The notes below the pieces were generated by a model, which was given only the letters and a program-made list of their open reading frames with translations, searched no databases and had not been told where the DNA came from. The position numbers and the translations under genes were made by a program. This document shows positions 1 through 49,971 of a stretch of 49,971 bases of DNA, one piece after another. The DNA lies in the NCBI GenBank assembly GCA_937870915.1, contig CALMZQ010000067.1, positions 1 through 49,971 on the forward strand. The letters are read 5' to 3'. Numbering within the stretch: position 1 is the first letter of the stretch; the number at the start of each line of letters is the position of its first letter. This stretch comes from an uncultured Ignavibacteria bacterium (GTDB lineage Bacteria > Bacteroidota > Ignavibacteria > Kapaibacteriales > Kapaibacteriaceae).

Positions 1-34
1 GTGGCAGAGTAGGTAGTCGCCAGGTATTTCTTTC

Positions 35-71
35 AAAAAGCTCTTGTATGCTACGCATGCAAGAGCTTTTT
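35..71. terminator. Rho-independent terminator hairpin
   Basis: A 12-bp perfect stem (35-46 with 60-71) continues through a wobble pair into an inner 4-bp stem (48-51 with 55-58) around a three-base loop. The arms start with A5 and end with T5, so it can terminate in both directions. It separates whatever lies left of the window from the DinB-like gene. Confidence 0.75.
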
Positions 72-84
72 GCGTTGTACACGC

Positions 85-92
85 TACCTTTG
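85..92 (+). promoter_or_regulatory. Possible Bacteroidota -7 element (TACCTTTG)
   Basis: TACCTTTG matches the TAnnTTTG -7 consensus of the Bacteroidota primary sigma factor and lies 4 bases before the ATG at 97, so transcription would start at or very near the start codon. No TTTG -33 box stands at the expected 19-21 base spacing, so this is a weak call. Confidence 0.3.
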
Positions 93-96
93 CCGC

Positions 97-588
97 ATGA
101 AAACGTACACAGAACAAGAAGTTGTTGCCGAGATCCTCGACAAAACACGTAAACTTACCCGGTACTTCCTCTCCAAACTCGATGGTGTTGACCCGCTCCA
201 CCAGATTGTTGTGGGTGAACATAAACTGAACTGCATCACGTGGATCTGTGCACACGTAACGTGGGCAGAACATGAGCTGGTTGTCCGTGCACTTGGTGGA
301 GAGCCCCTTCCAATCCCCTGGCTAGAGCAGTTCAAATTCGGAACATCATCTGAACCGCAAGTTACATGGCCAACTCTTGCGGAGATCCGCGAAGACCTAG
401 ATAAGGTGCATGAGGTAGCACTCAATGTCATTCGCGCGCAGACAGACCTCGGGCAAACCGCTCAGATAGATCTGTTCGGACCAACGTCAACGAAGCGAGA
501 CATCGTCTACCACTCCATCCGCCATGAAGGCACACACGCCGGTCATCTTAGCTGGCTCTGTAAGCTTAATGGAATCAAGACGATCTAA
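97..588 (+). CDS. DinB-like four-helix-bundle protein
   Basis: A 163-residue protein of the DinB/YfiT-like superfamily. These are small four-helix bundles, many binding a metal through conserved histidines; some act as thiol-dependent S-transferases and most have no known substrate. A His-containing helix near residues 50-60 (CAHVTWAEHEL) and a C-terminal RHEGTHAGHL helix give the expected spaced His ligands. It has no signal peptide and should be cytoplasmic. ATG 97 was preferred to an upstream TTG at 70 because the peptide added by the TTG start (MRCTRYLCR) is not family-like and overlaps the terminator. It stands alone between a terminator and a 183-base gap. Family assignment is good; the reaction is unknown. 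Confidence 0.75.
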   Translation: MKTYTEQEVVAEILDKTRKLTRYFLSKLDGVDPLHQIVVGEHKLNCITWICAHVTWAEHELVVRALGGEPLPIPWLEQFKFGTSSEPQVTWPTLAEIREDLDKVHEVALNVIRAQTDLGQTAQIDLFGPTSTKRDIVYHSIRHEGTHAGHLSWLCKLNGIKTI

Positions 589-771
589 CGTTGTACCGCA
601 AGAGTCTACTGCCTTTCGCGTTTGAGGTTAATGCTCGTTGGAGACCACGAATGGCTCTGGTATGGCTCGAATTTACCTTCCTCGAAAGAATACTGCTCAG
701 TATGAGGCCAACGAGGGGTAAAGTTGATTACGTTTGGGATTCTGAATTCAACAATGATTGAAGGGGTCCCT

Positions 772-1968
772 ATGAATACCGTTCGACTGGCGATTCCCAT
801 GATCGCTATTGCGATTTCCGCATTCCTTAACTCATGTTCACCGGAACAGGGTGCGGTGATTTCACCAACTTCATCGAAGCAGACCGGTTCGATCGTTGGT
901 GCACCTGAGGGTGCACAGAAGGTGAAGGATCACTATATCGTAGTGTTTAATAATGAAGTTGATCCTGACTTTATTGCCCAGGAAGTTGAACGTTTACGTG
1001 GAGTGCATGGAGTATCCGTTTCTTTTGTGTACGATCATGCAATAAGGGGCTTTGCTGGATTCATTCCACCTGGACAGCTCAAGAAACTCTCCCAAGAGTA
1101 TAGTGTTGAAAGGATTGAAGAAGACTTTGAGATCACCCTGAATCCAGTTGATGAAAAGGCCCGACCCGGTGGTGGTGGCGTAACACCCGCAGTCCAGGTA
1201 GTTCCATGGGGAGTACAGGCCGTTGGTGGTCCGTTCAATGGTACAGGGAAATTTGCCTATATCATTGACACAGGTATCGATCCAAACAGTAAGGACCTGA
1301 TCATCGATGCGGGAAGAGGTCGCAACTTTGTCACGAGTGGTAAGTTGTCTTCTCCTGCTTGGTCCGACGGAAATGGCCACGGAACCCACGTCGCCGGTAC
1401 AGTGGCTGCGATCAATAACACGATCGATGTGGTTGGTGTTGCAGCCGGTGCCACGGTGGTTCCTATTCGCGTGCTTGACAATCGTGGCTCTGGCCAATAT
1501 TCATGGATTATTGCCGGTGTGGACTATGTAGCAGGTGTTGCCAACCCGGGCGATGTTGCTAACATGAGCCTTGGTGGTGGTTATTATGCCACATTAAATC
1601 AGGCAATCGAGAATGCAGCGAACTTTGCAAATGTGAAGTTTGCCATTGCTGCGGGTAATGAAGGCAGGGACTGTTCTGCTACGTCACCAGCAAGTGCAAA
1701 CGCCTTTGGTGTGTATACCGTCTCGGCACACGATCGATTCAACGTTTTTGCTACCTTCAGCAACTACGGCGCTCCTGTAGATATCTGTGGTCCGGGAGTC
1801 TCAATCCTTTCCACGAAAAAGGGCGGTGGAACAACCACAATGAGCGGCACGTCAATGGCAGCACCGCACATTGCAGGGATCTTACTCATAGGGAATGTAG
1901 GAGATCGTGGCCTTGTAACTGGTGATAAGGATGCCTGGCCTGATGGACTTGCCTATATCGTTCCGTAA
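772..1968 (+). CDS. S8 family serine protease, predicted lipoprotein
   Basis: A 398-residue subtilisin-type protease. From ATG 772 it begins with a hydrophobic signal sequence ending in a lipobox-like LNSC, so it is probably lipid-anchored outside the inner membrane. Residues ~50-125 look like an I9 inhibitor propeptide (HYIVVFNNEVDPDF... to a DFEI end). The catalytic triad is visible: Asp166 in IIDTGID, His203 in NGHGTHVAG and Ser361 in GTSMAAPHIAG. The layout resembles proteinase K. It ends soon after the Ser motif and has no T9SS sorting domain, unlike other large exported proteins in the window. An AAGGGG stretch 6-12 bases before ATG 772 may serve as Shine-Dalgarno. In-frame ATG 754 and TTG 724 are possible but would move the signal peptide inwards. 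The TAA stop is embedded in an AAGGGGC word (1967-1973). Confidence 0.9.
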   Translation: MNTVRLAIPMIAIAISAFLNSCSPEQGAVISPTSSKQTGSIVGAPEGAQKVKDHYIVVFNNEVDPDFIAQEVERLRGVHGVSVSFVYDHAIRGFAGFIPPGQLKKLSQEYSVERIEEDFEITLNPVDEKARPGGGGVTPAVQVVPWGVQAVGGPFNGTGKFAYIIDTGIDPNSKDLIIDAGRGRNFVTSGKLSSPAWSDGNGHGTHVAGTVAAINNTIDVVGVAAGATVVPIRVLDNRGSGQYSWIIAGVDYVAGVANPGDVANMSLGGGYYATLNQAIENAANFANVKFAIAAGNEGRDCSATSPASANAFGVYTVSAHDRFNVFATFSNYGAPVDICGPGVSILSTKKGGGTTTMSGTSMAAPHIAGILLIGNVGDRGLVTGDKDAWPDGLAYIVP

Positions 1969-1994
1969 GGGGCTTTGTTATCGCCGATACAAGA

Positions 1995-2027
1995 AACGCC
2001 GGATCGACGCACTGTCGACCCGGCGTT
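1995..2027. terminator. Hairpin downstream of the S8 protease gene
   Basis: An 8-bp GC-rich stem (1995-2002 with 2020-2027) encloses an inner TCGAC/GTCGA stem (2004-2008 with 2014-2018). It lies 27 bases after the protease stop. The T-tract is poor, so it may be a terminator or an mRNA-stabilising 3' hairpin. It sits between convergent genes. Confidence 0.5.
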
Positions 2028-2136
2028 CGTCGTTCAGATGAATAAGGGTTCGCCGTCACAAATTGGTCAGTGATAGTATGGCCAGTTTCATGGCTGGCAT
2101 CCCCATCACTTCGATATTCAACGCCCAGCTAATGCG

Positions 2137-4848
2137 CTAGTGGATGGATACGATCGGGATTGTGTACCGATTGTTGACACAGACGAAGTACATCGCTGAT
2201 GAAAGTTGCCCTACATTGATCTCGGCTCGCGAGTCGTTTCCGCCAAGCGATGAATACACAACCGTTCTTCCAAGCTGATCTACGAGTCGTACGTTGGTGA
2301 TTGAGATGCCTTCGAAGTAGATCGACAGAGTTCCATTCGAGAGTGAGATGACTGGCATGTTCATTTCAGAATGATCTTCAGCGCCGGAATAAACGGAAGT
2401 CGGCGCCCCTACTGTTCCGGCTACTGAACCTTCCCACGGTTTGTTCTCACAAGAGTTCCAACGCACAGCCATGTCAGTCCCTGAATGAACCAGCAATGTG
2501 CAGTCATCATTCAACACAAAGAAGTTGCACGCGGAACTAAATCTCTCGGGTAACTCCATCGAGTCAATAAGCTCGTGCTTTTGTGAATCGAAATGTAGAA
2601 GCATAACTCGAGATTGTGTGGTATATGGTGGTTGCGCTCCACTGGCCCACTCATAAATAGTAATCCTTGAGCCATTCTGAGTGAATGCTCCACCCCGAAT
2701 AGTCCGGTTGTTAGAGAACGGTCTGAGAGAATCGATAAAGCCTGTCCTGTGATCAATTAGGGCAAGCTTGTTGTCGTAAGCGAGGATGGCAATTGAGTCA
2801 TTACAGTCGAGTAGCTGATCAAACAATCGATCGTTATAGATGCGTTGTGGTTTATGAGTTGCTCTATCTACATAGACGAATCCAAAACCGGGCCAACCAA
2901 CCAGCAGTGACGTTCCTCCATTGACTACATTGAATGAGATGGGAATGTTGACAACAGGAGATATCGACCTTAAGACACTATCTGATCTGGAAATCACACC
3001 ATCTGGCGAAAGCCTGTGGATGCGAGTTGTATTAGTGGACAGGTTCCCAACGAGGAAGTTGAATTCTTCCCGATCAGCATCAAACATCCCTCCGAGAATA
3101 GCTTCGCCATTGTCAGCAGTGTAGACTGTATCAAAGTCGACAGGATTCAAGCGAACATTGATGATCGTGTTGCGATCACCTACGAATACTCTGCGACCAT
3201 CCTTAGACATGTCAATCACTGGCAAAGCTGAGAATGGGATTCGAACAAAACTGGTCACCAAACCACTACGCATATCCACGATCGAAAGTACTGAATCGGC
3301 TGTCGCAATTGGAAGAAGATCTGTACGCGAGTTGGCGCCAAACGCTGTAACAGGCGCTGTCAAGGGATATGAGTTGTAAGTGAACGGATCTGCATTGTTG
3401 ATTACCCGATATCCTTGTCGATAATCACGAAAAAGCCCGATATGTCCTGCCCCATCTCTGAATGAAACATTCTCCGTAGCCCTGAATGATCCGGCGTCTA
3501 ATGTGTCGGTCAGTTGAAGCCCTGTAAGAACGTCGACATTGATCACGCCAGCTTTTGTAAATATCCTGCAAAGGCGTAAATCACGGGAAAAGTAAACTCG
3601 ACCTTGCTGGTGCGGCTTGAGTGTAACCTTCGTTAATGAACCGAATTTGACGTAGTGAGACCAACCAGTGGAGTCAACAGATACAATCGTCGATCCGTCA
3701 TCTGAGATGTATAGGAATGGAACAGATGGGATGTTTAAGGCAACGCTGTCAACTTCTTTGCCTGTGACGAGATCAGTAAACACCATCATCCACTCAACTC
3801 GTGGGTTCGTCTTCATGTAGTAAGAGTTGCAGGCAGTCAACCCATCTTCGGAGACTAGGGTGGGTACACGATACTCTCGCACTTGCCTCTTGAAAGAAGC
3901 AACATCGTCATGTGTCGAAAAATCATGCAATACGCCGTTGTTATTGGAATCGAGACACAATAACGTTGTTCCATTCCGTATCCACCTATCAACCCACGGA
4001 TTGTAGCCTGGGTCTATCTCAACCAGTGATTCAGCGTCATAGACCTTTATATCACCAACGGAAGTAGTGAGTGTTATCCAGGAAATCTTTGGATGGACAC
4101 GAATCGAGCTGGCATTACCTTGATAGGTGTTAGTTGCTGTAACACTTCTTGACCTCCGATCGAAAATGTTGATTGTAAACGTTGTGTCGTCATGTTTCGC
4201 TATGAAATAGTATTTGGTGCCGTCATTTGATAAACGATGTTCAATGCCTTGTGCTAGACCAGTTGGAACCTCATCCACGTCAATCGAATCAACTTGCTGC
4301 TCACTATCTGCATCGAAGAAGAGAACTGCACCACTGATTCGAGTCACGGCAACGATTCTACCATTCGGACTACAAGACAGTCGTGGTTCTCGGTATGAAT
4401 CGTAGGCTGCCTTGGTGATTGAAGAAACAGATGGGCCAAAGACACCTCGGCTAATCATTAAAACTCCACGCTCATTCCGTATCAGAGTTCGGTCTTCACA
4501 AAAAGTAAAAGGATAACTCGATACCTGATCAACGTACGGGCCGAATACAATTCCTCTTTCACCATGGCCCACAACCCTGAACTTTATCTTGTTTGAGAAT
4601 CCAGGCGGTACCACATAACTGAATAGGGTGTCGGTGATATCCTCGGCAATCTTCTGTTCTTGGCCTTGTAGGCCTTCTACAAAAACATCATAACGCCACC
4701 CTTCACCAGGCTTTGCCCACCGAACTTTTACCGTTGAACCAGGTACTATTGCCCCTGCGTGCTCAAGAGGATACAATCGCATTTGAGCATACAGGGGCAA
4801 ATGACCTGAAACTGAAAGCAGGATAGCGAGGACTAGATACGGTCGCAT
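2137..4848 (-). CDS. Large secreted beta-propeller-like protein with T9SS C-terminal sorting domain
   Basis: A 903-residue exported protein. The N-terminus has a signal peptide (MRPYLVLAILLSVSGHLPLYAQ). Residues ~25-95 resemble an Ig-like domain (GSTVKVRWAKPGEGWRYDVFVEG). The middle is a long series of beta-rich repeats of the kind found in WD40/quinoprotein-like propellers, for example LSNDGTKYYFIAK, SEDGLTACNSYY and DMSKDGRRVFVGD. The last ~70 residues form a T9SS type A-like domain (LVDQLGRTVVY, then SSAMYFVCV). Known of the family: such cargo crosses the outer membrane by type IX secretion and is released or attached at the surface. The function is unknown. The sequence looks more AT-rich than its neighbours, and between 2410 and 4751 it contains no ARGGGGC word, which hints at a different origin. 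Convergent with the S8 protease gene. Confidence 0.8.
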   Translation of the reverse strand: MRPYLVLAILLSVSGHLPLYAQMRLYPLEHAGAIVPGSTVKVRWAKPGEGWRYDVFVEGLQGQEQKIAEDITDTLFSYVVPPGFSNKIKFRVVGHGERGIVFGPYVDQVSSYPFTFCEDRTLIRNERGVLMISRGVFGPSVSSITKAAYDSYREPRLSCSPNGRIVAVTRISGAVLFFDADSEQQVDSIDVDEVPTGLAQGIEHRLSNDGTKYYFIAKHDDTTFTINIFDRRSRSVTATNTYQGNASSIRVHPKISWITLTTSVGDIKVYDAESLVEIDPGYNPWVDRWIRNGTTLLCLDSNNNGVLHDFSTHDDVASFKRQVREYRVPTLVSEDGLTACNSYYMKTNPRVEWMMVFTDLVTGKEVDSVALNIPSVPFLYISDDGSTIVSVDSTGWSHYVKFGSLTKVTLKPHQQGRVYFSRDLRLCRIFTKAGVINVDVLTGLQLTDTLDAGSFRATENVSFRDGAGHIGLFRDYRQGYRVINNADPFTYNSYPLTAPVTAFGANSRTDLLPIATADSVLSIVDMRSGLVTSFVRIPFSALPVIDMSKDGRRVFVGDRNTIINVRLNPVDFDTVYTADNGEAILGGMFDADREEFNFLVGNLSTNTTRIHRLSPDGVISRSDSVLRSISPVVNIPISFNVVNGGTSLLVGWPGFGFVYVDRATHKPQRIYNDRLFDQLLDCNDSIAILAYDNKLALIDHRTGFIDSLRPFSNNRTIRGGAFTQNGSRITIYEWASGAQPPYTTQSRVMLLHFDSQKHELIDSMELPERFSSACNFFVLNDDCTLLVHSGTDMAVRWNSCENKPWEGSVAGTVGAPTSVYSGAEDHSEMNMPVISLSNGTLSIYFEGISITNVRLVDQLGRTVVYSSLGGNDSRAEINVGQLSSAMYFVCVNNRYTIPIVSIH

Positions 4849-4910
4849 GGATTATGCCTTGTAGTTGCTGAAGGAGACATACTCTGCAGCCGTATAACTC
4901 CGAAATCCCG

Positions 4911-6140
4911 TTACTGGGTTGCGCGCCCCAGCTTCCGTACATGTGCTGCAAGTGAAGCATACTCGTCTTCCTTGATCCTGCCTTCCCAGATGGGCATGGT
5001 GGACTCAGGATAGAACGAGCGGATGTTGCGGATCACGGATATGAGCGTAGAGTCATCGGGGTACTTTTTATCGGCGAGACGTAGGTCTCCATACCCAATG
5101 CCCTTGCTGCCGTGACAGTTCACACAACCGTACGAGAGGTAGGCTTTTTCACCAACAGTAGCTCCTGCTGCAGGAGTATAGACGTGGCTTGCGGGCACTA
5201 CATTCGTACTCGTTGGCACAGTCTTGATGTAGGCGTACATCGCCCGGAGTTCGAGATCGCTCATGTGAACTCCACGTGGCATTGGATATTTGATAGGTGT
5301 GCCGTTTGGACGGAAACCATCACGAAGCGCTGTGATGAACTGCTGCTCAGTCCATGTCCCTATGCCATGTGTTTTGTCGAAGGTGATGTTCGATGCATAC
5401 ATCGGATTGCGATTCACATCAAGCATCTGCGTGCCCCCTCCAAAAAATCCGGGGGTCTTTTCGGGTTCGAGTTGATTCATCGACGCGATGTCTGCTGAGT
5501 GACAGGCATAACAGTCGTACACACCGGTTGCGAGATACTTGCCGTATGTAACAAGGTTCGTAGTGTCCGGCTGTGGAATTGGTGAGGCCGGATAGTCAAA
5601 TGGTTTGAAGGCAATGGTTACGAGGAACTTTGCAAACCATGACGGGCTGGACTCAATATTGTCCTGATCTGTTGACGAGACCATACCATCGTCACTGCGC
5701 AACCAGGCAACAATCGACTGCAAATCTTCATCGCTCATGTGAATGAACTTTGGCATCCACGGTGGAACGTATTGTCCGGTCTTAGGGTGGATCCCAGTGC
5801 GGAGCAGCCATAGAAGCTCTCCGTCCTTCCATGCACCAATACCCTTTGTTGGGTGGTTGGTGATGTTCTTCGAATAGGCAATGCCGAATTGCTCCGGTAA
5901 GTCCAACATCTGCGTGCCGGATAACGTACGCGTGGTTGGGTGACGGTGACACTCGGCACACAACGACATCGCAAGGTGTCGGCCACGAGCTATGCGCTCC
6001 GGAGTGCGTTCAATTGTCACGCTCGGAACTGCCACGTCATATGTGGGCAATGATCGGAATTGTACGTAGAGAGCAAAGCCCCCTATCAACAGAACAATTG
6101 CTAGCACGGCAATGCCGAGCCATTTCAAGACTCTCTTCAT
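4911..6140 (-). CDS. Membrane-anchored tri-haem cytochrome c
   Basis: A 409-residue electron-transfer protein. An uncleaved N-terminal anchor (residues ~7-28, WLGIAVLAIVLLIGGFALYV) should hold it in the inner membrane with the haem domains in the periplasm. Three class I haem c sites are visible: CAECH at 61-65, CYACH at 210-214 and CVNCH at 339-343. Candidate axial methionines lie in PPWMPKF (~129), YPMPRGVHM (~287) and STMPIW near the C-terminus. The three-domain layout resembles cytochrome subunits of membrane dehydrogenases, but no dehydrogenase subunit is adjacent, so its electron donor is unknown. A strong Shine-Dalgarno (GGGAGGG, 6146-6152 on the minus strand) fixes the start. It is divergent from the TonB operon. 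Confidence 0.9.
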   Translation of the reverse strand: MKRVLKWLGIAVLAIVLLIGGFALYVQFRSLPTYDVAVPSVTIERTPERIARGRHLAMSLCAECHRHPTTRTLSGTQMLDLPEQFGIAYSKNITNHPTKGIGAWKDGELLWLLRTGIHPKTGQYVPPWMPKFIHMSDEDLQSIVAWLRSDDGMVSSTDQDNIESSPSWFAKFLVTIAFKPFDYPASPIPQPDTTNLVTYGKYLATGVYDCYACHSADIASMNQLEPEKTPGFFGGGTQMLDVNRNPMYASNITFDKTHGIGTWTEQQFITALRDGFRPNGTPIKYPMPRGVHMSDLELRAMYAYIKTVPTSTNVVPASHVYTPAAGATVGEKAYLSYGCVNCHGSKGIGYGDLRLADKKYPDDSTLISVIRNIRSFYPESTMPIWEGRIKEDEYASLAAHVRKLGRATQ

Positions 6141-6224
6141 GAACCCTCCCAGGTTTTATGAACTGTTCAACCCTCATGAACTGAAGCGCAATTCTACAAC
6201 GAAAATCGGTGGCAAAGAACACCG

Positions 6225-6232
6225 TAGCTTTG
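6225..6232 (+). promoter_or_regulatory. -7 element (TAGCTTTG) of the surface-uptake operon
   Basis: TAGCTTTG matches TAnnTTTG and ends 13 bases before the ATG at 6246, which predicts a leader of under 10 bases. No TTTG -33 box was found. The 105-base divergent gap has no room for, and shows no conserved box of, a cobalamin riboswitch. Confidence 0.4.
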
Positions 6233-6245
6233 CTCCACATAAAAA

Positions 6246-8159
6246 ATGCTCAGCCCCTTCCTTCTGTCTTGCTTTCTCGCCCTCTCTCCGGCTTCTGCCG
6301 AAGACAGTGTGCGCGTCGATACAACGGTGATGCCGGCGGTGAATGTTGTGGCCGATAGGTGGCTTACGGATGAGACGGGTGCAGGCATGCCCAAAACGCG
6401 ACTTGATAGCGAGCTTCTCACACGCCTCGCACCACAATCGTTGATGTCTGTGCTGCCTCTGATTCCGGGTGTATTTGTGCGCGATTACGGTGGGCTGGGT
6501 GGATTAAAAACATTCTCGATCAGAGGGGGCTCCTCGGCACAGGCACTGGTCTTGATTGATGGATCGCGCATGTCCTCTGCTCAAAGCGGAATGGTGGACC
6601 TTGGTTTGTTGCCGGCACGTTTTGTGGAGAATGTTGATGTGATCCGAGGTGGTGTGAGTGCTCTTTATGGAGCTAATGCTCTTACGGGCGTTATGAACGT
6701 ACAACTGCGCGTACCATCCACACCATCTCTGCGGGCGTTTGCCGGCGGTGGCTCATTCGATGAATGGAGGCTTGCGCTTGGAGCAACAGCAAACATTGGA
6801 TCGGTGCGGATAGGCGCAGACGTTGAATCGCTCGGAAGTGCCGGGTCCTTCCCGTTCACAACGGATCAGTTCGGTCAATTGTATGAGATCAATAGACAGA
6901 ATGGCGACGTGCGCTCAACGTTTGGTACAGTTCGCTGCGAATCCGATGTGTTAGGTTCGGTTACGACCTTTGTGAGAACAAGTGAACGAGGTGTTCCGGG
7001 AGCAGTTGTGCAAGGCAACGTTGTAAACGCACGAGCACGCCTAACAGATAATGACATCGTGGGACTACTCAGCATCCCATTAGCTACCACTGCTATCGGA
7101 GAGATTACGGCAAACGGTTCAGCGCGGGTACTCGATCAACACTATGTTGATCCGGATGCTACAATCACGGGTCCGGACGGGATTGATGTTGCCTATCTGC
7201 AACACGATGTATCTATTGGTGCTACACTTCGAGGGGCAATGTCCGATCTGCTGCACACCACACGCCTTGATGCAGGCTATGCAGATCTCACGGGTGATGA
7301 GATAGTGTCGGATACAGGGGCTGTAGTTATTCGTAGATCCATTGGACTCTCCACCGACTTGCAATGGGCGGTGGATTCGTATTTCGATCTACGAGTTGCC
7401 CTACGCCTTGATGGATTCTCCGACATGGGATGGGCTGCTTCGCCCCTTATCGCACTTCACTATGCTTTGAATCCATTGGTGTCACTTCGTACGTCGTGGA
7501 GTTATAATTTCCGTCCACCATCTTTCAATGAATTATACTTCCTCAACTATGGAACTCGTTCATTGCAGCCCGAACGATCGCATTCCTTTGACGTTGGTGT
7601 TGTGGCACGTCCATTTTCCTGGTTAAGCATAGACGTAGATGCCTTTGGCCTTCTCACGCACAACCTCATCGTGTCGGTGCCGGTTAGCCCCGTTATCACT
7701 AGTGCACAAAACGTTGGATCTGCTCGGACTATTGGGCTTGAGCTCACGTCACGAGGATCGTGGTTGGATGGCAGGTTGATAGCTCAGTGGTCCTACACAT
7801 TACAACACGTTACAGATCAAACAGGAAGAGTCGGTCTTGATGGAACGATGATCCCATATGCAGTGCCGGAGCTGGCTTCCGTGATGGTGCAATGGGATGA
7901 TGTGGTCTGGAATGGTTCGATCAATTGGACCTATACCGGCTATCGGTACGCACAGGCCGGCGGCGAATACACCTCCCTTTTGCAACCATTCGCCTTGGTT
8001 GGTGCGCAGATCGGCGTTCATGTACGGGGACTAACCACACGAGCAGATGTGCGCATCCAGGTGGACAATGTCTTTGATGTCTCGTATCAGGTGATAAGGG
8101 GCTTCCCAATGCCCGGACGAGTTGTTCGCCTTGCTACATCTATCGAGGTGTTGCCATGA
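6246..8159 (+). CDS. BtuB-like TonB-dependent outer-membrane receptor
   Basis: A 637-residue TonB-dependent receptor that would import a scarce ligand across the outer membrane using TonB energy. It has a signal peptide (MLSPFLLSCFLALSPASAED). Residues ~50-150 form the plug domain (SIRGGSSAQALVLIDG, DVIRGGVSALYGANALTG) and the rest is a 22-strand-type barrel ending in NVFDVSYQ and FPMPGRVVRLA. The short length, the lack of a carboxypeptidase-like N-terminal domain and the C-terminal PMPGR motif resemble BtuB-type vitamin B12 receptors more than SusC-type glycan receptors. The two following genes, one encoding a BtuG-like propeller, support a cobalamin-like ligand, but this is inferred. No Shine-Dalgarno is seen. 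Its TGA overlaps the next ATG (ATGA). Confidence 0.85.
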   Translation: MLSPFLLSCFLALSPASAEDSVRVDTTVMPAVNVVADRWLTDETGAGMPKTRLDSELLTRLAPQSLMSVLPLIPGVFVRDYGGLGGLKTFSIRGGSSAQALVLIDGSRMSSAQSGMVDLGLLPARFVENVDVIRGGVSALYGANALTGVMNVQLRVPSTPSLRAFAGGGSFDEWRLALGATANIGSVRIGADVESLGSAGSFPFTTDQFGQLYEINRQNGDVRSTFGTVRCESDVLGSVTTFVRTSERGVPGAVVQGNVVNARARLTDNDIVGLLSIPLATTAIGEITANGSARVLDQHYVDPDATITGPDGIDVAYLQHDVSIGATLRGAMSDLLHTTRLDAGYADLTGDEIVSDTGAVVIRRSIGLSTDLQWAVDSYFDLRVALRLDGFSDMGWAASPLIALHYALNPLVSLRTSWSYNFRPPSFNELYFLNYGTRSLQPERSHSFDVGVVARPFSWLSIDVDAFGLLTHNLIVSVPVSPVITSAQNVGSARTIGLELTSRGSWLDGRLIAQWSYTLQHVTDQTGRVGLDGTMIPYAVPELASVMVQWDDVVWNGSINWTYTGYRYAQAGGEYTSLLQPFALVGAQIGVHVRGLTTRADVRIQVDNVFDVSYQVIRGFPMPGRVVRLATSIEVLP

Positions 8160-9205
8160 TACAACCACAGATATCTGAGGAATGTCAGCGCTTACACGAT
8201 GCCGCAGTTGCTGAGTTGAAGGAGACCTATGTTGACCCAACAACCGGATACACAGTGCTCACTCGGCTAGCTCATGAACGCCGAGGTGACTGCTGTGGAA
8301 GTGGATGCAGACATTGCCCATTCGGTTGGAAAAATGTGATCGGGAAGGGGCTTCTTTCGGTGATCATTATGCTGACCGTGCTAACCTTTGCAACGAACGC
8401 ACAATACTACCCGCAGCGTTGTGACAGTGTGGTCCGCCTTACTCCCGGTGTAGGACAATCCACCGGTCAAGGTCCGATCTTCTTTCCAACCAACATCTTC
8501 ACGGGCCCAGCGCCCCTTGCCTCTGATACCGTACCATTGACCGAGCCACGAGACGTGTGTTCGATCGGACTTGGAGGAACGATTGTTGTGGGGTTCCGTT
8601 CTGCCGTAATCGTTGACGGTCCGGGAGCCGACTTCACGATCTTCGAAAACGCATTCCGTTTTCTGGGAAGGATCTACGCAGAGCCTGCCATGGTAGAGGT
8701 GAGTTACGACGGCGTGATGTGGAAGGCATTCCCGTTCGATTCTCTCACATTGCGGGGCTGCGCCGGAATCACACCTACAACAGGGTTTAATCCTTTTGAT
8801 GCAACGGTCAGTGGAGGTGATACCTTTGATCTTGCAACGATTGGTGTTGACACTGTGCGATGGATTCGCATTACGGATGTAACGTCCATCATACGCAATG
8901 ATCCATCTCATCCGTTCTATGATCCAACGCTATCCGGTTTTGATCTTGATGTTGTTGTTGGCCTGCATGCCATACCGGCAGCCTTCACGCAGTCGTTAAC
9001 AGATGTTGTACAAAGTTCTCTTGTGAGAGTAGATGCTCCACGTGCTTCAACACTCTCTGTCTTTGACATACAAGGCACTGTCCTTTATAGCTCCTCCGTT
9101 CCGCCAGGAGTGATCATGTTCGATCTCGCCCCCTTTACATCGGGCGCATTGTTTGTTGTGATCGACGATGGTGCGCAGCGCTCAACGCTCAAGGTGTTAC
9201 GATGA
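8156..9205 (+). CDS. DUF5522-like Cys-rich domain fused in frame to a T9SS-exported surface protein
   Basis: The open frame is 349 codons and joins two normally separate modules. Residues ~1-60 resemble the small cytoplasmic Cys-rich DUF5522 family (YTVLTRLAHERRGDCC, then CCGSGCRHCPFGW). Then comes a classical signal-peptide-like stretch (LLSVIIMLTVLTFATNAQ), a beta-rich domain seen in cell-surface proteins beside B12-type receptors (VDGPGADFTIFENAF, MVEVSYDGVMWKAF, WIRITDV) and a T9SS type A-like tail (LSVFDIQGTVLY, TSGALFVVI). There is no stop between them. An internal GTG at 8335 or ATG at 8371 would start a clean exported protein, with GGTTGGA before the GTG. So this is either a fusion or two nested genes. 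Overlaps both neighbours by 4 bases. Confidence 0.75.
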   Translation: MIQPQISEECQRLHDAAVAELKETYVDPTTGYTVLTRLAHERRGDCCGSGCRHCPFGWKNVIGKGLLSVIIMLTVLTFATNAQYYPQRCDSVVRLTPGVGQSTGQGPIFFPTNIFTGPAPLASDTVPLTEPRDVCSIGLGGTIVVGFRSAVIVDGPGADFTIFENAFRFLGRIYAEPAMVEVSYDGVMWKAFPFDSLTLRGCAGITPTTGFNPFDATVSGGDTFDLATIGVDTVRWIRITDVTSIIRNDPSHPFYDPTLSGFDLDVVVGLHAIPAAFTQSLTDVVQSSLVRVDAPRASTLSVFDIQGTVLYSSSVPPGVIMFDLAPFTSGALFVVIDDGAQRSTLKVLR

Positions 9206-10266
9206 GATTCGTCATTTATGTAATTGTGGCCCTTGTAGTTGTGCGTTGTGTGCCCGTGCCTTCGGCTCCCGATGTAACAACAACACCTCTTACGCCTGGT
9301 GGAGTGTTTGTTGTCTGCGAAGGATTGTGGCGTCAGAACAATGCAACATTGTCCTACTGCACGCCATCCGGTACATCTGAGCGTGATGTTGTATCAACTC
9401 GCAATGCTGATCTACGTTTAGGAGATACCGGAAGTGATATTCTTGTCCGTGGAGACAGCGTTTACGTTTGCGCCAGTTCGTCCGGCAGCATCGAGGTATT
9501 CCATCGCAACACCGGAATTTGGCAAGGCCGCATTCTCTTTGAACGGGGAAGAGAACCCTACAAACTTGCCTTGCTCAATGACACGTCAGCCGTGTGCTCC
9601 ATTCTCAATGAAGACTGCATCGCCGAGGTTCACCTCCGCAAGCTCACCGTTCGCGTTGCAAAGGCCCCCACAGGTCCGGCACCAGAAGGTCTGTGCGTTA
9701 TGGGAAACAATATCTACGTTGCCAACAGCGGCCTCGGAGACCTTCGGAGCAAAGAAGAGGGGGCAGGCACCGTTAGCATATTGGACGTGCGAGATCTGCG
9801 CATTGTAAACACCGTGCGTGGTCTGCCAAACGTGATGGATTGTATTGCCGATGCACGGCGTAATCGAGTTTGGATCGTGTACCGCAACCTCACATCGCTA
9901 CCCGACTCACTTGGCGGCGTGGTTCTCTTTGATCCGGCTACGAATTCCATCATCGATCATCAACGATTTGCTTCTCCCAAGGGGCTTGTGGTAGACCCAG
10001 AAACAGGTCGCATCTACGTCCTTCACCTCATGGGTGTTCACTCGTATGATCATGATACACGCAGTACAACGCCCCTTATCGAACATCGTTCCGGCAACGG
10101 CAACGACGTGTGGTACTCACTCGGTTGGTGGAGGGAACAGAACATCCTCCTTGTGGGCAACGCACGCTCGTACGTTACGGATGGCGAAGTGATAGCAATC
10201 GACCTTAATGGAAACGTCCGCTTTCGAAGTAGCGTTGGACTGAATCCAGCAGCGTTTGAAGATTAG
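9202..10266 (+). CDS. BtuG-like beta-propeller surface lipoprotein (YncE/DUF5074-like)
   Basis: A 354-residue exported protein. The N-terminal hydrophobic segment ends in VVVRC, a non-canonical but plausible lipobox. The rest is a seven-bladed YncE-like propeller with repeated blade signatures (SDILVRGDSVYVCASSSGSIEVF, EGLCVMGNNIYVANSG, KGLVVDPETGRIYVL, ILLVGNARSYVTDGEVIAID split over the fold). In Bacteroides, BtuG lipoproteins of this fold capture vitamin B12 for BtuB. The same gene order makes that role plausible here, though ligand identity cannot be read from sequence. Start ATG 9202 overlaps the previous stop (ATGA). Its own TAG stop is the first unit of the TAGTTAC array. Confidence 0.75.
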   Translation: MRFVIYVIVALVVVRCVPVPSAPDVTTTPLTPGGVFVVCEGLWRQNNATLSYCTPSGTSERDVVSTRNADLRLGDTGSDILVRGDSVYVCASSSGSIEVFHRNTGIWQGRILFERGREPYKLALLNDTSAVCSILNEDCIAEVHLRKLTVRVAKAPTGPAPEGLCVMGNNIYVANSGLGDLRSKEEGAGTVSILDVRDLRIVNTVRGLPNVMDCIADARRNRVWIVYRNLTSLPDSLGGVVLFDPATNSIIDHQRFASPKGLVVDPETGRIYVLHLMGVHSYDHDTRSTTPLIEHRSGNGNDVWYSLGWWREQNILLVGNARSYVTDGEVIAIDLNGNVRFRSSVGLNPAAFED

Positions 10267-10305
10267 TTACTAGTTACTAGTTACGAGTTACTAGTTACGA
10301 GTTAC
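10264..10305 (+). repeat. Heptamer tandem array, (T/G)AGTTAC x6, starting at the stop codon
   Basis: Six contiguous 7-base units (TAGTTAC, TAGTTAC, TAGTTAC, GAGTTAC, TAGTTAC, GAGTTAC). The TAG stop of the beta-propeller gene is the first three bases of unit one. The 7-base period places TAG in successive reading frames. Confidence 0.9.
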
Positions 10306-10372
10306 ACATAACGTCATAACGTCATAACTGTCATAACGTCATAACGTCATAATTGTCATTACGTCATTTCTC
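10306..10372 (-). repeat. Octamer/nonamer tandem array, TGACGTTA-type on the minus strand
   Basis: About seven 8-9 base units. On the minus strand, the sense of the SUI1 gene downstream at 10400, they read TGACGTTA with variants such as TGACAATTA and TGACAGTTA. Each unit starts with TGA. A related array follows the peroxiredoxin gene at 34921-34981. Confidence 0.85.
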
Positions 10373-10374
10373 TT

Positions 10375-10394
10375 CGTCGGGCTAAAGCCCGACG
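10375..10394. terminator. Perfect GC-rich hairpin between convergent genes
   Basis: A 9-bp stem (10375-10383 with 10386-10394) with a minimal AA loop, in practice about four unpaired bases. It lies 5 bases after the SUI1 gene stop (minus strand) and probably ends its transcript. Confidence 0.65.
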
Positions 10395-10399
10395 TTAGG

Positions 10400-10729
10400 T
10401 CATTTCTTCACCCGGTATCCTTCAGCTTCCAGCAGCTTCTTCATTCGTTCTACGTGATCGCCCTGCATTTCGATGGTTTGGTCAACGAGCTGGCCGCCGG
10501 CACCGAGGGTTTTCTTGAAGAGGGTGAGGAGCCTGTTGAGCTCCATGGGGTGTGAGAAGAAGCCCTGTGCGATAGATATCGGTTTGCCGCGACGTTTTTC
10601 AACACGCACGCGGAGTTGGAGTACCTGACCATCGTGACCGCGACGTTTCTCGTCGGTCTTTGTGGCGGGAGTTTTTGCGTCAGGTTCGGGCATCCCAAGG
10701 AGAGATGCAAGATCTTTTAAGTCGGCCAT
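10400..10729 (-). CDS. SUI1/eIF1-like translation initiation factor (YciH family)
   Basis: A 109-residue cytoplasmic protein. The C-terminal SUI1 domain (residues ~35-109) contains VLQLRVRVEKRRGKPISI, LTLFKKTLGAGGQLVD and IEMQGDHVERMKKLLEAEG, the classic eIF1/YciH core. Bacterial YciH homologues bind the 30S subunit and influence start-site fidelity, but are non-essential. The N-terminus (MADLKDLASLLGM) is typical of the family. Start ATG overlaps the TAA of the upstream barrel gene by one base (TAATG at 10727-10731), so the two are probably translationally coupled. The stop is followed by a hairpin and a TGA-rich array. Confidence 0.88.
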   Translation of the reverse strand: MADLKDLASLLGMPEPDAKTPATKTDEKRRGHDGQVLQLRVRVEKRRGKPISIAQGFFSHPMELNRLLTLFKKTLGAGGQLVDQTIEMQGDHVERMKKLLEAEGYRVKK

Positions 10730-11250
10730 TACTGGAAATAGAACATCAACTGAAGTTGTGGGATCGGGAGTACAATCGCTGGGTTGTCTAAAAATATCGT
10801 GATTGGTACCTCTGCTCCAAGAGAAATATGTTCGTTGAAAAACCACTCGTATCCAACACCTAGTCCGATCCTGACCGGAGCATTGAGAGTATTTTCCCCG
10901 TTCTCGCCAACATAATTCGCGCTCAACCCGCCTAGCGCGTAGAATCGATATTTGGATGAGTTGGACAGGAGGTATTGCAACTCGCCGCCTATAGACCAAG
11001 CAGTTTTTTCAATGGCGATGTATCCAATCGTGATCTCACCGGCAAATCTACTCGACGTTGTATAGCGGAAAGAGATACCACTCCCGGTAGCTAAACCGGC
11101 CTGTAATCCAAGCGCGAAGAAGTTCTCATCGCGAAGTCTGGAGCCGACCGTCGAGGTTGTTTGAGTGTTATTCGTGATGATCGTGGTAGTGTCCTGCGCT
11201 GCAATTGGCATGGCGCAGATGAAGGCAAGAAGGATGGTTGAGATGCGCAT
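10729..11250 (-). CDS. Small outer-membrane beta-barrel (porin-like) protein
   Basis: A 173-residue protein with a signal peptide (MRISTILLAFICAMPIAAQ). It has alternating hydrophobic/aromatic beta strands (FFALGLQAGLATGSGISFRYT, RFYALGGLSANYVG, VRIGLGVGYEWFF) and a C-terminal LQLMFYFQ ending in an aromatic-rich strand, as outer-membrane proteins folded by the BAM machinery do. The function is unknown. ATG 11250 was chosen over upstream in-frame codons because it starts the signal peptide exactly. Only 31 bases separate it from the divergent acyltransferase gene. Confidence 0.75.
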   Translation of the reverse strand: MRISTILLAFICAMPIAAQDTTTIITNNTQTTSTVGSRLRDENFFALGLQAGLATGSGISFRYTTSSRFAGEITIGYIAIEKTAWSIGGELQYLLSNSSKYRFYALGGLSANYVGENGENTLNAPVRIGLGVGYEWFFNEHISLGAEVPITIFLDNPAIVLPIPQLQLMFYFQ

Positions 11251-11264
11251 GTTTGACTTGTCGT

Positions 11265-11272
11265 TACTTTTG
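11265..11272 (+). promoter_or_regulatory. -7 element (TACTTTTG) upstream of plsC
   Basis: TACTTTTG fits TAnnTTTG and ends 9 bases before ATG 11282, which predicts a very short leader. No well-spaced -33 box was found in the 31-base divergent gap. Confidence 0.35.
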
Positions 11273-11281
11273 AAAACTATT

Positions 11282-11989
11282 ATGCGAACCTGGTTCATCA
11301 TAGCCGTTGTTTTTCTTGTAACAGCCGTGTATTCGACGGTTGTGGTGATTCATATGTTCCTTTGGCGCAATCACGACGTGTTTTTTGCCTATGCTCGATC
11401 GTGGTCAAAGCTGCTGCTGTGGTTCTCCAATGTCCACGTAACAATGAAAGGGGCTTCTGCCCTCCGTCCGGGAGAACGTCATATCTACGTCTCCAACCAC
11501 GCCAGTCTGTATGATATTCCGGTGATACTTGCCAACATTCCGGATAATGTGCGCATCATGTATAAACGTGAGCTTCAGAAGATCCCCGTCTTTGGATGGT
11601 GCCTGAAGTTCTCACCCTATATCGCAATCGACAGAGAACGCAGTAGGGAAGCCAGTGATGTACTTGACGCCGTGGTTGAAACGCTGAGTACCGGAAGCTC
11701 CGTGCTCGTTTTTCCCGAAGGGACACGCAGCGACGATGGACGGGTTGGTGTGTTTCGTAGGGGAGCCTTTGCCTTGGCTGTGCGGAGTGGACGGACCATT
11801 GTGCCCCTTTCCATGATAGGAACCGCCGAGATCCTTCCTAAGAAAACGAGACACATCCAAGGTGGCAACGTGATCCTCCGAATTGATGATCCAATCGCCG
11901 TTCCTCAACCGGCCACACGCGATGTAGAGAAGGGGCTTTTGGCCCACGTACGGCAGATCATTGCGAACAACGTAGATTCGCAGGTATGA
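11282..11989 (+). CDS. plsC: 1-acyl-sn-glycerol-3-phosphate acyltransferase
   Basis: A 235-residue membrane enzyme that acylates lysophosphatidic acid to phosphatidic acid in phospholipid synthesis. The N-terminus carries a transmembrane helix (residues ~5-27). The acyltransferase motif SNHASLYD (His73, Asp78) and the substrate-binding FPEGTR (144-149) are intact, with RRGAFALAVRSG and IVPLSMIG behind them. ATG 11282 gives the usual length; nothing upstream is needed. The stop overlaps the gatC start (ATGA), so plsC, gatC and kdsB form one operon of unrelated functions. PlsC-like acyltransferases also include lysophospholipid and ornithine-lipid enzymes, so exact substrate is inferred. Confidence 0.88.
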   Translation: MRTWFIIAVVFLVTAVYSTVVVIHMFLWRNHDVFFAYARSWSKLLLWFSNVHVTMKGASALRPGERHIYVSNHASLYDIPVILANIPDNVRIMYKRELQKIPVFGWCLKFSPYIAIDRERSREASDVLDAVVETLSTGSSVLVFPEGTRSDDGRVGVFRRGAFALAVRSGRTIVPLSMIGTAEILPKKTRHIQGGNVILRIDDPIAVPQPATRDVEKGLLAHVRQIIANNVDSQV

Positions 11990-12267
11990 ATGTATCCGAA
12001 ATCCATCGCATAGCTGAACTTTCTCGTTTGAAGTTCACCGACGCAGAAGCCGAAGCCTTTGCCGAACAGTTCTCGAACATCGTAGAGTATGTTGGCACTA
12101 TCAACTCCGTGGACATGGCGGGCGTTGAACCACTCACTGCAGTGAATGATGCCGTAAATGTCCTGCGAGACGATGTGGTAGGAGAATGCCTCACAACGGA
12201 AGAAGCCTTACGGAATGCACCAAAGAAAAACGATGCATTCATCAAGGTACCCAAGGTATTGGGATGA
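11986..12267 (+). CDS. gatC: Asp-tRNA(Asn)/Glu-tRNA(Gln) amidotransferase subunit C
   Basis: A 93-residue GatC, the small stabilising subunit of the GatCAB amidotransferase that converts misacylated Glu-tRNA(Gln) or Asp-tRNA(Asn). Family features are clear: IHRIAELSRLKFTDAEAEAF at the start, the helix QFSNIVEYVGTINSVD, then VEPLTAV and LRDDVVGECLTTEEALRNAP, ending in FIKVPKVL. Length is typical. gatA and gatB are not in the window, which is common. It overlaps plsC by 4 bases at its start and kdsB by 4 bases at its end. Confidence 0.93.
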   Translation: MNVSEIHRIAELSRLKFTDAEAEAFAEQFSNIVEYVGTINSVDMAGVEPLTAVNDAVNVLRDDVVGECLTTEEALRNAPKKNDAFIKVPKVLG

Positions 12268-13013
12268 TCATTGGCATCATACCGGCACGGTACGCTTCAA
12301 CGCGGTTGCCGGGAAAGCCCCTTATCGATCTAGAAGGTCAAACGATGATCGAACGAGTGTGGCGTGCCGCAACAGCCGCATCTGCATTCGATAGAGTTGT
12401 GATAGCTACAGATAGTGAACACATCGTTGCCGAAGCACAGCGAATTCGTGCGGAGGTTATCCTAACGTCTGTAGATGAGCCGAGTGGGACAGACAGATGT
12501 TATGCTGCCATCCGCGCATTGAAGATCACACCCGAGATCATCGTTAATATCCAAGGGGATGAACCACTTCTGCAACCAAACGTGCTTACTCATTGTGTAG
12601 AAGCACTCCGCACCACAGGCGCTGATGTTGCAACTCCTATTACACGAATATCCGATGTGCTCGAACTTGCCGATCCCAGTGTGGTAAAAGTTGCTCGCAC
12701 TATTACCGGCCGTGCGTTGTACTTCTCGAGATCTCCCATTCCACATCAGCGGGGTGTGGATATGGCGTTATGGTTGGCCACCGGTGAATACTGGAAGCAC
12801 ATTGGACTCTATGCATATACAGCAGAGGCACTGAAGCAGCACGTAATGCTACCTCTTTCACCGCTTGAACGTATGGAACACCTAGAGCAATTACGATTGT
12901 TGGAGCACGGGGCGTATATGACCTGTGTTGAGGTTGACCACGACGCAATGGGCGTGGATACACCGGAAGATGCGGAGCGCGTGCGGGTGATCCTGCGAGC
13001 GGATTTGGCCTAG
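12264..13013 (+). CDS. kdsB: 3-deoxy-manno-octulosonate cytidylyltransferase (CMP-KDO synthetase)
   Basis: A 249-residue cytoplasmic enzyme that activates KDO with CTP for lipid A-core synthesis. Diagnostic segments are IIPARYASTRLPGKPL at the nucleotide site, NIQGDEPLL, RALYFSRSPIP, KHIGLYAYT and SPLERMEHLEQLRLLEHG near the end. ATG 12264 overlaps the gatC stop (ATGA) and gives the standard N-terminus. It shows that the cell makes KDO-containing lipopolysaccharide, in line with the heptosyltransferase next door. Its TAG stop shares a CTAG tetramer with the stop of the convergent heptosyltransferase gene. Confidence 0.95.
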   Translation: MIIGIIPARYASTRLPGKPLIDLEGQTMIERVWRAATAASAFDRVVIATDSEHIVAEAQRIRAEVILTSVDEPSGTDRCYAAIRALKITPEIIVNIQGDEPLLQPNVLTHCVEALRTTGADVATPITRISDVLELADPSVVKVARTITGRALYFSRSPIPHQRGVDMALWLATGEYWKHIGLYAYTAEALKQHVMLPLSPLERMEHLEQLRLLEHGAYMTCVEVDHDAMGVDTPEDAERVRVILRADLA

Positions 13014-13945
13014 AGCAGTGACGTTACAGCGCTGAACGCAGCGTCTACGGTAATCTTCGACATGTCATCTCCGGCACCACTCTCCAAAACAACGGCATGT
13101 TTTGAATACGGCCCCCATCTCTTTGCGCTCATTGACGGTGTGTTTGGGTAGAAACCAACTACGCCCACACCCAGAGCAGCAGCAATGTGCAACACGCCTG
13201 TGGAGTTTGAACACAGTACACACGATGATGCGATGAGATCGATCATGTCATCGAGGTCCAATGTTCCGCACAGATTATCGGCTTCTGGGCAGTGAGACAT
13301 CACAGTGTTACACAATGCACGCTCGGACTCAACGCCGGTAACGATGATGTGAGCCTGGAGCTCGTCGGACAACCGTTTGGCAAGTTGACCAAAACGTTCC
13401 GCCGGCCAGTCGTGTGCGGAACCGCCCGAACCCGGATGGATGATGATCCACGGAGGAACGCTCTTCGTTGCAATGTTCTCATGTCTTGGTGAGACAAGTG
13501 TTACAGACGGCTGTGAACCACCAAAGGCATGGTGGATCATACGTACGTTGTATTCTGCCTCATGGAACCGAGCATCTGATCGATGTTCCTTAACACGCGT
13601 GGTAAAGAGCATCGAATACCAGCGGAAGCTGCTGCCGATCCGATGATGTACACCTGCACGGAAGGCTTCCCATGCCTCAGAGAGTTGGGGACGGGGGAAG
13701 AAAACCGTATCGACGCCCTCGCTGCGCAAGATGTCTCGGAGCGGACGTTGGTCTTCATCGAGATAGATCACATGGTCAATCACGTCCGTTTCGTGCACTA
13801 ACGGGCGTACATACGAGCGAGTGATAAGCGTGAGTCGTGCCTGCGGAAATCTCTCGCGCAGGTCATTGAACATCGGTAAGGTTAGCACCATATCGCCGAG
13901 GCGATCTGTACGGAGGACGGCGATGTGAGAGGGGGCTTTTGTCAT
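13010..13945 (-). CDS. Glycosyltransferase family 9 (ADP-heptose:LPS heptosyltransferase-like)
   Basis: A 311-residue GT9 enzyme with a GT-B fold, probably adding heptose or a related sugar to the lipopolysaccharide core at the inner face of the inner membrane. The N-terminus IAVLRTDRLGDMVLTLPM is the canonical acceptor-side signature. The donor-side lobe shows IIHPGSGGSAHDWPAERFGQL and CSNSTGVLHIAAALGVGVVGFY. Length is slightly short for WaaC/WaaF but normal for the family. It is convergent with kdsB, sharing CTAG (13010-13013) as stop codon for both strands, and follows the porin-like gene on the same strand beyond a hairpin. Confidence 0.9.
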   Translation of the reverse strand: MTKAPSHIAVLRTDRLGDMVLTLPMFNDLRERFPQARLTLITRSYVRPLVHETDVIDHVIYLDEDQRPLRDILRSEGVDTVFFPRPQLSEAWEAFRAGVHHRIGSSFRWYSMLFTTRVKEHRSDARFHEAEYNVRMIHHAFGGSQPSVTLVSPRHENIATKSVPPWIIIHPGSGGSAHDWPAERFGQLAKRLSDELQAHIIVTGVESERALCNTVMSHCPEADNLCGTLDLDDMIDLIASSCVLCSNSTGVLHIAAALGVGVVGFYPNTPSMSAKRWGPYSKHAVVLESGAGDDMSKITVDAAFSAVTSLL

Positions 13946-13951
13946 ACGGAA

Positions 13952-13982
13952 GCGGGCGCCGTCAGGATCTGACGACGCCCGC
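13952..13982. terminator. GC-rich hairpin after the small barrel gene
   Basis: A 7-bp GCGGGCG/CGCCCGC stem (13952-13958 with 13976-13982) with an inner CGTCA/TGACG stem. It lies between the stop of the minus-strand barrel gene (14008) and the start of the heptosyltransferase gene (13945). Confidence 0.6.
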
Positions 13983-14007
13983 GTTGTTCCCTATTTTGGT
14001 TATGCGA

Positions 14008-14481
14008 TCAGAAGAACCACTCAGCACCGATCGACGGCGTTGCGAGTCCGAAGGAGACTTTGGAGCCGGTTGGGCTGAACGGAAGTCTCAGAACGGCGAT
14101 CTGCGCGAAGAGACCAAAGTTGGATGTGATGAAGTACTCAGCACCGCCACCAAACAAGAGACCGGTGGAAGAAGAGCCTTCTCCAGAGTTGGAAGAGATG
14201 AAGAATTGTCCGATCACAAATGGCTTAAGTTCTTTGCTGCCGGAAAAGAGAAACTTGCCATATGGTGCAAATGTGAGGGATGTGTTCCCATCGGAGATCA
14301 GAAGTCCGAATTGAGTACCAACGTGAACTGCCGGGGTGATGGCATACACCAAGTGTCCACCAGCATCATACCATCCCAACGAGGCGCCAATTCCGAACGC
14401 CTGGCTAGGGCTCTGTGCCGATACCGTAGCTACACCCGACATCATAACTGCTGCCACTAGGACAAGGAAAAATTTCTTCAT
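14008..14481 (-). CDS. Small outer-membrane beta-barrel protein
   Basis: A 157-residue protein with a signal peptide (MKKFFLVLVAAVMMSGVATVSAQ). Its eight or so amphipathic strands (FGIGASLGWYDAGGHLVYAI, VHVGTQFGLLIS, LKPFVIGQFFISS, GLLFGGGAEYFIT, FGLFAQIAVLRLPF, PSIGAEWFF) end in a terminal Phe, the outer-membrane assembly signal. The function is unknown; the pattern fits OmpA/OprF-type eight-stranded barrels without a peptidoglycan-binding domain. ATG 14481 has a GGAG Shine-Dalgarno 7 bases upstream and starts the signal peptide, so further upstream in-frame starts are rejected. Confidence 0.75.
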   Translation of the reverse strand: MKKFFLVLVAAVMMSGVATVSAQSPSQAFGIGASLGWYDAGGHLVYAITPAVHVGTQFGLLISDGNTSLTFAPYGKFLFSGSKELKPFVIGQFFISSNSGEGSSSTGLLFGGGAEYFITSNFGLFAQIAVLRLPFSPTGSKVSFGLATPSIGAEWFF

Positions 14482-14518
14482 GCTGCGCTCCAAACAATGG
14501 TGTGTGAATCTTGTCGTC

Positions 14519-14526
14519 CAAATATA
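14519..14526 (-). promoter_or_regulatory. -7 element (TATATTTG) for the small barrel gene
   Basis: On the minus strand TATATTTG matches TAnnTTTG exactly and lies 38 bases before ATG 14481, giving a leader of about 30 bases. A T-rich stretch about 20 bases further upstream could act as a poor -33 box. Confidence 0.5.
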
Positions 14527-14556
14527 CCGCCTTAACTTCGTCATCAGAAAACAATC

Positions 14557-15537
14557 ATGCCATACGCAATTACCGTTCATCCGTATACCACTAACGATCG
14601 AAACGAATGGGAGACCTTCGTTGAGAGCTCGAACAATGGTACCATGTTCCATCTTCATCGATTTCTGGATTACCATCCGGAAGGAAAATGGAATTGGCAC
14701 CACCTCATGTTTCGTGATGGTGGAAAACTTGTTGCCGTGTTACCGGGAGGTATCAACAACAATGGTGCTTTCTGGTCTCCCATGGGTGCCTCCTACGGAT
14801 CGATCTGCACCCAAGATATTTCATTTGAACTCACACTTGCCATCGTTGATGCATTCATTGTCTACTGCAAGAACGCTGGGATACGAGACGCCTACCTGAT
14901 ACCAGCACCTATCGTCTACACGCGGAACTACAGTCAGCATCACGAATACGCAATGCTGTACCGCAAGGCAAGTTTTGAATTGCATTATATCTCTCACGCC
15001 ATTGATCTAAAACACGGAAAGGACTTTGCTCGATACTTTGATGCAACGGCGCGCAAAAGTGTCAACAGAATCCTTCGGGAGGGAGAAATCACGATCCGCG
15101 ACAGCGAGGACTACGCAACCTTCCACGAGATCTTGATGGAGAACAAGGCCCGTCACGGCGTGTTGCCCACACATACGTTGGACGATCTCCTTAAGCTCCG
15201 CCAACTGATGCCGGATAAACTCAAGCTTATGCTTGTGTACAAGGGCGACGTTGCCATAGCCGGCTCTCTCCTCTTCCTTGCTAATCCCAAGGTGGTGTTG
15301 TGTTTCTACAACATGTTGCGATATGAGTACGAACACCTCCGTCCAATCTATCTCGTGATGCATGAGACGTGCCGTTGGGCCGTGGAGAATGGATATGAGT
15401 GGGTGGATATCGGTGTCTCTCAGGACACCAAGGACCCTGATCCCATGACTCCATCGATCGGTCTCATCAACTTCAAGGAACGATTCGACGCTCGGGGCAT
15501 ACTGAGGAGCACCTACCATCTCTCGATCGACCCTTAA
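14557..15537 (+). CDS. FemAB/GNAT-like acyltransferase
   Basis: A 326-residue cytoplasmic protein of the FemAB-like/Acetyltransf_6 group, with two GNAT folds. Recognisable parts are WETFVESSNNGTMFHLHRFLDY near the N-terminus, the central FARYFDATARKSVNRILREGEITI, and the C-terminal YLVMHETCRWAVENGYEWVDIGVS with GLINFKERFDA. Relatives transfer aminoacyl or acyl groups to peptidoglycan, polysaccharide or sphingolipid precursors. Here it leads a run with a glycosyltransferase and an EamA transporter, so modification of an envelope glycan is the best inference; the substrate is unknown. ATG 14557 is 75 bases from the divergent barrel gene. A 1-base gap separates its stop from the next start. Confidence 0.75.
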   Translation: MPYAITVHPYTTNDRNEWETFVESSNNGTMFHLHRFLDYHPEGKWNWHHLMFRDGGKLVAVLPGGINNNGAFWSPMGASYGSICTQDISFELTLAIVDAFIVYCKNAGIRDAYLIPAPIVYTRNYSQHHEYAMLYRKASFELHYISHAIDLKHGKDFARYFDATARKSVNRILREGEITIRDSEDYATFHEILMENKARHGVLPTHTLDDLLKLRQLMPDKLKLMLVYKGDVAIAGSLLFLANPKVVLCFYNMLRYEYEHLRPIYLVMHETCRWAVENGYEWVDIGVSQDTKDPDPMTPSIGLINFKERFDARGILRSTYHLSIDP

Positions 15538-15538
15538 C

Positions 15539-16630
15539 GTGGACGTAGCACTCCTCGCTGTGGCAGACGTTACGCGTGACGCCCGCACATTGAATCTCTC
15601 TCGTGCCTTGCTCGATGCCGGACTTACGGTGGAGGTTGTTGGTATGACCGCCGCTGACTCACAGCAACGCGCACTACGCAGATGGTGGACGTTCAACAAA
15701 AACGTAGCAGCTCTCTCCTTGCGCCCAAGACTTGTGGTTGCAATGGATCTCTTTGCGCTCTCGGCAGCTCGTTCGTTGTCAAAAACACAAAACGTTCCGT
15801 TGCTGTATGACATGCGCGAATTCTACTTTGCCCTTGGCCCGCTAGCAGGGAAGGGAGTTAAGCAGAAAATTCTTGCCTCGCATGAACGCAGACTCCTCCA
15901 TGACGTTGACGATGTAATCGTATCAGGCGAACTCGATGCCGATATTGTACAAGAACATTTTGCGCTAGCCAAACGGCCGGTTGTCCTACTCAACACCCCG
16001 CCGTTCAAAGAGCGCACATCCTCCCCCCTCCGTTCCCCTCTTCCTCTACCAATCTCACATTCTAACAATCTTCCAATCTCACATTCTATCACTCTAGCCG
16101 GGTATCAAGGCGTGATCCATCACGGGCGTGGGTTAGCCCCCTTCATGAAGGCGATGACGCAGATGCCGAGTGTACATCTCGTGGTTATTGGTGATGGTCC
16201 TGCTCAACAGGATTTGGCCCATCTGTCTGTGGAGTTAGGTGTAGCAGACCGCGTAACCTGGTATGGCTCTGTGCCGTACGATGAACTTCATGCTATTACG
16301 TGCGGCTTTGATGTTGGACTTTGTTTAATCGAACCTGTTTCGATGAGTTATGAATATGCATTACCGAACAAGCTGTTTGAATACATGATGGCCGGTGTTC
16401 CGAGTCTTGTAACAGATCTGCCGGCCCTTCACAATCATATTGTCCGTCATCCCGTTGGAGTCTTAGTGGAGCGAGCACTTTCTCCGAACTCCATTGTGAA
16501 TGCTATGGAGAGGGTAATGTTCCCGGAAACACGAGCAGCAATGCAACGCGCATGTGAAGGTATTCGCGAGATGTCCTATGATCGTCAGGCAAGGACGGCT
16601 GTTGCGCTTGTCCGCGAGCATCTCACGTGA
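15539..16630 (+). CDS. Glycosyltransferase family 4-like protein
   Basis: A 363-residue GT-B glycosyltransferase, probably transferring sugar from a nucleotide donor in envelope polysaccharide synthesis. The N-lobe begins VALLAVADVTRDARTLNLSRAL. The C-lobe contains VVIGDGPAQQDLAHLSVELGV, VTWYGSVPYDEL, the donor-site loop ALPNKLFEYMMAGVPSLVTD and a final helix. GTG 15539 is the start, one base after the previous stop. The linker between the two lobes (residues ~161-182) is encoded by a low-complexity tandem repeat and reads S/P/H/L/I/N-rich, probably a loop added by repeat expansion. Its stop overlaps the next GTG start (GTGA). Confidence 0.85.
   Translation: MDVALLAVADVTRDARTLNLSRALLDAGLTVEVVGMTAADSQQRALRRWWTFNKNVAALSLRPRLVVAMDLFALSAARSLSKTQNVPLLYDMREFYFALGPLAGKGVKQKILASHERRLLHDVDDVIVSGELDADIVQEHFALAKRPVVLLNTPPFKERTSSPLRSPLPLPISHSNNLPISHSITLAGYQGVIHHGRGLAPFMKAMTQMPSVHLVVIGDGPAQQDLAHLSVELGVADRVTWYGSVPYDELHAITCGFDVGLCLIEPVSMSYEYALPNKLFEYMMAGVPSLVTDLPALHNHIVRHPVGVLVERALSPNSIVNAMERVMFPETRAAMQRACEGIREMSYDRQARTAVALVREHLT
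16053..16102 (+). repeat. In-frame short tandem repeat inside the glycosyltransferase gene
   Basis: Two ~24-base copies built from CAATCTCACATTCT-type words stand after a pyrimidine-rich tract (16019-16050). The repeat is translated in frame as PISHSNNLPISHSIT. Its composition is like intergenic short tandem repeats and unlike the flanking coding DNA. Confidence 0.8.
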
Positions 16631-17499
16631 TCTACCTCCTCCTGTTGCTGCAGCAACTCATTTCATCAAGTACCCATCTTGTTGCCAAGAACGTAACGAT
16701 CACGTTACATCCAACAACCGTAGTTCTGATCCGGGGACTGTTTACCTGTGTTGCGTTTGGCATCTATGTACTGATACGCCGGAGTAAGGTGCGCACGATC
16801 GACCGAGAGGACATCCCCAGACTACTCCTTCTTGGGTTGATCAACATGCCGATCAATCAGCTCCTCTTTATTTGGGGTGTGAAATACACAACAGCTCCAA
16901 ATGCCTCACTTGCCTATGCACTCACGCCGGCCTTTGTTGTGATTCTCCTCCTGATGTTCCGAAAGGAACATCCCGGATGGAAGCGATTGTTGGGAGTGGT
17001 AGTGGCATTTGTTGGTGCAGCGATCGTTCTTGTGGACAGAGGTGCGGTTCTCTCGTCAGAACAGACACTCGGCAATGTGATGGTCCTGGGCGCTAGCATG
17101 TCTTGGGCGGGCTTCACCGTTTTGGGCAGACCCATGGTTGCAAAGTATGGTCCGGTCTATGCCACTGCCTTAACCTTCTTTGCCGGACTTGCACTCTACA
17201 TCCCAGTATGGGCACTGATCCCGATTCACGATCCGGCAATTGCCCTTACCGATGAAACGTGGCTGGCTACATGGTCACAACTCTTCTATCTCGGCGTGAT
17301 CACCTCCGGTGTTGGGTATGGGCTTTGGTACTACGCCCTCAACCATATGGACGCCGGACGTGTAGCCGTATTCAATAACCTCCAGCCGATCATCACCTCT
17401 GTCCTAGCCTTGATCATCTTTGGCACGGAACCTACACCACTCTTCTTGGTAGGGGGCGTTATAGCCCTTGTTGGAGTGATCATCACCCAACGCGGTTGA
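16627..17499 (+). CDS. EamA/DMT-family transporter
   Basis: A 290-residue inner-membrane protein with ten predicted transmembrane helices arranged as two EamA repeats. The first repeat contains LLGLINMPINQLLFIWGVKYT and SLAYALTPAFVVILLLM. The second contains LGVITSGVGYGLWYYALNHMDAGRVAVFNNLQPIITSVLALIIFG and ends VGGVIALVGVIITQRG. Family members export or import small metabolites such as amino acids, nucleotides or lipid-linked sugars; the substrate cannot be told. GTG 16627 overlaps the glycosyltransferase stop. The tight order FemAB-like, GT4, EamA suggests co-transcription. Confidence 0.88.
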   Translation: MIYLLLLLQQLISSSTHLVAKNVTITLHPTTVVLIRGLFTCVAFGIYVLIRRSKVRTIDREDIPRLLLLGLINMPINQLLFIWGVKYTTAPNASLAYALTPAFVVILLLMFRKEHPGWKRLLGVVVAFVGAAIVLVDRGAVLSSEQTLGNVMVLGASMSWAGFTVLGRPMVAKYGPVYATALTFFAGLALYIPVWALIPIHDPAIALTDETWLATWSQLFYLGVITSGVGYGLWYYALNHMDAGRVAVFNNLQPIITSVLALIIFGTEPTPLFLVGGVIALVGVIITQRG

Positions 17500-17571
17500 T
17501 CTACCTCTGTATCTACCTCCGTGCGCCGTTGTAGATTGTGGACCATCACACATTCGATTCTGGAGAAGAAC

Positions 17572-18114
17572 ATGAGACTGGAAGCGAATCACGCTGTTGC
17601 GATATGCGTGGATATTCAAGAACGACTCTTTCCCTTCATCAACGACAATGATGCTCTGGCCCAACGATGTCGCATTCTGATCAAGGGGCTCCAAGCGATC
17701 GGTGTTCCTATCATCGTTACGCAACAATACACGAAGGGTCTCGGACCAACCATTGCACCCATAGGTGAAGCTCTGGGCGCATTCGATCCCATCGAGAAGA
17801 TTTCGTTCAGTTGTTGCGGTAATGATGCTGTTGAGGCAGTGGTTCTTGGATCAGCCCGACACCACGTGATCCTCTTTGGTATCGAAACTCATGTATGTGT
17901 AATGCAAACCGCACTCGATCTTATCTCTCAAGGTCAGCGTGCATACGTTGTAGAGGACTGTGTCTCGTCGCGATCACCAAATGATAAACGTATCGCAATC
18001 GAACGCATGCGTCAATCAGGTGCGATCATCACCACAAGTGAGTCGATTCTCTTCGAACTCCTGCGCGTTGCCGGAACGGAAGAATTCAAGGCGGTTTCTG
18101 CGCTCGTTAAATAA
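17572..18114 (+). CDS. Isochorismatase-fold cysteine hydrolase
   Basis: A 180-residue cytoplasmic hydrolase. The catalytic set of the isochorismatase-like family is present: Asp14 in CVDIQERLF, a Lys in QQYTKGLG (~55) and the nucleophile Cys109 in [16 protein letters not shown]. The cis-peptide GIETHVC motif is clear. Members include nicotinamidases, carbamoylases and many with unknown substrates. The YTKGLG variant and short length match the YcaC-like and related hydrolases rather than nicotinamidase. ATG 17572 has a good Shine-Dalgarno (GGAGAAG, 17562-17568). An upstream GTG at 17521 would add an unrelated N-terminal peptide. Confidence 0.85.
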
Positions 18115-18125
18115 GGGTCTCAACT

Positions 18126-20138
18126 ATGGCAACGAAGAAAGTAGCGAAGAAGGCATCGGCACCGCATGAAATGTCGATCTCGTCTGTCATGACCGAGTTG
18201 CGCACATTCCCACCGCCAAAGGCATTTGCTAAGGCTTCGCACCTCGGAACAAAGGCCGGGCTTGCCAGACTTGTGGCAGAGGCTGCCGACGATGTTGTTG
18301 GATTCTGGGAAGACCGAGCCCGCGAGCTTGCATGGTTCGCCCCCTGGAAAAAGCCTTTCGTATGGAAACATCCGCATGCGGAGTGGTTCGTTGGCGGAAC
18401 AACCAATGCATCTATGAACTGTTTGGATAGACATCTCGGTTCTTGGCGCCGCAATAAAGCCGCCATAGTCTGGGAAGGGGAGCCTGGTGATACTCGCACA
18501 CTTACGTATCAACAACTCCATGCAGAGGTTTGTAAGGCTGCTAATGCCTTGCTCGGACTAGGTGTAAAGAAGGGCGATGTTGTTGCCATCTATATGGGCA
18601 TGGTTCCCGAAGCCGTGATCGCCATGTTGGCTTGTTCGCGTATCGGCGCTGTCCACAATGTTGTTTTTGGTGGGTTCAGCAGCGAAGCATTGCGAGAGCG
18701 TATCAACGATTCACAAGCCGTGGTACTCATCACGCAGGATGCAGCGTGGAGAAGGGGCGACGCAGTGCATTTGAAAGCTTCTGCCGACACTGCCATCAAA
18801 GGATGCAAGACCCTGAAGCATGTGGTGGTATTGCAACGAACCACGGAACGCACCGCGATGAAGGCCGGACGTGACCATTGGTGGCACGAACTCCTTGCCG
18901 GCGCATCACGCATACATGAGCCGGCAAAACTTCCGAGCGAACATCCTCTCTTCATTCTCTACACGAGTGGTTCAACAGGTAAACCAAAGGGCATCCTTCA
19001 CACTACAGGTGGATATCTCACCCAAGTTGCCTATACCGCCAAGATCGTGTTCGATTTGCGCGAAGATGACGTCTATTTCTGTACAGCAGACATCGGTTGG
19101 ATCACCGGACATAGCTACATCGTTTACGGTCCGCTCATGAACGGAGCCACCGTTGTGATGTATGAAGGGGCTCCCAATTGGCCGGGGCCGGACCGATTCT
19201 GGGACATCATTGAACGTCACGCCGTTACGATCTTCTACACAGCTCCAACAGCCATCCGCGCCTTTATGAAGTGGGGAGAGGCCTGGCCACGGAAACACGA
19301 TCTGTCATCACTGCGACTGCTGGGAACGGTTGGTGAGCCAATCAACCCAGAAGCCTGGATGTGGTATCACTCCGTTATCGGCAACGAACGCTGCCCTATC
19401 GTAGATACATGGTGGCAGACCGAAACCGGTGCCATGATGATCGCTCCCATTCCGGGTGCAACACCTACAAAACCAGGGACGGCCACAAAGCCCCTTCCGG
19501 GGATCGTAGTGGATGTTGTACGTAAGGATGGTACGTCATGTTCGGCAAACGAAGGGGGACTCCTCGTTGTTCAACATCCATGGCCGTCGATGCTGCGGAC
19601 CATTCATGGAAATGATGACAGGTATCGGGAGGCGTATTGGAGCGAGTTCCCAAAGACACGTTCTCATCCCGGATGGTATTTCACCGGCGATGGTGCGCGC
19701 AAGGACAAGGATGGCTATATCTGGATCATTGGTCGCGTTGATGATGTTGTGAACGTGAGCGGACACCGCCTTGGCACGGCAGAGATAGAAAGTGCCTTGG
19801 TTGCCCACAAGTTCGTGGCCGAAGCAGCCGTTGTAGCACGTCCGGATGAGGTAAAGGGCAATGCCCTTGTTGCCTTTGTCTCACTTAAAGCAAGTGCCAA
19901 GGGGGCGAACCTTGACAAATTGCGCGAGGAATTGCGCACGCACGTGGCAAAGGAGATCGGACATATAGCCAAACCGGATGAGGTGAGATTTACAGATGCA
20001 CTTCCAAAGACTCGGAGTGGAAAGATCATGCGAAGACTCCTCCGGGAGATCGTTGCCGGTGGGGTAGTGAGTGGAGACATCTCAACCCTTGAAGATTCCG
20101 GTGTGCTGGAAAGACTGCGGCTCAATAGTGACGAATAG
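18126..20138 (+). CDS. acs: Acetyl-CoA synthetase (AMP-forming)
   Basis: A 670-residue cytoplasmic enzyme that converts acetate, ATP and CoA to acetyl-CoA through acetyl-AMP. The P-loop-like [11 protein letters not shown] starts at Tyr279. The Trp-rich acetate pocket is seen in [13 protein letters not shown], and WWQTETG and [23 protein letters not shown] follow. The C-terminal [14 protein letters not shown] carries the catalytic, acetylatable Lys633. The first ~18 residues are Lys/Ala-rich and precede the conserved start, a short extension of unknown role. It follows the hydrolase by 11 bases. Related propionyl-CoA synthetases differ little, but the length and W-motif favour acetate. Confidence 0.93.
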
Positions 20139-20177
20139 GTAAGTTCGACGATTCATTTTTCATACCTGGGAGGGGAC

Positions 20178-20891
20178 GTGAAGAAGCTTGTACTTGTAGC
20201 ATGTGGTCTGGCGCTTATTATCGCAGGCTGCGAAAAGAAACCGAAAGACGGACCCATTGAGTTTAAGAATGTGCTGGCTAGCGCAGATTCTTCTGTACTG
20301 GCCCGATATAAGGCCATACCAGACTCGATCCGCATCGTCAGAAAAGATGTTCCGTCATCAATCCTCTCGCGTCCGGAGATCGTAGATCTAGAGATGCGTT
20401 TGATGTCAATCGACACCTCAACCACCCCAGTTCGCACCACGCCGGACTTTACAGACGCCGGTGTGGGTATGCTCATTACGAATGCAGCATCGGCCGGTCC
20501 AACCACGGTTTCAACTTGCGTGGTTCCTGGCATCCAATCCTGGTTGGCAGAAATGGCCGCCGGCAGAATGAGTGCAACACTGAGTCTGCCAGACCCAATG
20601 ACGCCTGCCGAATCGTGCTCATCTGGTGCAATGGTTGCATGGAAGGCAACGGCGGGCCAACGATGCTCGTGGAACCTCACCATTTCCACCGTGTCTACGA
20701 TGTTTGTTAATGCCATCCGTAGCTATGAAGGTGCGCTCCTGGCAGAGGGATATTCGTTCCCATGCACAGTGGTAGGCTTAGACTATGGAAGAGCACTCTG
20801 CTCTGGGTATCTCAAGGTGCAGATCCAGCGCATCCTGGACTCAGAAAGCGGGAGGATCATAGAGTACCGCATTGTGATCGACTCGTTCTGA
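20178..20891 (+). CDS. Putative lipoprotein of unknown function
   Basis: A 237-residue protein with a lipoprotein signal (MKKLVLVACGLALIIAGC, lipobox IAGC at Cys18). I do not recognise the mature part. It has Cys pairs (STCVVPGIQSW, ESCSSGAMVAW, QRCSWNLTIS, YSFPCTVVG, ALCSGYLKV) that could form disulfides, and mixed alpha/beta character. GTG 20178 is preceded by a strong GGGAGGGG Shine-Dalgarno, which decides the start. It is followed by a terminator hairpin and looks monocistronic. Confidence 0.65.
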   Translation: MKKLVLVACGLALIIAGCEKKPKDGPIEFKNVLASADSSVLARYKAIPDSIRIVRKDVPSSILSRPEIVDLEMRLMSIDTSTTPVRTTPDFTDAGVGMLITNAASAGPTTVSTCVVPGIQSWLAEMAAGRMSATLSLPDPMTPAESCSSGAMVAWKATAGQRCSWNLTISTVSTMFVNAIRSYEGALLAEGYSFPCTVVGLDYGRALCSGYLKVQIQRILDSESGRIIEYRIVIDSF

Positions 20892-20920
20892 CCCAAAGGG
20901 CCAGTTACGGGAACATTTCC

Positions 20921-20952
20921 AACGCCGAGCACTCAGATGAGGGCTCGGCGTT
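20921..20952. terminator. Hairpin terminator after the lipoprotein gene
   Basis: A perfect 10-bp stem (20921-20930 with 20943-20952) with a 12-base loop, 29 bases after the lipoprotein stop. The T-tract is short. Confidence 0.6.
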
Positions 20953-21015
20953 GAGTATTTGGTGCCTATGTTTGTGCCACTCGAAGCGCATCATTCACGC
21001 CGAAATGACCAAAGC

Positions 21016-23517
21016 ATGAGCATTCGCAAGGCCGTTATCATGGCCGGGGGATTTGGAACTCGTTTGCGACCGCTTACGATGTCCGTTCCCAAGCCCATGG
21101 TCCCTGTGGCAAACCGTCCAATGATGGAGCACATCGTGGAGCTCCTCAAGCGTCATGGCATCCGAGACGTTGTATCCCTGCTGTACTTCCAGCCGGAACA
21201 CATCTCTGAGTTCTTTGGCGAAGGGTCGGCCCACAACATCACCATGCGGTATATGCTTGCAGAGGCTGACTTCGGAACAGCCGGCAGCGTGAAGAATGCA
21301 GAATCATTCCTCGACGAACGATTCATCATCATTTCCGGCGATGTACTAACTGATATTGACATTGAGAAGGCCGTAGCATTCCACGAAGAGCGTGGAGCTA
21401 TGGCCACCATCGTTTTGACACGTGTCCCTCAGCCCCTTCAATATGGTATTGTGATGACGGACGATCACGGCCGCATCTCAAGATTCCTCGAGAAACCATC
21501 GTGGGGCGAGGTATTCAGCGACACGATCAACACCGGCATCTATATCCTCGAACCCGATGTGATGGATCTGATTCCGCCGAAGACGGAGTTTGACTTCAGC
21601 AAGGATCTCTACCCGCTCATGCTTCAGAAGGGGCTCCCGCTCTTTGGCTACGTAGCCGATGGGTATTGGAAGGACATAGGAAATCTTCATGAATATCAAC
21701 TCGCCCATGATGATGTGCTCGCAGGACGTGTTCGTGTTGAATTCAAGGGCGAAAAATGCGATTCGAGTTATTGCGGTACGGGGCTCCAACTTTCGCCAAC
21801 AGCAGAACTTGATGGACTTGTGATTATCGGCGATGAAGTGGTGATCGGAGATCACGTCCGGCTTACAAACTGTGTGATCGGCGATGGGTGCACGATCGGC
21901 GCAGGTGCATCAATTGACGGGGCTGTCCTCTGGAACGATGTGAACGTTGGAGAATTTGTTGAGATAACCCATGCCGTTGTGTGTAATGACACAACCATTG
22001 GCTCCCAAGCTTCCATCGGAGAGAATGTCATTATTGCAGAAGACTGCGTTATCGGAAATGATGCACGGCTAGTTTCCGGTGTGAAACTCTGGCCACGAAA
22101 GGTTGTTGAGTCTCATGCAGTTGTCACCCACAGCCTCGTTCAAGAAGAACGGTGGTCGCGCGAGCTTTTCACAGATGCGCGTATCAGTGGCATCTCCAAT
22201 ATCGAAGTGAATCCAGAGTTCGCAGCAAAACTTGGTGCGGCACTGGGAACATCGTTAGGTGCTGGCACTACGATCATTGCTTCGCGGGATGACGATGCAG
22301 TGTCTCGTATGATCAAGCGAAGCGTTACCGCCGGCCTCATGAGTGCGGGGATTAATGTTTCTGATCTTCAAACAACATCTATTCCGCAAACGCGCCAAGA
22401 ACTGCACAGTGGAAAATATGTGGCCGGTTTCCATGTGAGGCGTTCTCCGAGAAAACATGGACGTACAGACATCATTCTCTTTGGAAAAGATGGTCGCGAC
22501 ATACCACTCGCGCAAACGAAGTCTGTTGAGAGATTCTACTTTGGTGAAGACATCAAGCGTGTTGAGTTCGACAACGTAGGGCGTTTGACCTTCCCGGAAC
22601 GCTCTACAGCGATGTATATCGACCGGTTCCTCACGGCGTTGAATACAGAGCGCATTCGAAATAGACAGTTCAACCTCTTGGTGGATTATTCGTTCGGTCT
22701 TGCAGCCACTGTGTTTCCCCAGATCCTAGGGGAACTGAAGTGCCGCACGCTAGGAATGAATAGTTATGTTGATGCTTCGCACTTTGCCGACCCGATGGCC
22801 GAAGTGCTCGATGAATCATCCATCATCATGCGTTCACTTGGGTATGAGATCGGATTCAAGATTGATCCCGGTGTAGAGAAGATTGCTCTGGTTGACGAGC
22901 GAGGCATTTGGTACACATCTCTCCGACTTCTTTCAATCGTCACAAAACTCTTCCTCGAAACGAATCGACATCACGAGCCTTATCTGATCGCAATCCCCGT
23001 TCAGGCAACGGAGGAGATCGAAATGATTGCTGCGGATTACAATGTAGAGGTTGTACGCATTCGAAACTCCCACGGAGCGATGATGGAGGCTACCAAGGAC
23101 GAACGCATTCGTTTCGTTGGTGGTACACGTGGTGGATTCATCTTCCCCGAATTCCTTCAGGCATCAGACGGAATGTACACGGCGTGTCGCATTCTCGATA
23201 TGCTTGCTCAAACAGATCACCAACTCTCGGAACTCGACCTGTCTTTGCCGAAACGTCATCAATCCACCGTATCGGTGCCGTGTCCGTATGAAGCACGCGG
23301 TACAGTGATGCGCAGAGCAATGGAGCATTCCGAAGGATTGCAACGTTTGCTTGTGGATGGTGTTCGCGTTAGCAAGGATGGCGTAACCGTGCTACTTGCC
23401 CCAGACAAGGAAGAAGCATTGTTCACTATCACCGCTGAAGCAGATTCGGCAGACCAGGCCCGTTCTACGAGAGATACCTATGCAGAACTTGTCACGCAAT
23501 GGCGTGACGGACAATGA
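21016..23517 (+). CDS. Sugar-phosphate nucleotidyltransferase fused to a degenerate phosphohexomutase
   Basis: An 833-residue three-part protein. Residues ~1-235 are a nucleotidyltransferase (GGFGTRLRPLT at 11-21, MVPVANRPMMEHIV, ISGDVLTDID, NTGIYI) of the mannose/glucose-1-phosphate type. Residues ~250-380 are a left-handed beta-helix of hexapeptide repeats (VIGDHVRLTNCVIGDG, IGENVIIAEDCVIGND). Residues ~395-833 keep the phosphoglucomutase/phosphomannomutase architecture, but catalytic motifs are altered. The usual TASHNP phosphoserine loop is HVRRSP (473-478), the DGDGDR metal loop is IDPGVE (616-621), and the sugar loop is GGTRGGF (702-708). The fusion type is known in other phyla; the mutase half is probably a regulatory or structural pseudoenzyme. 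Product (GDP-mannose or another sugar nucleotide) is inferred. It heads a six-gene run. Confidence 0.85.
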   Translation: MSIRKAVIMAGGFGTRLRPLTMSVPKPMVPVANRPMMEHIVELLKRHGIRDVVSLLYFQPEHISEFFGEGSAHNITMRYMLAEADFGTAGSVKNAESFLDERFIIISGDVLTDIDIEKAVAFHEERGAMATIVLTRVPQPLQYGIVMTDDHGRISRFLEKPSWGEVFSDTINTGIYILEPDVMDLIPPKTEFDFSKDLYPLMLQKGLPLFGYVADGYWKDIGNLHEYQLAHDDVLAGRVRVEFKGEKCDSSYCGTGLQLSPTAELDGLVIIGDEVVIGDHVRLTNCVIGDGCTIGAGASIDGAVLWNDVNVGEFVEITHAVVCNDTTIGSQASIGENVIIAEDCVIGNDARLVSGVKLWPRKVVESHAVVTHSLVQEERWSRELFTDARISGISNIEVNPEFAAKLGAALGTSLGAGTTIIASRDDDAVSRMIKRSVTAGLMSAGINVSDLQTTSIPQTRQELHSGKYVAGFHVRRSPRKHGRTDIILFGKDGRDIPLAQTKSVERFYFGEDIKRVEFDNVGRLTFPERSTAMYIDRFLTALNTERIRNRQFNLLVDYSFGLAATVFPQILGELKCRTLGMNSYVDASHFADPMAEVLDESSIIMRSLGYEIGFKIDPGVEKIALVDERGIWYTSLRLLSIVTKLFLETNRHHEPYLIAIPVQATEEIEMIAADYNVEVVRIRNSHGAMMEATKDERIRFVGGTRGGFIFPEFLQASDGMYTACRILDMLAQTDHQLSELDLSLPKRHQSTVSVPCPYEARGTVMRRAMEHSEGLQRLLVDGVRVSKDGVTVLLAPDKEEALFTITAEADSADQARSTRDTYAELVTQWRDGQ

Positions 23518-23526
23518 CCAGCACCT

Positions 23527-23997
23527 ATGGATATCAAGATCTCTGACATTCTCGATCCGGCTTGTGTTGCCCTCAATCTAGAGGTGAAGGACAAGACCGA
23601 TGCGCTCAACAAGATGGTTGACCTGCTTGCTAAAGGTGGCAAGGTGCAGGATAGAGCCACGCTTGGAACAGTGATCCTCGAACGCGAGCGACTTATGTCG
23701 ACCGGTATAGGCAACGGTGTAGCGCTTCCTCACGGAAAGACCAACGTTGTGGATAGATCCATGGCGGCGTTAGCCACATTGGCATCACCGATCGACTTTG
23801 ATGCGCTCGACGATAAACCGGTGTCGATAATCCTGCTCCTCGTTGGCACCGAAGGAAACGTAGGTGTCCACCTGCGTTTGCTCAGTCGCATCTCGCGTAT
23901 GGTTGGGTCAGAGCAGTTCCGCACGGCACTGCTTAATGCACGCTCAATAGAAGATGTGATGGCATTGATGGGTCAGAACGAGGAGGAACGCGCGTGA
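23527..23997 (+). CDS. PTS EIIA-like protein (EIIA-Ntr/fructose type)
   Basis: A 156-residue cytoplasmic PTS EIIA domain, which would accept phosphate on a histidine. His69 lies in the conserved STGIGNGVALPHGK. VSIILLLVGTEGNVGVHLRLLSRISRMV and the C-terminal helices are typical. No EIIB/EIIC permease genes are near, and a permease-free EIIA in such a setting usually belongs to a regulatory phosphorelay (PtsN-like) instead of sugar import. It lies 9 bases after the fusion gene and its stop overlaps the hisS GTG (GTGA). Confidence 0.85.
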   Translation: MDIKISDILDPACVALNLEVKDKTDALNKMVDLLAKGGKVQDRATLGTVILERERLMSTGIGNGVALPHGKTNVVDRSMAALATLASPIDFDALDDKPVSIILLLVGTEGNVGVHLRLLSRISRMVGSEQFRTALLNARSIEDVMALMGQNEEERA

Positions 23998-25244
23998 GCC
24001 TCCAGGCAGTACGTGGTACACGGGATATCTTCGGGCCGGAGATGAGCGCGTGGCACCGCGCCGAACAGATTTTCCGCAGTGTGACAGACGCATTCTCTTA
24101 TAGCGAGTTCCGAACCCCGATGTTTGAGAGCACAGAACTCTTCAAGAGAGGCATCGGAGAAGACACGGATGTTGTGGGCAAGGAGATGTACACGTTTGAA
24201 GATCGTGGTGGGGATTCGCTTACGCTACGTCCGGAGATGACGGCTCCCATTGTGCGGGCGATGATCGAGCATAGTTACTTGCGTCATCATCCAACAACAC
24301 GGTTGTGGTATGCCGGACCACAGTTTCGGTATGATCGTCCACAGAAGGGGAGATACAGGCAGTTTCATCAATTCGGCGCAGAATGTATCGGTTCGCCCTA
24401 TCCCGAAAGTGATGTAGAAGTTATCCTCTTGGCAAACGAGGTCCTGCAACGTGTTGGTATTACGAAGTACACTCTTGAACTCAACTCACTAGGCACGGCA
24501 GATGTGCGATTGGCCTATCGCACGGCACTAGTTGAGTATCTCACGTCCAATGCAGATGGTCTCTCCGTTGATTCCCAACGCAGGATCACAACCAATCCCT
24601 TGCGGGTATTGGATTCTAAAGAAGAGCGGGACAGAGCAATAATTTCCGGTGCGCCCCTTCTCAGTTCATTCCTCGATGAAGCAAGCTCAGCACATTTGGC
24701 AGCTGTGCGCGCTTTATTGGATGTAGCTGGTGTCAGCTACGTGATGAATCCGTTGCTCGTGCGTGGATTGGACTATTACAATCACACCGTTTTTGAATTC
24801 ACAACCAATGAACTCGGCACACAGAATGCCATTGGTGGTGGAGGCAGGTACGATCCACTCTTTGCGATGCTAGGAGGGGGCGATGTACCTGCCGTAGGTT
24901 TTTCGATCGGTATAGAACGCTTGTTGTTGTTGTACGAAGCAGAGCATGGTGGATGGGGCGAATCGTCAATCAATGGTGTCTATGTCTGTGCCATTGGAGA
25001 CGCCGCGCTACTACCTGTGCATGTACTTGCAGCCCGACTTCGCAAGCGTGGCCTTCATGTTGTAACGGACGTGATGCGTAGGTCCGTGAAGGCGCAAATG
25101 AAGGATGCCAATCGCGAGCAGGTACGTTGGGTTGTGATGATCGGCGAAGATGAGCTTGCGCAAGGCACAGCCGTTGTAAAAAATATGGAGTCGGGCGAGC
25201 AGCGCACCATTGCTCAACACGAGCTCGAATCAGTTCTCCTCTAA
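23994..25244 (+). CDS. hisS: Histidyl-tRNA synthetase
   Basis: A 416-residue class II synthetase that charges tRNA-His. The N-terminus LQAVRGTRDIFGPEM, motif 2 region (LWYAGPQFRYDRPQKGRYRQFHQFGAE), His-A motif VRGLDYYNHTVFEF and motif 3 (PAVGFSIGIERLLLL) are intact, with the anticodon-binding domain after ~residue 325. GTG 23994 overlaps the EIIA stop by 4 bases. Length is standard, so this is the housekeeping enzyme and not a HisZ paralogue lacking the C-terminal domain. Confidence 0.95.
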   Translation: MSLQAVRGTRDIFGPEMSAWHRAEQIFRSVTDAFSYSEFRTPMFESTELFKRGIGEDTDVVGKEMYTFEDRGGDSLTLRPEMTAPIVRAMIEHSYLRHHPTTRLWYAGPQFRYDRPQKGRYRQFHQFGAECIGSPYPESDVEVILLANEVLQRVGITKYTLELNSLGTADVRLAYRTALVEYLTSNADGLSVDSQRRITTNPLRVLDSKEERDRAIISGAPLLSSFLDEASSAHLAAVRALLDVAGVSYVMNPLLVRGLDYYNHTVFEFTTNELGTQNAIGGGGRYDPLFAMLGGGDVPAVGFSIGIERLLLLYEAEHGGWGESSINGVYVCAIGDAALLPVHVLAARLRKRGLHVVTDVMRRSVKAQMKDANREQVRWVVMIGEDELAQGTAVVKNMESGEQRTIAQHELESVLL

Positions 25245-25246
25245 CC

Positions 25247-25657
25247 ATGAACGATGCACGCATAGAACCAACTATCGACCACGAATTTGTGGTAACCCTT
25301 GCACGCGAAACCGAGCCTGATTCCAAACGCGTGCTACTTGCCTTGCGTGTGCGTACTGTTCGTGAGTTCACATCGTTTGGTTATGAGATTGGGTTAACGA
25401 ACCGCTCAGCCCCCTCCAAGAATGAATATGGCGTTGAGATCGGCGGATTGTCTGTGCCACGTGTTTCCGCACCTGCAGTCGGTGGAGCCCGATCCAGCAT
25501 CTCTCTCGCAATGCCAATTGATGGCACGTATGATCTTGTGATTTACAAGCGCAATCGTCAAGGTAGAGCGCGATTCACAATTGCCGGCGGAATACCAACA
25601 CAGATTGATGATGCAGGGGGCGATCCCTTTGTCCGATTTGAGATCGACGCTGCATGA
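25247..25657 (+). CDS. Uncharacterised 136-residue protein
   Basis: I do not recognise a family. The protein has no signal peptide or membrane segment. After an acidic start (MNDARIEPTIDHEFVVTLAR) it is rich in beta strands (RVLLALRVRTV, SISLAMPIDGTYDLVIYKRNR, RARFTIAGG), ending in an Ala. It could be a small beta-sandwich. Two bases separate it from hisS and its stop overlaps the histidine kinase start (ATGA), so it is co-transcribed with and may act beside the kinase. Confidence 0.6.
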   Translation: MNDARIEPTIDHEFVVTLARETEPDSKRVLLALRVRTVREFTSFGYEIGLTNRSAPSKNEYGVEIGGLSVPRVSAPAVGGARSSISLAMPIDGTYDLVIYKRNRQGRARFTIAGGIPTQIDDAGGDPFVRFEIDAA

Positions 25658-26898
25658 GTCTCGGTACAAAGGTTGGGCGAGCCGACAGAGTTCGCATCTG
25701 GCGAGCCAGCGTCACGAAATGGCAGCTGAAGATCTTTCTCACGGTACTTGGTCTTGGTATTATGGGCGCGGTGTTGTACTACACCAAGACCCTCGTGGAC
25801 GAACTCGTTGCTAATGAAAAGCGAACAGTTGAGTTGTACGCCAGTCTACTAGCTCGGTCATACCAGTCAACCAACGATGAAGACCTGCTCTTCTATGTGG
25901 ACATGACGTATTCGTCAATCCACTTCCCCGTGATCTTTGCTGATCGTAATGACGATCCCGTGTTTCCGTACCAACAATTCATGATGAATGTTGACATGGA
26001 TACAACGCTATCTGTTCAGCAGCAAAAGGAATGGTTGCGGAGCTACATTCAAGAAATGAAGAGAGAGTATCCGCCATTTGAAATGGTGGACCCAACGGGC
26101 AAGGTGGTGCAGAGGATGTTCTACACCAACTCTGCTATTGTGCGAAGGCTCAGATACATGCCCTTTGTGGAGATCCTCATTGTGGCTGCATTTATTCTGG
26201 TAGGATACGTGGCCTTCTCAACGATCAGGCGGAACGAAGAATCAAACATCTGGGTGGGCATGGCTAAGGAGGCAGCGCACCAGTTAGGAACGCCCCTTTC
26301 CAGCATGCTTGCATGGTTGGAGATCCTCCGCATGGAGCGGCACGATCCGCATAGAGTTGAGGAAACCTCGCGCGAGATGGAGAGAGACGTTGAACGACTC
26401 AATGTGATCGCCAATCGTTTTGCCAAGATCGGTTCACAGCCAAAGTTGGAGACAGTGGCCTTGGGACCCGTGATCGAACACGTGAGTACCTATTTTGAAA
26501 CTCGACTCCCCAATCTGGGGAGGAAGGTGACCATCGAGCGAAAACTCGACCTCACCCTCGAGGCAAACATCAGCATTGAGCTTTTTGAGTGGGTGATCGA
26601 GAACCTCATAAAGAATGCCGTAGAAGCCATTGAACGCCATGACGGCCTTATCGAGATTTCGCTCAGAAAAAAGATCAAGGGGCAGGGTGTGCTGGTAGTG
26701 GTTCGCGACAACGGAAAAGGTATGACACGTCAGATTGCCTCCCGTATCTTTCAACCCGGTTACACAACAAAGAAGAGGGGATGGGGCTTAGGACTCTCCC
26801 TCTCTCGCCGCATCATCGAAGACTATCATGGTGGAAGGTTGTTCGTTCGCGAAACACAGCCTGGACACGGAACCACCTTCTGGATCGAACTGCCCTAG
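25654..26898 (+). CDS. Membrane sensor histidine kinase (orphan)
   Basis: A 414-residue kinase. A transmembrane helix near residues 25-46, an extracytoplasmic region to ~170 and a second helix (~173-195) frame a small sensory domain. The dimerisation/phosphoacceptor box carries His209 in MAKEAAHQLGTPLSSMLAWLE. The ATPase part has the N box (ENLIKNAVEAIE), DNGKGM and the GWGLGLSLSRRI lid. The HQLGTPLSS box is a family variant of HELRTPL. No response regulator is adjacent, so the partner is encoded elsewhere. It overlaps the unknown gene and is followed within 2 bases by the SEDS gene. Confidence 0.9.
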   Translation: MSLGTKVGRADRVRIWRASVTKWQLKIFLTVLGLGIMGAVLYYTKTLVDELVANEKRTVELYASLLARSYQSTNDEDLLFYVDMTYSSIHFPVIFADRNDDPVFPYQQFMMNVDMDTTLSVQQQKEWLRSYIQEMKREYPPFEMVDPTGKVVQRMFYTNSAIVRRLRYMPFVEILIVAAFILVGYVAFSTIRRNEESNIWVGMAKEAAHQLGTPLSSMLAWLEILRMERHDPHRVEETSREMERDVERLNVIANRFAKIGSQPKLETVALGPVIEHVSTYFETRLPNLGRKVTIERKLDLTLEANISIELFEWVIENLIKNAVEAIERHDGLIEISLRKKIKGQGVLVVVRDNGKGMTRQIASRIFQPGYTTKKRGWGLGLSLSRRIIEDYHGGRLFVRETQPGHGTTFWIELP

Positions 26899-26899
26899 C

Positions 26900-28033
26900 A
26901 TGAATACCCGTCCCGAACCATCGAACATCGATTGGCTTATTCTCTTGCCGATTGCCGGACTCTTGATGTTCAGCATTGCCTTTGTGTATTCGGCAAGTGC
27001 ATCCTTTGCCGACGTCAAATTTGGCTCAAGCGAAGAACTCGTATGGAATCATGCCATCCGAGTGCTCATCGGCCTTACTCTGATGATCGTGTTCGCCAAA
27101 ATCGACTATCGCGTATGGCACGGCACGTCCGCAACAGTTCTGCTCGTGGCCATTGGCTTCCTCTTGATGGTCTTAGTGATGGGAACCGAGATAAAAGGGG
27201 CGAGTAGGTGGGTCAAACTCGGTCCGGTGAATTTTCAACCCTCCGAACTGGCCAAGTTTGCCTTGGTCATTCATACAGCCGCCATGCTGAGCACTAATCG
27301 CACAACGCTACGCACCTGGAAGAAGGGCATTCTGCCCATCATGGTGTGGGTGCTCCCCGTGTGCATTCTCATTGCCTTGCAGCCGAATCTTTCCACTGCC
27401 AGCGTGATCTTCTTCATCGTGATGGTGATGATGTTCTTGGCGGATCTTGACATTAAGCACCTGGGCATCATTGTGGGCTCAGGGCTTCTCGTTGCCAGCG
27501 CATATGCAGTTACCGCTGAGTACCGAATGAAGCGCCTTGTTGCCTTTTTTGGAGGGGGCACAGGGGACGAGCCCGTCCGATATCAGCTCGACCAGGCACT
27601 TATTGCCTTTGGTAATGGCGGGATTACCGGAGTAGGGCCGGGGCAGAGTCGGCAGCGAGATTGGTTCCTACCCGAGTCCTATGGCGACTTCATTTTCAGC
27701 ATCGTTGGTGAGGAATACGGCTTCATCGGAGTGAGCCTCCTGGTTTTTGCCTTCGTCCTTATTATGTGGCGCGGCTATACCGTTGCAAAAAAGGCTCCCG
27801 ACGCCTTTGGTCGGCTCCTGGCAGCCGGCATCACCACAACCTTGGCCATCTATGCCTTTGTAAATGCCGGTGTAACATGCGGGATCTTGCCTACCACCGG
27901 CTTGCCAATGCCCTTTATCTCCTACGGGGGGTCCAGCGTGTTCTTCAGTGCGATTGCCGTTGGAATACTCCTGAATGTCTCCTCACAGGCAGGTGTATAT
28001 CGCAGACGAAATACACGCCCCTTACCTGAATGA
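26900..28033 (+). CDS. ftsW: SEDS-family peptidoglycan polymerase (FtsW-like)
   Basis: A 377-residue inner-membrane protein with about ten helices. SEDS proteins polymerise lipid II into glycan strands with a partner transpeptidase. Conserved parts are FVYSASAS, GASRWVKLGPVNFQPSELAK, the large-loop QLDQALIAFGNGGITGVGPGQSRQ and PTTGLPMPFISYGGSS. Sequence is closer to FtsW/SpoVE than to RodA, though distinguishing them by eye is not certain. ATG 26900 follows the kinase stop directly. The gene lies outside any division/cell-wall cluster, behind a sensor kinase, which is unusual for ftsW. Confidence 0.85.
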   Translation: MNTRPEPSNIDWLILLPIAGLLMFSIAFVYSASASFADVKFGSSEELVWNHAIRVLIGLTLMIVFAKIDYRVWHGTSATVLLVAIGFLLMVLVMGTEIKGASRWVKLGPVNFQPSELAKFALVIHTAAMLSTNRTTLRTWKKGILPIMVWVLPVCILIALQPNLSTASVIFFIVMVMMFLADLDIKHLGIIVGSGLLVASAYAVTAEYRMKRLVAFFGGGTGDEPVRYQLDQALIAFGNGGITGVGPGQSRQRDWFLPESYGDFIFSIVGEEYGFIGVSLLVFAFVLIMWRGYTVAKKAPDAFGRLLAAGITTTLAIYAFVNAGVTCGILPTTGLPMPFISYGGSSVFFSAIAVGILLNVSSQAGVYRRRNTRPLPE

Positions 28034-28036
28034 CAA

Positions 28037-28056
28037 TCCTCTGTCGAGGGTTTTTT
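28037..28056 (+). terminator. Short hairpin with T6 tract after the SEDS gene
   Basis: A CCTC/GAGG stem with a TGTC loop followed by a run of six T. The stem is short, so termination may be partial; the next gene starts 17 bases later. Confidence 0.5.
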
Positions 28057-28072
28057 GTATTATCGGACTCCA

Positions 28073-28465
28073 ATGCAACACGCCATTAAGAAGCTATATC
28101 ATTCCATCACCGAAGCCGCCAAGATCATCGGTGAAGAACAGCACGTTTTGAGGTACTGGGAGCGAGAGTTTTCCCAGTTACGACCTCAGAAAAACAGGGC
28201 TGGGAATCGTGTGTATACACGTAGGGACCTTGCTGTGTTACGGGTCATCAAGCGTCTGCTGCGAGATGAGCGTTACACTGTGGCAGGTGCAAAGGAATAT
28301 CTCAAGCAGCAAGGGTTGCCTGAAGATGTTGAGAACATCATTGAAGACGTTGTGCCGGTAGAGACCATGCAGGCAGAGCGTCCTACAAAGACGATGGGAC
28401 AAGACGTGGTTGTTGAATTGCGTGCTATCGCCTCCGATCTGCGCATGAGACTTGCTACGTCATGA
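28073..28465 (+). CDS. MerR-family transcriptional regulator
   Basis: A 130-residue DNA-binding protein. The N-terminal winged helix carries SITEAAKIIGEEQHVLRYWEREF and NRVYTRRDLAVLRVIKRLL, the standard MerR recognition module. A dimerisation helix and an acidic, low-complexity C-terminal tail follow. It has no Cys metal site. Similar short MerR proteins with an LRYWEREF motif are single-copy housekeeping regulators in Bacteroidota. ATG 28073 was preferred to an upstream start at 28055 because the latter overlaps the terminator T-tract. Confidence 0.85.
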   Translation: MQHAIKKLYHSITEAAKIIGEEQHVLRYWEREFSQLRPQKNRAGNRVYTRRDLAVLRVIKRLLRDERYTVAGAKEYLKQQGLPEDVENIIEDVVPVETMQAERPTKTMGQDVVVELRAIASDLRMRLATS

Positions 28466-28504
28466 TCATGGGGCGAATCATTCATCTAATGGGTTGAGGA
28501 TACG

Positions 28505-29512
28505 ATGCGAATGCTACGATCGGGAGTTCTCGTGCTCGCTGCAACAGCCGTTTGTACGGTTGGCGCTTGGGCACAACAACGCTCCTACACCGCCACAACA
28601 GTCGGCAAACATGCCGATGAGGTGCTCGGTGTTTTTGTGAATGATGCGAACACCATGGTCGCCACGTGCAGCCTTGACGAAACCGTCAAGCTGTGGTCTC
28701 TTCCTGACGGGAAGGAATTGCGCACGCTCACTGGGCACACAGCACAGGTGAACAACATCTCCTTCTCCGGCGATGACAAGTCACTTGTGAGTGCCAGCAA
28801 CGACCGCACCATTCGCGTGTGGGACGTTGAGACGGGCAAGCAAACACAACTGCTGCGTGGTCACACGGCTGAGGTGATCGGTGTGTATTTCAATCCAATC
28901 GAAGGCAGCTCGCTTGTTGCCAGCACATCGTTTGATAAGACGGTGAAGATCTGGGATGCCAAGATCGGTGTAGAAGCCAAGACGCTACGCGGTCATACAA
29001 TGCAGACCAATAACGTTGCCTACTCCTATGATGGGCGATTTATCGCTTCGTGCTCGGATGATCGCACGGTAAAGATCTGGTCAACGGACCTGTCGAAGAA
29101 GGATCCGATCATGACCCTTACGGCACATCAAGCACCCGTGCTTGTTGCATTGTATTCTTTCGATTCAAAATACCTGGCAACGGCCGACCAAAACGGAGTT
29201 GTGAAGATCTGGGCTATGCCATCTGGTGATCTTGTTCGTTCCATCAACGCACACCTCGACCTGGTTCAAGACGTTGCGTTTGCAGAGGACAATAAGACAA
29301 TCGTAACGGGCAGCCTGGATAAGACGGTAAAGATGTGGGACATCACTACCGGGCAGAACCTTATGATGAACAATGTTGGCGTTGAAGTGTGGTCGCTTGA
29401 TGTAACCAGCAACGCCGGCCTTATCGTTCTGGGATGTGCTGATGGTACCGTTCGCATGCTGAAGGAAGCTGGAACTGAAGCCGGACGTTCAAATCGCGGT
29501 GGAGGACGTTGA
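28505..29512 (+). CDS. Secreted WD40 beta-propeller protein
   Basis: A 335-residue exported protein with a signal peptide (MRMLRSGVLVLAATAVCTVGAWAQ). It carries seven WD40 blades with textbook GH...WD spacing: LDETVKLWSLPDG, SNDRTIRVWDVETG, SFDKTVKIWDAKIG, SDDRTVKIWSTDL, DQNGVVKIWAMPSG, SLDKTVKMWDITTG and a final ADGTVRMLKEAG blade. WD40 propellers scaffold protein complexes, here in the periplasm. It lies 2 bases before an OmpA-like gene and the two are probably partners at the cell envelope. There is no T9SS tail; the C-terminus ends in GRSNRGGGR. Confidence 0.88.
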   Translation: MRMLRSGVLVLAATAVCTVGAWAQQRSYTATTVGKHADEVLGVFVNDANTMVATCSLDETVKLWSLPDGKELRTLTGHTAQVNNISFSGDDKSLVSASNDRTIRVWDVETGKQTQLLRGHTAEVIGVYFNPIEGSSLVASTSFDKTVKIWDAKIGVEAKTLRGHTMQTNNVAYSYDGRFIASCSDDRTVKIWSTDLSKKDPIMTLTAHQAPVLVALYSFDSKYLATADQNGVVKIWAMPSGDLVRSINAHLDLVQDVAFAEDNKTIVTGSLDKTVKMWDITTGQNLMMNNVGVEVWSLDVTSNAGLIVLGCADGTVRMLKEAGTEAGRSNRGGGR

Positions 29513-29514
29513 AC

Positions 29515-30246
29515 ATGACACCAACAAGAACTATGCGCATCATCACTACCATTGCAACTGTTGTCCTTTTGTTCGGTGGCAGTGTTGCTGCAACTGCACA
29601 GAGTGCCTTGGGCACAGTGGTTACGCTAACCGGGTATTTTCTGAATGGACAGACACTAACGCCGGTCGAAGCCAACTACGTTGTTATTGACGCTCAAGGC
29701 AAAAAGCTTGGTCAGACATCAAAGAGCAATCCAAACGACGGATATCTTCAGACCGGGCTCAAGCCAGGTGAGAGCTATGTAATCCGAGTAGAAGATCCCC
29801 GCTACTTCCGCCAGGAATTCCGTGTGGACATTCCGTCTACAGGCAAGTACCTCGAGATTTCCAAGGACTTTGTTGTCCGCCCAATGGAGGCCGGTCGCAC
29901 CATTGCTATCGCACCAGCCCCATTCGATCTCAAGAAGACTACGCTCAAGACCGGTGCAGATGAAGATCTCGGCGAAATGGCCAAGGTGCTCATCATGAAT
30001 CCGGGCACAAACATTGAACTCGTCTGTTATCCTGATGTTGAAGGCACGGCCGATGCAACGCAGAAGCTCAGTTCAGCACGGGCAGATGCCATCAAGAAGT
30101 TCTTTGTATCCAAGGGCGTATCTGCCGGACGTATCAGCGTGCGGGCCGTGAACACAACAGACCCAATCGATCCGCCACCTATTCGCAAGGCCGCCAAGGG
30201 CAAGCGTTATATCGGCCCTGTATACATGGTGATCACTAAGGTCTGA
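29515..30246 (+). CDS. OmpA-C-like periplasmic protein
   Basis: A 243-residue exported protein. A signal peptide ends near ATAQS (~residue 30). Residues ~35-125 look like a transthyretin/carboxypeptidase-regulatory-type beta sandwich (TLTGYFLNGQTLTPVEANYVV, GLKPGESYVIRVEDPRY). Residues ~140-243 match the OmpA C-terminal fold (FDLKKTTLKTGADEDLGEMA, LSSARADAIKKFFVSKGV, RISVRAVN), which binds peptidoglycan. The usual peptidoglycan-contact GHTD-type motif reads CYPDVEGTAD, so binding could be altered. ATG 29515 has a GGAGG Shine-Dalgarno at 29501-29505. Two terminators follow. Confidence 0.78.
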   Translation: MTPTRTMRIITTIATVVLLFGGSVAATAQSALGTVVTLTGYFLNGQTLTPVEANYVVIDAQGKKLGQTSKSNPNDGYLQTGLKPGESYVIRVEDPRYFRQEFRVDIPSTGKYLEISKDFVVRPMEAGRTIAIAPAPFDLKKTTLKTGADEDLGEMAKVLIMNPGTNIELVCYPDVEGTADATQKLSSARADAIKKFFVSKGVSAGRISVRAVNTTDPIDPPPIRKAAKGKRYIGPVYMVITKV

Positions 30247-30261
30247 TTGATTAGCCTCTGG

Positions 30262-30281
30262 CGTGTGAAAACACGTTTTTT
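30262..30281 (+). terminator. GNRA-loop terminator with T6 tract
   Basis: A CGTGT/ACACG stem with a GAAA tetraloop followed by six T, 15 bases after the OmpA-like stop. Confidence 0.8.
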
Positions 30282-30315
30282 CGAGGAAATCACGCAAAAA
30301 CACAGCAATTCGATC

Positions 30316-30344
30316 AAAAAAGGGGGCTACAAGGCCCCCTTTTC
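30316..30344. terminator. Strong hairpin made from a facing pair of AGGGGGC words
   Basis: A GGGGGC stem extended by A/T pairs (30316-30327 with 30334-30344) closes a 6-base loop. It is a bidirectional Rho-independent terminator just before tRNA-Cys. Both arms are ARGGGGC words in opposite orientation. Confidence 0.85.
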
Positions 30345-30345
30345 C

Positions 30346-30353
30346 TATATTTG
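30346..30353 (+). promoter_or_regulatory. -7 element (TATATTTG) of tRNA-Cys
   Basis: TATATTTG matches TAnnTTTG exactly and lies 9 bases before the tRNA 5' end, the right place for a short precursor leader. The -33 region overlaps the terminator hairpin and shows no TTTG. Confidence 0.55.
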
Positions 30354-30362
30354 TGACTCTCC

Positions 30363-30433
30363 GGTCCCGTGGTAGAGTGGCTATACAGAGCTCTGCAAAA
30401 GCTCGTACATCGGTTCGAATCCGGTCGGGACCT
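30363..30433 (+). tRNA. tRNA-Cys (anticodon GCA)
   Basis: A full cloverleaf can be drawn. The acceptor GGTCCCG pairs with CGGGACC, followed by discriminator T73. The D stem is GTA/TAC, the anticodon stem GAGCT/AGCTC holds the loop CTGCAAA (anticodon GCA), and the T arm is ATCGG/CCGGT with TTCGAAT. The 3' CCA is not encoded. It lies 32 bases before efp. Confidence 0.95.
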
Positions 30434-30465
30434 CTTCAGTACATCACTTCATCGATCCCTAAAGC

Positions 30466-31032
30466 ATGGCAACAACAGCCGATCTCCGTGTAGGTGCAGT
30501 CATCCTTCATAATGGTGAGCTCTGCACGGTCCTCGAGTCTATCCACCGCACACCGGGTAATCTCCGTGCCTTCTACCAAGTGAAGATGCGTGTTATCAAG
30601 ACCGGCAAGTTGCGCGAAGAGCGGTTCCGGTCGGGTGAGACCATTGAATTCGTTCGTGTTGAGACTCGCAACTATCAGTATCTCTATCGCGACGTAGACG
30701 TGTTCATGTTCATGGATGCTGAGTCATACGATCAGATCCCAGTACCGGTTGAGATTGTTGGAGACGTAGCCAAGTTCATGAAGGAAGGTTTGGAAGTACA
30801 GATCGCGCGGGACGAACAAGACAATGTTGTTTCGGTAACCATGCCGAACCATGTTGCCCTCCGTGTGATGTCTACCGAACCCGGTGTGAAGGGCGATACT
30901 GCTACAAATGCTCTCAAGCCTTCCACCGTTGAAACGGGCGCAAACGTGAACGTACCGTTGTTTGTGAATGAGGGCGACCTTATTCGCATCGATACGTCTA
31001 CGGGTTCCTACATGGACCGCGTTAAGGAATGA
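30466..31032 (+). CDS. efp: Translation elongation factor P
   Basis: A 188-residue ribosome-binding protein that relieves stalling at polyproline stretches. Three OB-like domains are present (KOW-like start, central [23 protein letters not shown]-terminal [18 protein letters not shown]). The tip loop reads [10 protein letters not shown]. The residue equivalent to the modified Lys34 of E. coli is Asn32, with Arg34 two positions on. So lysylation or rhamnosylation at the usual position is not expected, and the factor may work unmodified or differently modified. The family otherwise fits in length. Confidence 0.95.
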
Positions 31033-31087
31033 TGGGTGGGTTCGTTTGCCCGTAGGGGCAAACATTTCCGTCAACATTGGAGGAATC

Positions 31088-31573
31088 ATGGATCTCAACT
31101 ACCTGCGTCGACTCCTGAAGATCTTTGATGAGAGCACAGCCACCGAACTCAGCATTGAAGAAGAAGGCGTAAGCCTCCAGATGTCGAAGGCCGTTCATCA
31201 ACCGGAAGGTATGATGGCGCCAACATATTACATGAATGCACAGCCGCAACCGCAGATGGCCGCTCCGGCTCCTGCAGCAGCGCCTGCTCCTGTTGCAGCA
31301 GCTCCTGCAGCAACGGCCGTAGTTGAAGAAACTGCCCACAAGCTACTCTCCCCGATCGTGGGGACGTTCTACAGAGCCCCCTCACCGGATGCTGATGCAT
31401 TTGTGCAGGTTGGCCAACGCGTGAGTGTGGGAGACACACTGTGTATTGTTGAGGCCATGAAGCTCATGAACGAGATCGAGTCCGACTTTACCGGAACGAT
31501 CGTGAAGATCCTTGTTGAGAACGGTCAGCCGGTTGAATACAACCAGCCGATGTTCATCATCAAGCCCGACTAA
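31088..31573 (+). CDS. accB: Biotin carboxyl carrier protein of acetyl-CoA carboxylase
   Basis: A 162-residue carrier that shuttles CO2 on biotin in the first step of fatty acid synthesis. An N-terminal helix region is followed by an Ala/Pro-rich flexible linker (~60-78). The C-terminal biotinyl domain has biotinylated Lys125 in EAMKLMNE, plus [23 protein letters not shown] 31088 is preceded by GGAGG. The linker is Ala/Pro only, typical for BCCP. It is 18 bases from accC. Confidence 0.95.
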
Positions 31574-31591
31574 CCCTAAGGGCTCCGAGCT

Positions 31592-32932
31592 ATGATCAAA
31601 AAGCTGCTTATCGCCAACCGCGGCGAGATCGCATTGCGCATTATTCGTGCTGCGAAGGAACTCGGAATTAAGACCGTTGCGGTCTATTCAGAGGCAGACC
31701 GCGCATCGCTCCATGTTCGATTTGCGGATGAGGCTGTTTGTGTAGGTCCTGCACAAGGAAAACTCTCGTATCTAAATATCCCGTCGCTCATTGCAGCTGC
31801 CGATGTTACAAATGCAGATGCTATCCACCCCGGGTATGGGTTCCTTGCTGAAAATGCAACGTTTGCAGAGATCTGTCACGACTGTAATCTCACGTTCGTT
31901 GGTCCTACTCCTGACGCAATAACGCGGATGGGAAACAAGTCCTTTGCCAAGGATACGATGCGTGCCGCCGGTGTACCGGTTGTGCCTGGTTCTGACGGCA
32001 TCGTACCTACTGTAGAAGATGCTCGCAGGGTTGCCCAAGAAGTTGGCTATCCCGTGATGATCAAGGCCGTTGCCGGTGGTGGTGGCAAGGGCATGCGATA
32101 TGTTGAAGATCCGGCTGAGCTCGACCGAGCCTATGCAAACGCCCGTGGTGAGGCCGAAGCATCGTTCGGAAACGGAGACATCTACATTGAGAAGTTCATC
32201 GAAGAGCCACGTCACATCGAGATCCAAGTTTTTGCCGACACGCACGGAAATGTGATTCACCTCAATGAGCGCGAGTGTTCTATTCAGCGACGTCACCAAA
32301 AGTTGATCGAAGAAGCCCCTTCTCCGATCATGACTCCCGAGCTCCGCAAGGCCATGGGTGATGCGTCTGTGAAGGGGGCTGCCAGTGTGAACTATGTTGG
32401 GGCGGGCACGATTGAGTTCCTTGTGGACAAGCACCGCAACTTCTACTTCATGGAGATGAACACGCGGATACAAGTAGAGCATCCGGTAACTGAGCAGTCA
32501 TCAATGGTGGATCTGATCAAGGAGCAGTTGTTGGTTGCATCGGGTGAGAAACTCACGCTGAAGCAACGTGATCCGATTATGCACTCCATTGAGTGCCGGA
32601 TCAATGCTGAGGACCCATACCACGATTTCCGTCCGTCACCCGGCAAGATCGAGTCGCTCAACTTCCCGGGCGGTCCCGGCATTCGTGTGGACTCCCACAT
32701 CTACCAAGGCTACACCATCCCGCCGTATTACGATTCGATGGTAGCAAAACTTATTGCCTTTGCACCTACGCGTATGGAGACCATCACCAAGATGCGTCGC
32801 GCCCTTGATGAGTTTGTGATCGAGGGTATCCATACCACCATTCCATTCCATCGCAAGATGATGGAGAACCCGGACTTTATCTCCGGCAACTTTGACACGA
32901 AGTATCTCGACACACATGATTGGAAGGCCTAG
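31592..32932 (+). CDS. accC: Biotin carboxylase subunit of acetyl-CoA carboxylase
   Basis: A 446-residue ATP-grasp enzyme that carboxylates the biotin on AccB. Landmarks are [21 protein letters not shown], the Gly-rich [54 protein letters not shown] and [18 protein letters not shown]. Length and motifs are complete. It is encoded directly after accB, and gcvH starts 3 bases after its stop. Confidence 0.96.
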
Positions 32933-32935
32933 ACT

Positions 32936-33313
32936 ATGAACTTTCCTGCAGACCTCAAATACACAACCGATCACGAGTGGATCCGCGTTGAAGGTGATGT
33001 TGGAACAATCGGCGTAACGGACCATGCCCAAGGCGAACTTGGAGACGTAGTCTACGTTGACATTCCGGACGCAGCAGCAACAGTGGCAAAGGGCGACACC
33101 TTTGGCTCGATTGAGGCAGTGAAGACTGTTGCCGATCTCTTTGCCCCCGTAAGCGGTCAGATCATTGAAGTGAATGCCGTAAACGCAGCACCAGACGCCG
33201 TCAACAAAGAACCCTACGATGGCGGTTGGCTTGTAAAAATCAAGCTCTCCGATCCATCTGAACTCGACGCGCTCCTGAATGTTGATGCGTATAAGGCGCT
33301 GATCGGCGCTTGA
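32936..33313 (+). CDS. gcvH: Glycine cleavage system H protein
   Basis: A 125-residue lipoyl carrier that moves the aminomethyl group between the P, T and L proteins of glycine cleavage. Lys63 in FGSIEAVKTVADLFAPVSG is the lipoylation site, and the typical N-terminus YTTDHEWIRVEGDVGTIGVTD and the NKEPYDGGWLVKIKLSD segment are present. The other gcv genes are absent nearby. It is encoded 3 bases after accC, so biotin and lipoyl carriers share a transcript. Its TGA stop abuts the GCGAATA array. Confidence 0.95.
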   Translation: MNFPADLKYTTDHEWIRVEGDVGTIGVTDHAQGELGDVVYVDIPDAAATVAKGDTFGSIEAVKTVADLFAPVSGQIIEVNAVNAAPDAVNKEPYDGGWLVKIKLSDPSELDALLNVDAYKALIGA

Positions 33314-33390
33314 GCGAATAGCGAATAGCGAATAGCGAATAGCGAATAGCGAATAGCGAATAGCGAATAGCGAATAGCGAATAGCGAATA
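33314..33390 (+). repeat. Heptamer tandem array GCGAATA x11 after gcvH
   Basis: Eleven perfect 7-base units (77 bases) start at the base after the gcvH stop codon. Read in phase TAGCGAA, each unit holds a TAG that shifts by one frame per unit. It is the longest perfect tandem repeat in the window. Confidence 0.97.
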
Positions 33391-33432
33391 GCGTTCGTCA
33401 TTGCTAGCGACTCCAACGACCAAGTAACGAAA

Positions 33433-33463
33433 AACGGCGTAGCCCTGATGGGACTACGCCGTT
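33433..33463. terminator. Bidirectional terminator between gcvH and the convergent gene
   Basis: A perfect 10-bp stem (33433-33442 with 33454-33463) in A-rich/T-rich flanks, with the loop containing further CCC/GGG pairing. It lies midway between two opposite heptamer arrays. Confidence 0.85.
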
Positions 33464-33473
33464 CTAATTTGAA

Positions 33474-33508
33474 TTCGCTATTCGCTGCTCGCTATTCGCT
33501 GTTCGCTG
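33474..33508 (-). repeat. Heptamer array (C/T)AGCGA(A/G) x5 on the minus strand
   Basis: Five 7-base units. In the sense of the minus-strand gene that ends at 33509 they read CAGCGAA, CAGCGAA, TAGCGAG, CAGCGAA, TAGCGAA and begin at the first base after its TAA stop. It is the inverted, degenerate counterpart of the 11-unit array at 33314. Confidence 0.92.
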
Positions 33509-33922
33509 TTACTTCGCCTGCGCTGCCTTAACTGCATCTTGCAGGGCCTGAACGATTTCCTTGAACTTTTCAGCTTCAGCGCCCTTAAGGGAGCCACGTT
33601 GCATGAGGGTGAAGAGGTTTTGGACCTGCTCCATCTTCATTTCCACCGTTACCATGTCATCGTCCTTCTTTGTGGCCTTGTTGGCTGTTTCAATAACATC
33701 AACAAGGATCTTGCGAGTGTCGAGATAGGCGTCCACTTCAGTGCCGCGGATATCAACGCCGGCAATGAACTGCGTAACGGCCTTAACATCTGCAAGCTTC
33801 ATTTTAGGCTTGATCATTACAGGAGCTTGGGCAGCAGGAGTGAGTTGTCCGCCTTGGGCAGAAGTGTCAACTGTACCTACGAAGAGGGCGGCCACGAGGG
33901 CCAGAATTGCGAAAAGACGCAT
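33509..33922 (-). CDS. Small exported helical protein of unknown function
   Basis: A 137-residue protein with a clear signal peptide (MRLFAILALVAALFVGTVDTSAQ). The mature part is Lys/Glu/Ala-rich and helical (KMKLADVKAVTQFIAGVDI, YLDTRKILVDVIETANKATKK, EKFKEIVQALQDAVKAAQAK), suggesting a small periplasmic helical bundle. I recognise no family. The TAA stop abuts the minus-strand heptamer array. Start ATG 33922 fits the signal peptide. Confidence 0.65.
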   Translation of the reverse strand: MRLFAILALVAALFVGTVDTSAQGGQLTPAAQAPVMIKPKMKLADVKAVTQFIAGVDIRGTEVDAYLDTRKILVDVIETANKATKKDDDMVTVEMKMEQVQNLFTLMQRGSLKGAEAEKFKEIVQALQDAVKAAQAK

Positions 33923-34316
33923 AACATTGGTTCAAAGGGTGAAACAAACGCTGTAATATACGGACAAGTTGTTGGTTGAGTGTGCAGGATCGAATTCGGT
34001 ATTTCCTCGGAAAATTTGAGTGCATTGTATCGGTCGCACATGGGTTGGTAGACTCTACGTAACATGTTGGTCGCGATAACGCGCATGAAGAAGTCGCTAC
34101 CAACCATGCAGTATGGACTTATTGCGGACCAGTAGAGACCTTACCCCCACTCGTAATCGTCAACAGGTGGATAGGTTGAGTCTACCAGTGATGTAAGAAT
34201 GTGTTTGCATCGTGTTGGTAAAGAGTTATGTTTGTACCTGAGTCACTTACGCACGGACAGAACTCAGAAGGCATGCAGCATAACTCTCATTAAGACGCTT
34301 CGGGGAATCCGCACCC
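33923..34316. other. 394-base intergenic region with structured core, no gene seen
   Basis: No open frame or known RNA family is recognisable. The core has long inverted repeats. GGTTGGTAG (34043-34051) can pair with CTACCAACC (34097-34105), enclosing GACT/AGTC (34051-34054 with 34092-34095, sharing its first base with the outer stem, so the two pairings cannot both be complete) and CGCG-ATAA-CGCG. Alternatively TGGTAGACTC (34046-34055) pairs perfectly with GAGTCTACCA (34178-34187). The two pairings are mutually exclusive, as in an attenuator or riboswitch-like element. The TTGGT word recurs four or five times. A good promoter follows at 34203. Confidence 0.5.
34203..34234 (+). promoter_or_regulatory. 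Bacteroidota-type promoter: TTTG-N20-TATGTTTG
   Basis: A TTTG -33 box (34203-34206) stands 20 bases before TATGTTTG (34227-34234), matching both boxes and spacing of the Bacteroidota housekeeping promoter. Transcription should start near 34241, giving a leader of about 75 bases before ATG 34317. This is the best full promoter in the window. Confidence 0.7.
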
Positions 34317-34691
34317 ATGGCTAAACGCACAACGACTCGTGTAACGCAGAGAGTCCTCACTCAGGACAAGCAGATAGCTACGGCTGTTCTGACCCTGAAG
34401 GATTACAACCCTGCGAACAAGGAGTTCACTGCGCAGCGGTTGCGGGAAGCACTTAAGGAACTAGAGGAAGCTACGGCAGCCGAGCAAAAAGCGCTCGAGG
34501 CCGTAGCAAAAGCCAGAGAGGCCTCGGTCCGTATTGAAGGTGAATTTCATGAGCTTGTCCTGGGCACAAAGCGCCAGGTGCTTGCTCAATACGGCGACGA
34601 TTCAGACGAGATCACGCGTCTCGGTATGAAGAAGAAGTCGGAACGCAAGTATGGACGTCCCCGTAAAGGGGCTTCCAATGAGCGCAGCTAA
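34317..34691 (+). CDS. Small basic coiled-coil protein of unknown function
   Basis: A 124-residue cytoplasmic protein. It begins Lys/Arg/Thr-rich (MAKRTTTRVTQRVL), then a Glu/Ala-rich coiled coil (~residues 40-85, LREALKELEEATAAEQKALE) and a C-terminal motif VLAQYGDDSDEITRLGMKKKSERKYGR. I believe this YGxDSDExxxLGxKKKSExK tail marks a widespread uncharacterised family; no role is known. It has its own promoter and a strong terminator, so it is monocistronic and may be well expressed. Confidence 0.7.
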   Translation: MAKRTTTRVTQRVLTQDKQIATAVLTLKDYNPANKEFTAQRLREALKELEEATAAEQKALEAVAKAREASVRIEGEFHELVLGTKRQVLAQYGDDSDEITRLGMKKKSERKYGRPRKGASNERS

Positions 34692-34697
34692 GCCCAC

Positions 34698-34729
34698 TGC
34701 TCTCATGCCAAGGGGAAAGGCATGAAGCA
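34698..34729. other. Hairpin directly after the coiled-coil gene
   Basis: CATGCC/GGCATG stem (34704-34709 with 34719-34724) with an outer TGCT/AGCA (34698-34701 with 34726-34729) and the loop AAGGGGAAA. It lies 7 bases after the stop codon, before the main terminator. Confidence 0.5.
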
Positions 34730-34763
34730 CAGAGAGGAACTCGCAGCTTTGTGGGAAAGATGC

Positions 34764-34809
34764 GAAACAAAAAACGGTCACTCGGAAGAGTGACCGTTTT
34801 TTTTGTTTC
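34764..34809. terminator. Very strong terminator hairpin
   Basis: A CGGTCACTC/GAGTGACCG stem with a GGAA tetraloop is extended on both sides by A6/T8 and GAAAC/GTTTC, so the arms pair over nearly 20 bases. It is a textbook Rho-independent terminator in both directions. Confidence 0.95.
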
Positions 34810-34866
34810 GAGGTCCCTCGTCGCTGCGCTCCTCGGGATGACGCTGCCGTCGCGGAATTTTGATAA

Positions 34867-34905
34867 AGAAATGGTGGGTCCATCTTCGATGAACCCACCA
34901 TTTCT
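34867..34905. terminator. Long perfect hairpin (13 bp plus inner 4 bp)
   Basis: AGAAATGGTGGGT (34867-34879) pairs with its complement (34893-34905) and an inner CATC/GATG stem (34881-34884 with 34888-34891) caps it. It probably terminates the peroxiredoxin transcript coming from the right, beyond the TGA-rich array. Confidence 0.65.
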
Positions 34906-34920
34906 AGGTAGACAACGAGT

Positions 34921-34981
34921 GAGTCATAACGTCATAGTGGTCATAACGTCATAGTAGTCACTACGTCATTTCGTCATTTCA
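34921..34981 (-). repeat. TGACGTTA-type tandem array after the peroxiredoxin gene
   Basis: About seven 8-9 base units. On the minus strand they read TGAAA, TGACGAAA, TGACGTAG, TGACTACTA, TGACGTTA, TGACCACTA, TGACGTTA. The first TGA is the peroxiredoxin stop codon itself. It is the same repeat family as at 10306-10372. Confidence 0.88.
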
Positions 34982-35452
34982 GCTAAGTGCTTCTGCCGCT
35001 GCATAGATCTCATCATAGTTCGGTTCTACACCAGGGTTTTCGGTTACGTGGACGTGACGGATGATGCCTTCGGCATCGATCACGAAGGTTGCGCGGCTTG
35101 AGCGAGTAAGGCCCTGGATGCCGGCGAAGTTCTCGAAGAGAACGTCATAGGCGCGGATGGTGTCGAGATTGAAGTCTGACAGGAGTGGGAACGTGAGGCC
35201 ATTGGCTTCTGCGAAGGCTGCGTTCGAGAACGGAATGTCAGCGGAAACGCCCAGGACAGCTGCTTTGGCGGAATTGAGGCGCTGGATAGCGCTCTGGAAA
35301 GAGCACATTTCCGCCTTGCAAACGCCTGTAAATGCTGCCGGGAAGAATGCGAGGATCACTGTTTGCCCCTTAAAAGAAGAGAGGGTAACAGGGGTCTTTG
35401 TAGTGTCGAGAAGCGTAAAGTCCGGTGCGGCCGTGCCGACGGATAGTGCCAT
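34979..35452 (-). CDS. Peroxiredoxin (AhpC/TSA family, AhpE/BCP-like)
   Basis: A 157-residue thiol peroxidase that reduces hydrogen peroxide and organic peroxides. The peroxidatic Cys45 sits in FFPAAFTGVCKAEMCSF; Cys50, five residues on, could be a resolving cysteine as in some BCP-type enzymes. VTLSSFKGQTVIL, SADIPFSNAAFAEANGL and TFVIDAEGIIRHV complete the thioredoxin fold. It is cytoplasmic. The stop codon is the first unit of a TGA-rich array, and a -7 element is seen 41 bases before the start. Confidence 0.93.
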   Translation of the reverse strand: MALSVGTAAPDFTLLDTTKTPVTLSSFKGQTVILAFFPAAFTGVCKAEMCSFQSAIQRLNSAKAAVLGVSADIPFSNAAFAEANGLTFPLLSDFNLDTIRAYDVLFENFAGIQGLTRSSRATFVIDAEGIIRHVHVTENPGVEPNYDEIYAAAEALS

Positions 35453-35492
35453 TGTAAACTCCGTAGAAAAAGTGGTGATCGAATTGGGACTG

Positions 35493-35500
35493 CAAACCTA
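35493..35500 (-). promoter_or_regulatory. -7 element (TAGGTTTG) of the peroxiredoxin gene
   Basis: On the minus strand TAGGTTTG matches TAnnTTTG and would give a leader of about 35 bases to ATG 35452. A weak TTG-containing -33 match lies at about the right distance. Confidence 0.5.
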
Positions 35501-35562
35501 CCAACGGGGGACAACACGTGCTAACTTCCCGAAGTTCTGCTCACGTGTTTCAGGGGAAGATC

Positions 35563-35997
35563 ATGGGATTCAGCTACGGTGAGAATGATCTGGTAACGGT
35601 GAAAAGCTGTTATTCGCCGGTCGATGCACACGTACTTATGGGGCTTTTACGGGATAATGGAGTTGAATCCTTCGTAGCGGATGAGGCCCATACGAGTTGG
35701 CAACCGTATGCAACCTATGCCCTGGGTGGGGTAAAGGTCCAAGTGCGAGGAGGGGATGTTGAAAGGGCATTGGAAATACTTGCTTCACCGCTTGAGGGGG
35801 AGGCAGGTCAGGAAGTGGACGATGAAACTCGTGGATTCGATGTGCAATGTCCTGAATGTGGGTCGAGGATGGTGCACCGACGAAGTTCGTTCAACATCTT
35901 TCTTTTCATGATGGCACTCTTTGGAATCGGAGTTCAAAACGAGTCGAGTAAGACAATGGTGTGCGAAGTGTGCGATCATCGATGGGAAGAGGAATAA
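35563..35997 (+). CDS. DUF2007 protein with C-terminal zinc ribbon
   Basis: A 144-residue protein. Residues ~8-70 match the DUF2007 fold (VTVKSCYSPVDAHVLMGLLRDNGVES, GGVKVQVRGGDVERALEIL), related to the PII-like ferredoxin-fold signal proteins. A C-terminal zinc ribbon uses CPECG (~98-102) and CEVCDHRW near the end. A hydrophobic stretch between (FNIFLFMMALFGIGV) could touch the membrane. The role is unknown. ATG 35563 has AGGGGAAG upstream and gives the family N-terminus; an upstream GTG at 35518 adds an unrelated peptide. Confidence 0.8.
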   Translation: MGFSYGENDLVTVKSCYSPVDAHVLMGLLRDNGVESFVADEAHTSWQPYATYALGGVKVQVRGGDVERALEILASPLEGEAGQEVDDETRGFDVQCPECGSRMVHRRSSFNIFLFMMALFGIGVQNESSKTMVCEVCDHRWEEE

Positions 35998-36051
35998 ACA
36001 AAACTATATTGCGCCGTTGGTGACTTGATCACAAAGAGAGATAATACACGC

Positions 36052-37503
36052 ATGGCATTTGATCTCAAGTTCCGTAAGGACATATCGCAGCTTCAAAGTG
36101 ATGCTGCACACTCAACGGATCTCAAGCGAACGCTTGGCCCGATGAATCTCATCAATCTCGGCATCGGCGCCATCATTGGTGCGGGCTTGTTCTCGCTGAC
36201 GGGGATCGCCGCGGCAGAACATGCCGGTCCGGCTGTCTCGATCTCCTTTGTGATCGCTGCCATTGGATGCGCTTTTGCCGGACTCTGCTATGCAGAGTTC
36301 GCTGCGATGATCCCTATGGCAGGTAGTGCGTATACGTATGCATATGCAACGATGGGCGAACTCTTCGCATGGATCATTGGATGGGATCTTGTCCTTGAAT
36401 ATGCCGTTGGTGCCTCTACTGTTGCGGTGTCGTGGTCTGCATATGTGGCCAAGTTCCTTGCCTACTTCAATGTTCATCTGCCTACATCGATATCGATGTC
36501 GTATTGGCAAACCCCGCCTGGAAGTCCCGAACACGGCCTTGTGAACATTCCGGCCATGATCATTGTCTTTGCCGTGTCCCTGCTCCTCATCCGCGGAATT
36601 CAAGAATCAGCACGCGCCAATGCCGTGGTAGTGTTCCTCAAAGTGGCTGTGGTGATCATCTTCATCGGTCTTGGATTCGCCTACATCAATGCTGATAACT
36701 ACACGCCGTTCATCCCTGAGAATACCGGCTCGTTCGGCGTCTTCGGCTGGAGCGGTATCCTGAAAGCTGCCGGAATGGTCTTCTTTGCCTTCATTGGCTT
36801 TGATGCGGTCTCTACAGCAGCTCAGGAAGCGAAGAACCCACAGAAGGACATGCCGATCGGTATTCTGGGTTCACTCATCATTTGCACCATTCTCTACGTC
36901 CTCTTCTCGTTCGTTATGACGGGTGTTGCCAACTACACGGAGTTTGCCGGTGTTGCTGCTCCTGTTGCTGTTGCTGTTGAGAAGATGGGTATCTCATGGT
37001 TGGGGCCAGCGATCAACCTTGCCATCATCGCCGGATATTCTAGCGTGATCCTTGTGATGTTGCTTGGGCAAAGTCGGGTGTTCTTCTCCATGTCTAAGGA
37101 CGGATTGCTTCCGAAACTTTTCAGCGACTCACATCCGAAGTTCAAGACGCCGTGGAAGTCGAATATCCTGTTCGCATGTGTTGTGAGCCTCTTCGCAGGC
37201 TTTGCACCGATTGCCATCGTAGGTGAGATGACGTCTGTAGGTACTCTCTTTGCCTTTATCGTGGTCTGTCTTGCCGTGCTTGTCCTGCGCTACAAAGAAC
37301 CAGAACGTCCGCGTCCGTTCAAGACGCCATGGGTGCCGTTGATCCCGGTCCTTGGCATCATTGCCTGTGGCACATTGCTGGTCTCTTTGTGTGTGAGCGA
37401 TTGGATGCATGCTGCGCGTCTTTTCGTGTGGCTCGGAATTGGACTCCTTGTCTACTACTTCTACAGCATCAAGCACTCCAAGGTGCGTAAAGCCCAAGCA
37501 TGA
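36052..37503 (+). CDS. APC-family amino acid permease
   Basis: A 483-residue inner-membrane transporter with twelve predicted helices. The first helix pair has INLGIGAIIGAGLFSLTGIAAAEHAGPA, the APC unwound-helix motif. FAFIGFDAVSTAAQEAKNPQKDMPIGILGS is the consensus central motif, and helix 8 contains the usual SRVFFSMSKDGLLPKLF. It resembles cationic amino-acid transporters of the YfnA/CAT group. ATG 36052 is preferred over an upstream TTG at 36025 that would add a charged peptide. Its stop overlaps the start of a second permease (ATGA). Confidence 0.92.
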   Translation: MAFDLKFRKDISQLQSDAAHSTDLKRTLGPMNLINLGIGAIIGAGLFSLTGIAAAEHAGPAVSISFVIAAIGCAFAGLCYAEFAAMIPMAGSAYTYAYATMGELFAWIIGWDLVLEYAVGASTVAVSWSAYVAKFLAYFNVHLPTSISMSYWQTPPGSPEHGLVNIPAMIIVFAVSLLLIRGIQESARANAVVVFLKVAVVIIFIGLGFAYINADNYTPFIPENTGSFGVFGWSGILKAAGMVFFAFIGFDAVSTAAQEAKNPQKDMPIGILGSLIICTILYVLFSFVMTGVANYTEFAGVAAPVAVAVEKMGISWLGPAINLAIIAGYSSVILVMLLGQSRVFFSMSKDGLLPKLFSDSHPKFKTPWKSNILFACVVSLFAGFAPIAIVGEMTSVGTLFAFIVVCLAVLVLRYKEPERPRPFKTPWVPLIPVLGIIACGTLLVSLCVSDWMHAARLFVWLGIGLLVYYFYSIKHSKVRKAQA

Positions 37504-38942
37504 GTTTCCGGCGCGACCTCGGACTTTTTGATGCAACGATGATTGTTGCCGGATCCATGATCGGGTCGGGCGTCTTTATTGTCAGTGCAGACATAGCGCG
37601 TAGTGTGGGTTCTCCTGCACTGTTGCTCCTTGTGTGGGTTGTCACGGGAGCACTTACACTTATTGCTGCGTTGTCCTATGGAGAGCTGGCCGGACTTCTT
37701 CCTCATGCTGGTGGACAATACGTCTACCTGCGTGAGTCGTTCGGGAGAATGTCGGGCTTTCTCTATGGCTGGACGTTGTTCACCGTGATCCAAACCGGAA
37801 CCATCGCCGCCGTTGCCATGGCCTTTGCAAAGTATACCTCCGTGCTCTTGCCGGGTGTTGGCGAAGCTAATGTCCTCATCGACCTTGGCTTTATGATCGG
37901 CTCAAAACCGGCAACGATCAATGCAGCACAGATCCTCGCCATTGCAAGTATTATCGGTCTAACGGCTCTCAATGCTCGAGGCGTTCGGCTTGGCAAACTC
38001 ATTCAGAATACATTCACAACAACCAAGATTGTGAGTGTTGTTGCCCTTGCCCTTGTTGGTTTGGTGGTTGGTTGGGGAAGCGGAGCATTTCACGTCAATT
38101 TCGATGACCTTTGGACGTCGCAGCTGCCGCCTCTCTCTCCCGAGAACCCTCTCTTTGGTGCGCCTCTTCTCGCCATCATAGCCGTTGCCATGGTTGGTTC
38201 TGTCTTCTCCAGCGATGCATGGAATAACATCACCTTCGCTGCAGCAGAGGTCAAACAACCGGAGCGTGTGATCCCAAGAGCACTTCTTGGTGGAGTGGTC
38301 CTTGTAACGGTCCTCTATCTGTTGACGAATGTTGCCTACATGTCGGTCATGACGGTAGGGGGCGATGTGGCCGGTGCAACCACTATCGAACGCGGTATCG
38401 CCTACGCCACCAATGATCGTGTTGGCGCGGCTGCAGCCGACGTGATGTTCGGTCCCATCGGCGCAACAATCATGGCCGTACTCATCATGATCTCTACGTT
38501 CGGTTGCAACAACGGCATCATCCTTAGTGGCGCTCGTGCTTATTATGCCATGGCTAAGGACAAGTTGTTCTTTCGCAAAGCAGGGGAGTTGAATGAAGGG
38601 GGCGTGCCAGCCCGCTCATTATGGATGCAAGCGATATGGGCAAGTGCATTGTGTTTGAGCGGGAAGTATGGCGACCTGCTCGACTATGTTGTGTTCGCCG
38701 TGTTGATCTTCTACGTTCTCACGATCATGGGGATCTTCAGACTCCGCAAGACACGTCCCAATGAGCCCCGTCCAATAAAGGCATTTGGCTACCCATTCCT
38801 GCCAGCGTTGTATATCATTGCCGCGCTTTTCATTTGCGTGTGCTTGTTGATCTATAAGCCCAACTACAGCTGGCCGGGACTGATCATCGTTGCCACAGGT
38901 GTTCCGGTATACTTCGTGTGGAACGCTCGCACCAGGGTATGA
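37500..38942 (+). CDS. Second APC-family amino acid transporter (LAT/SteT-like)
   Basis: A 480-residue inner-membrane transporter with about twelve helices. The start LGLFDATMIVAGSMIGSGVFIVSADI is the APC signature, SYGELAGLLPHAGGQYVYLRESFG and FSSDAWNNITFAAAEVKQPERVIPRAL identify the L-type (exchanger-like) branch. It overlaps the previous permease by 4 bases, so the pair is co-expressed; they differ in subfamily and are not a recent duplication. The Crp/Fnr-type gene starts 1 base after its stop. The substrates are inferred only to be amino acids. Confidence 0.92.
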   Translation: MSFRRDLGLFDATMIVAGSMIGSGVFIVSADIARSVGSPALLLLVWVVTGALTLIAALSYGELAGLLPHAGGQYVYLRESFGRMSGFLYGWTLFTVIQTGTIAAVAMAFAKYTSVLLPGVGEANVLIDLGFMIGSKPATINAAQILAIASIIGLTALNARGVRLGKLIQNTFTTTKIVSVVALALVGLVVGWGSGAFHVNFDDLWTSQLPPLSPENPLFGAPLLAIIAVAMVGSVFSSDAWNNITFAAAEVKQPERVIPRALLGGVVLVTVLYLLTNVAYMSVMTVGGDVAGATTIERGIAYATNDRVGAAAADVMFGPIGATIMAVLIMISTFGCNNGIILSGARAYYAMAKDKLFFRKAGELNEGGVPARSLWMQAIWASALCLSGKYGDLLDYVVFAVLIFYVLTIMGIFRLRKTRPNEPRPIKAFGYPFLPALYIIAALFICVCLLIYKPNYSWPGLIIVATGVPVYFVWNARTRV

Positions 38943-38943
38943 T

Positions 38944-39564
38944 ATGCCTCGTCGGTTCGACCCCACAGAAGAACAATTTGAACGACTCGTAACTGCGTAT
39001 GAGCGATTCGCCCCCTTCGATCAACAGATGATCTATGCATTTAAACAGGTGCATAGCGGTGTACGGATTGCAAAGGGCGAACGGTGGCTGAGCGTAGGTG
39101 AGCGTTGTGAACATGTAGCCTTTGTGGTGAGTGGTCTGCTGCACATGTTCTACGAAGTGGATGGAAAGGTCACCTCCATCGAGTTTAGTTTTGAGAATGG
39201 GATCACGGCAGACTACGACAGCTTTCTGCGTCAAGCACCAGCCAGAGTAAACATCGAAGCACTCGAAGATGCTGAGTTGTTGGTAATGTCGTTCCAGGGC
39301 ATGCAGTGGTTGTACGAAAACATATCCGGTAGTGACAGGATTGGCAGACGCGTTGCAGAATTCCTCTTCATGGCAGTGAGCGCAAAGAACGATTCCTTTA
39401 TTCTCGATACGCCTGAACAACGGTATCTCACGCTGCTTACCACGCGACCAAAGCTCATGCAACGCGTCCCGCTCTACCTCATTGCATCGTACCTCGGTGT
39501 AACTCCTGAGGCTCTTTCTCGTATTCGGCGCCGTCTCGCGCAGCAAGGTGTATCAACTTCTTGA
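38944..39564 (+). CDS. Crp/Fnr-family transcriptional regulator
   Basis: A 206-residue regulator. The N-terminal cyclic-nucleotide-binding jelly roll (residues ~25-120, IAKGERWLSVGERCEHVAFVVSGLLHMFY) lacks the usual cAMP-contact PGE..GE pattern. The C-terminal helix-turn-helix is seen in LYLIASYLGVTPEALSRIRRRL. No Cys cluster for an FNR iron-sulfur centre is present. The domain pattern matches Bacteroidota Crp/Fnr proteins of unknown ligand. ATG 38944 lies 1 base after the permease stop, so it may control or be controlled with the permease pair. Confidence 0.88.
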   Translation: MPRRFDPTEEQFERLVTAYERFAPFDQQMIYAFKQVHSGVRIAKGERWLSVGERCEHVAFVVSGLLHMFYEVDGKVTSIEFSFENGITADYDSFLRQAPARVNIEALEDAELLVMSFQGMQWLYENISGSDRIGRRVAEFLFMAVSAKNDSFILDTPEQRYLTLLTTRPKLMQRVPLYLIASYLGVTPEALSRIRRRLAQQGVSTS

Positions 39565-39639
39565 TCTGGATCAAGGCATGGCATATGCTCCCGAGGCGAT
39601 GTTCGCACCACAGAACAGCCAATCACCATCGGAGCCTTT

Positions 39640-42024
39640 GTGTCAGTTCGTTTACTCCTTCGTCTCTTGATCCTCTTTTCGATCTCACTGCCATCACTGG
39701 CACAGGATACCATACAAGAGGGAACGCAGGTCATTCGCGGTACCGTGCTTGATGCCATTTCCAACAACTCCATCACAGGCGCAACCGTAACGGTGATCGA
39801 GAATGGAAAGACAATCAAGGGGGCGATCGTAAAAAAGAATGGCACGTTTCGTATCGCTGGGGTGCCCCTTGGACGGAAGATCGTGAAGATCACGATGATC
39901 GGCTACGAACCCTATGTAAACGACAACGTCCTTGTTACTGCGGGCAAGGAAGTGGTGATGAGTGTTGTCCTTAATGAGGCGTATTCCACTTCAAAAGAAG
40001 TCGAAGTTGTCTATGATCGGATGGCGGATGATGCCATCACGAACAGTGAATACACATCGGTATCTGCACGTGCTTTCAACCTAGAGGATACGAAGAGATA
40101 CGCAGGGTCGTTGGGCGATCCCTCGCGCATGGCACAGAACTTTGCCGGTGTTGTTGGTGCCAATGATAGTCGTAATGACATTGTAGTGCGCGGTAACTCA
40201 CCCGCCGGAATGCTCTGGCAGATGGAGGGCATGATCATCCCGAACCCGAACCACTTTGGTTCACTCAACAGCACAGGTGGCCCTGTGAGTATGCTCAACA
40301 ACAATGTCCTCGAAAAATCAGACTTCATGACCAGCGCTTTTCCGTCACCATACGGGAATGCACTCTCCGGTGTCTTCGATCTGCGCATGCGCAATGGTAA
40401 TCCCGAGAAGTATGAATTCGTTGGCCAAGTTGGCTTTAATGGCTTTGAGCTCGGTGCTGAAGGTCCGGCCTGGGAGAATAGTTCCTTTGTTGCCAACTAC
40501 CGCTACTCAACTCTTGGTGTGTTTAAGACCCTGGGTATCAACTTCGGCACTGGGTCGGCCGTGCCGGACTATCAAGATGCAAACCTAAAACTCACATCAA
40601 AGATCGGTGAGTGGGGCACCCTTACACTTTTTGGTACAGGCGGAAAGAGTGATGTTGCATTCTATGGAAATGACATCGACACAACGGTAGTTGATCTTTA
40701 TGGAGACCCCGACAGAAACACCGAGGTAGAGTATCAAACAGGATGGATGGGTCTTTCGTATGAACACATCCTCAACGAGAATACCTTCGCAAAAATCTTG
40801 GTTGGTGCTTCCGGTACCTATGAGCAATACAAGGGCGACTCGATCAATCAGCAAACTCGTCAGGCATATCACGACGAAGAAGCAGAGCTCACAACAACGC
40901 GCTATAGTATCGCCGGTAACATCCGGCATAAGTTTTCGAATCGAACATCGATCACAGGGGGCTTCTTTGTTGACCGCACGATGTACGATCTCTATCGGAT
41001 AGAGAACATTGGATTGAGTAATGAGCTCGTGAATATTGATATCGAAGACAACGCCACGCTCTCTCAGGGTTACGCTCAGCTGCGGACGCGACTCACCGAG
41101 GAAATCACATTCAATGCAGGACTCCATGCACAGTATTACACATTGGGCGATGCCGTTGCTATAGAGCCCCGTGCAGGTATTGTGTGGAGTCTATCACCAA
41201 CAATGAGCCTCAACGCCGGATATGGTCTGCATAGTCAAGCCCAAAACATCTACGTCTATAACGTACAAGAGCCAGATTCTGCCGGAACACTTGTCCGAAG
41301 TAATCTCGATCTTGGTTTCACGCGGAGTCACCATGCCGTGCTCGGCTATGATTGGTTCCTCAGCGATGACATTCGACTGCGTGTTGAAACCTACTACCAG
41401 TGGCTCTTCGACGTACCGATCGAACGAACTCCTTCAAGCTTCTCTGCCATTAACACTGGTGCCGGATTTGCTCCAAGCAATCAAGGCAACCTTGTGAATA
41501 GCGGGACCGGTCACAACGTTGGTCTTGAGCTCACCCTCGAACACTTCTTCCGTAACGGTCTGTACTTTCTCGTCACAGGGTCGTTCTTTGACTCACGGTA
41601 TGTTGCTTCGGACGGCATAGAACGAAATACAGCCTACAACACACGGTATGTTGCCAACATTCTCGGTGGCAAAGAATTCAACGTGGGAGACAACAATGTT
41701 ATTGCCCTAAATCTTAAGCTCAGTACAACTGGCGGACGGTATCTCACACCGATTGACCTCGAGGCATCGGCGGCTGCGGGACGTACCATCTATGATGAGA
41801 GTCAGGCCTACACTCAATTGCAAGACGCGTATTTCCGCATGGACGTGCGACTCTCGTATCGTATGGAGTTAGGCGCTTCAACGATGGAATTCTCTCTCGA
41901 CCTGCAGAATGTGACCAACAACCAGAACGTCTTCACACAGTCCTACAATCCTCGCACAGGCGGGATCACAACGGAATACCAACAGGGATTCTTCCCGGTT
42001 CCAACGTTCCGGTGGACCTTCTAA
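39640..42024 (+). CDS. TonB-dependent receptor with carboxypeptidase-regulatory-like N-domain
   Basis: A 794-residue outer-membrane receptor. A signal peptide (SVRLLLRLLILFSISLPSLAQ) is followed by a CarboxypepD_reg-like beta sandwich (residues ~30-115, IRGTVLDAISNNSITGATVTV). The plug contains NDIVVRGNSPAGMLWQMEG and the barrel ends FFPVPTFRWTF, with the final aromatic residue needed for assembly. The architecture is the SusC-like type, but no SusD partner is adjacent, so the substrate is open. GTG 39640 has GGAG at -9. It overlaps the convergent T9SS gene by 4 bases at the stops (CTAA). Confidence 0.88.
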   Translation: MSVRLLLRLLILFSISLPSLAQDTIQEGTQVIRGTVLDAISNNSITGATVTVIENGKTIKGAIVKKNGTFRIAGVPLGRKIVKITMIGYEPYVNDNVLVTAGKEVVMSVVLNEAYSTSKEVEVVYDRMADDAITNSEYTSVSARAFNLEDTKRYAGSLGDPSRMAQNFAGVVGANDSRNDIVVRGNSPAGMLWQMEGMIIPNPNHFGSLNSTGGPVSMLNNNVLEKSDFMTSAFPSPYGNALSGVFDLRMRNGNPEKYEFVGQVGFNGFELGAEGPAWENSSFVANYRYSTLGVFKTLGINFGTGSAVPDYQDANLKLTSKIGEWGTLTLFGTGGKSDVAFYGNDIDTTVVDLYGDPDRNTEVEYQTGWMGLSYEHILNENTFAKILVGASGTYEQYKGDSINQQTRQAYHDEEAELTTTRYSIAGNIRHKFSNRTSITGGFFVDRTMYDLYRIENIGLSNELVNIDIEDNATLSQGYAQLRTRLTEEITFNAGLHAQYYTLGDAVAIEPRAGIVWSLSPTMSLNAGYGLHSQAQNIYVYNVQEPDSAGTLVRSNLDLGFTRSHHAVLGYDWFLSDDIRLRVETYYQWLFDVPIERTPSSFSAINTGAGFAPSNQGNLVNSGTGHNVGLELTLEHFFRNGLYFLVTGSFFDSRYVASDGIERNTAYNTRYVANILGGKEFNVGDNNVIALNLKLSTTGGRYLTPIDLEASAAAGRTIYDESQAYTQLQDAYFRMDVRLSYRMELGASTMEFSLDLQNVTNNQNVFTQSYNPRTGGITTEYQQGFFPVPTFRWTF

Positions 42025-44138
42025 CGCATCACCGTTACCATCTTCACGCTTGTGAAGCCGTGAGAGATGCTGCGGAGCATGTAACGTCCCACAGGCAACG
42101 CAGACACATCAATAGCAACATGATGTTCTCCTGCACTGAGTTCGTGTGCAACATGTTCCCATACAACAGAACCCGTGAGGTTCACAAGCTGAAGGTTCAC
42201 AGGTGAATTGTCTGTGAGAGAGATGGTAACGTTCGATTCTGTTGAAGCGGGGTTTGGCCATACGGAGATCGCGAGAGACTGATTACCTGGGGTTCCTACC
42301 AATTCGTCCACACCCGTCGTGATCACCGTTCCAATGCGCCCCTTACCCATGTCATAGAACGTGCCACTTGCTGAACTTCGAAGAGCACAGCAACGAATCA
42401 TGTATTCGATTGCACCTTCGTTGCTCAGAGAGTCTTGGTAGGAGGTTGACGTGATTGGATAGGTAGTAAGGAGCGTCCAGCGACGTGCTCCAGCAATTCT
42501 GCGGAAGACCATATACCCTTGTACATCGCCCACGGGTTTCAACCATGTGAGCTTGACCTTGTTGGGATAGTCTGTCTGCGCCGTTAGGGTTCCTACAACG
42601 GCAACGGGCTTTGTGAATGCACGCAGGGTAGGGTCACCCATCAATGCGATGTGTACACCACGGTCGCCGATAGATGCAATGGCCAGTCCGTTCTGTTGTT
42701 GAACAATGTTCGGAATGTAATTCCCGAACTGATTGCCAAAGATCGTGCGATTGTTCTGAGAAATGCGTGTGCTATAACCAATGGTCTCGCCTAAAGCCAT
42801 GTGATGGAGGTACCAATGCGGACGTCCGGACCATGCACTTGTTAAGACCTTGGGGGATGAAGCAATGGCTGCACGCAAGAAGTTATTCGTGGTGTTGTAA
42901 TCGCCGAAGTAGCTGCCAAACAGCATTGTAAAGACAGCATTCACTGGTTTGGAAGCAAGTTCTGTGGAATTCCCAACGCCCCCTGCTGAAACGTCTGTTC
43001 CACCACCACAGCCATAGCCGAGCAATATCGTTGTTGGACCTGCAAGATCTGTAAAGAAGTCTCCGGCCCTCACGGTTGTATCTGAACCAAACACGCTGAA
43101 TGATCGCCATGCCGATGCTGCGAAGACCTCTCCGTAGGACCCAAAGTTGTCGTCGATCACACCACCCACAGCAACGTTCCAGGTATTGGACCGATACGCG
43201 TGGTTCTTGGCTAGGTACTGTTGGAGCAACTCCGTTTCGCTCTTGGCAAAGGCCGGCATGTCAAAGAAATCGATGCGACCTACTGGTATGTCGACATCTG
43301 TACTGAACTGACTCTGATCGTATTTCCCATCCTTAGGTACATTGCGATTGGCTGGACGTACATTCGTAGGTGACGTTGTGATGTTATCCGTGTAGTTGCC
43401 ATCAACATCGCCGTATGTTCCATCGGCAGGCCATGCGCCTTGATGATCCGGGTGGCCGTCCGGTGCGATATTGCCTCCATAGGGGACGGGGACCCTGCCA
43501 ATGAGGATCAGTCCGCCAAGATCACGTGGACCTGCATTCCACTCTTCCTTGATGATCTCTCTCACGCGTCGCACCTTCGCCGAGTCAAGTGCCTCTGCTC
43601 TTGGTACGCTACGAACGGTAACCTCCCACCCTTCATTCGCAAGATCTTGTGCAAGTATGTCCAGCCCCGACGTAAGGGGCGCTTGCATCGTTGAGTCTAC
43701 AAGGACAAGGATACGTTCCCTTCTGGATGGAGGCGCTTCTATACCACTGACGATGTATCCCGTTCCGTAGAAGTAGGTGTAGATGGGTGTATTCGATACA
43801 GTATCGAGTCCTGTACGTTTCTTGTTATAGCGGAACACACGATACTCATACGCCGTGCCGGTCTTCACCGTTTGGTCCGTCCATTGTGTGCCTGCGCCGA
43901 CGACTGAATCAAGGATCTCAGTAGGGAACACAGCAGCTTCTTTCGTCTTTCGCCAGATATACACGAATTGTTGATTGGCGTCGCTATTCCAATGCAGCGT
44001 AATGCGTGGTGTGGGCTTATCCCCCACAGTGGCCGAGAGCAATACGGCCATTTCTTTTGGGGATTGAGCACTTAGTTGGGAGGGGGCGAGCACAACGCAG
44101 GCCACAAGTGTTGCCACAACAACGGTCAAAAGACGCAT
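42021..44138 (-). CDS. Secreted C25-like (gingipain-type) protein with T9SS tail, catalytic dyad apparently missing
   Basis: A 705-residue exported protein. After the signal peptide (to ~25) there is a fibronectin III-like domain (TPRITLHWNSDANQQFVYIW), then a caspase-like alpha/beta region resembling peptidase family C25 (ILVLVDSTMQAPL, LGGLILIGRVPVPY, DIPVGRIDFF, ~145-290). A second Fn3-like domain (~515-585) and a T9SS type A tail (WPNPASTESNVTISL, LPVGRYMLRS) follow. Where C25 enzymes have a GHG-type His and a Cys, this protein reads GYGCGGG (374-380) and FGSYFGDY (407-414). So the usual His/Cys dyad is not evident and it may be a non-peptidase. The alignment is by eye. Confidence 0.72.
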   Translation of the reverse strand: MRLLTVVVATLVACVVLAPSQLSAQSPKEMAVLLSATVGDKPTPRITLHWNSDANQQFVYIWRKTKEAAVFPTEILDSVVGAGTQWTDQTVKTGTAYEYRVFRYNKKRTGLDTVSNTPIYTYFYGTGYIVSGIEAPPSRRERILVLVDSTMQAPLTSGLDILAQDLANEGWEVTVRSVPRAEALDSAKVRRVREIIKEEWNAGPRDLGGLILIGRVPVPYGGNIAPDGHPDHQGAWPADGTYGDVDGNYTDNITTSPTNVRPANRNVPKDGKYDQSQFSTDVDIPVGRIDFFDMPAFAKSETELLQQYLAKNHAYRSNTWNVAVGGVIDDNFGSYGEVFAASAWRSFSVFGSDTTVRAGDFFTDLAGPTTILLGYGCGGGTDVSAGGVGNSTELASKPVNAVFTMLFGSYFGDYNTTNNFLRAAIASSPKVLTSAWSGRPHWYLHHMALGETIGYSTRISQNNRTIFGNQFGNYIPNIVQQQNGLAIASIGDRGVHIALMGDPTLRAFTKPVAVVGTLTAQTDYPNKVKLTWLKPVGDVQGYMVFRRIAGARRWTLLTTYPITSTSYQDSLSNEGAIEYMIRCCALRSSASGTFYDMGKGRIGTVITTGVDELVGTPGNQSLAISVWPNPASTESNVTISLTDNSPVNLQLVNLTGSVVWEHVAHELSAGEHHVAIDVSALPVGRYMLRSISHGFTSVKMVTVMR

Positions 44139-44287
44139 ATCGGTGATCTCATTGAGGTGTACTTCAATGCCCGAAAGATAACACCGACAGGGCTGCGTGA
44201 AACTACGGAGTTCGTATCTTTCACCTGTGCCGTAACCCTTGCCCGCGGTGGCGGTTCTTCGTCAGTACTTCCAGAATGGACCAGCCT

Positions 44288-47200
44288 ATGAGCGCATGGA
44301 TTCGCGTTCTCCTTCTCTCTGCGTGTTGCCTGCTTTCTGTGCCCGTACAGGCGCAGTTTCCGCCTGCGTGTGATTCGCGTAAGGAGTGTATTGGGCAAGC
44401 TGTGACATTTAGCGTTACGAGTGGACGGAATGCGCACTTTCTTGAGCTTCTGAGAAATCCAGTCAGGGCTCGTCAAACTGCCATGACGTTTGAGATGTGG
44501 GTGCGCGTGGACCGTCAGGCCGGACTTCGCCAGTACCTCGCCGGCTTGTGGGGACCGAACAGTGACTTCAATGATGTCTTCGTTCTTTACATAGACGAGA
44601 ACGACCAGTTAACGTTCGAAGTCAATAGTGATGTAGCCACTCTTCAAAGCGTAGACAATACGATCGTTCGCGCAAGTGCCCAAGTGCTCTATTCCGGGTG
44701 GCACCACGTTGCTGCCGTCTTCGATGGGGCAACACAAAGTGTGTCGATCTATATCGACGGAGCCCTCACTGCCGGGCCGGTATCCAACCCGACCTATCCG
44801 GCACAATACCTGAAGCCCCTTGACAGGCCGGACCTGCCGCTCTTGATTGGTTCATTTAACGGTATGGCTGATAATCAGAATCTCTACCGCACATTGCTTG
44901 GCCAAGTGGATGAGATCCGCGTGTGGGACCGTGTACTTACGGCTTCAGAGATCAACTGTCAGAAGGAACGTTCGCTCAACGGTAACGAGGCCGGACTCCG
45001 CGCCTACCTGAGATGTAATGAACCACTTAACAACATCAACAACTGTTGCGACGCAACAGGGAACGGCCACACAGGTCAGCTACGTTCCGGCGCATCGAAT
45101 AAAGCCTCATCGCGTGTTGCTCCGCGGACGCTCAGTGTAAGTCCAACGTCGATCACTGAAGAGATCAAGTGCGACACAACGAAGTCGTGGACATTTGTGT
45201 TGACAGATACCGCCGCATGTGGAAGTGCAGCAGCTCTCGTTATGCGGGGTCCGGAAGCTGCGAACTTCACCATCGTACCGACAAACATTACACTTACACC
45301 GGGTGTGCCAGTCTCCGTTACGGTCACGTATCGCGGAGTCAACGTAGGCAACTTCATCGACACACTCGAAATACGTCCAACAAACCGTTGTGGACTTCCC
45401 AACACACGTATTCGATTCGAACTCAATCGTATCACGGAGATCGGAATCTCGCGTGGCAGGATCACCTATGATTCGTTATGGGTTGGATGTACAACCACAC
45501 CATACATCGACTCTTTGATCCAGATCTGCAATACATCGGATCAGATCGGTCAACCGCGCACACTCACAATCAGCAACATGGCAGCCAAGGAGCCCCTTGG
45601 ATACAGAGTGATCGGTGTGACATTCCCGTTCACCTTGGCTCCGGGACAATGCACAACGGTGGTTGTCCGTTGTCTTGTGCGCGATACAACGGCAGACTAT
45701 CTCGATACGTTACAGATCTTTTCCGACGATAAGTGTCAGCGCACACCACTGCGAGTTGCTCTTGTTGGACGTTCGCAAGAAGTGATCTCTATACGTTCTA
45801 CGGACGGACAGAGCAGAATCGATACACTGCGATTTGAGCCCACGTGTCCCGGACTCTTGAGTGCACCCAAGAATTACACGTGGCAGAATTTGACGCTCAC
45901 TCCCATCCAGATCGATACGATCATCATACCAAAAGACTTTACACACTATCGTATCCGATTGCCGTTCGCACTGAATCCCAAGACGGGTTATCCACCCAAT
46001 GCCGTGAGATTCTTGCCACGTCAGCCCGGCGTAGTCTTTGACTCTATTGTGATTCGAACCAAGATCCAGGGATGTGTGGTAGAGAAGAAACTGTATGTAA
46101 CCGGACGTGGTCTCGACAACAAAGTAGAGTGGTCTGTGAGTGGCCTCGTGGACTTTGGCAACGTGATCGTTGGTCAACAGCGAACGCTCACGGTTACGGC
46201 TCGCAACAACAGCAAATTCGATGCTCTCAACGTTGCACTCTATGTTGAAAGGGGCGAATCATTTGCCCTGTTGAATGGAACGGGTCGGAGCATAAGGCCC
46301 GGTGATTCAACGGTGATCCCGGTAACCTTCCGCCCAACGGATTCACTGGTGTATATCGATAGGCTGTGTTTGTTTGAAACACGGTGCTACACGGTTGACT
46401 GCATCGATCTGCGAGGCAAGGGTATTCTGCAAACATTCCGCCCGAGTCCGCTTGTTCTCGAAACACAGAACGTGATCGCATGTTCTGAGCGAGAAGATTC
46501 CGTCTATATCGTGAATCTGTCCAACCAAGCGGCAACGATTGATTCACTGACCTTTGTTGATCAGAGTGGTGGACGTCTTACGGTCCTTGATCCACCGCTA
46601 CCTTGGGTGAATAAAGCCATCACGATCCCTGCCCGCGACTCAGCTTTGTTCAAAACGCGGTATCGACCGAATGATGTAACACAGGATCGTGCAGATCGTG
46701 CCTATATCCGATATCGCTCTATCGACCGTGCAGAGTGGCAGGTACAGATCATCGGCACATCGGCAACACCAAAACTTTTTGTGACTCAGCTCACAGCATT
46801 TGGTATTGCAGAAGTAGGGGATGTACGTCGGGCACAAGTGATCGTTGAGAATACATCATCGTTGCCGGTGAGACTGGATAGTCTCTCTATCGGTGCCGGG
46901 TTTGTGATCCTCGGAACAAGTCGCCCCCTGCCCCTTACTCTAGCTCCGAGAGATTCTATCCGTGTTGACATTGAATTCCGTCCGGATGCAGCACGAACAT
47001 TTGATGCAGACCTTATTGCGTACTCCACGGACCCGTGTGTGATACGTGGGGTTGGCAAGTTGAATGGTCGAGGAGTGATCCTCAAGCTCGAGAGCGCATT
47101 AAGCTTGGTGAACTTCGGATATGTTCGTCCATGTGAGTGTATCGAACGGACCATCGAATTGCTCAATGGTTCTCAGGTCTTTGATATGACTGTTGATTCG

Positions 47201-49327
47201 ATGTGGATCGATTCGACAGGTGTGCCTGGTGGCAAACCGCAGTTCTATACGTGGCGGTCAAAGTTCTCGCCAACAGGAGTTGTACCATACACCATTCCGC
47301 CAGGAGAACGAGACACAGTGATCCTGTCCTTCTGTCCGCGTACACCTGCCGAGACTGCTCAGATGGAATGCCGAGCCGCTCTACATGTGAAGGCATATGG
47401 ATCACAATGGAGCGCAGAACTTGAGACGTTCCTTATTGGAAAGCGCTCTCTCACCTTCCGTCCTACTCCATCCTCCATTCAGTTCCCATCCGGCGTTGTT
47501 GATGTATTGAGTCCAACAGCATTGAGTGTTGTTGTGAAGATCCCTGATTTCACGTTGAATCCAGGTCAGGATAGGGTTGTGATAGACTCTATCACCTTTG
47601 AACCCAATGAACGCGTCTTCTTCCTTGACGCACCGCTCACGTTCCCGCAAACCATCGATCCCGGAGATTCGCTTACGATCACACTTCGACAACGTCCTCG
47701 TGCGCCGCGCGACTACCGTGCCCGCATGAAGCTGTGGATGAGCACCCCATGCGTAGGCTGGGATACAACAGTCCTTGTGCGCGGAGCAGGTTTTGCACAA
47801 ACAAAGGGGCTTCGCTTTGCTTTCGATCTCAACAGATCGGTTCCAGATACGTTTGCCATGGTATCGTGTGATACCCTTGCCGTACCAATCTATAGCTCCA
47901 TTAACATCGATGCATCTGTTGTGGACATCGGTATGCGTGTTGACTATGATTCAACACAATTGAGGCTTCTCGACGTAACAGCGCCGGTTCTTGGAAGCTT
48001 CTGTACATCGGCAACAGGGGGCGTGCAGTATAATCCATCGTTAACGTTTGCCCCTTCGCCGTATGGCGGACAACAACTCACGCTGAAGAATTTCTGTCGG
48101 ATCGACTCGCTCTCACCATTCGCTGTGATGCGATTTGTGACTGTGAACAACAATCGTGCTGATAGTAGGCTTACCATCGACAGTATCAACTTCGATACAG
48201 AAGATGTGATCCTCTACCGTCTCATCGCTACGGGCGATCGCGGCACGATTCTCGCCTTGAAGTCCGATATCAACATCACACAGCCAACGGCATTTGATTC
48301 AGTACGGATCCTTGACTGTGCAGAACGTACGATCACCGTCTTCAATACAGGTGATATCACCAACACGCTTGATCAAATGTTGGACCTGCCAGCATATACC
48401 TCTGTAGTCAGTTCCGTGCCTGCGCTAGGAGATTCGGTCTTTGCCGGAGATTCAGCAGTTGTAACACTTCGGTTCTGTCCGCGTGCAGAGCGCTTCGTGG
48501 ACACGAACGTAATCGCCGTGAGTGCCTTCCCGTGTGAGGTGCGAGATACAACAGCAGTAACGGGTTATGGGTATGCGCCCGAGTTGGATGTTGCTCTTGC
48601 TCCAACGCGTACACTCTTCATCCCAGATTCACTTACGGGTGTTATCGGCGATACAATTGAGGTGCCTGTGATGATCGAAAAGGACATTGCAGCAACCTAC
48701 AATGGCGTTACGTATTACATGAACGGTTTGAATTTTGATGTTGTGGTAGACTATGCACCGCGCTCACTGAAGTACATTGATGCCTCATTCCTCGCCGAGC
48801 CCAATGCAACAACCATCACACCAACACTTGGATCCGTTCTTATCGAAGTGCGAGGAGCAGATACTATCGCTGCCGGCACAATTGCAACGCTGCGATACGT
48901 AGCAATGGTACCAGAGGTCCAGTCAACTGACATCACTGTATCATCGAGCGGTTTTGTCTCTGACTCCCTGCAATTCCTCGATATTCTTCCGGCAGGGGGC
49001 AAGGCACCGTTTGTAACAGGCGGTAAGTGTGAGATCACGGTTGTGAAGTTCTCTACTGTTGGTACGCCACGTATGAACATCCATCCGCAGCCTGTACACG
49101 ATGATGCCGTTGTGACATTCAGAATGCAGGAGACCGTTCCCGTAACACTCGAGATCATCGATGCAAGGGGGCAGGTGGTAAAGAACCTCCTCGATGGCTC
49201 AGTGGTCCTGACTGGCGGCGAATACAGCGTCCGCGTTGGCACCGCCGATATGTCGAGCGGGATCTACTTTGTCCGCATCGGAGCGGGAATATTCAGCTCG
49301 GTTTCTTCCTTCATCATTGCAAAGTGA
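44288..49327 (+). CDS. Giant LamG-like, multi-repeat surface protein with T9SS tail
   Basis: A 1679-residue exported protein. A signal peptide (MSAWIRVLLLSACCLLSVPVQAQ) precedes a concanavalin-like LamG domain (~50-215, MTFEMWVRVDRQAGLRQYLAGL, GWHHVAAVFDG). From ~240 to ~1540 there are many ~100-residue Ig-like choice-of-anchor D/ASPM-SPD2-Hydin-type repeats (VTVTYRGVNVGNFIDTLEI, IPVTFRPTDSLVYIDRLCL, VDIEFRPDAARTFDADLIA) mixed with cohesin-like segments (DSTQLRLLDVTAPVLGSFC, VVDYAPRSLKYIDASFLAE). The last ~80 residues are a T9SS type A sorting domain (MNIHPQPVHDDAVVTF, SSGIYFVRIGAG). It probably forms a long surface or matrix adhesin. ATG 44288 was chosen over ATG 44276 for the signal peptide. 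Confidence 0.85.
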   Translation: MSAWIRVLLLSACCLLSVPVQAQFPPACDSRKECIGQAVTFSVTSGRNAHFLELLRNPVRARQTAMTFEMWVRVDRQAGLRQYLAGLWGPNSDFNDVFVLYIDENDQLTFEVNSDVATLQSVDNTIVRASAQVLYSGWHHVAAVFDGATQSVSIYIDGALTAGPVSNPTYPAQYLKPLDRPDLPLLIGSFNGMADNQNLYRTLLGQVDEIRVWDRVLTASEINCQKERSLNGNEAGLRAYLRCNEPLNNINNCCDATGNGHTGQLRSGASNKASSRVAPRTLSVSPTSITEEIKCDTTKSWTFVLTDTAACGSAAALVMRGPEAANFTIVPTNITLTPGVPVSVTVTYRGVNVGNFIDTLEIRPTNRCGLPNTRIRFELNRITEIGISRGRITYDSLWVGCTTTPYIDSLIQICNTSDQIGQPRTLTISNMAAKEPLGYRVIGVTFPFTLAPGQCTTVVVRCLVRDTTADYLDTLQIFSDDKCQRTPLRVALVGRSQEVISIRSTDGQSRIDTLRFEPTCPGLLSAPKNYTWQNLTLTPIQIDTIIIPKDFTHYRIRLPFALNPKTGYPPNAVRFLPRQPGVVFDSIVIRTKIQGCVVEKKLYVTGRGLDNKVEWSVSGLVDFGNVIVGQQRTLTVTARNNSKFDALNVALYVERGESFALLNGTGRSIRPGDSTVIPVTFRPTDSLVYIDRLCLFETRCYTVDCIDLRGKGILQTFRPSPLVLETQNVIACSEREDSVYIVNLSNQAATIDSLTFVDQSGGRLTVLDPPLPWVNKAITIPARDSALFKTRYRPNDVTQDRADRAYIRYRSIDRAEWQVQIIGTSATPKLFVTQLTAFGIAEVGDVRRAQVIVENTSSLPVRLDSLSIGAGFVILGTSRPLPLTLAPRDSIRVDIEFRPDAARTFDADLIAYSTDPCVIRGVGKLNGRGVILKLESALSLVNFGYVRPCECIERTIELLNGSQVFDMTVDSMWIDSTGVPGGKPQFYTWRSKFSPTGVVPYTIPPGERDTVILSFCPRTPAETAQMECRAALHVKAYGSQWSAELETFLIGKRSLTFRPTPSSIQFPSGVVDVLSPTALSVVVKIPDFTLNPGQDRVVIDSITFEPNERVFFLDAPLTFPQTIDPGDSLTITLRQRPRAPRDYRARMKLWMSTPCVGWDTTVLVRGAGFAQTKGLRFAFDLNRSVPDTFAMVSCDTLAVPIYSSINIDASVVDIGMRVDYDSTQLRLLDVTAPVLGSFCTSATGGVQYNPSLTFAPSPYGGQQLTLKNFCRIDSLSPFAVMRFVTVNNNRADSRLTIDSINFDTEDVILYRLIATGDRGTILALKSDINITQPTAFDSVRILDCAERTITVFNTGDITNTLDQMLDLPAYTSVVSSVPALGDSVFAGDSAVVTLRFCPRAERFVDTNVIAVSAFPCEVRDTTAVTGYGYAPELDVALAPTRTLFIPDSLTGVIGDTIEVPVMIEKDIAATYNGVTYYMNGLNFDVVVDYAPRSLKYIDASFLAEPNATTITPTLGSVLIEVRGADTIAAGTIATLRYVAMVPEVQSTDITVSSSGFVSDSLQFLDILPAGGKAPFVTGGKCEITVVKFSTVGTPRMNIHPQPVHDDAVVTFRMQETVPVTLEIIDARGQVVKNLLDGSVVLTGGEYSVRVGTADMSSGIYFVRIGAGIFSSVSSFIIAK

Positions 49328-49334
49328 CCCTAGG

Positions 49335-49971
49335 GTGATCGATGTGATCGACGTGATCATCCTCGGCGCAGGGGCTGCCGGGTTGCACTGTGCTGCATTC
49401 GCGGCATCCACCGGAAAACGCGTGGTGGTGCTCGAGCACAATGACAAGCCGGGAAAGAAGATTCGTATTTCAGGGGGCGGACGTTGCAACTTCACTAATC
49501 GTGACGTGTCGCACCGGAACATGATCTCACAGAATCCCAACTTTGCACGTTCTGCGTTGTCGAGATACACGCCACAGGACTTCATCAATCTCATCGAAAA
49601 ACACAAGATCTCTTGGCACGAGAAGAAGCTCGGCCAGCTCTTCTGTGATGAGTCAGCTCAGCAGATCATCGACATGCTCATTGCCGAGTGTCTCGCAGCA
49701 AAGGTGGAGATCCATTACAACGTCGCCATCCGACATCTATCGCAAAGTGATCACTTCATTGTTGTAACCGACGAAGGCGACCTGCATGCACACAACGTTG
49801 TTGTAGCAACAGGCGGACTGAGCATCCCTGCCCTCGGTGCTTCGAATCTCGGGTATCGTATTGCCACACATTTTGGACTACCGATTGTCCCAATAGCACC
49901 GGCCTTAGTGCCCCTTACCTTCCCTTCATCTTTTGCCGATAGATGGAGGGGGCTTTCCGGGATCAGCGTTG
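49335..49971 (+). CDS. NAD(P)/FAD-dependent oxidoreductase, HI0933/YhiN (BaiN) family, partial
   Basis: The 5' part of a flavoprotein gene that runs off the window end after 212 codons. It begins with a Rossmann FAD motif (VIILGAGAAGLHCAAFAAS), then VVVLEHNDKPGKKI, the family signature ISGGGRCNFTNRDVS, and VVVATGGLSIPALGASNLGYRIA. These identify the HI0933/YhiN aminoacetone oxidase-like family, flavin reductases of poorly known substrate. There is no early ATG: three in-frame GTG codons (49335, 49344, 49353) are possible starts, and 49335 lies 7 bases after the previous stop. This GTG start makes it easy to miss. Confidence 0.88.
   Translation, partial: MIDVIDVIILGAGAAGLHCAAFAASTGKRVVVLEHNDKPGKKIRISGGGRCNFTNRDVSHRNMISQNPNFARSALSRYTPQDFINLIEKHKISWHEKKLGQLFCDESAQQIIDMLIAECLAAKVEIHYNVAIRHLSQSDHFIVVTDEGDLHAHNVVVATGGLSIPALGASNLGYRIATHFGLPIVPIAPALVPLTFPSSFADRWRGLSGISV

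What the first reader, a model, noticed from the sequence alone, without database searches (positions are those of the whole stretch)
34921..34981. The TGACGTTA array family recurs after the peroxiredoxin gene
After the peroxiredoxin TGA, on the minus strand, come TGACGAAA, TGACGTAG, TGACTACTA, TGACGTTA, TGACCACTA, TGACGTTA. This is the same family as 10306-10372, 24.5 kb away, and again it lies 3' of a minus-strand gene with TGA first in each unit. Two unrelated genes ending in the same array, with gene stop equal to unit one, suggests the array is a mobile or convergently selected 3'-end module.
Basis: seen in the sequence. Interest (0 to 1): 0.55.

Follow-up and report, generated by a model that had tools for sequence, protein, structure and literature searches.

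The report
Stop-codon-anchored short tandem repeat arrays
In this uncultured bacterium and some of its relatives, many genes end in a run of 7-9-letter repeats that begins at or next to the gene's own stop codon, and the repeat units usually carry further stop codons: an odd and little-described place for repeat DNA to settle.

Summary
The array is real: on the minus strand, seven TGAC units (8-9 nt pitch) follow the peroxiredoxin stop. It belongs to a genome-wide family (115 matches to TGACGTTATGACGTTA against 3 for the reversed control) that is at background in the 59 relatives searched. It is one of at least four unit families here (RTGACRNW, GAAYAGH, GTAACTN/TAGTTAC, TARNNTGY). Array edges lie within 3 nt of a stop codon in 64 of 153 cases (random placement 22.8), with no excess at start codons. 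Arrays that abut a stop mostly run their stop-bearing strand in the gene's sense. Orthologs show that the protein usually ends where it did, but the stop codon itself has often changed. Relatives carry arrays of the same or other families at some of the same gene ends. I read these as repeat blocks copied into gene ends and tolerated because most units re-supply a stop; a selected fail-safe role is possible but unproven. 'Gene stop = unit one' is inexact for both window arrays but true of many others. Precedents exist in Xanthomonas and Beggiatoaceae: new variant of a known kind.

The parts
34919..34976 (-). the array in question: seven TGAC units of 8-9 nt, in the sense strand of the peroxiredoxin gene, starting two bases after its stop
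34979..35452 (-). peroxiredoxin gene (AhpC-TSA) whose stop precedes the array
34867..34905 (.). hairpin (AGAAATGGTGGGT ... ACCCACCATTTCT) just beyond the array
   Evidence: read directly from the sequence; not a hit of the terminator scan
34769..34802 (.). terminator-like hairpin with T run between the convergent genes; a similar hairpin lies at this place in the relative L041, which has no array
   Evidence: likeness judged by eye
34317..34691 (+). convergent neighbour gene, no Pfam family found; its end is recognisable in L041
10309..10366 (-). sister TGAC array, seven units, 33 nt beyond the stop of a SUI1-domain gene
10264..10305 (+). TAGTTAC x6 array; its first TAG is the stop codon of gene 9202-10266
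33313..33393 (+). AGCGAAT x11.6 array flush with the stop of the glycine cleavage H gene (32936-33313)
33475..33507 (-). GAAYAG-family array flush with the stop of the minus gene 33509-33922

Best explanation
The array is one member of a set of short tandem-repeat families (units of 7-9 nt with a conserved core of 4-6 nt that mostly contains a stop triplet) that sit at gene 3' ends in this genome. Shown here: they begin at or within a few bases of stop codons, the stop-bearing strand mostly runs in the gene's sense when they abut the stop, the ancestral protein end is usually kept while the stop codon often differs, and families turn over between species at some of the same gene ends. Inferred mechanism: ready-made blocks of units are copied into gene ends from other arrays, by template switching or recombination primed by the few bases that the core shares with a stop-codon context. 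They overwrite the resident stop and the start of the 3' UTR and survive because most units supply a stop, so the protein ends where it did or a few codons away. Blocks copied into coding or promoter DNA are lost. Stops in all three frames downstream of the gene are then mainly a by-product, possibly co-opted.
For: Position: 64 of 153 3' edges within 3 nt of a stop against 22.8 at random, 8 of 87 against 7.8 at starts; in the 49 loci not chosen for arrays 30 of 59 against 12.5. Orientation of abutting arrays: GAAYAG 21:2, TGAC 18:4, TARNNTGY 8:2. Shared families at many loci: 115, 258 and 166 pattern matches. Stop replaced, protein end kept: 11 of 19 array genes have the ortholog's length and 16 of 19 are within 3 codons, but only 7 of 19 keep its stop codon against 79 of 115 array-free genes (p 0.01). 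Two genes ending in ..LR read CGT TAG with an array here and CGC TAA or CGA TGA without one in G001, so the wobble base before the stop differs as well. Few two-unit beginnings at stops, as expected if blocks arrive ready-made. Units vary in linker and in length (8, 9, 7 nt) with a constant core.
Against: No empty and filled site was seen in near-identical strains, and no copying enzyme was found. Random copying would not by itself favour the stop over the rest of the 3' UTR; the priming step is an assumption. Core bases outside the stop triplet are as conserved as the stop, which this reading does not predict. Ortholog numbers are small (19), and any frame that runs into a stop-bearing array is closed by it, so part of the flushness is automatic; the equal lengths in 11 of 19 argue that it is not all of it. 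Co-occurrence in G226 (4 of 14 against 3 of 78) would also fit selection.
Confidence: 0.5

Rival explanations
1. Selected fail-safe translation stops: tandem stop codons in all frames right after the gene catch ribosomes that read through or slip, keeping them off the downstream hairpin or the convergent neighbour.
For: All three frames have a stop within +3..+35 in 47 of 75 array ends against 11 of 228 others. Spacers of 40-200 bp hold an array in 24 of 38 convergent, 30 of 141 tandem and 4 of 50 divergent cases. Different families serve the same gene end in different species (L151, L187, L198). In the fourth family the variable base keeps TAA or TAG.
Against: 28 of 75 array ends lack a stop in at least one frame and 6 have none in +3..+35. 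Several GAACAG arrays with few or no stops abut TGA just as exactly. Core bases outside the stop are equally conserved. Only 33 of 437 gene ends in the loci not chosen for arrays have an abutting array. Ho and Hurst report no fail-safe stop selection in eubacteria (PMC6764699, abstract and outline seen).
Confidence: 0.2
2. Ordinary microsatellites: replication slippage expanded a segment that happened to include the stop codon, and similar units arose at many loci or drifted between them.
For: 7-8 nt periods, copy-number variation, intergenic placement; heptamers are known to be over-represented in bacterial genomes (PMC4692102, passages read).
Against: The same few units occur at many unrelated loci. 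Neighbouring units differ in linker and length while the core stays constant. Among 593 genes without arrays, two-unit repeats starting at the stop are about as rare as elsewhere: 1 at lag 7 and 0 at lag 8, background 0.2-0.4 per offset, though 3 at lag 7 start three bases later.
Confidence: 0.12
3. Binding-site arrays for an RNA- or DNA-binding protein acting on 3' UTRs, as proposed for TAACTGA repeats in Beggiatoaceae.
For: Conserved core with free linker and flexible 7-9 nt pitch, as expected of repeated recognition sites.
Against: At least four different cores would each need a binder, and families change between species in the genus. No candidate protein was sought beyond two families.
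Confidence: 0.1
4. A transposase-driven palindromic or REP-like element family whose arms are tandem arrays.
For: Some arrays are inverted pairs around a short loop; L189 and L123 share a near-identical loop, and the L189 pair folds strongly (z -15.3 and -12.9).
Against: Array 3' flanks as a group are little more folded than others (median z -1.11 against -0.78; z below -2 in 43% against 31%), and many arrays are single. Y1_Tnp occurs in 21 of 25 genomes searched, mostly ones without TGAC arrays.
Confidence: 0.05

Closest known systems
GGGAATC / GGGGA(C/T)T heptamer repeats of Xanthomonas and Nostoc (PMC4692102; passages and sections 13, 15, 16 read)
   Same: Dispersed tandem heptamers; [quoted passage not shown] under-represented between divergent genes; [quoted passage not shown]
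   Different: Those units are G-rich and form quadruplexes in vitro, with a preference for four units; these have no G tracts, mostly carry a stop triplet, and fall into several families in one genome.
TAACTGA direct repeats of Beggiatoaceae, Cyanobacteria and some Bacteroidetes (PMC4679880; abstract, passages, sections 12 and 24 read)
   Same: Dispersed heptamers with stops in all three frames in forward orientation; GTAACTG, seen here, differs by one base from ATAACTG, a rotation of TAACTGA.
   Different: In the best studied genome most lie just upstream of start codons; here the excess is at stop codons, and several further families occur.
REP / BIME elements and their RAYT transposases (recalled; PMC3733652, PMC1525189 and PMC12306157 seen in a search listing only)
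   Same: Extragenic, dispersed, often near gene 3' ends (recalled).
   Different: REPs are single palindromes of 20-40 bp (listing); these are tandem arrays of 7-9 nt units, only some in inverted pairs.
Short tandemly repeated repetitive (STRR) heptamers of heterocystous cyanobacteria (recalled; PMC4692102 mentions heptanucleotide repeats in Calothrix)
   Same: Tandem heptamers dispersed through the genome.
   Different: Not compared here by sequence or by position.

Membership tests
TAACTGA direct repeats | unit TAACTGA | tested here: not met
   units here are RTGACRNW, GAAYAGH, GTAACTN, TARNNTGY; GTAACTG is one base away
TAACTGA direct repeats | mostly just upstream of start codons in forward orientation | tested here: not met
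   start-codon edges 8 of 87 within 3 nt against 7.8 at random; stop-codon edges 64 of 153 against 22.8
TAACTGA direct repeats | stops in all three frames on the forward strand | tested here: met
   47 of 75 array ends against 11 of 228 others; 28 of 75 do not show it
Xanthomonas/Nostoc heptamer repeats | G tracts able to form quadruplexes | tested here: not met
   unit columns show no G tract
Xanthomonas/Nostoc heptamer repeats | downstream repeats close to or overlapping the stop, on the coding strand | tested here: met
Xanthomonas/Nostoc heptamer repeats | rare between divergent genes | tested here: met
   10 of 103 divergent, 33 of 105 convergent, 45 of 492 tandem spacers; for 40-200 bp spacers 4 of 50, 24 of 38, 30 of 141. 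Over all lengths divergent spacers are not rarer than tandem ones, which are mostly very short
REP/BIME elements | single 20-40 bp palindrome as the unit | tested here: not met
   units are 7-9 nt direct repeats; some inverted pairs exist
REP/BIME elements | associated Y1 (RAYT-type) transposase | tested here: inconclusive
   2 Y1_Tnp matches in own genome, but 21 of 25 genomes searched have it
intrinsic terminators | G+C-rich hairpin followed by a T run | tested here: not met
   the peroxiredoxin array is no hit of the scan, whereas 34769-34802 is; that scan's 3 hits equal chance (2.8), so it is weak evidence; array flanks as a group are little more folded than others
STRR heptamers of cyanobacteria | sequence and position of the units | not tested
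   recalled only

The most novel reading that the evidence does not exclude
A bacterium in which a sizeable minority of genes carry selected, interchangeable tandem-stop arrays that begin at the stop codon and insulate convergent and tandem neighbours from translational readthrough: fail-safe stops of the kind that bacteria are reported not to use.
Probability: 0.2. Interest if true: 0.8.

Novelty: new variant of a known kind. Interest (0 to 1): 0.55.

Why it matters
If the copying reading is right, repeat DNA has a route into compact genomes that uses the stop codon as its landing place, shifting stop codon use (TAG in 36 of 75 array genes against 119 of 619 others) and sometimes trimming protein ends. 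If the selected reading is right, it is a natural counter-example to the report that eubacteria show no selection for fail-safe stops (PMC6764699, abstract). Either way, gene ends closed by exchangeable repeat families offer a clear system for measuring birth and turnover of 7-9 nt arrays.

Tried and rejected
Coding function of the arrays: rejected, because steps of 7, 8 and 9 nt break the frame and most units carry stops. Reverse transcriptase or Y1 transposase as driver: own genome has 1 RVT_1 and 2 Y1_Tnp matches; G001, which has TAGTTAC arrays, has 0 and 1; Y1_Tnp is found in 21 of 25 genomes. Array as a hairpin terminator in general: not supported. Growth from two-unit seeds at stops: little sign of it. 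IMG/VR contigs: GAATAGC x3 in 29 stretches and a TGAC pattern in 8; there 32 of 49 GAAYAG arrays and 1 of 10 TGAC arrays have a sense frame of at least 80 codons closing near the array start, but any frame entering a stop-bearing array is closed by it, so I do not count this as evidence. TAGTTAC across the phylum: 3 of 395 genomes (own, G001, one distant genome). Sparing of ribosome sites before start codons: looked at, nothing firm.

Limits and dropped rows. My first gene finder failed because masked contigs spoiled its training and was repaired. One search counted the window in both own-genome groups through a string-comparison slip, so I use instead. Of 80 own-genome stretches fetched, those with a run of 50 or more N were left out; with the window, 70 loci and 975,203 bases were used. 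29 of 161 non-coding repeats outside the four families were left out of position and orientation counts, and genes below a score of 10 or 15 were left out, by test. Twenty stretches were chosen because they hold TGAC arrays. The other 60 were chosen by contig number or length, but C3 and C41 had already shown array hits, so that set is not strictly blind. Ortholog comparisons use the best hit in the stretches I held, not whole genomes, and some G001 stretches were fetched around arrays. Gene calls come from a home-made finder, without a check against a standard caller.

Full report
What is there. On the minus strand the peroxiredoxin gene (34979-35452; Pfam AhpC-TSA) ends in TGA. Two bases later begin seven units: TGACGAAA TGACGTAG TGACTACTA TGACGTTA TGACCACTA TGACGTTA TGACTCAC. 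The sister array at 10309-10366 lies 33 nt beyond the stop of a SUI1-domain gene, behind a palindrome. The window holds more arrays, of other units, at gene ends: TAGTTAC x6 starting with the TAG stop of gene 9202-10266, AGCGAAT x11.6 flush with the stop of the glycine cleavage H gene at 33313, and a GAAYAG array flush with the stop of the minus gene at 33509.

Genome-wide. TGACGTTATGACGTTA with up to 2 mismatches occurs 115 times in the 3.32 Mb genome against 3 for the reversed control; TGAC-N4-TGAC-N4-TGAC occurs 255 times against 18. The 59 relatives have 0-4 matches each, no more than their reversed controls. GAATAGCGAATAGCGAATAG with up to 1 mismatch occurs 258 times here and 0-2 times in each of the other 196 class genomes. 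Three units of TAGTTAC with up to 2 mismatches occur 166 times here, 133 in G001 (same genus), 11 in G174 (another family) and 0-3 in the others of 197. The best peroxiredoxin matches among named genomes are Candidatus Kapaibacterium and Ignavibacteria or Bacteroidetes metagenome-assembled genomes, so this is probably a Kapabacteria-type organism; its own record is unnamed here.

Unit structure. Middle units sampled by their neighbours alone show TGAC bases 94-98% conserved, position 5 a purine in 126 of 133, positions 6-7 nearly free and position 8 a purine in 133 of 133. The other families have the same design: GAA[Y]AG[H], GTAAC[T/C]N(N), TA[R]NNTG[Y]. Steps between TGAC cores are 8 nt in 214, 9 in 73 and 7 in 25 cases. 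This does not look like a young slippage repeat.

Position. In 975 kb of own genome (70 loci, window included) there are 132 non-coding arrays of the four families and 29 other repeats. Spacers of 40-200 bp carry an array in 24 of 38 convergent, 30 of 141 tandem and 4 of 50 divergent cases. Array edges lie within 3 nt of a stop codon in 64 of 153 cases; sliding each array at random inside its own spacer gives 22.8, and 0 of 2000 trials reach 64. At start codons the count is 8 of 87 against 7.8. In the 49 loci not chosen for arrays (641 kb) the figures are 30 of 59 against 12.5 and 5 of 43 against 4.3, and 33 of 437 gene ends have an abutting array. Abutting arrays (edge from -40 to +8 of the stop) are oriented: GAAYAG 21 sense and 2 antisense, TGAC 18 and 4, TARNNTGY 8 and 2; in the GTAAC family TAGTTAC is sense in 14 and GTAAC in 6. 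Arrays 9-60 nt away are not: TGAC 8 and 6, GAAYAG 2 and 4. In many genes the stop is the unit's stop..gaa TAG CGAATAGCGAATAG..cgt TAG AGTGTTAG..cg TAA CTCGTAACTAG..ta TGA CAATTATGACG. In L151 one array of about 40 bp fills a convergent spacer and holds both stops. In L189 and L123 an array, a short loop and an inverted array fill the space between two stops. In L139, L145 and L173 two converging genes carry arrays of different families. The gene's stop triplet recurs 7-9 nt later in 40 of 75 array ends against 4.4% of 595 others. All three frames have a stop in +3..+35 in 47 of 75 against 11 of 228, and TAG is the stop in 36 of 75 against 119 of 619. Against a purely stop-based rule: 28 of 75 lack a stop in some frame, 6 of 75 have none in that stretch, and several GAACAG arrays with few or no stops still abut a TGA exactly.

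Relatives. The peroxiredoxin and glycine cleavage H genes have orthologs in L041 (genome G226) with no such array after the stop, while a hairpin resembling one in the window is present in each case (by eye). In 19 array genes with a best ortholog of at least 60% identity, 11 have the ortholog's length and 16 are within 3 codons; 7 are shorter and 1 longer (controls: 88 of 115 equal, 10 shorter, 17 longer). Only 7 of 19 keep the ortholog's stop codon against 79 of 115 (Fisher p 0.01; the length difference alone has p 0.10). L191 14157 is ten residues shorter than in G226 and L127 7305 aligns 25 short. Two genes ending in ..LR read CGT TAG with an array here and CGC TAA or CGA TGA without one in G001. 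G226 orthologs show an array in 4 of 14 cases where own has one and in 3 of 78 where it has none (p 0.009). Some shared sites have related families (two genes of L140; L189 in part), others different ones (L151: GTAACTC here, TGACNAA in G226; L187 and L198 differ from G001). G001 has stop-abutting arrays of TAGTTAC, GTGACRA and TAGGTTTTG type, and G174 has TAGTTAC and AAATTTC arrays at stops. The habit therefore recurs with different unit sequences.

How it most likely works. Shown: anchoring at stops, orientation when abutting, a changed stop with the protein end mostly kept, a few families at many loci, and turnover between species. Inferred: blocks of units are copied between gene ends, primed by short matches between unit core and stop-codon context, and kept because most units supply a stop. 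Unexplained by this: why core bases outside the stop are as conserved as the stop. A selected fail-safe role fits the all-frame stops and the convergent spacers but not the arrays without stops. No driver enzyme was found. Two-unit beginnings at stops are rare among 593 array-free genes. Array flanks are only slightly more folded than others (median z -1.11 against -0.78), but inverted pairs fold very strongly (L189 z -15.3).

What is known. The nearest positional precedent is the Xanthomonas GGGAATC heptamer, which lies on the coding strand close to or over stop codons and is under-represented between divergent genes (PMC4692102; passages and sections 13, 15, 16 read). The nearest in sequence is TAACTGA of Beggiatoaceae, one base from the GTAACTG unit seen here, but mostly placed upstream of starts (PMC4679880; abstract, passages, sections 12 and 24 read). 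Ho and Hurst report no fail-safe stop selection in eubacteria (PMC6764699; abstract and outline read). My searches listed no report of several stop-bearing repeat families anchored at stop codons in one genome, nor of such repeats in Kapabacteria; most papers of subscription journals are not in that library.

Verdict. New variant of a known kind; interest 0.55.

Noticed in passing
window 10375-10394; L128 near 7856-7870 and 7926-7940: Palindrome of the type CGGGCTTTAGCCCG / CGGGCTAAAGCCCG beside TGAC arrays in more than one place.
   Followed up: no
window 34810-34843; L138 near 16795-16825: A string of the form GAGGTCCCTCG...GGGATGACG near arrays at two loci, which looks like another dispersed repeat.
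   Followed up: no
L041 after the glycine cleavage H stop; L275 after the ortholog of L127 10900: In the relative G226, palindromes such as GGTCGCGTCGCCGACGCGACC begin directly after TAG stops, so stop-anchored repeats there are not only tandem arrays.
   Followed up: no
L175 7266-7331, L176 3512-3579, L194 18649-18713, L130 10505-10571; G226 L284: Tandem 28-nt unit of the form GGCTCCCGACGTCACTCCGGGAGAGTAA (self-complementary parts, ends in TAA), with a similar unit in G226.
   Followed up: no
L132 1212-1263, L164 3067-3204: 13-nt tandem unit (ACCTGTGTAGGTG / GTGACCTATGCAG) filling two convergent spacers and starting at the stop codon.
   Followed up: no
L126 10197-10310, L168 8932-9070, L189 8720-8915: 24-nt in-frame tandem repeats inside predicted genes (8-residue repeats).
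   Followed up: no
G000:C129:17282-17704 (L270): A reverse transcriptase domain (RVT_1) in the own genome; the ten other genomes of the genus in that search had no match.
   Followed up: partly
IMG/VR stretches L295-L323: GAATAGC arrays also occur in contigs of a viral collection (29 stretches), so this unit is not confined to the window's organism.
   Followed up: partly
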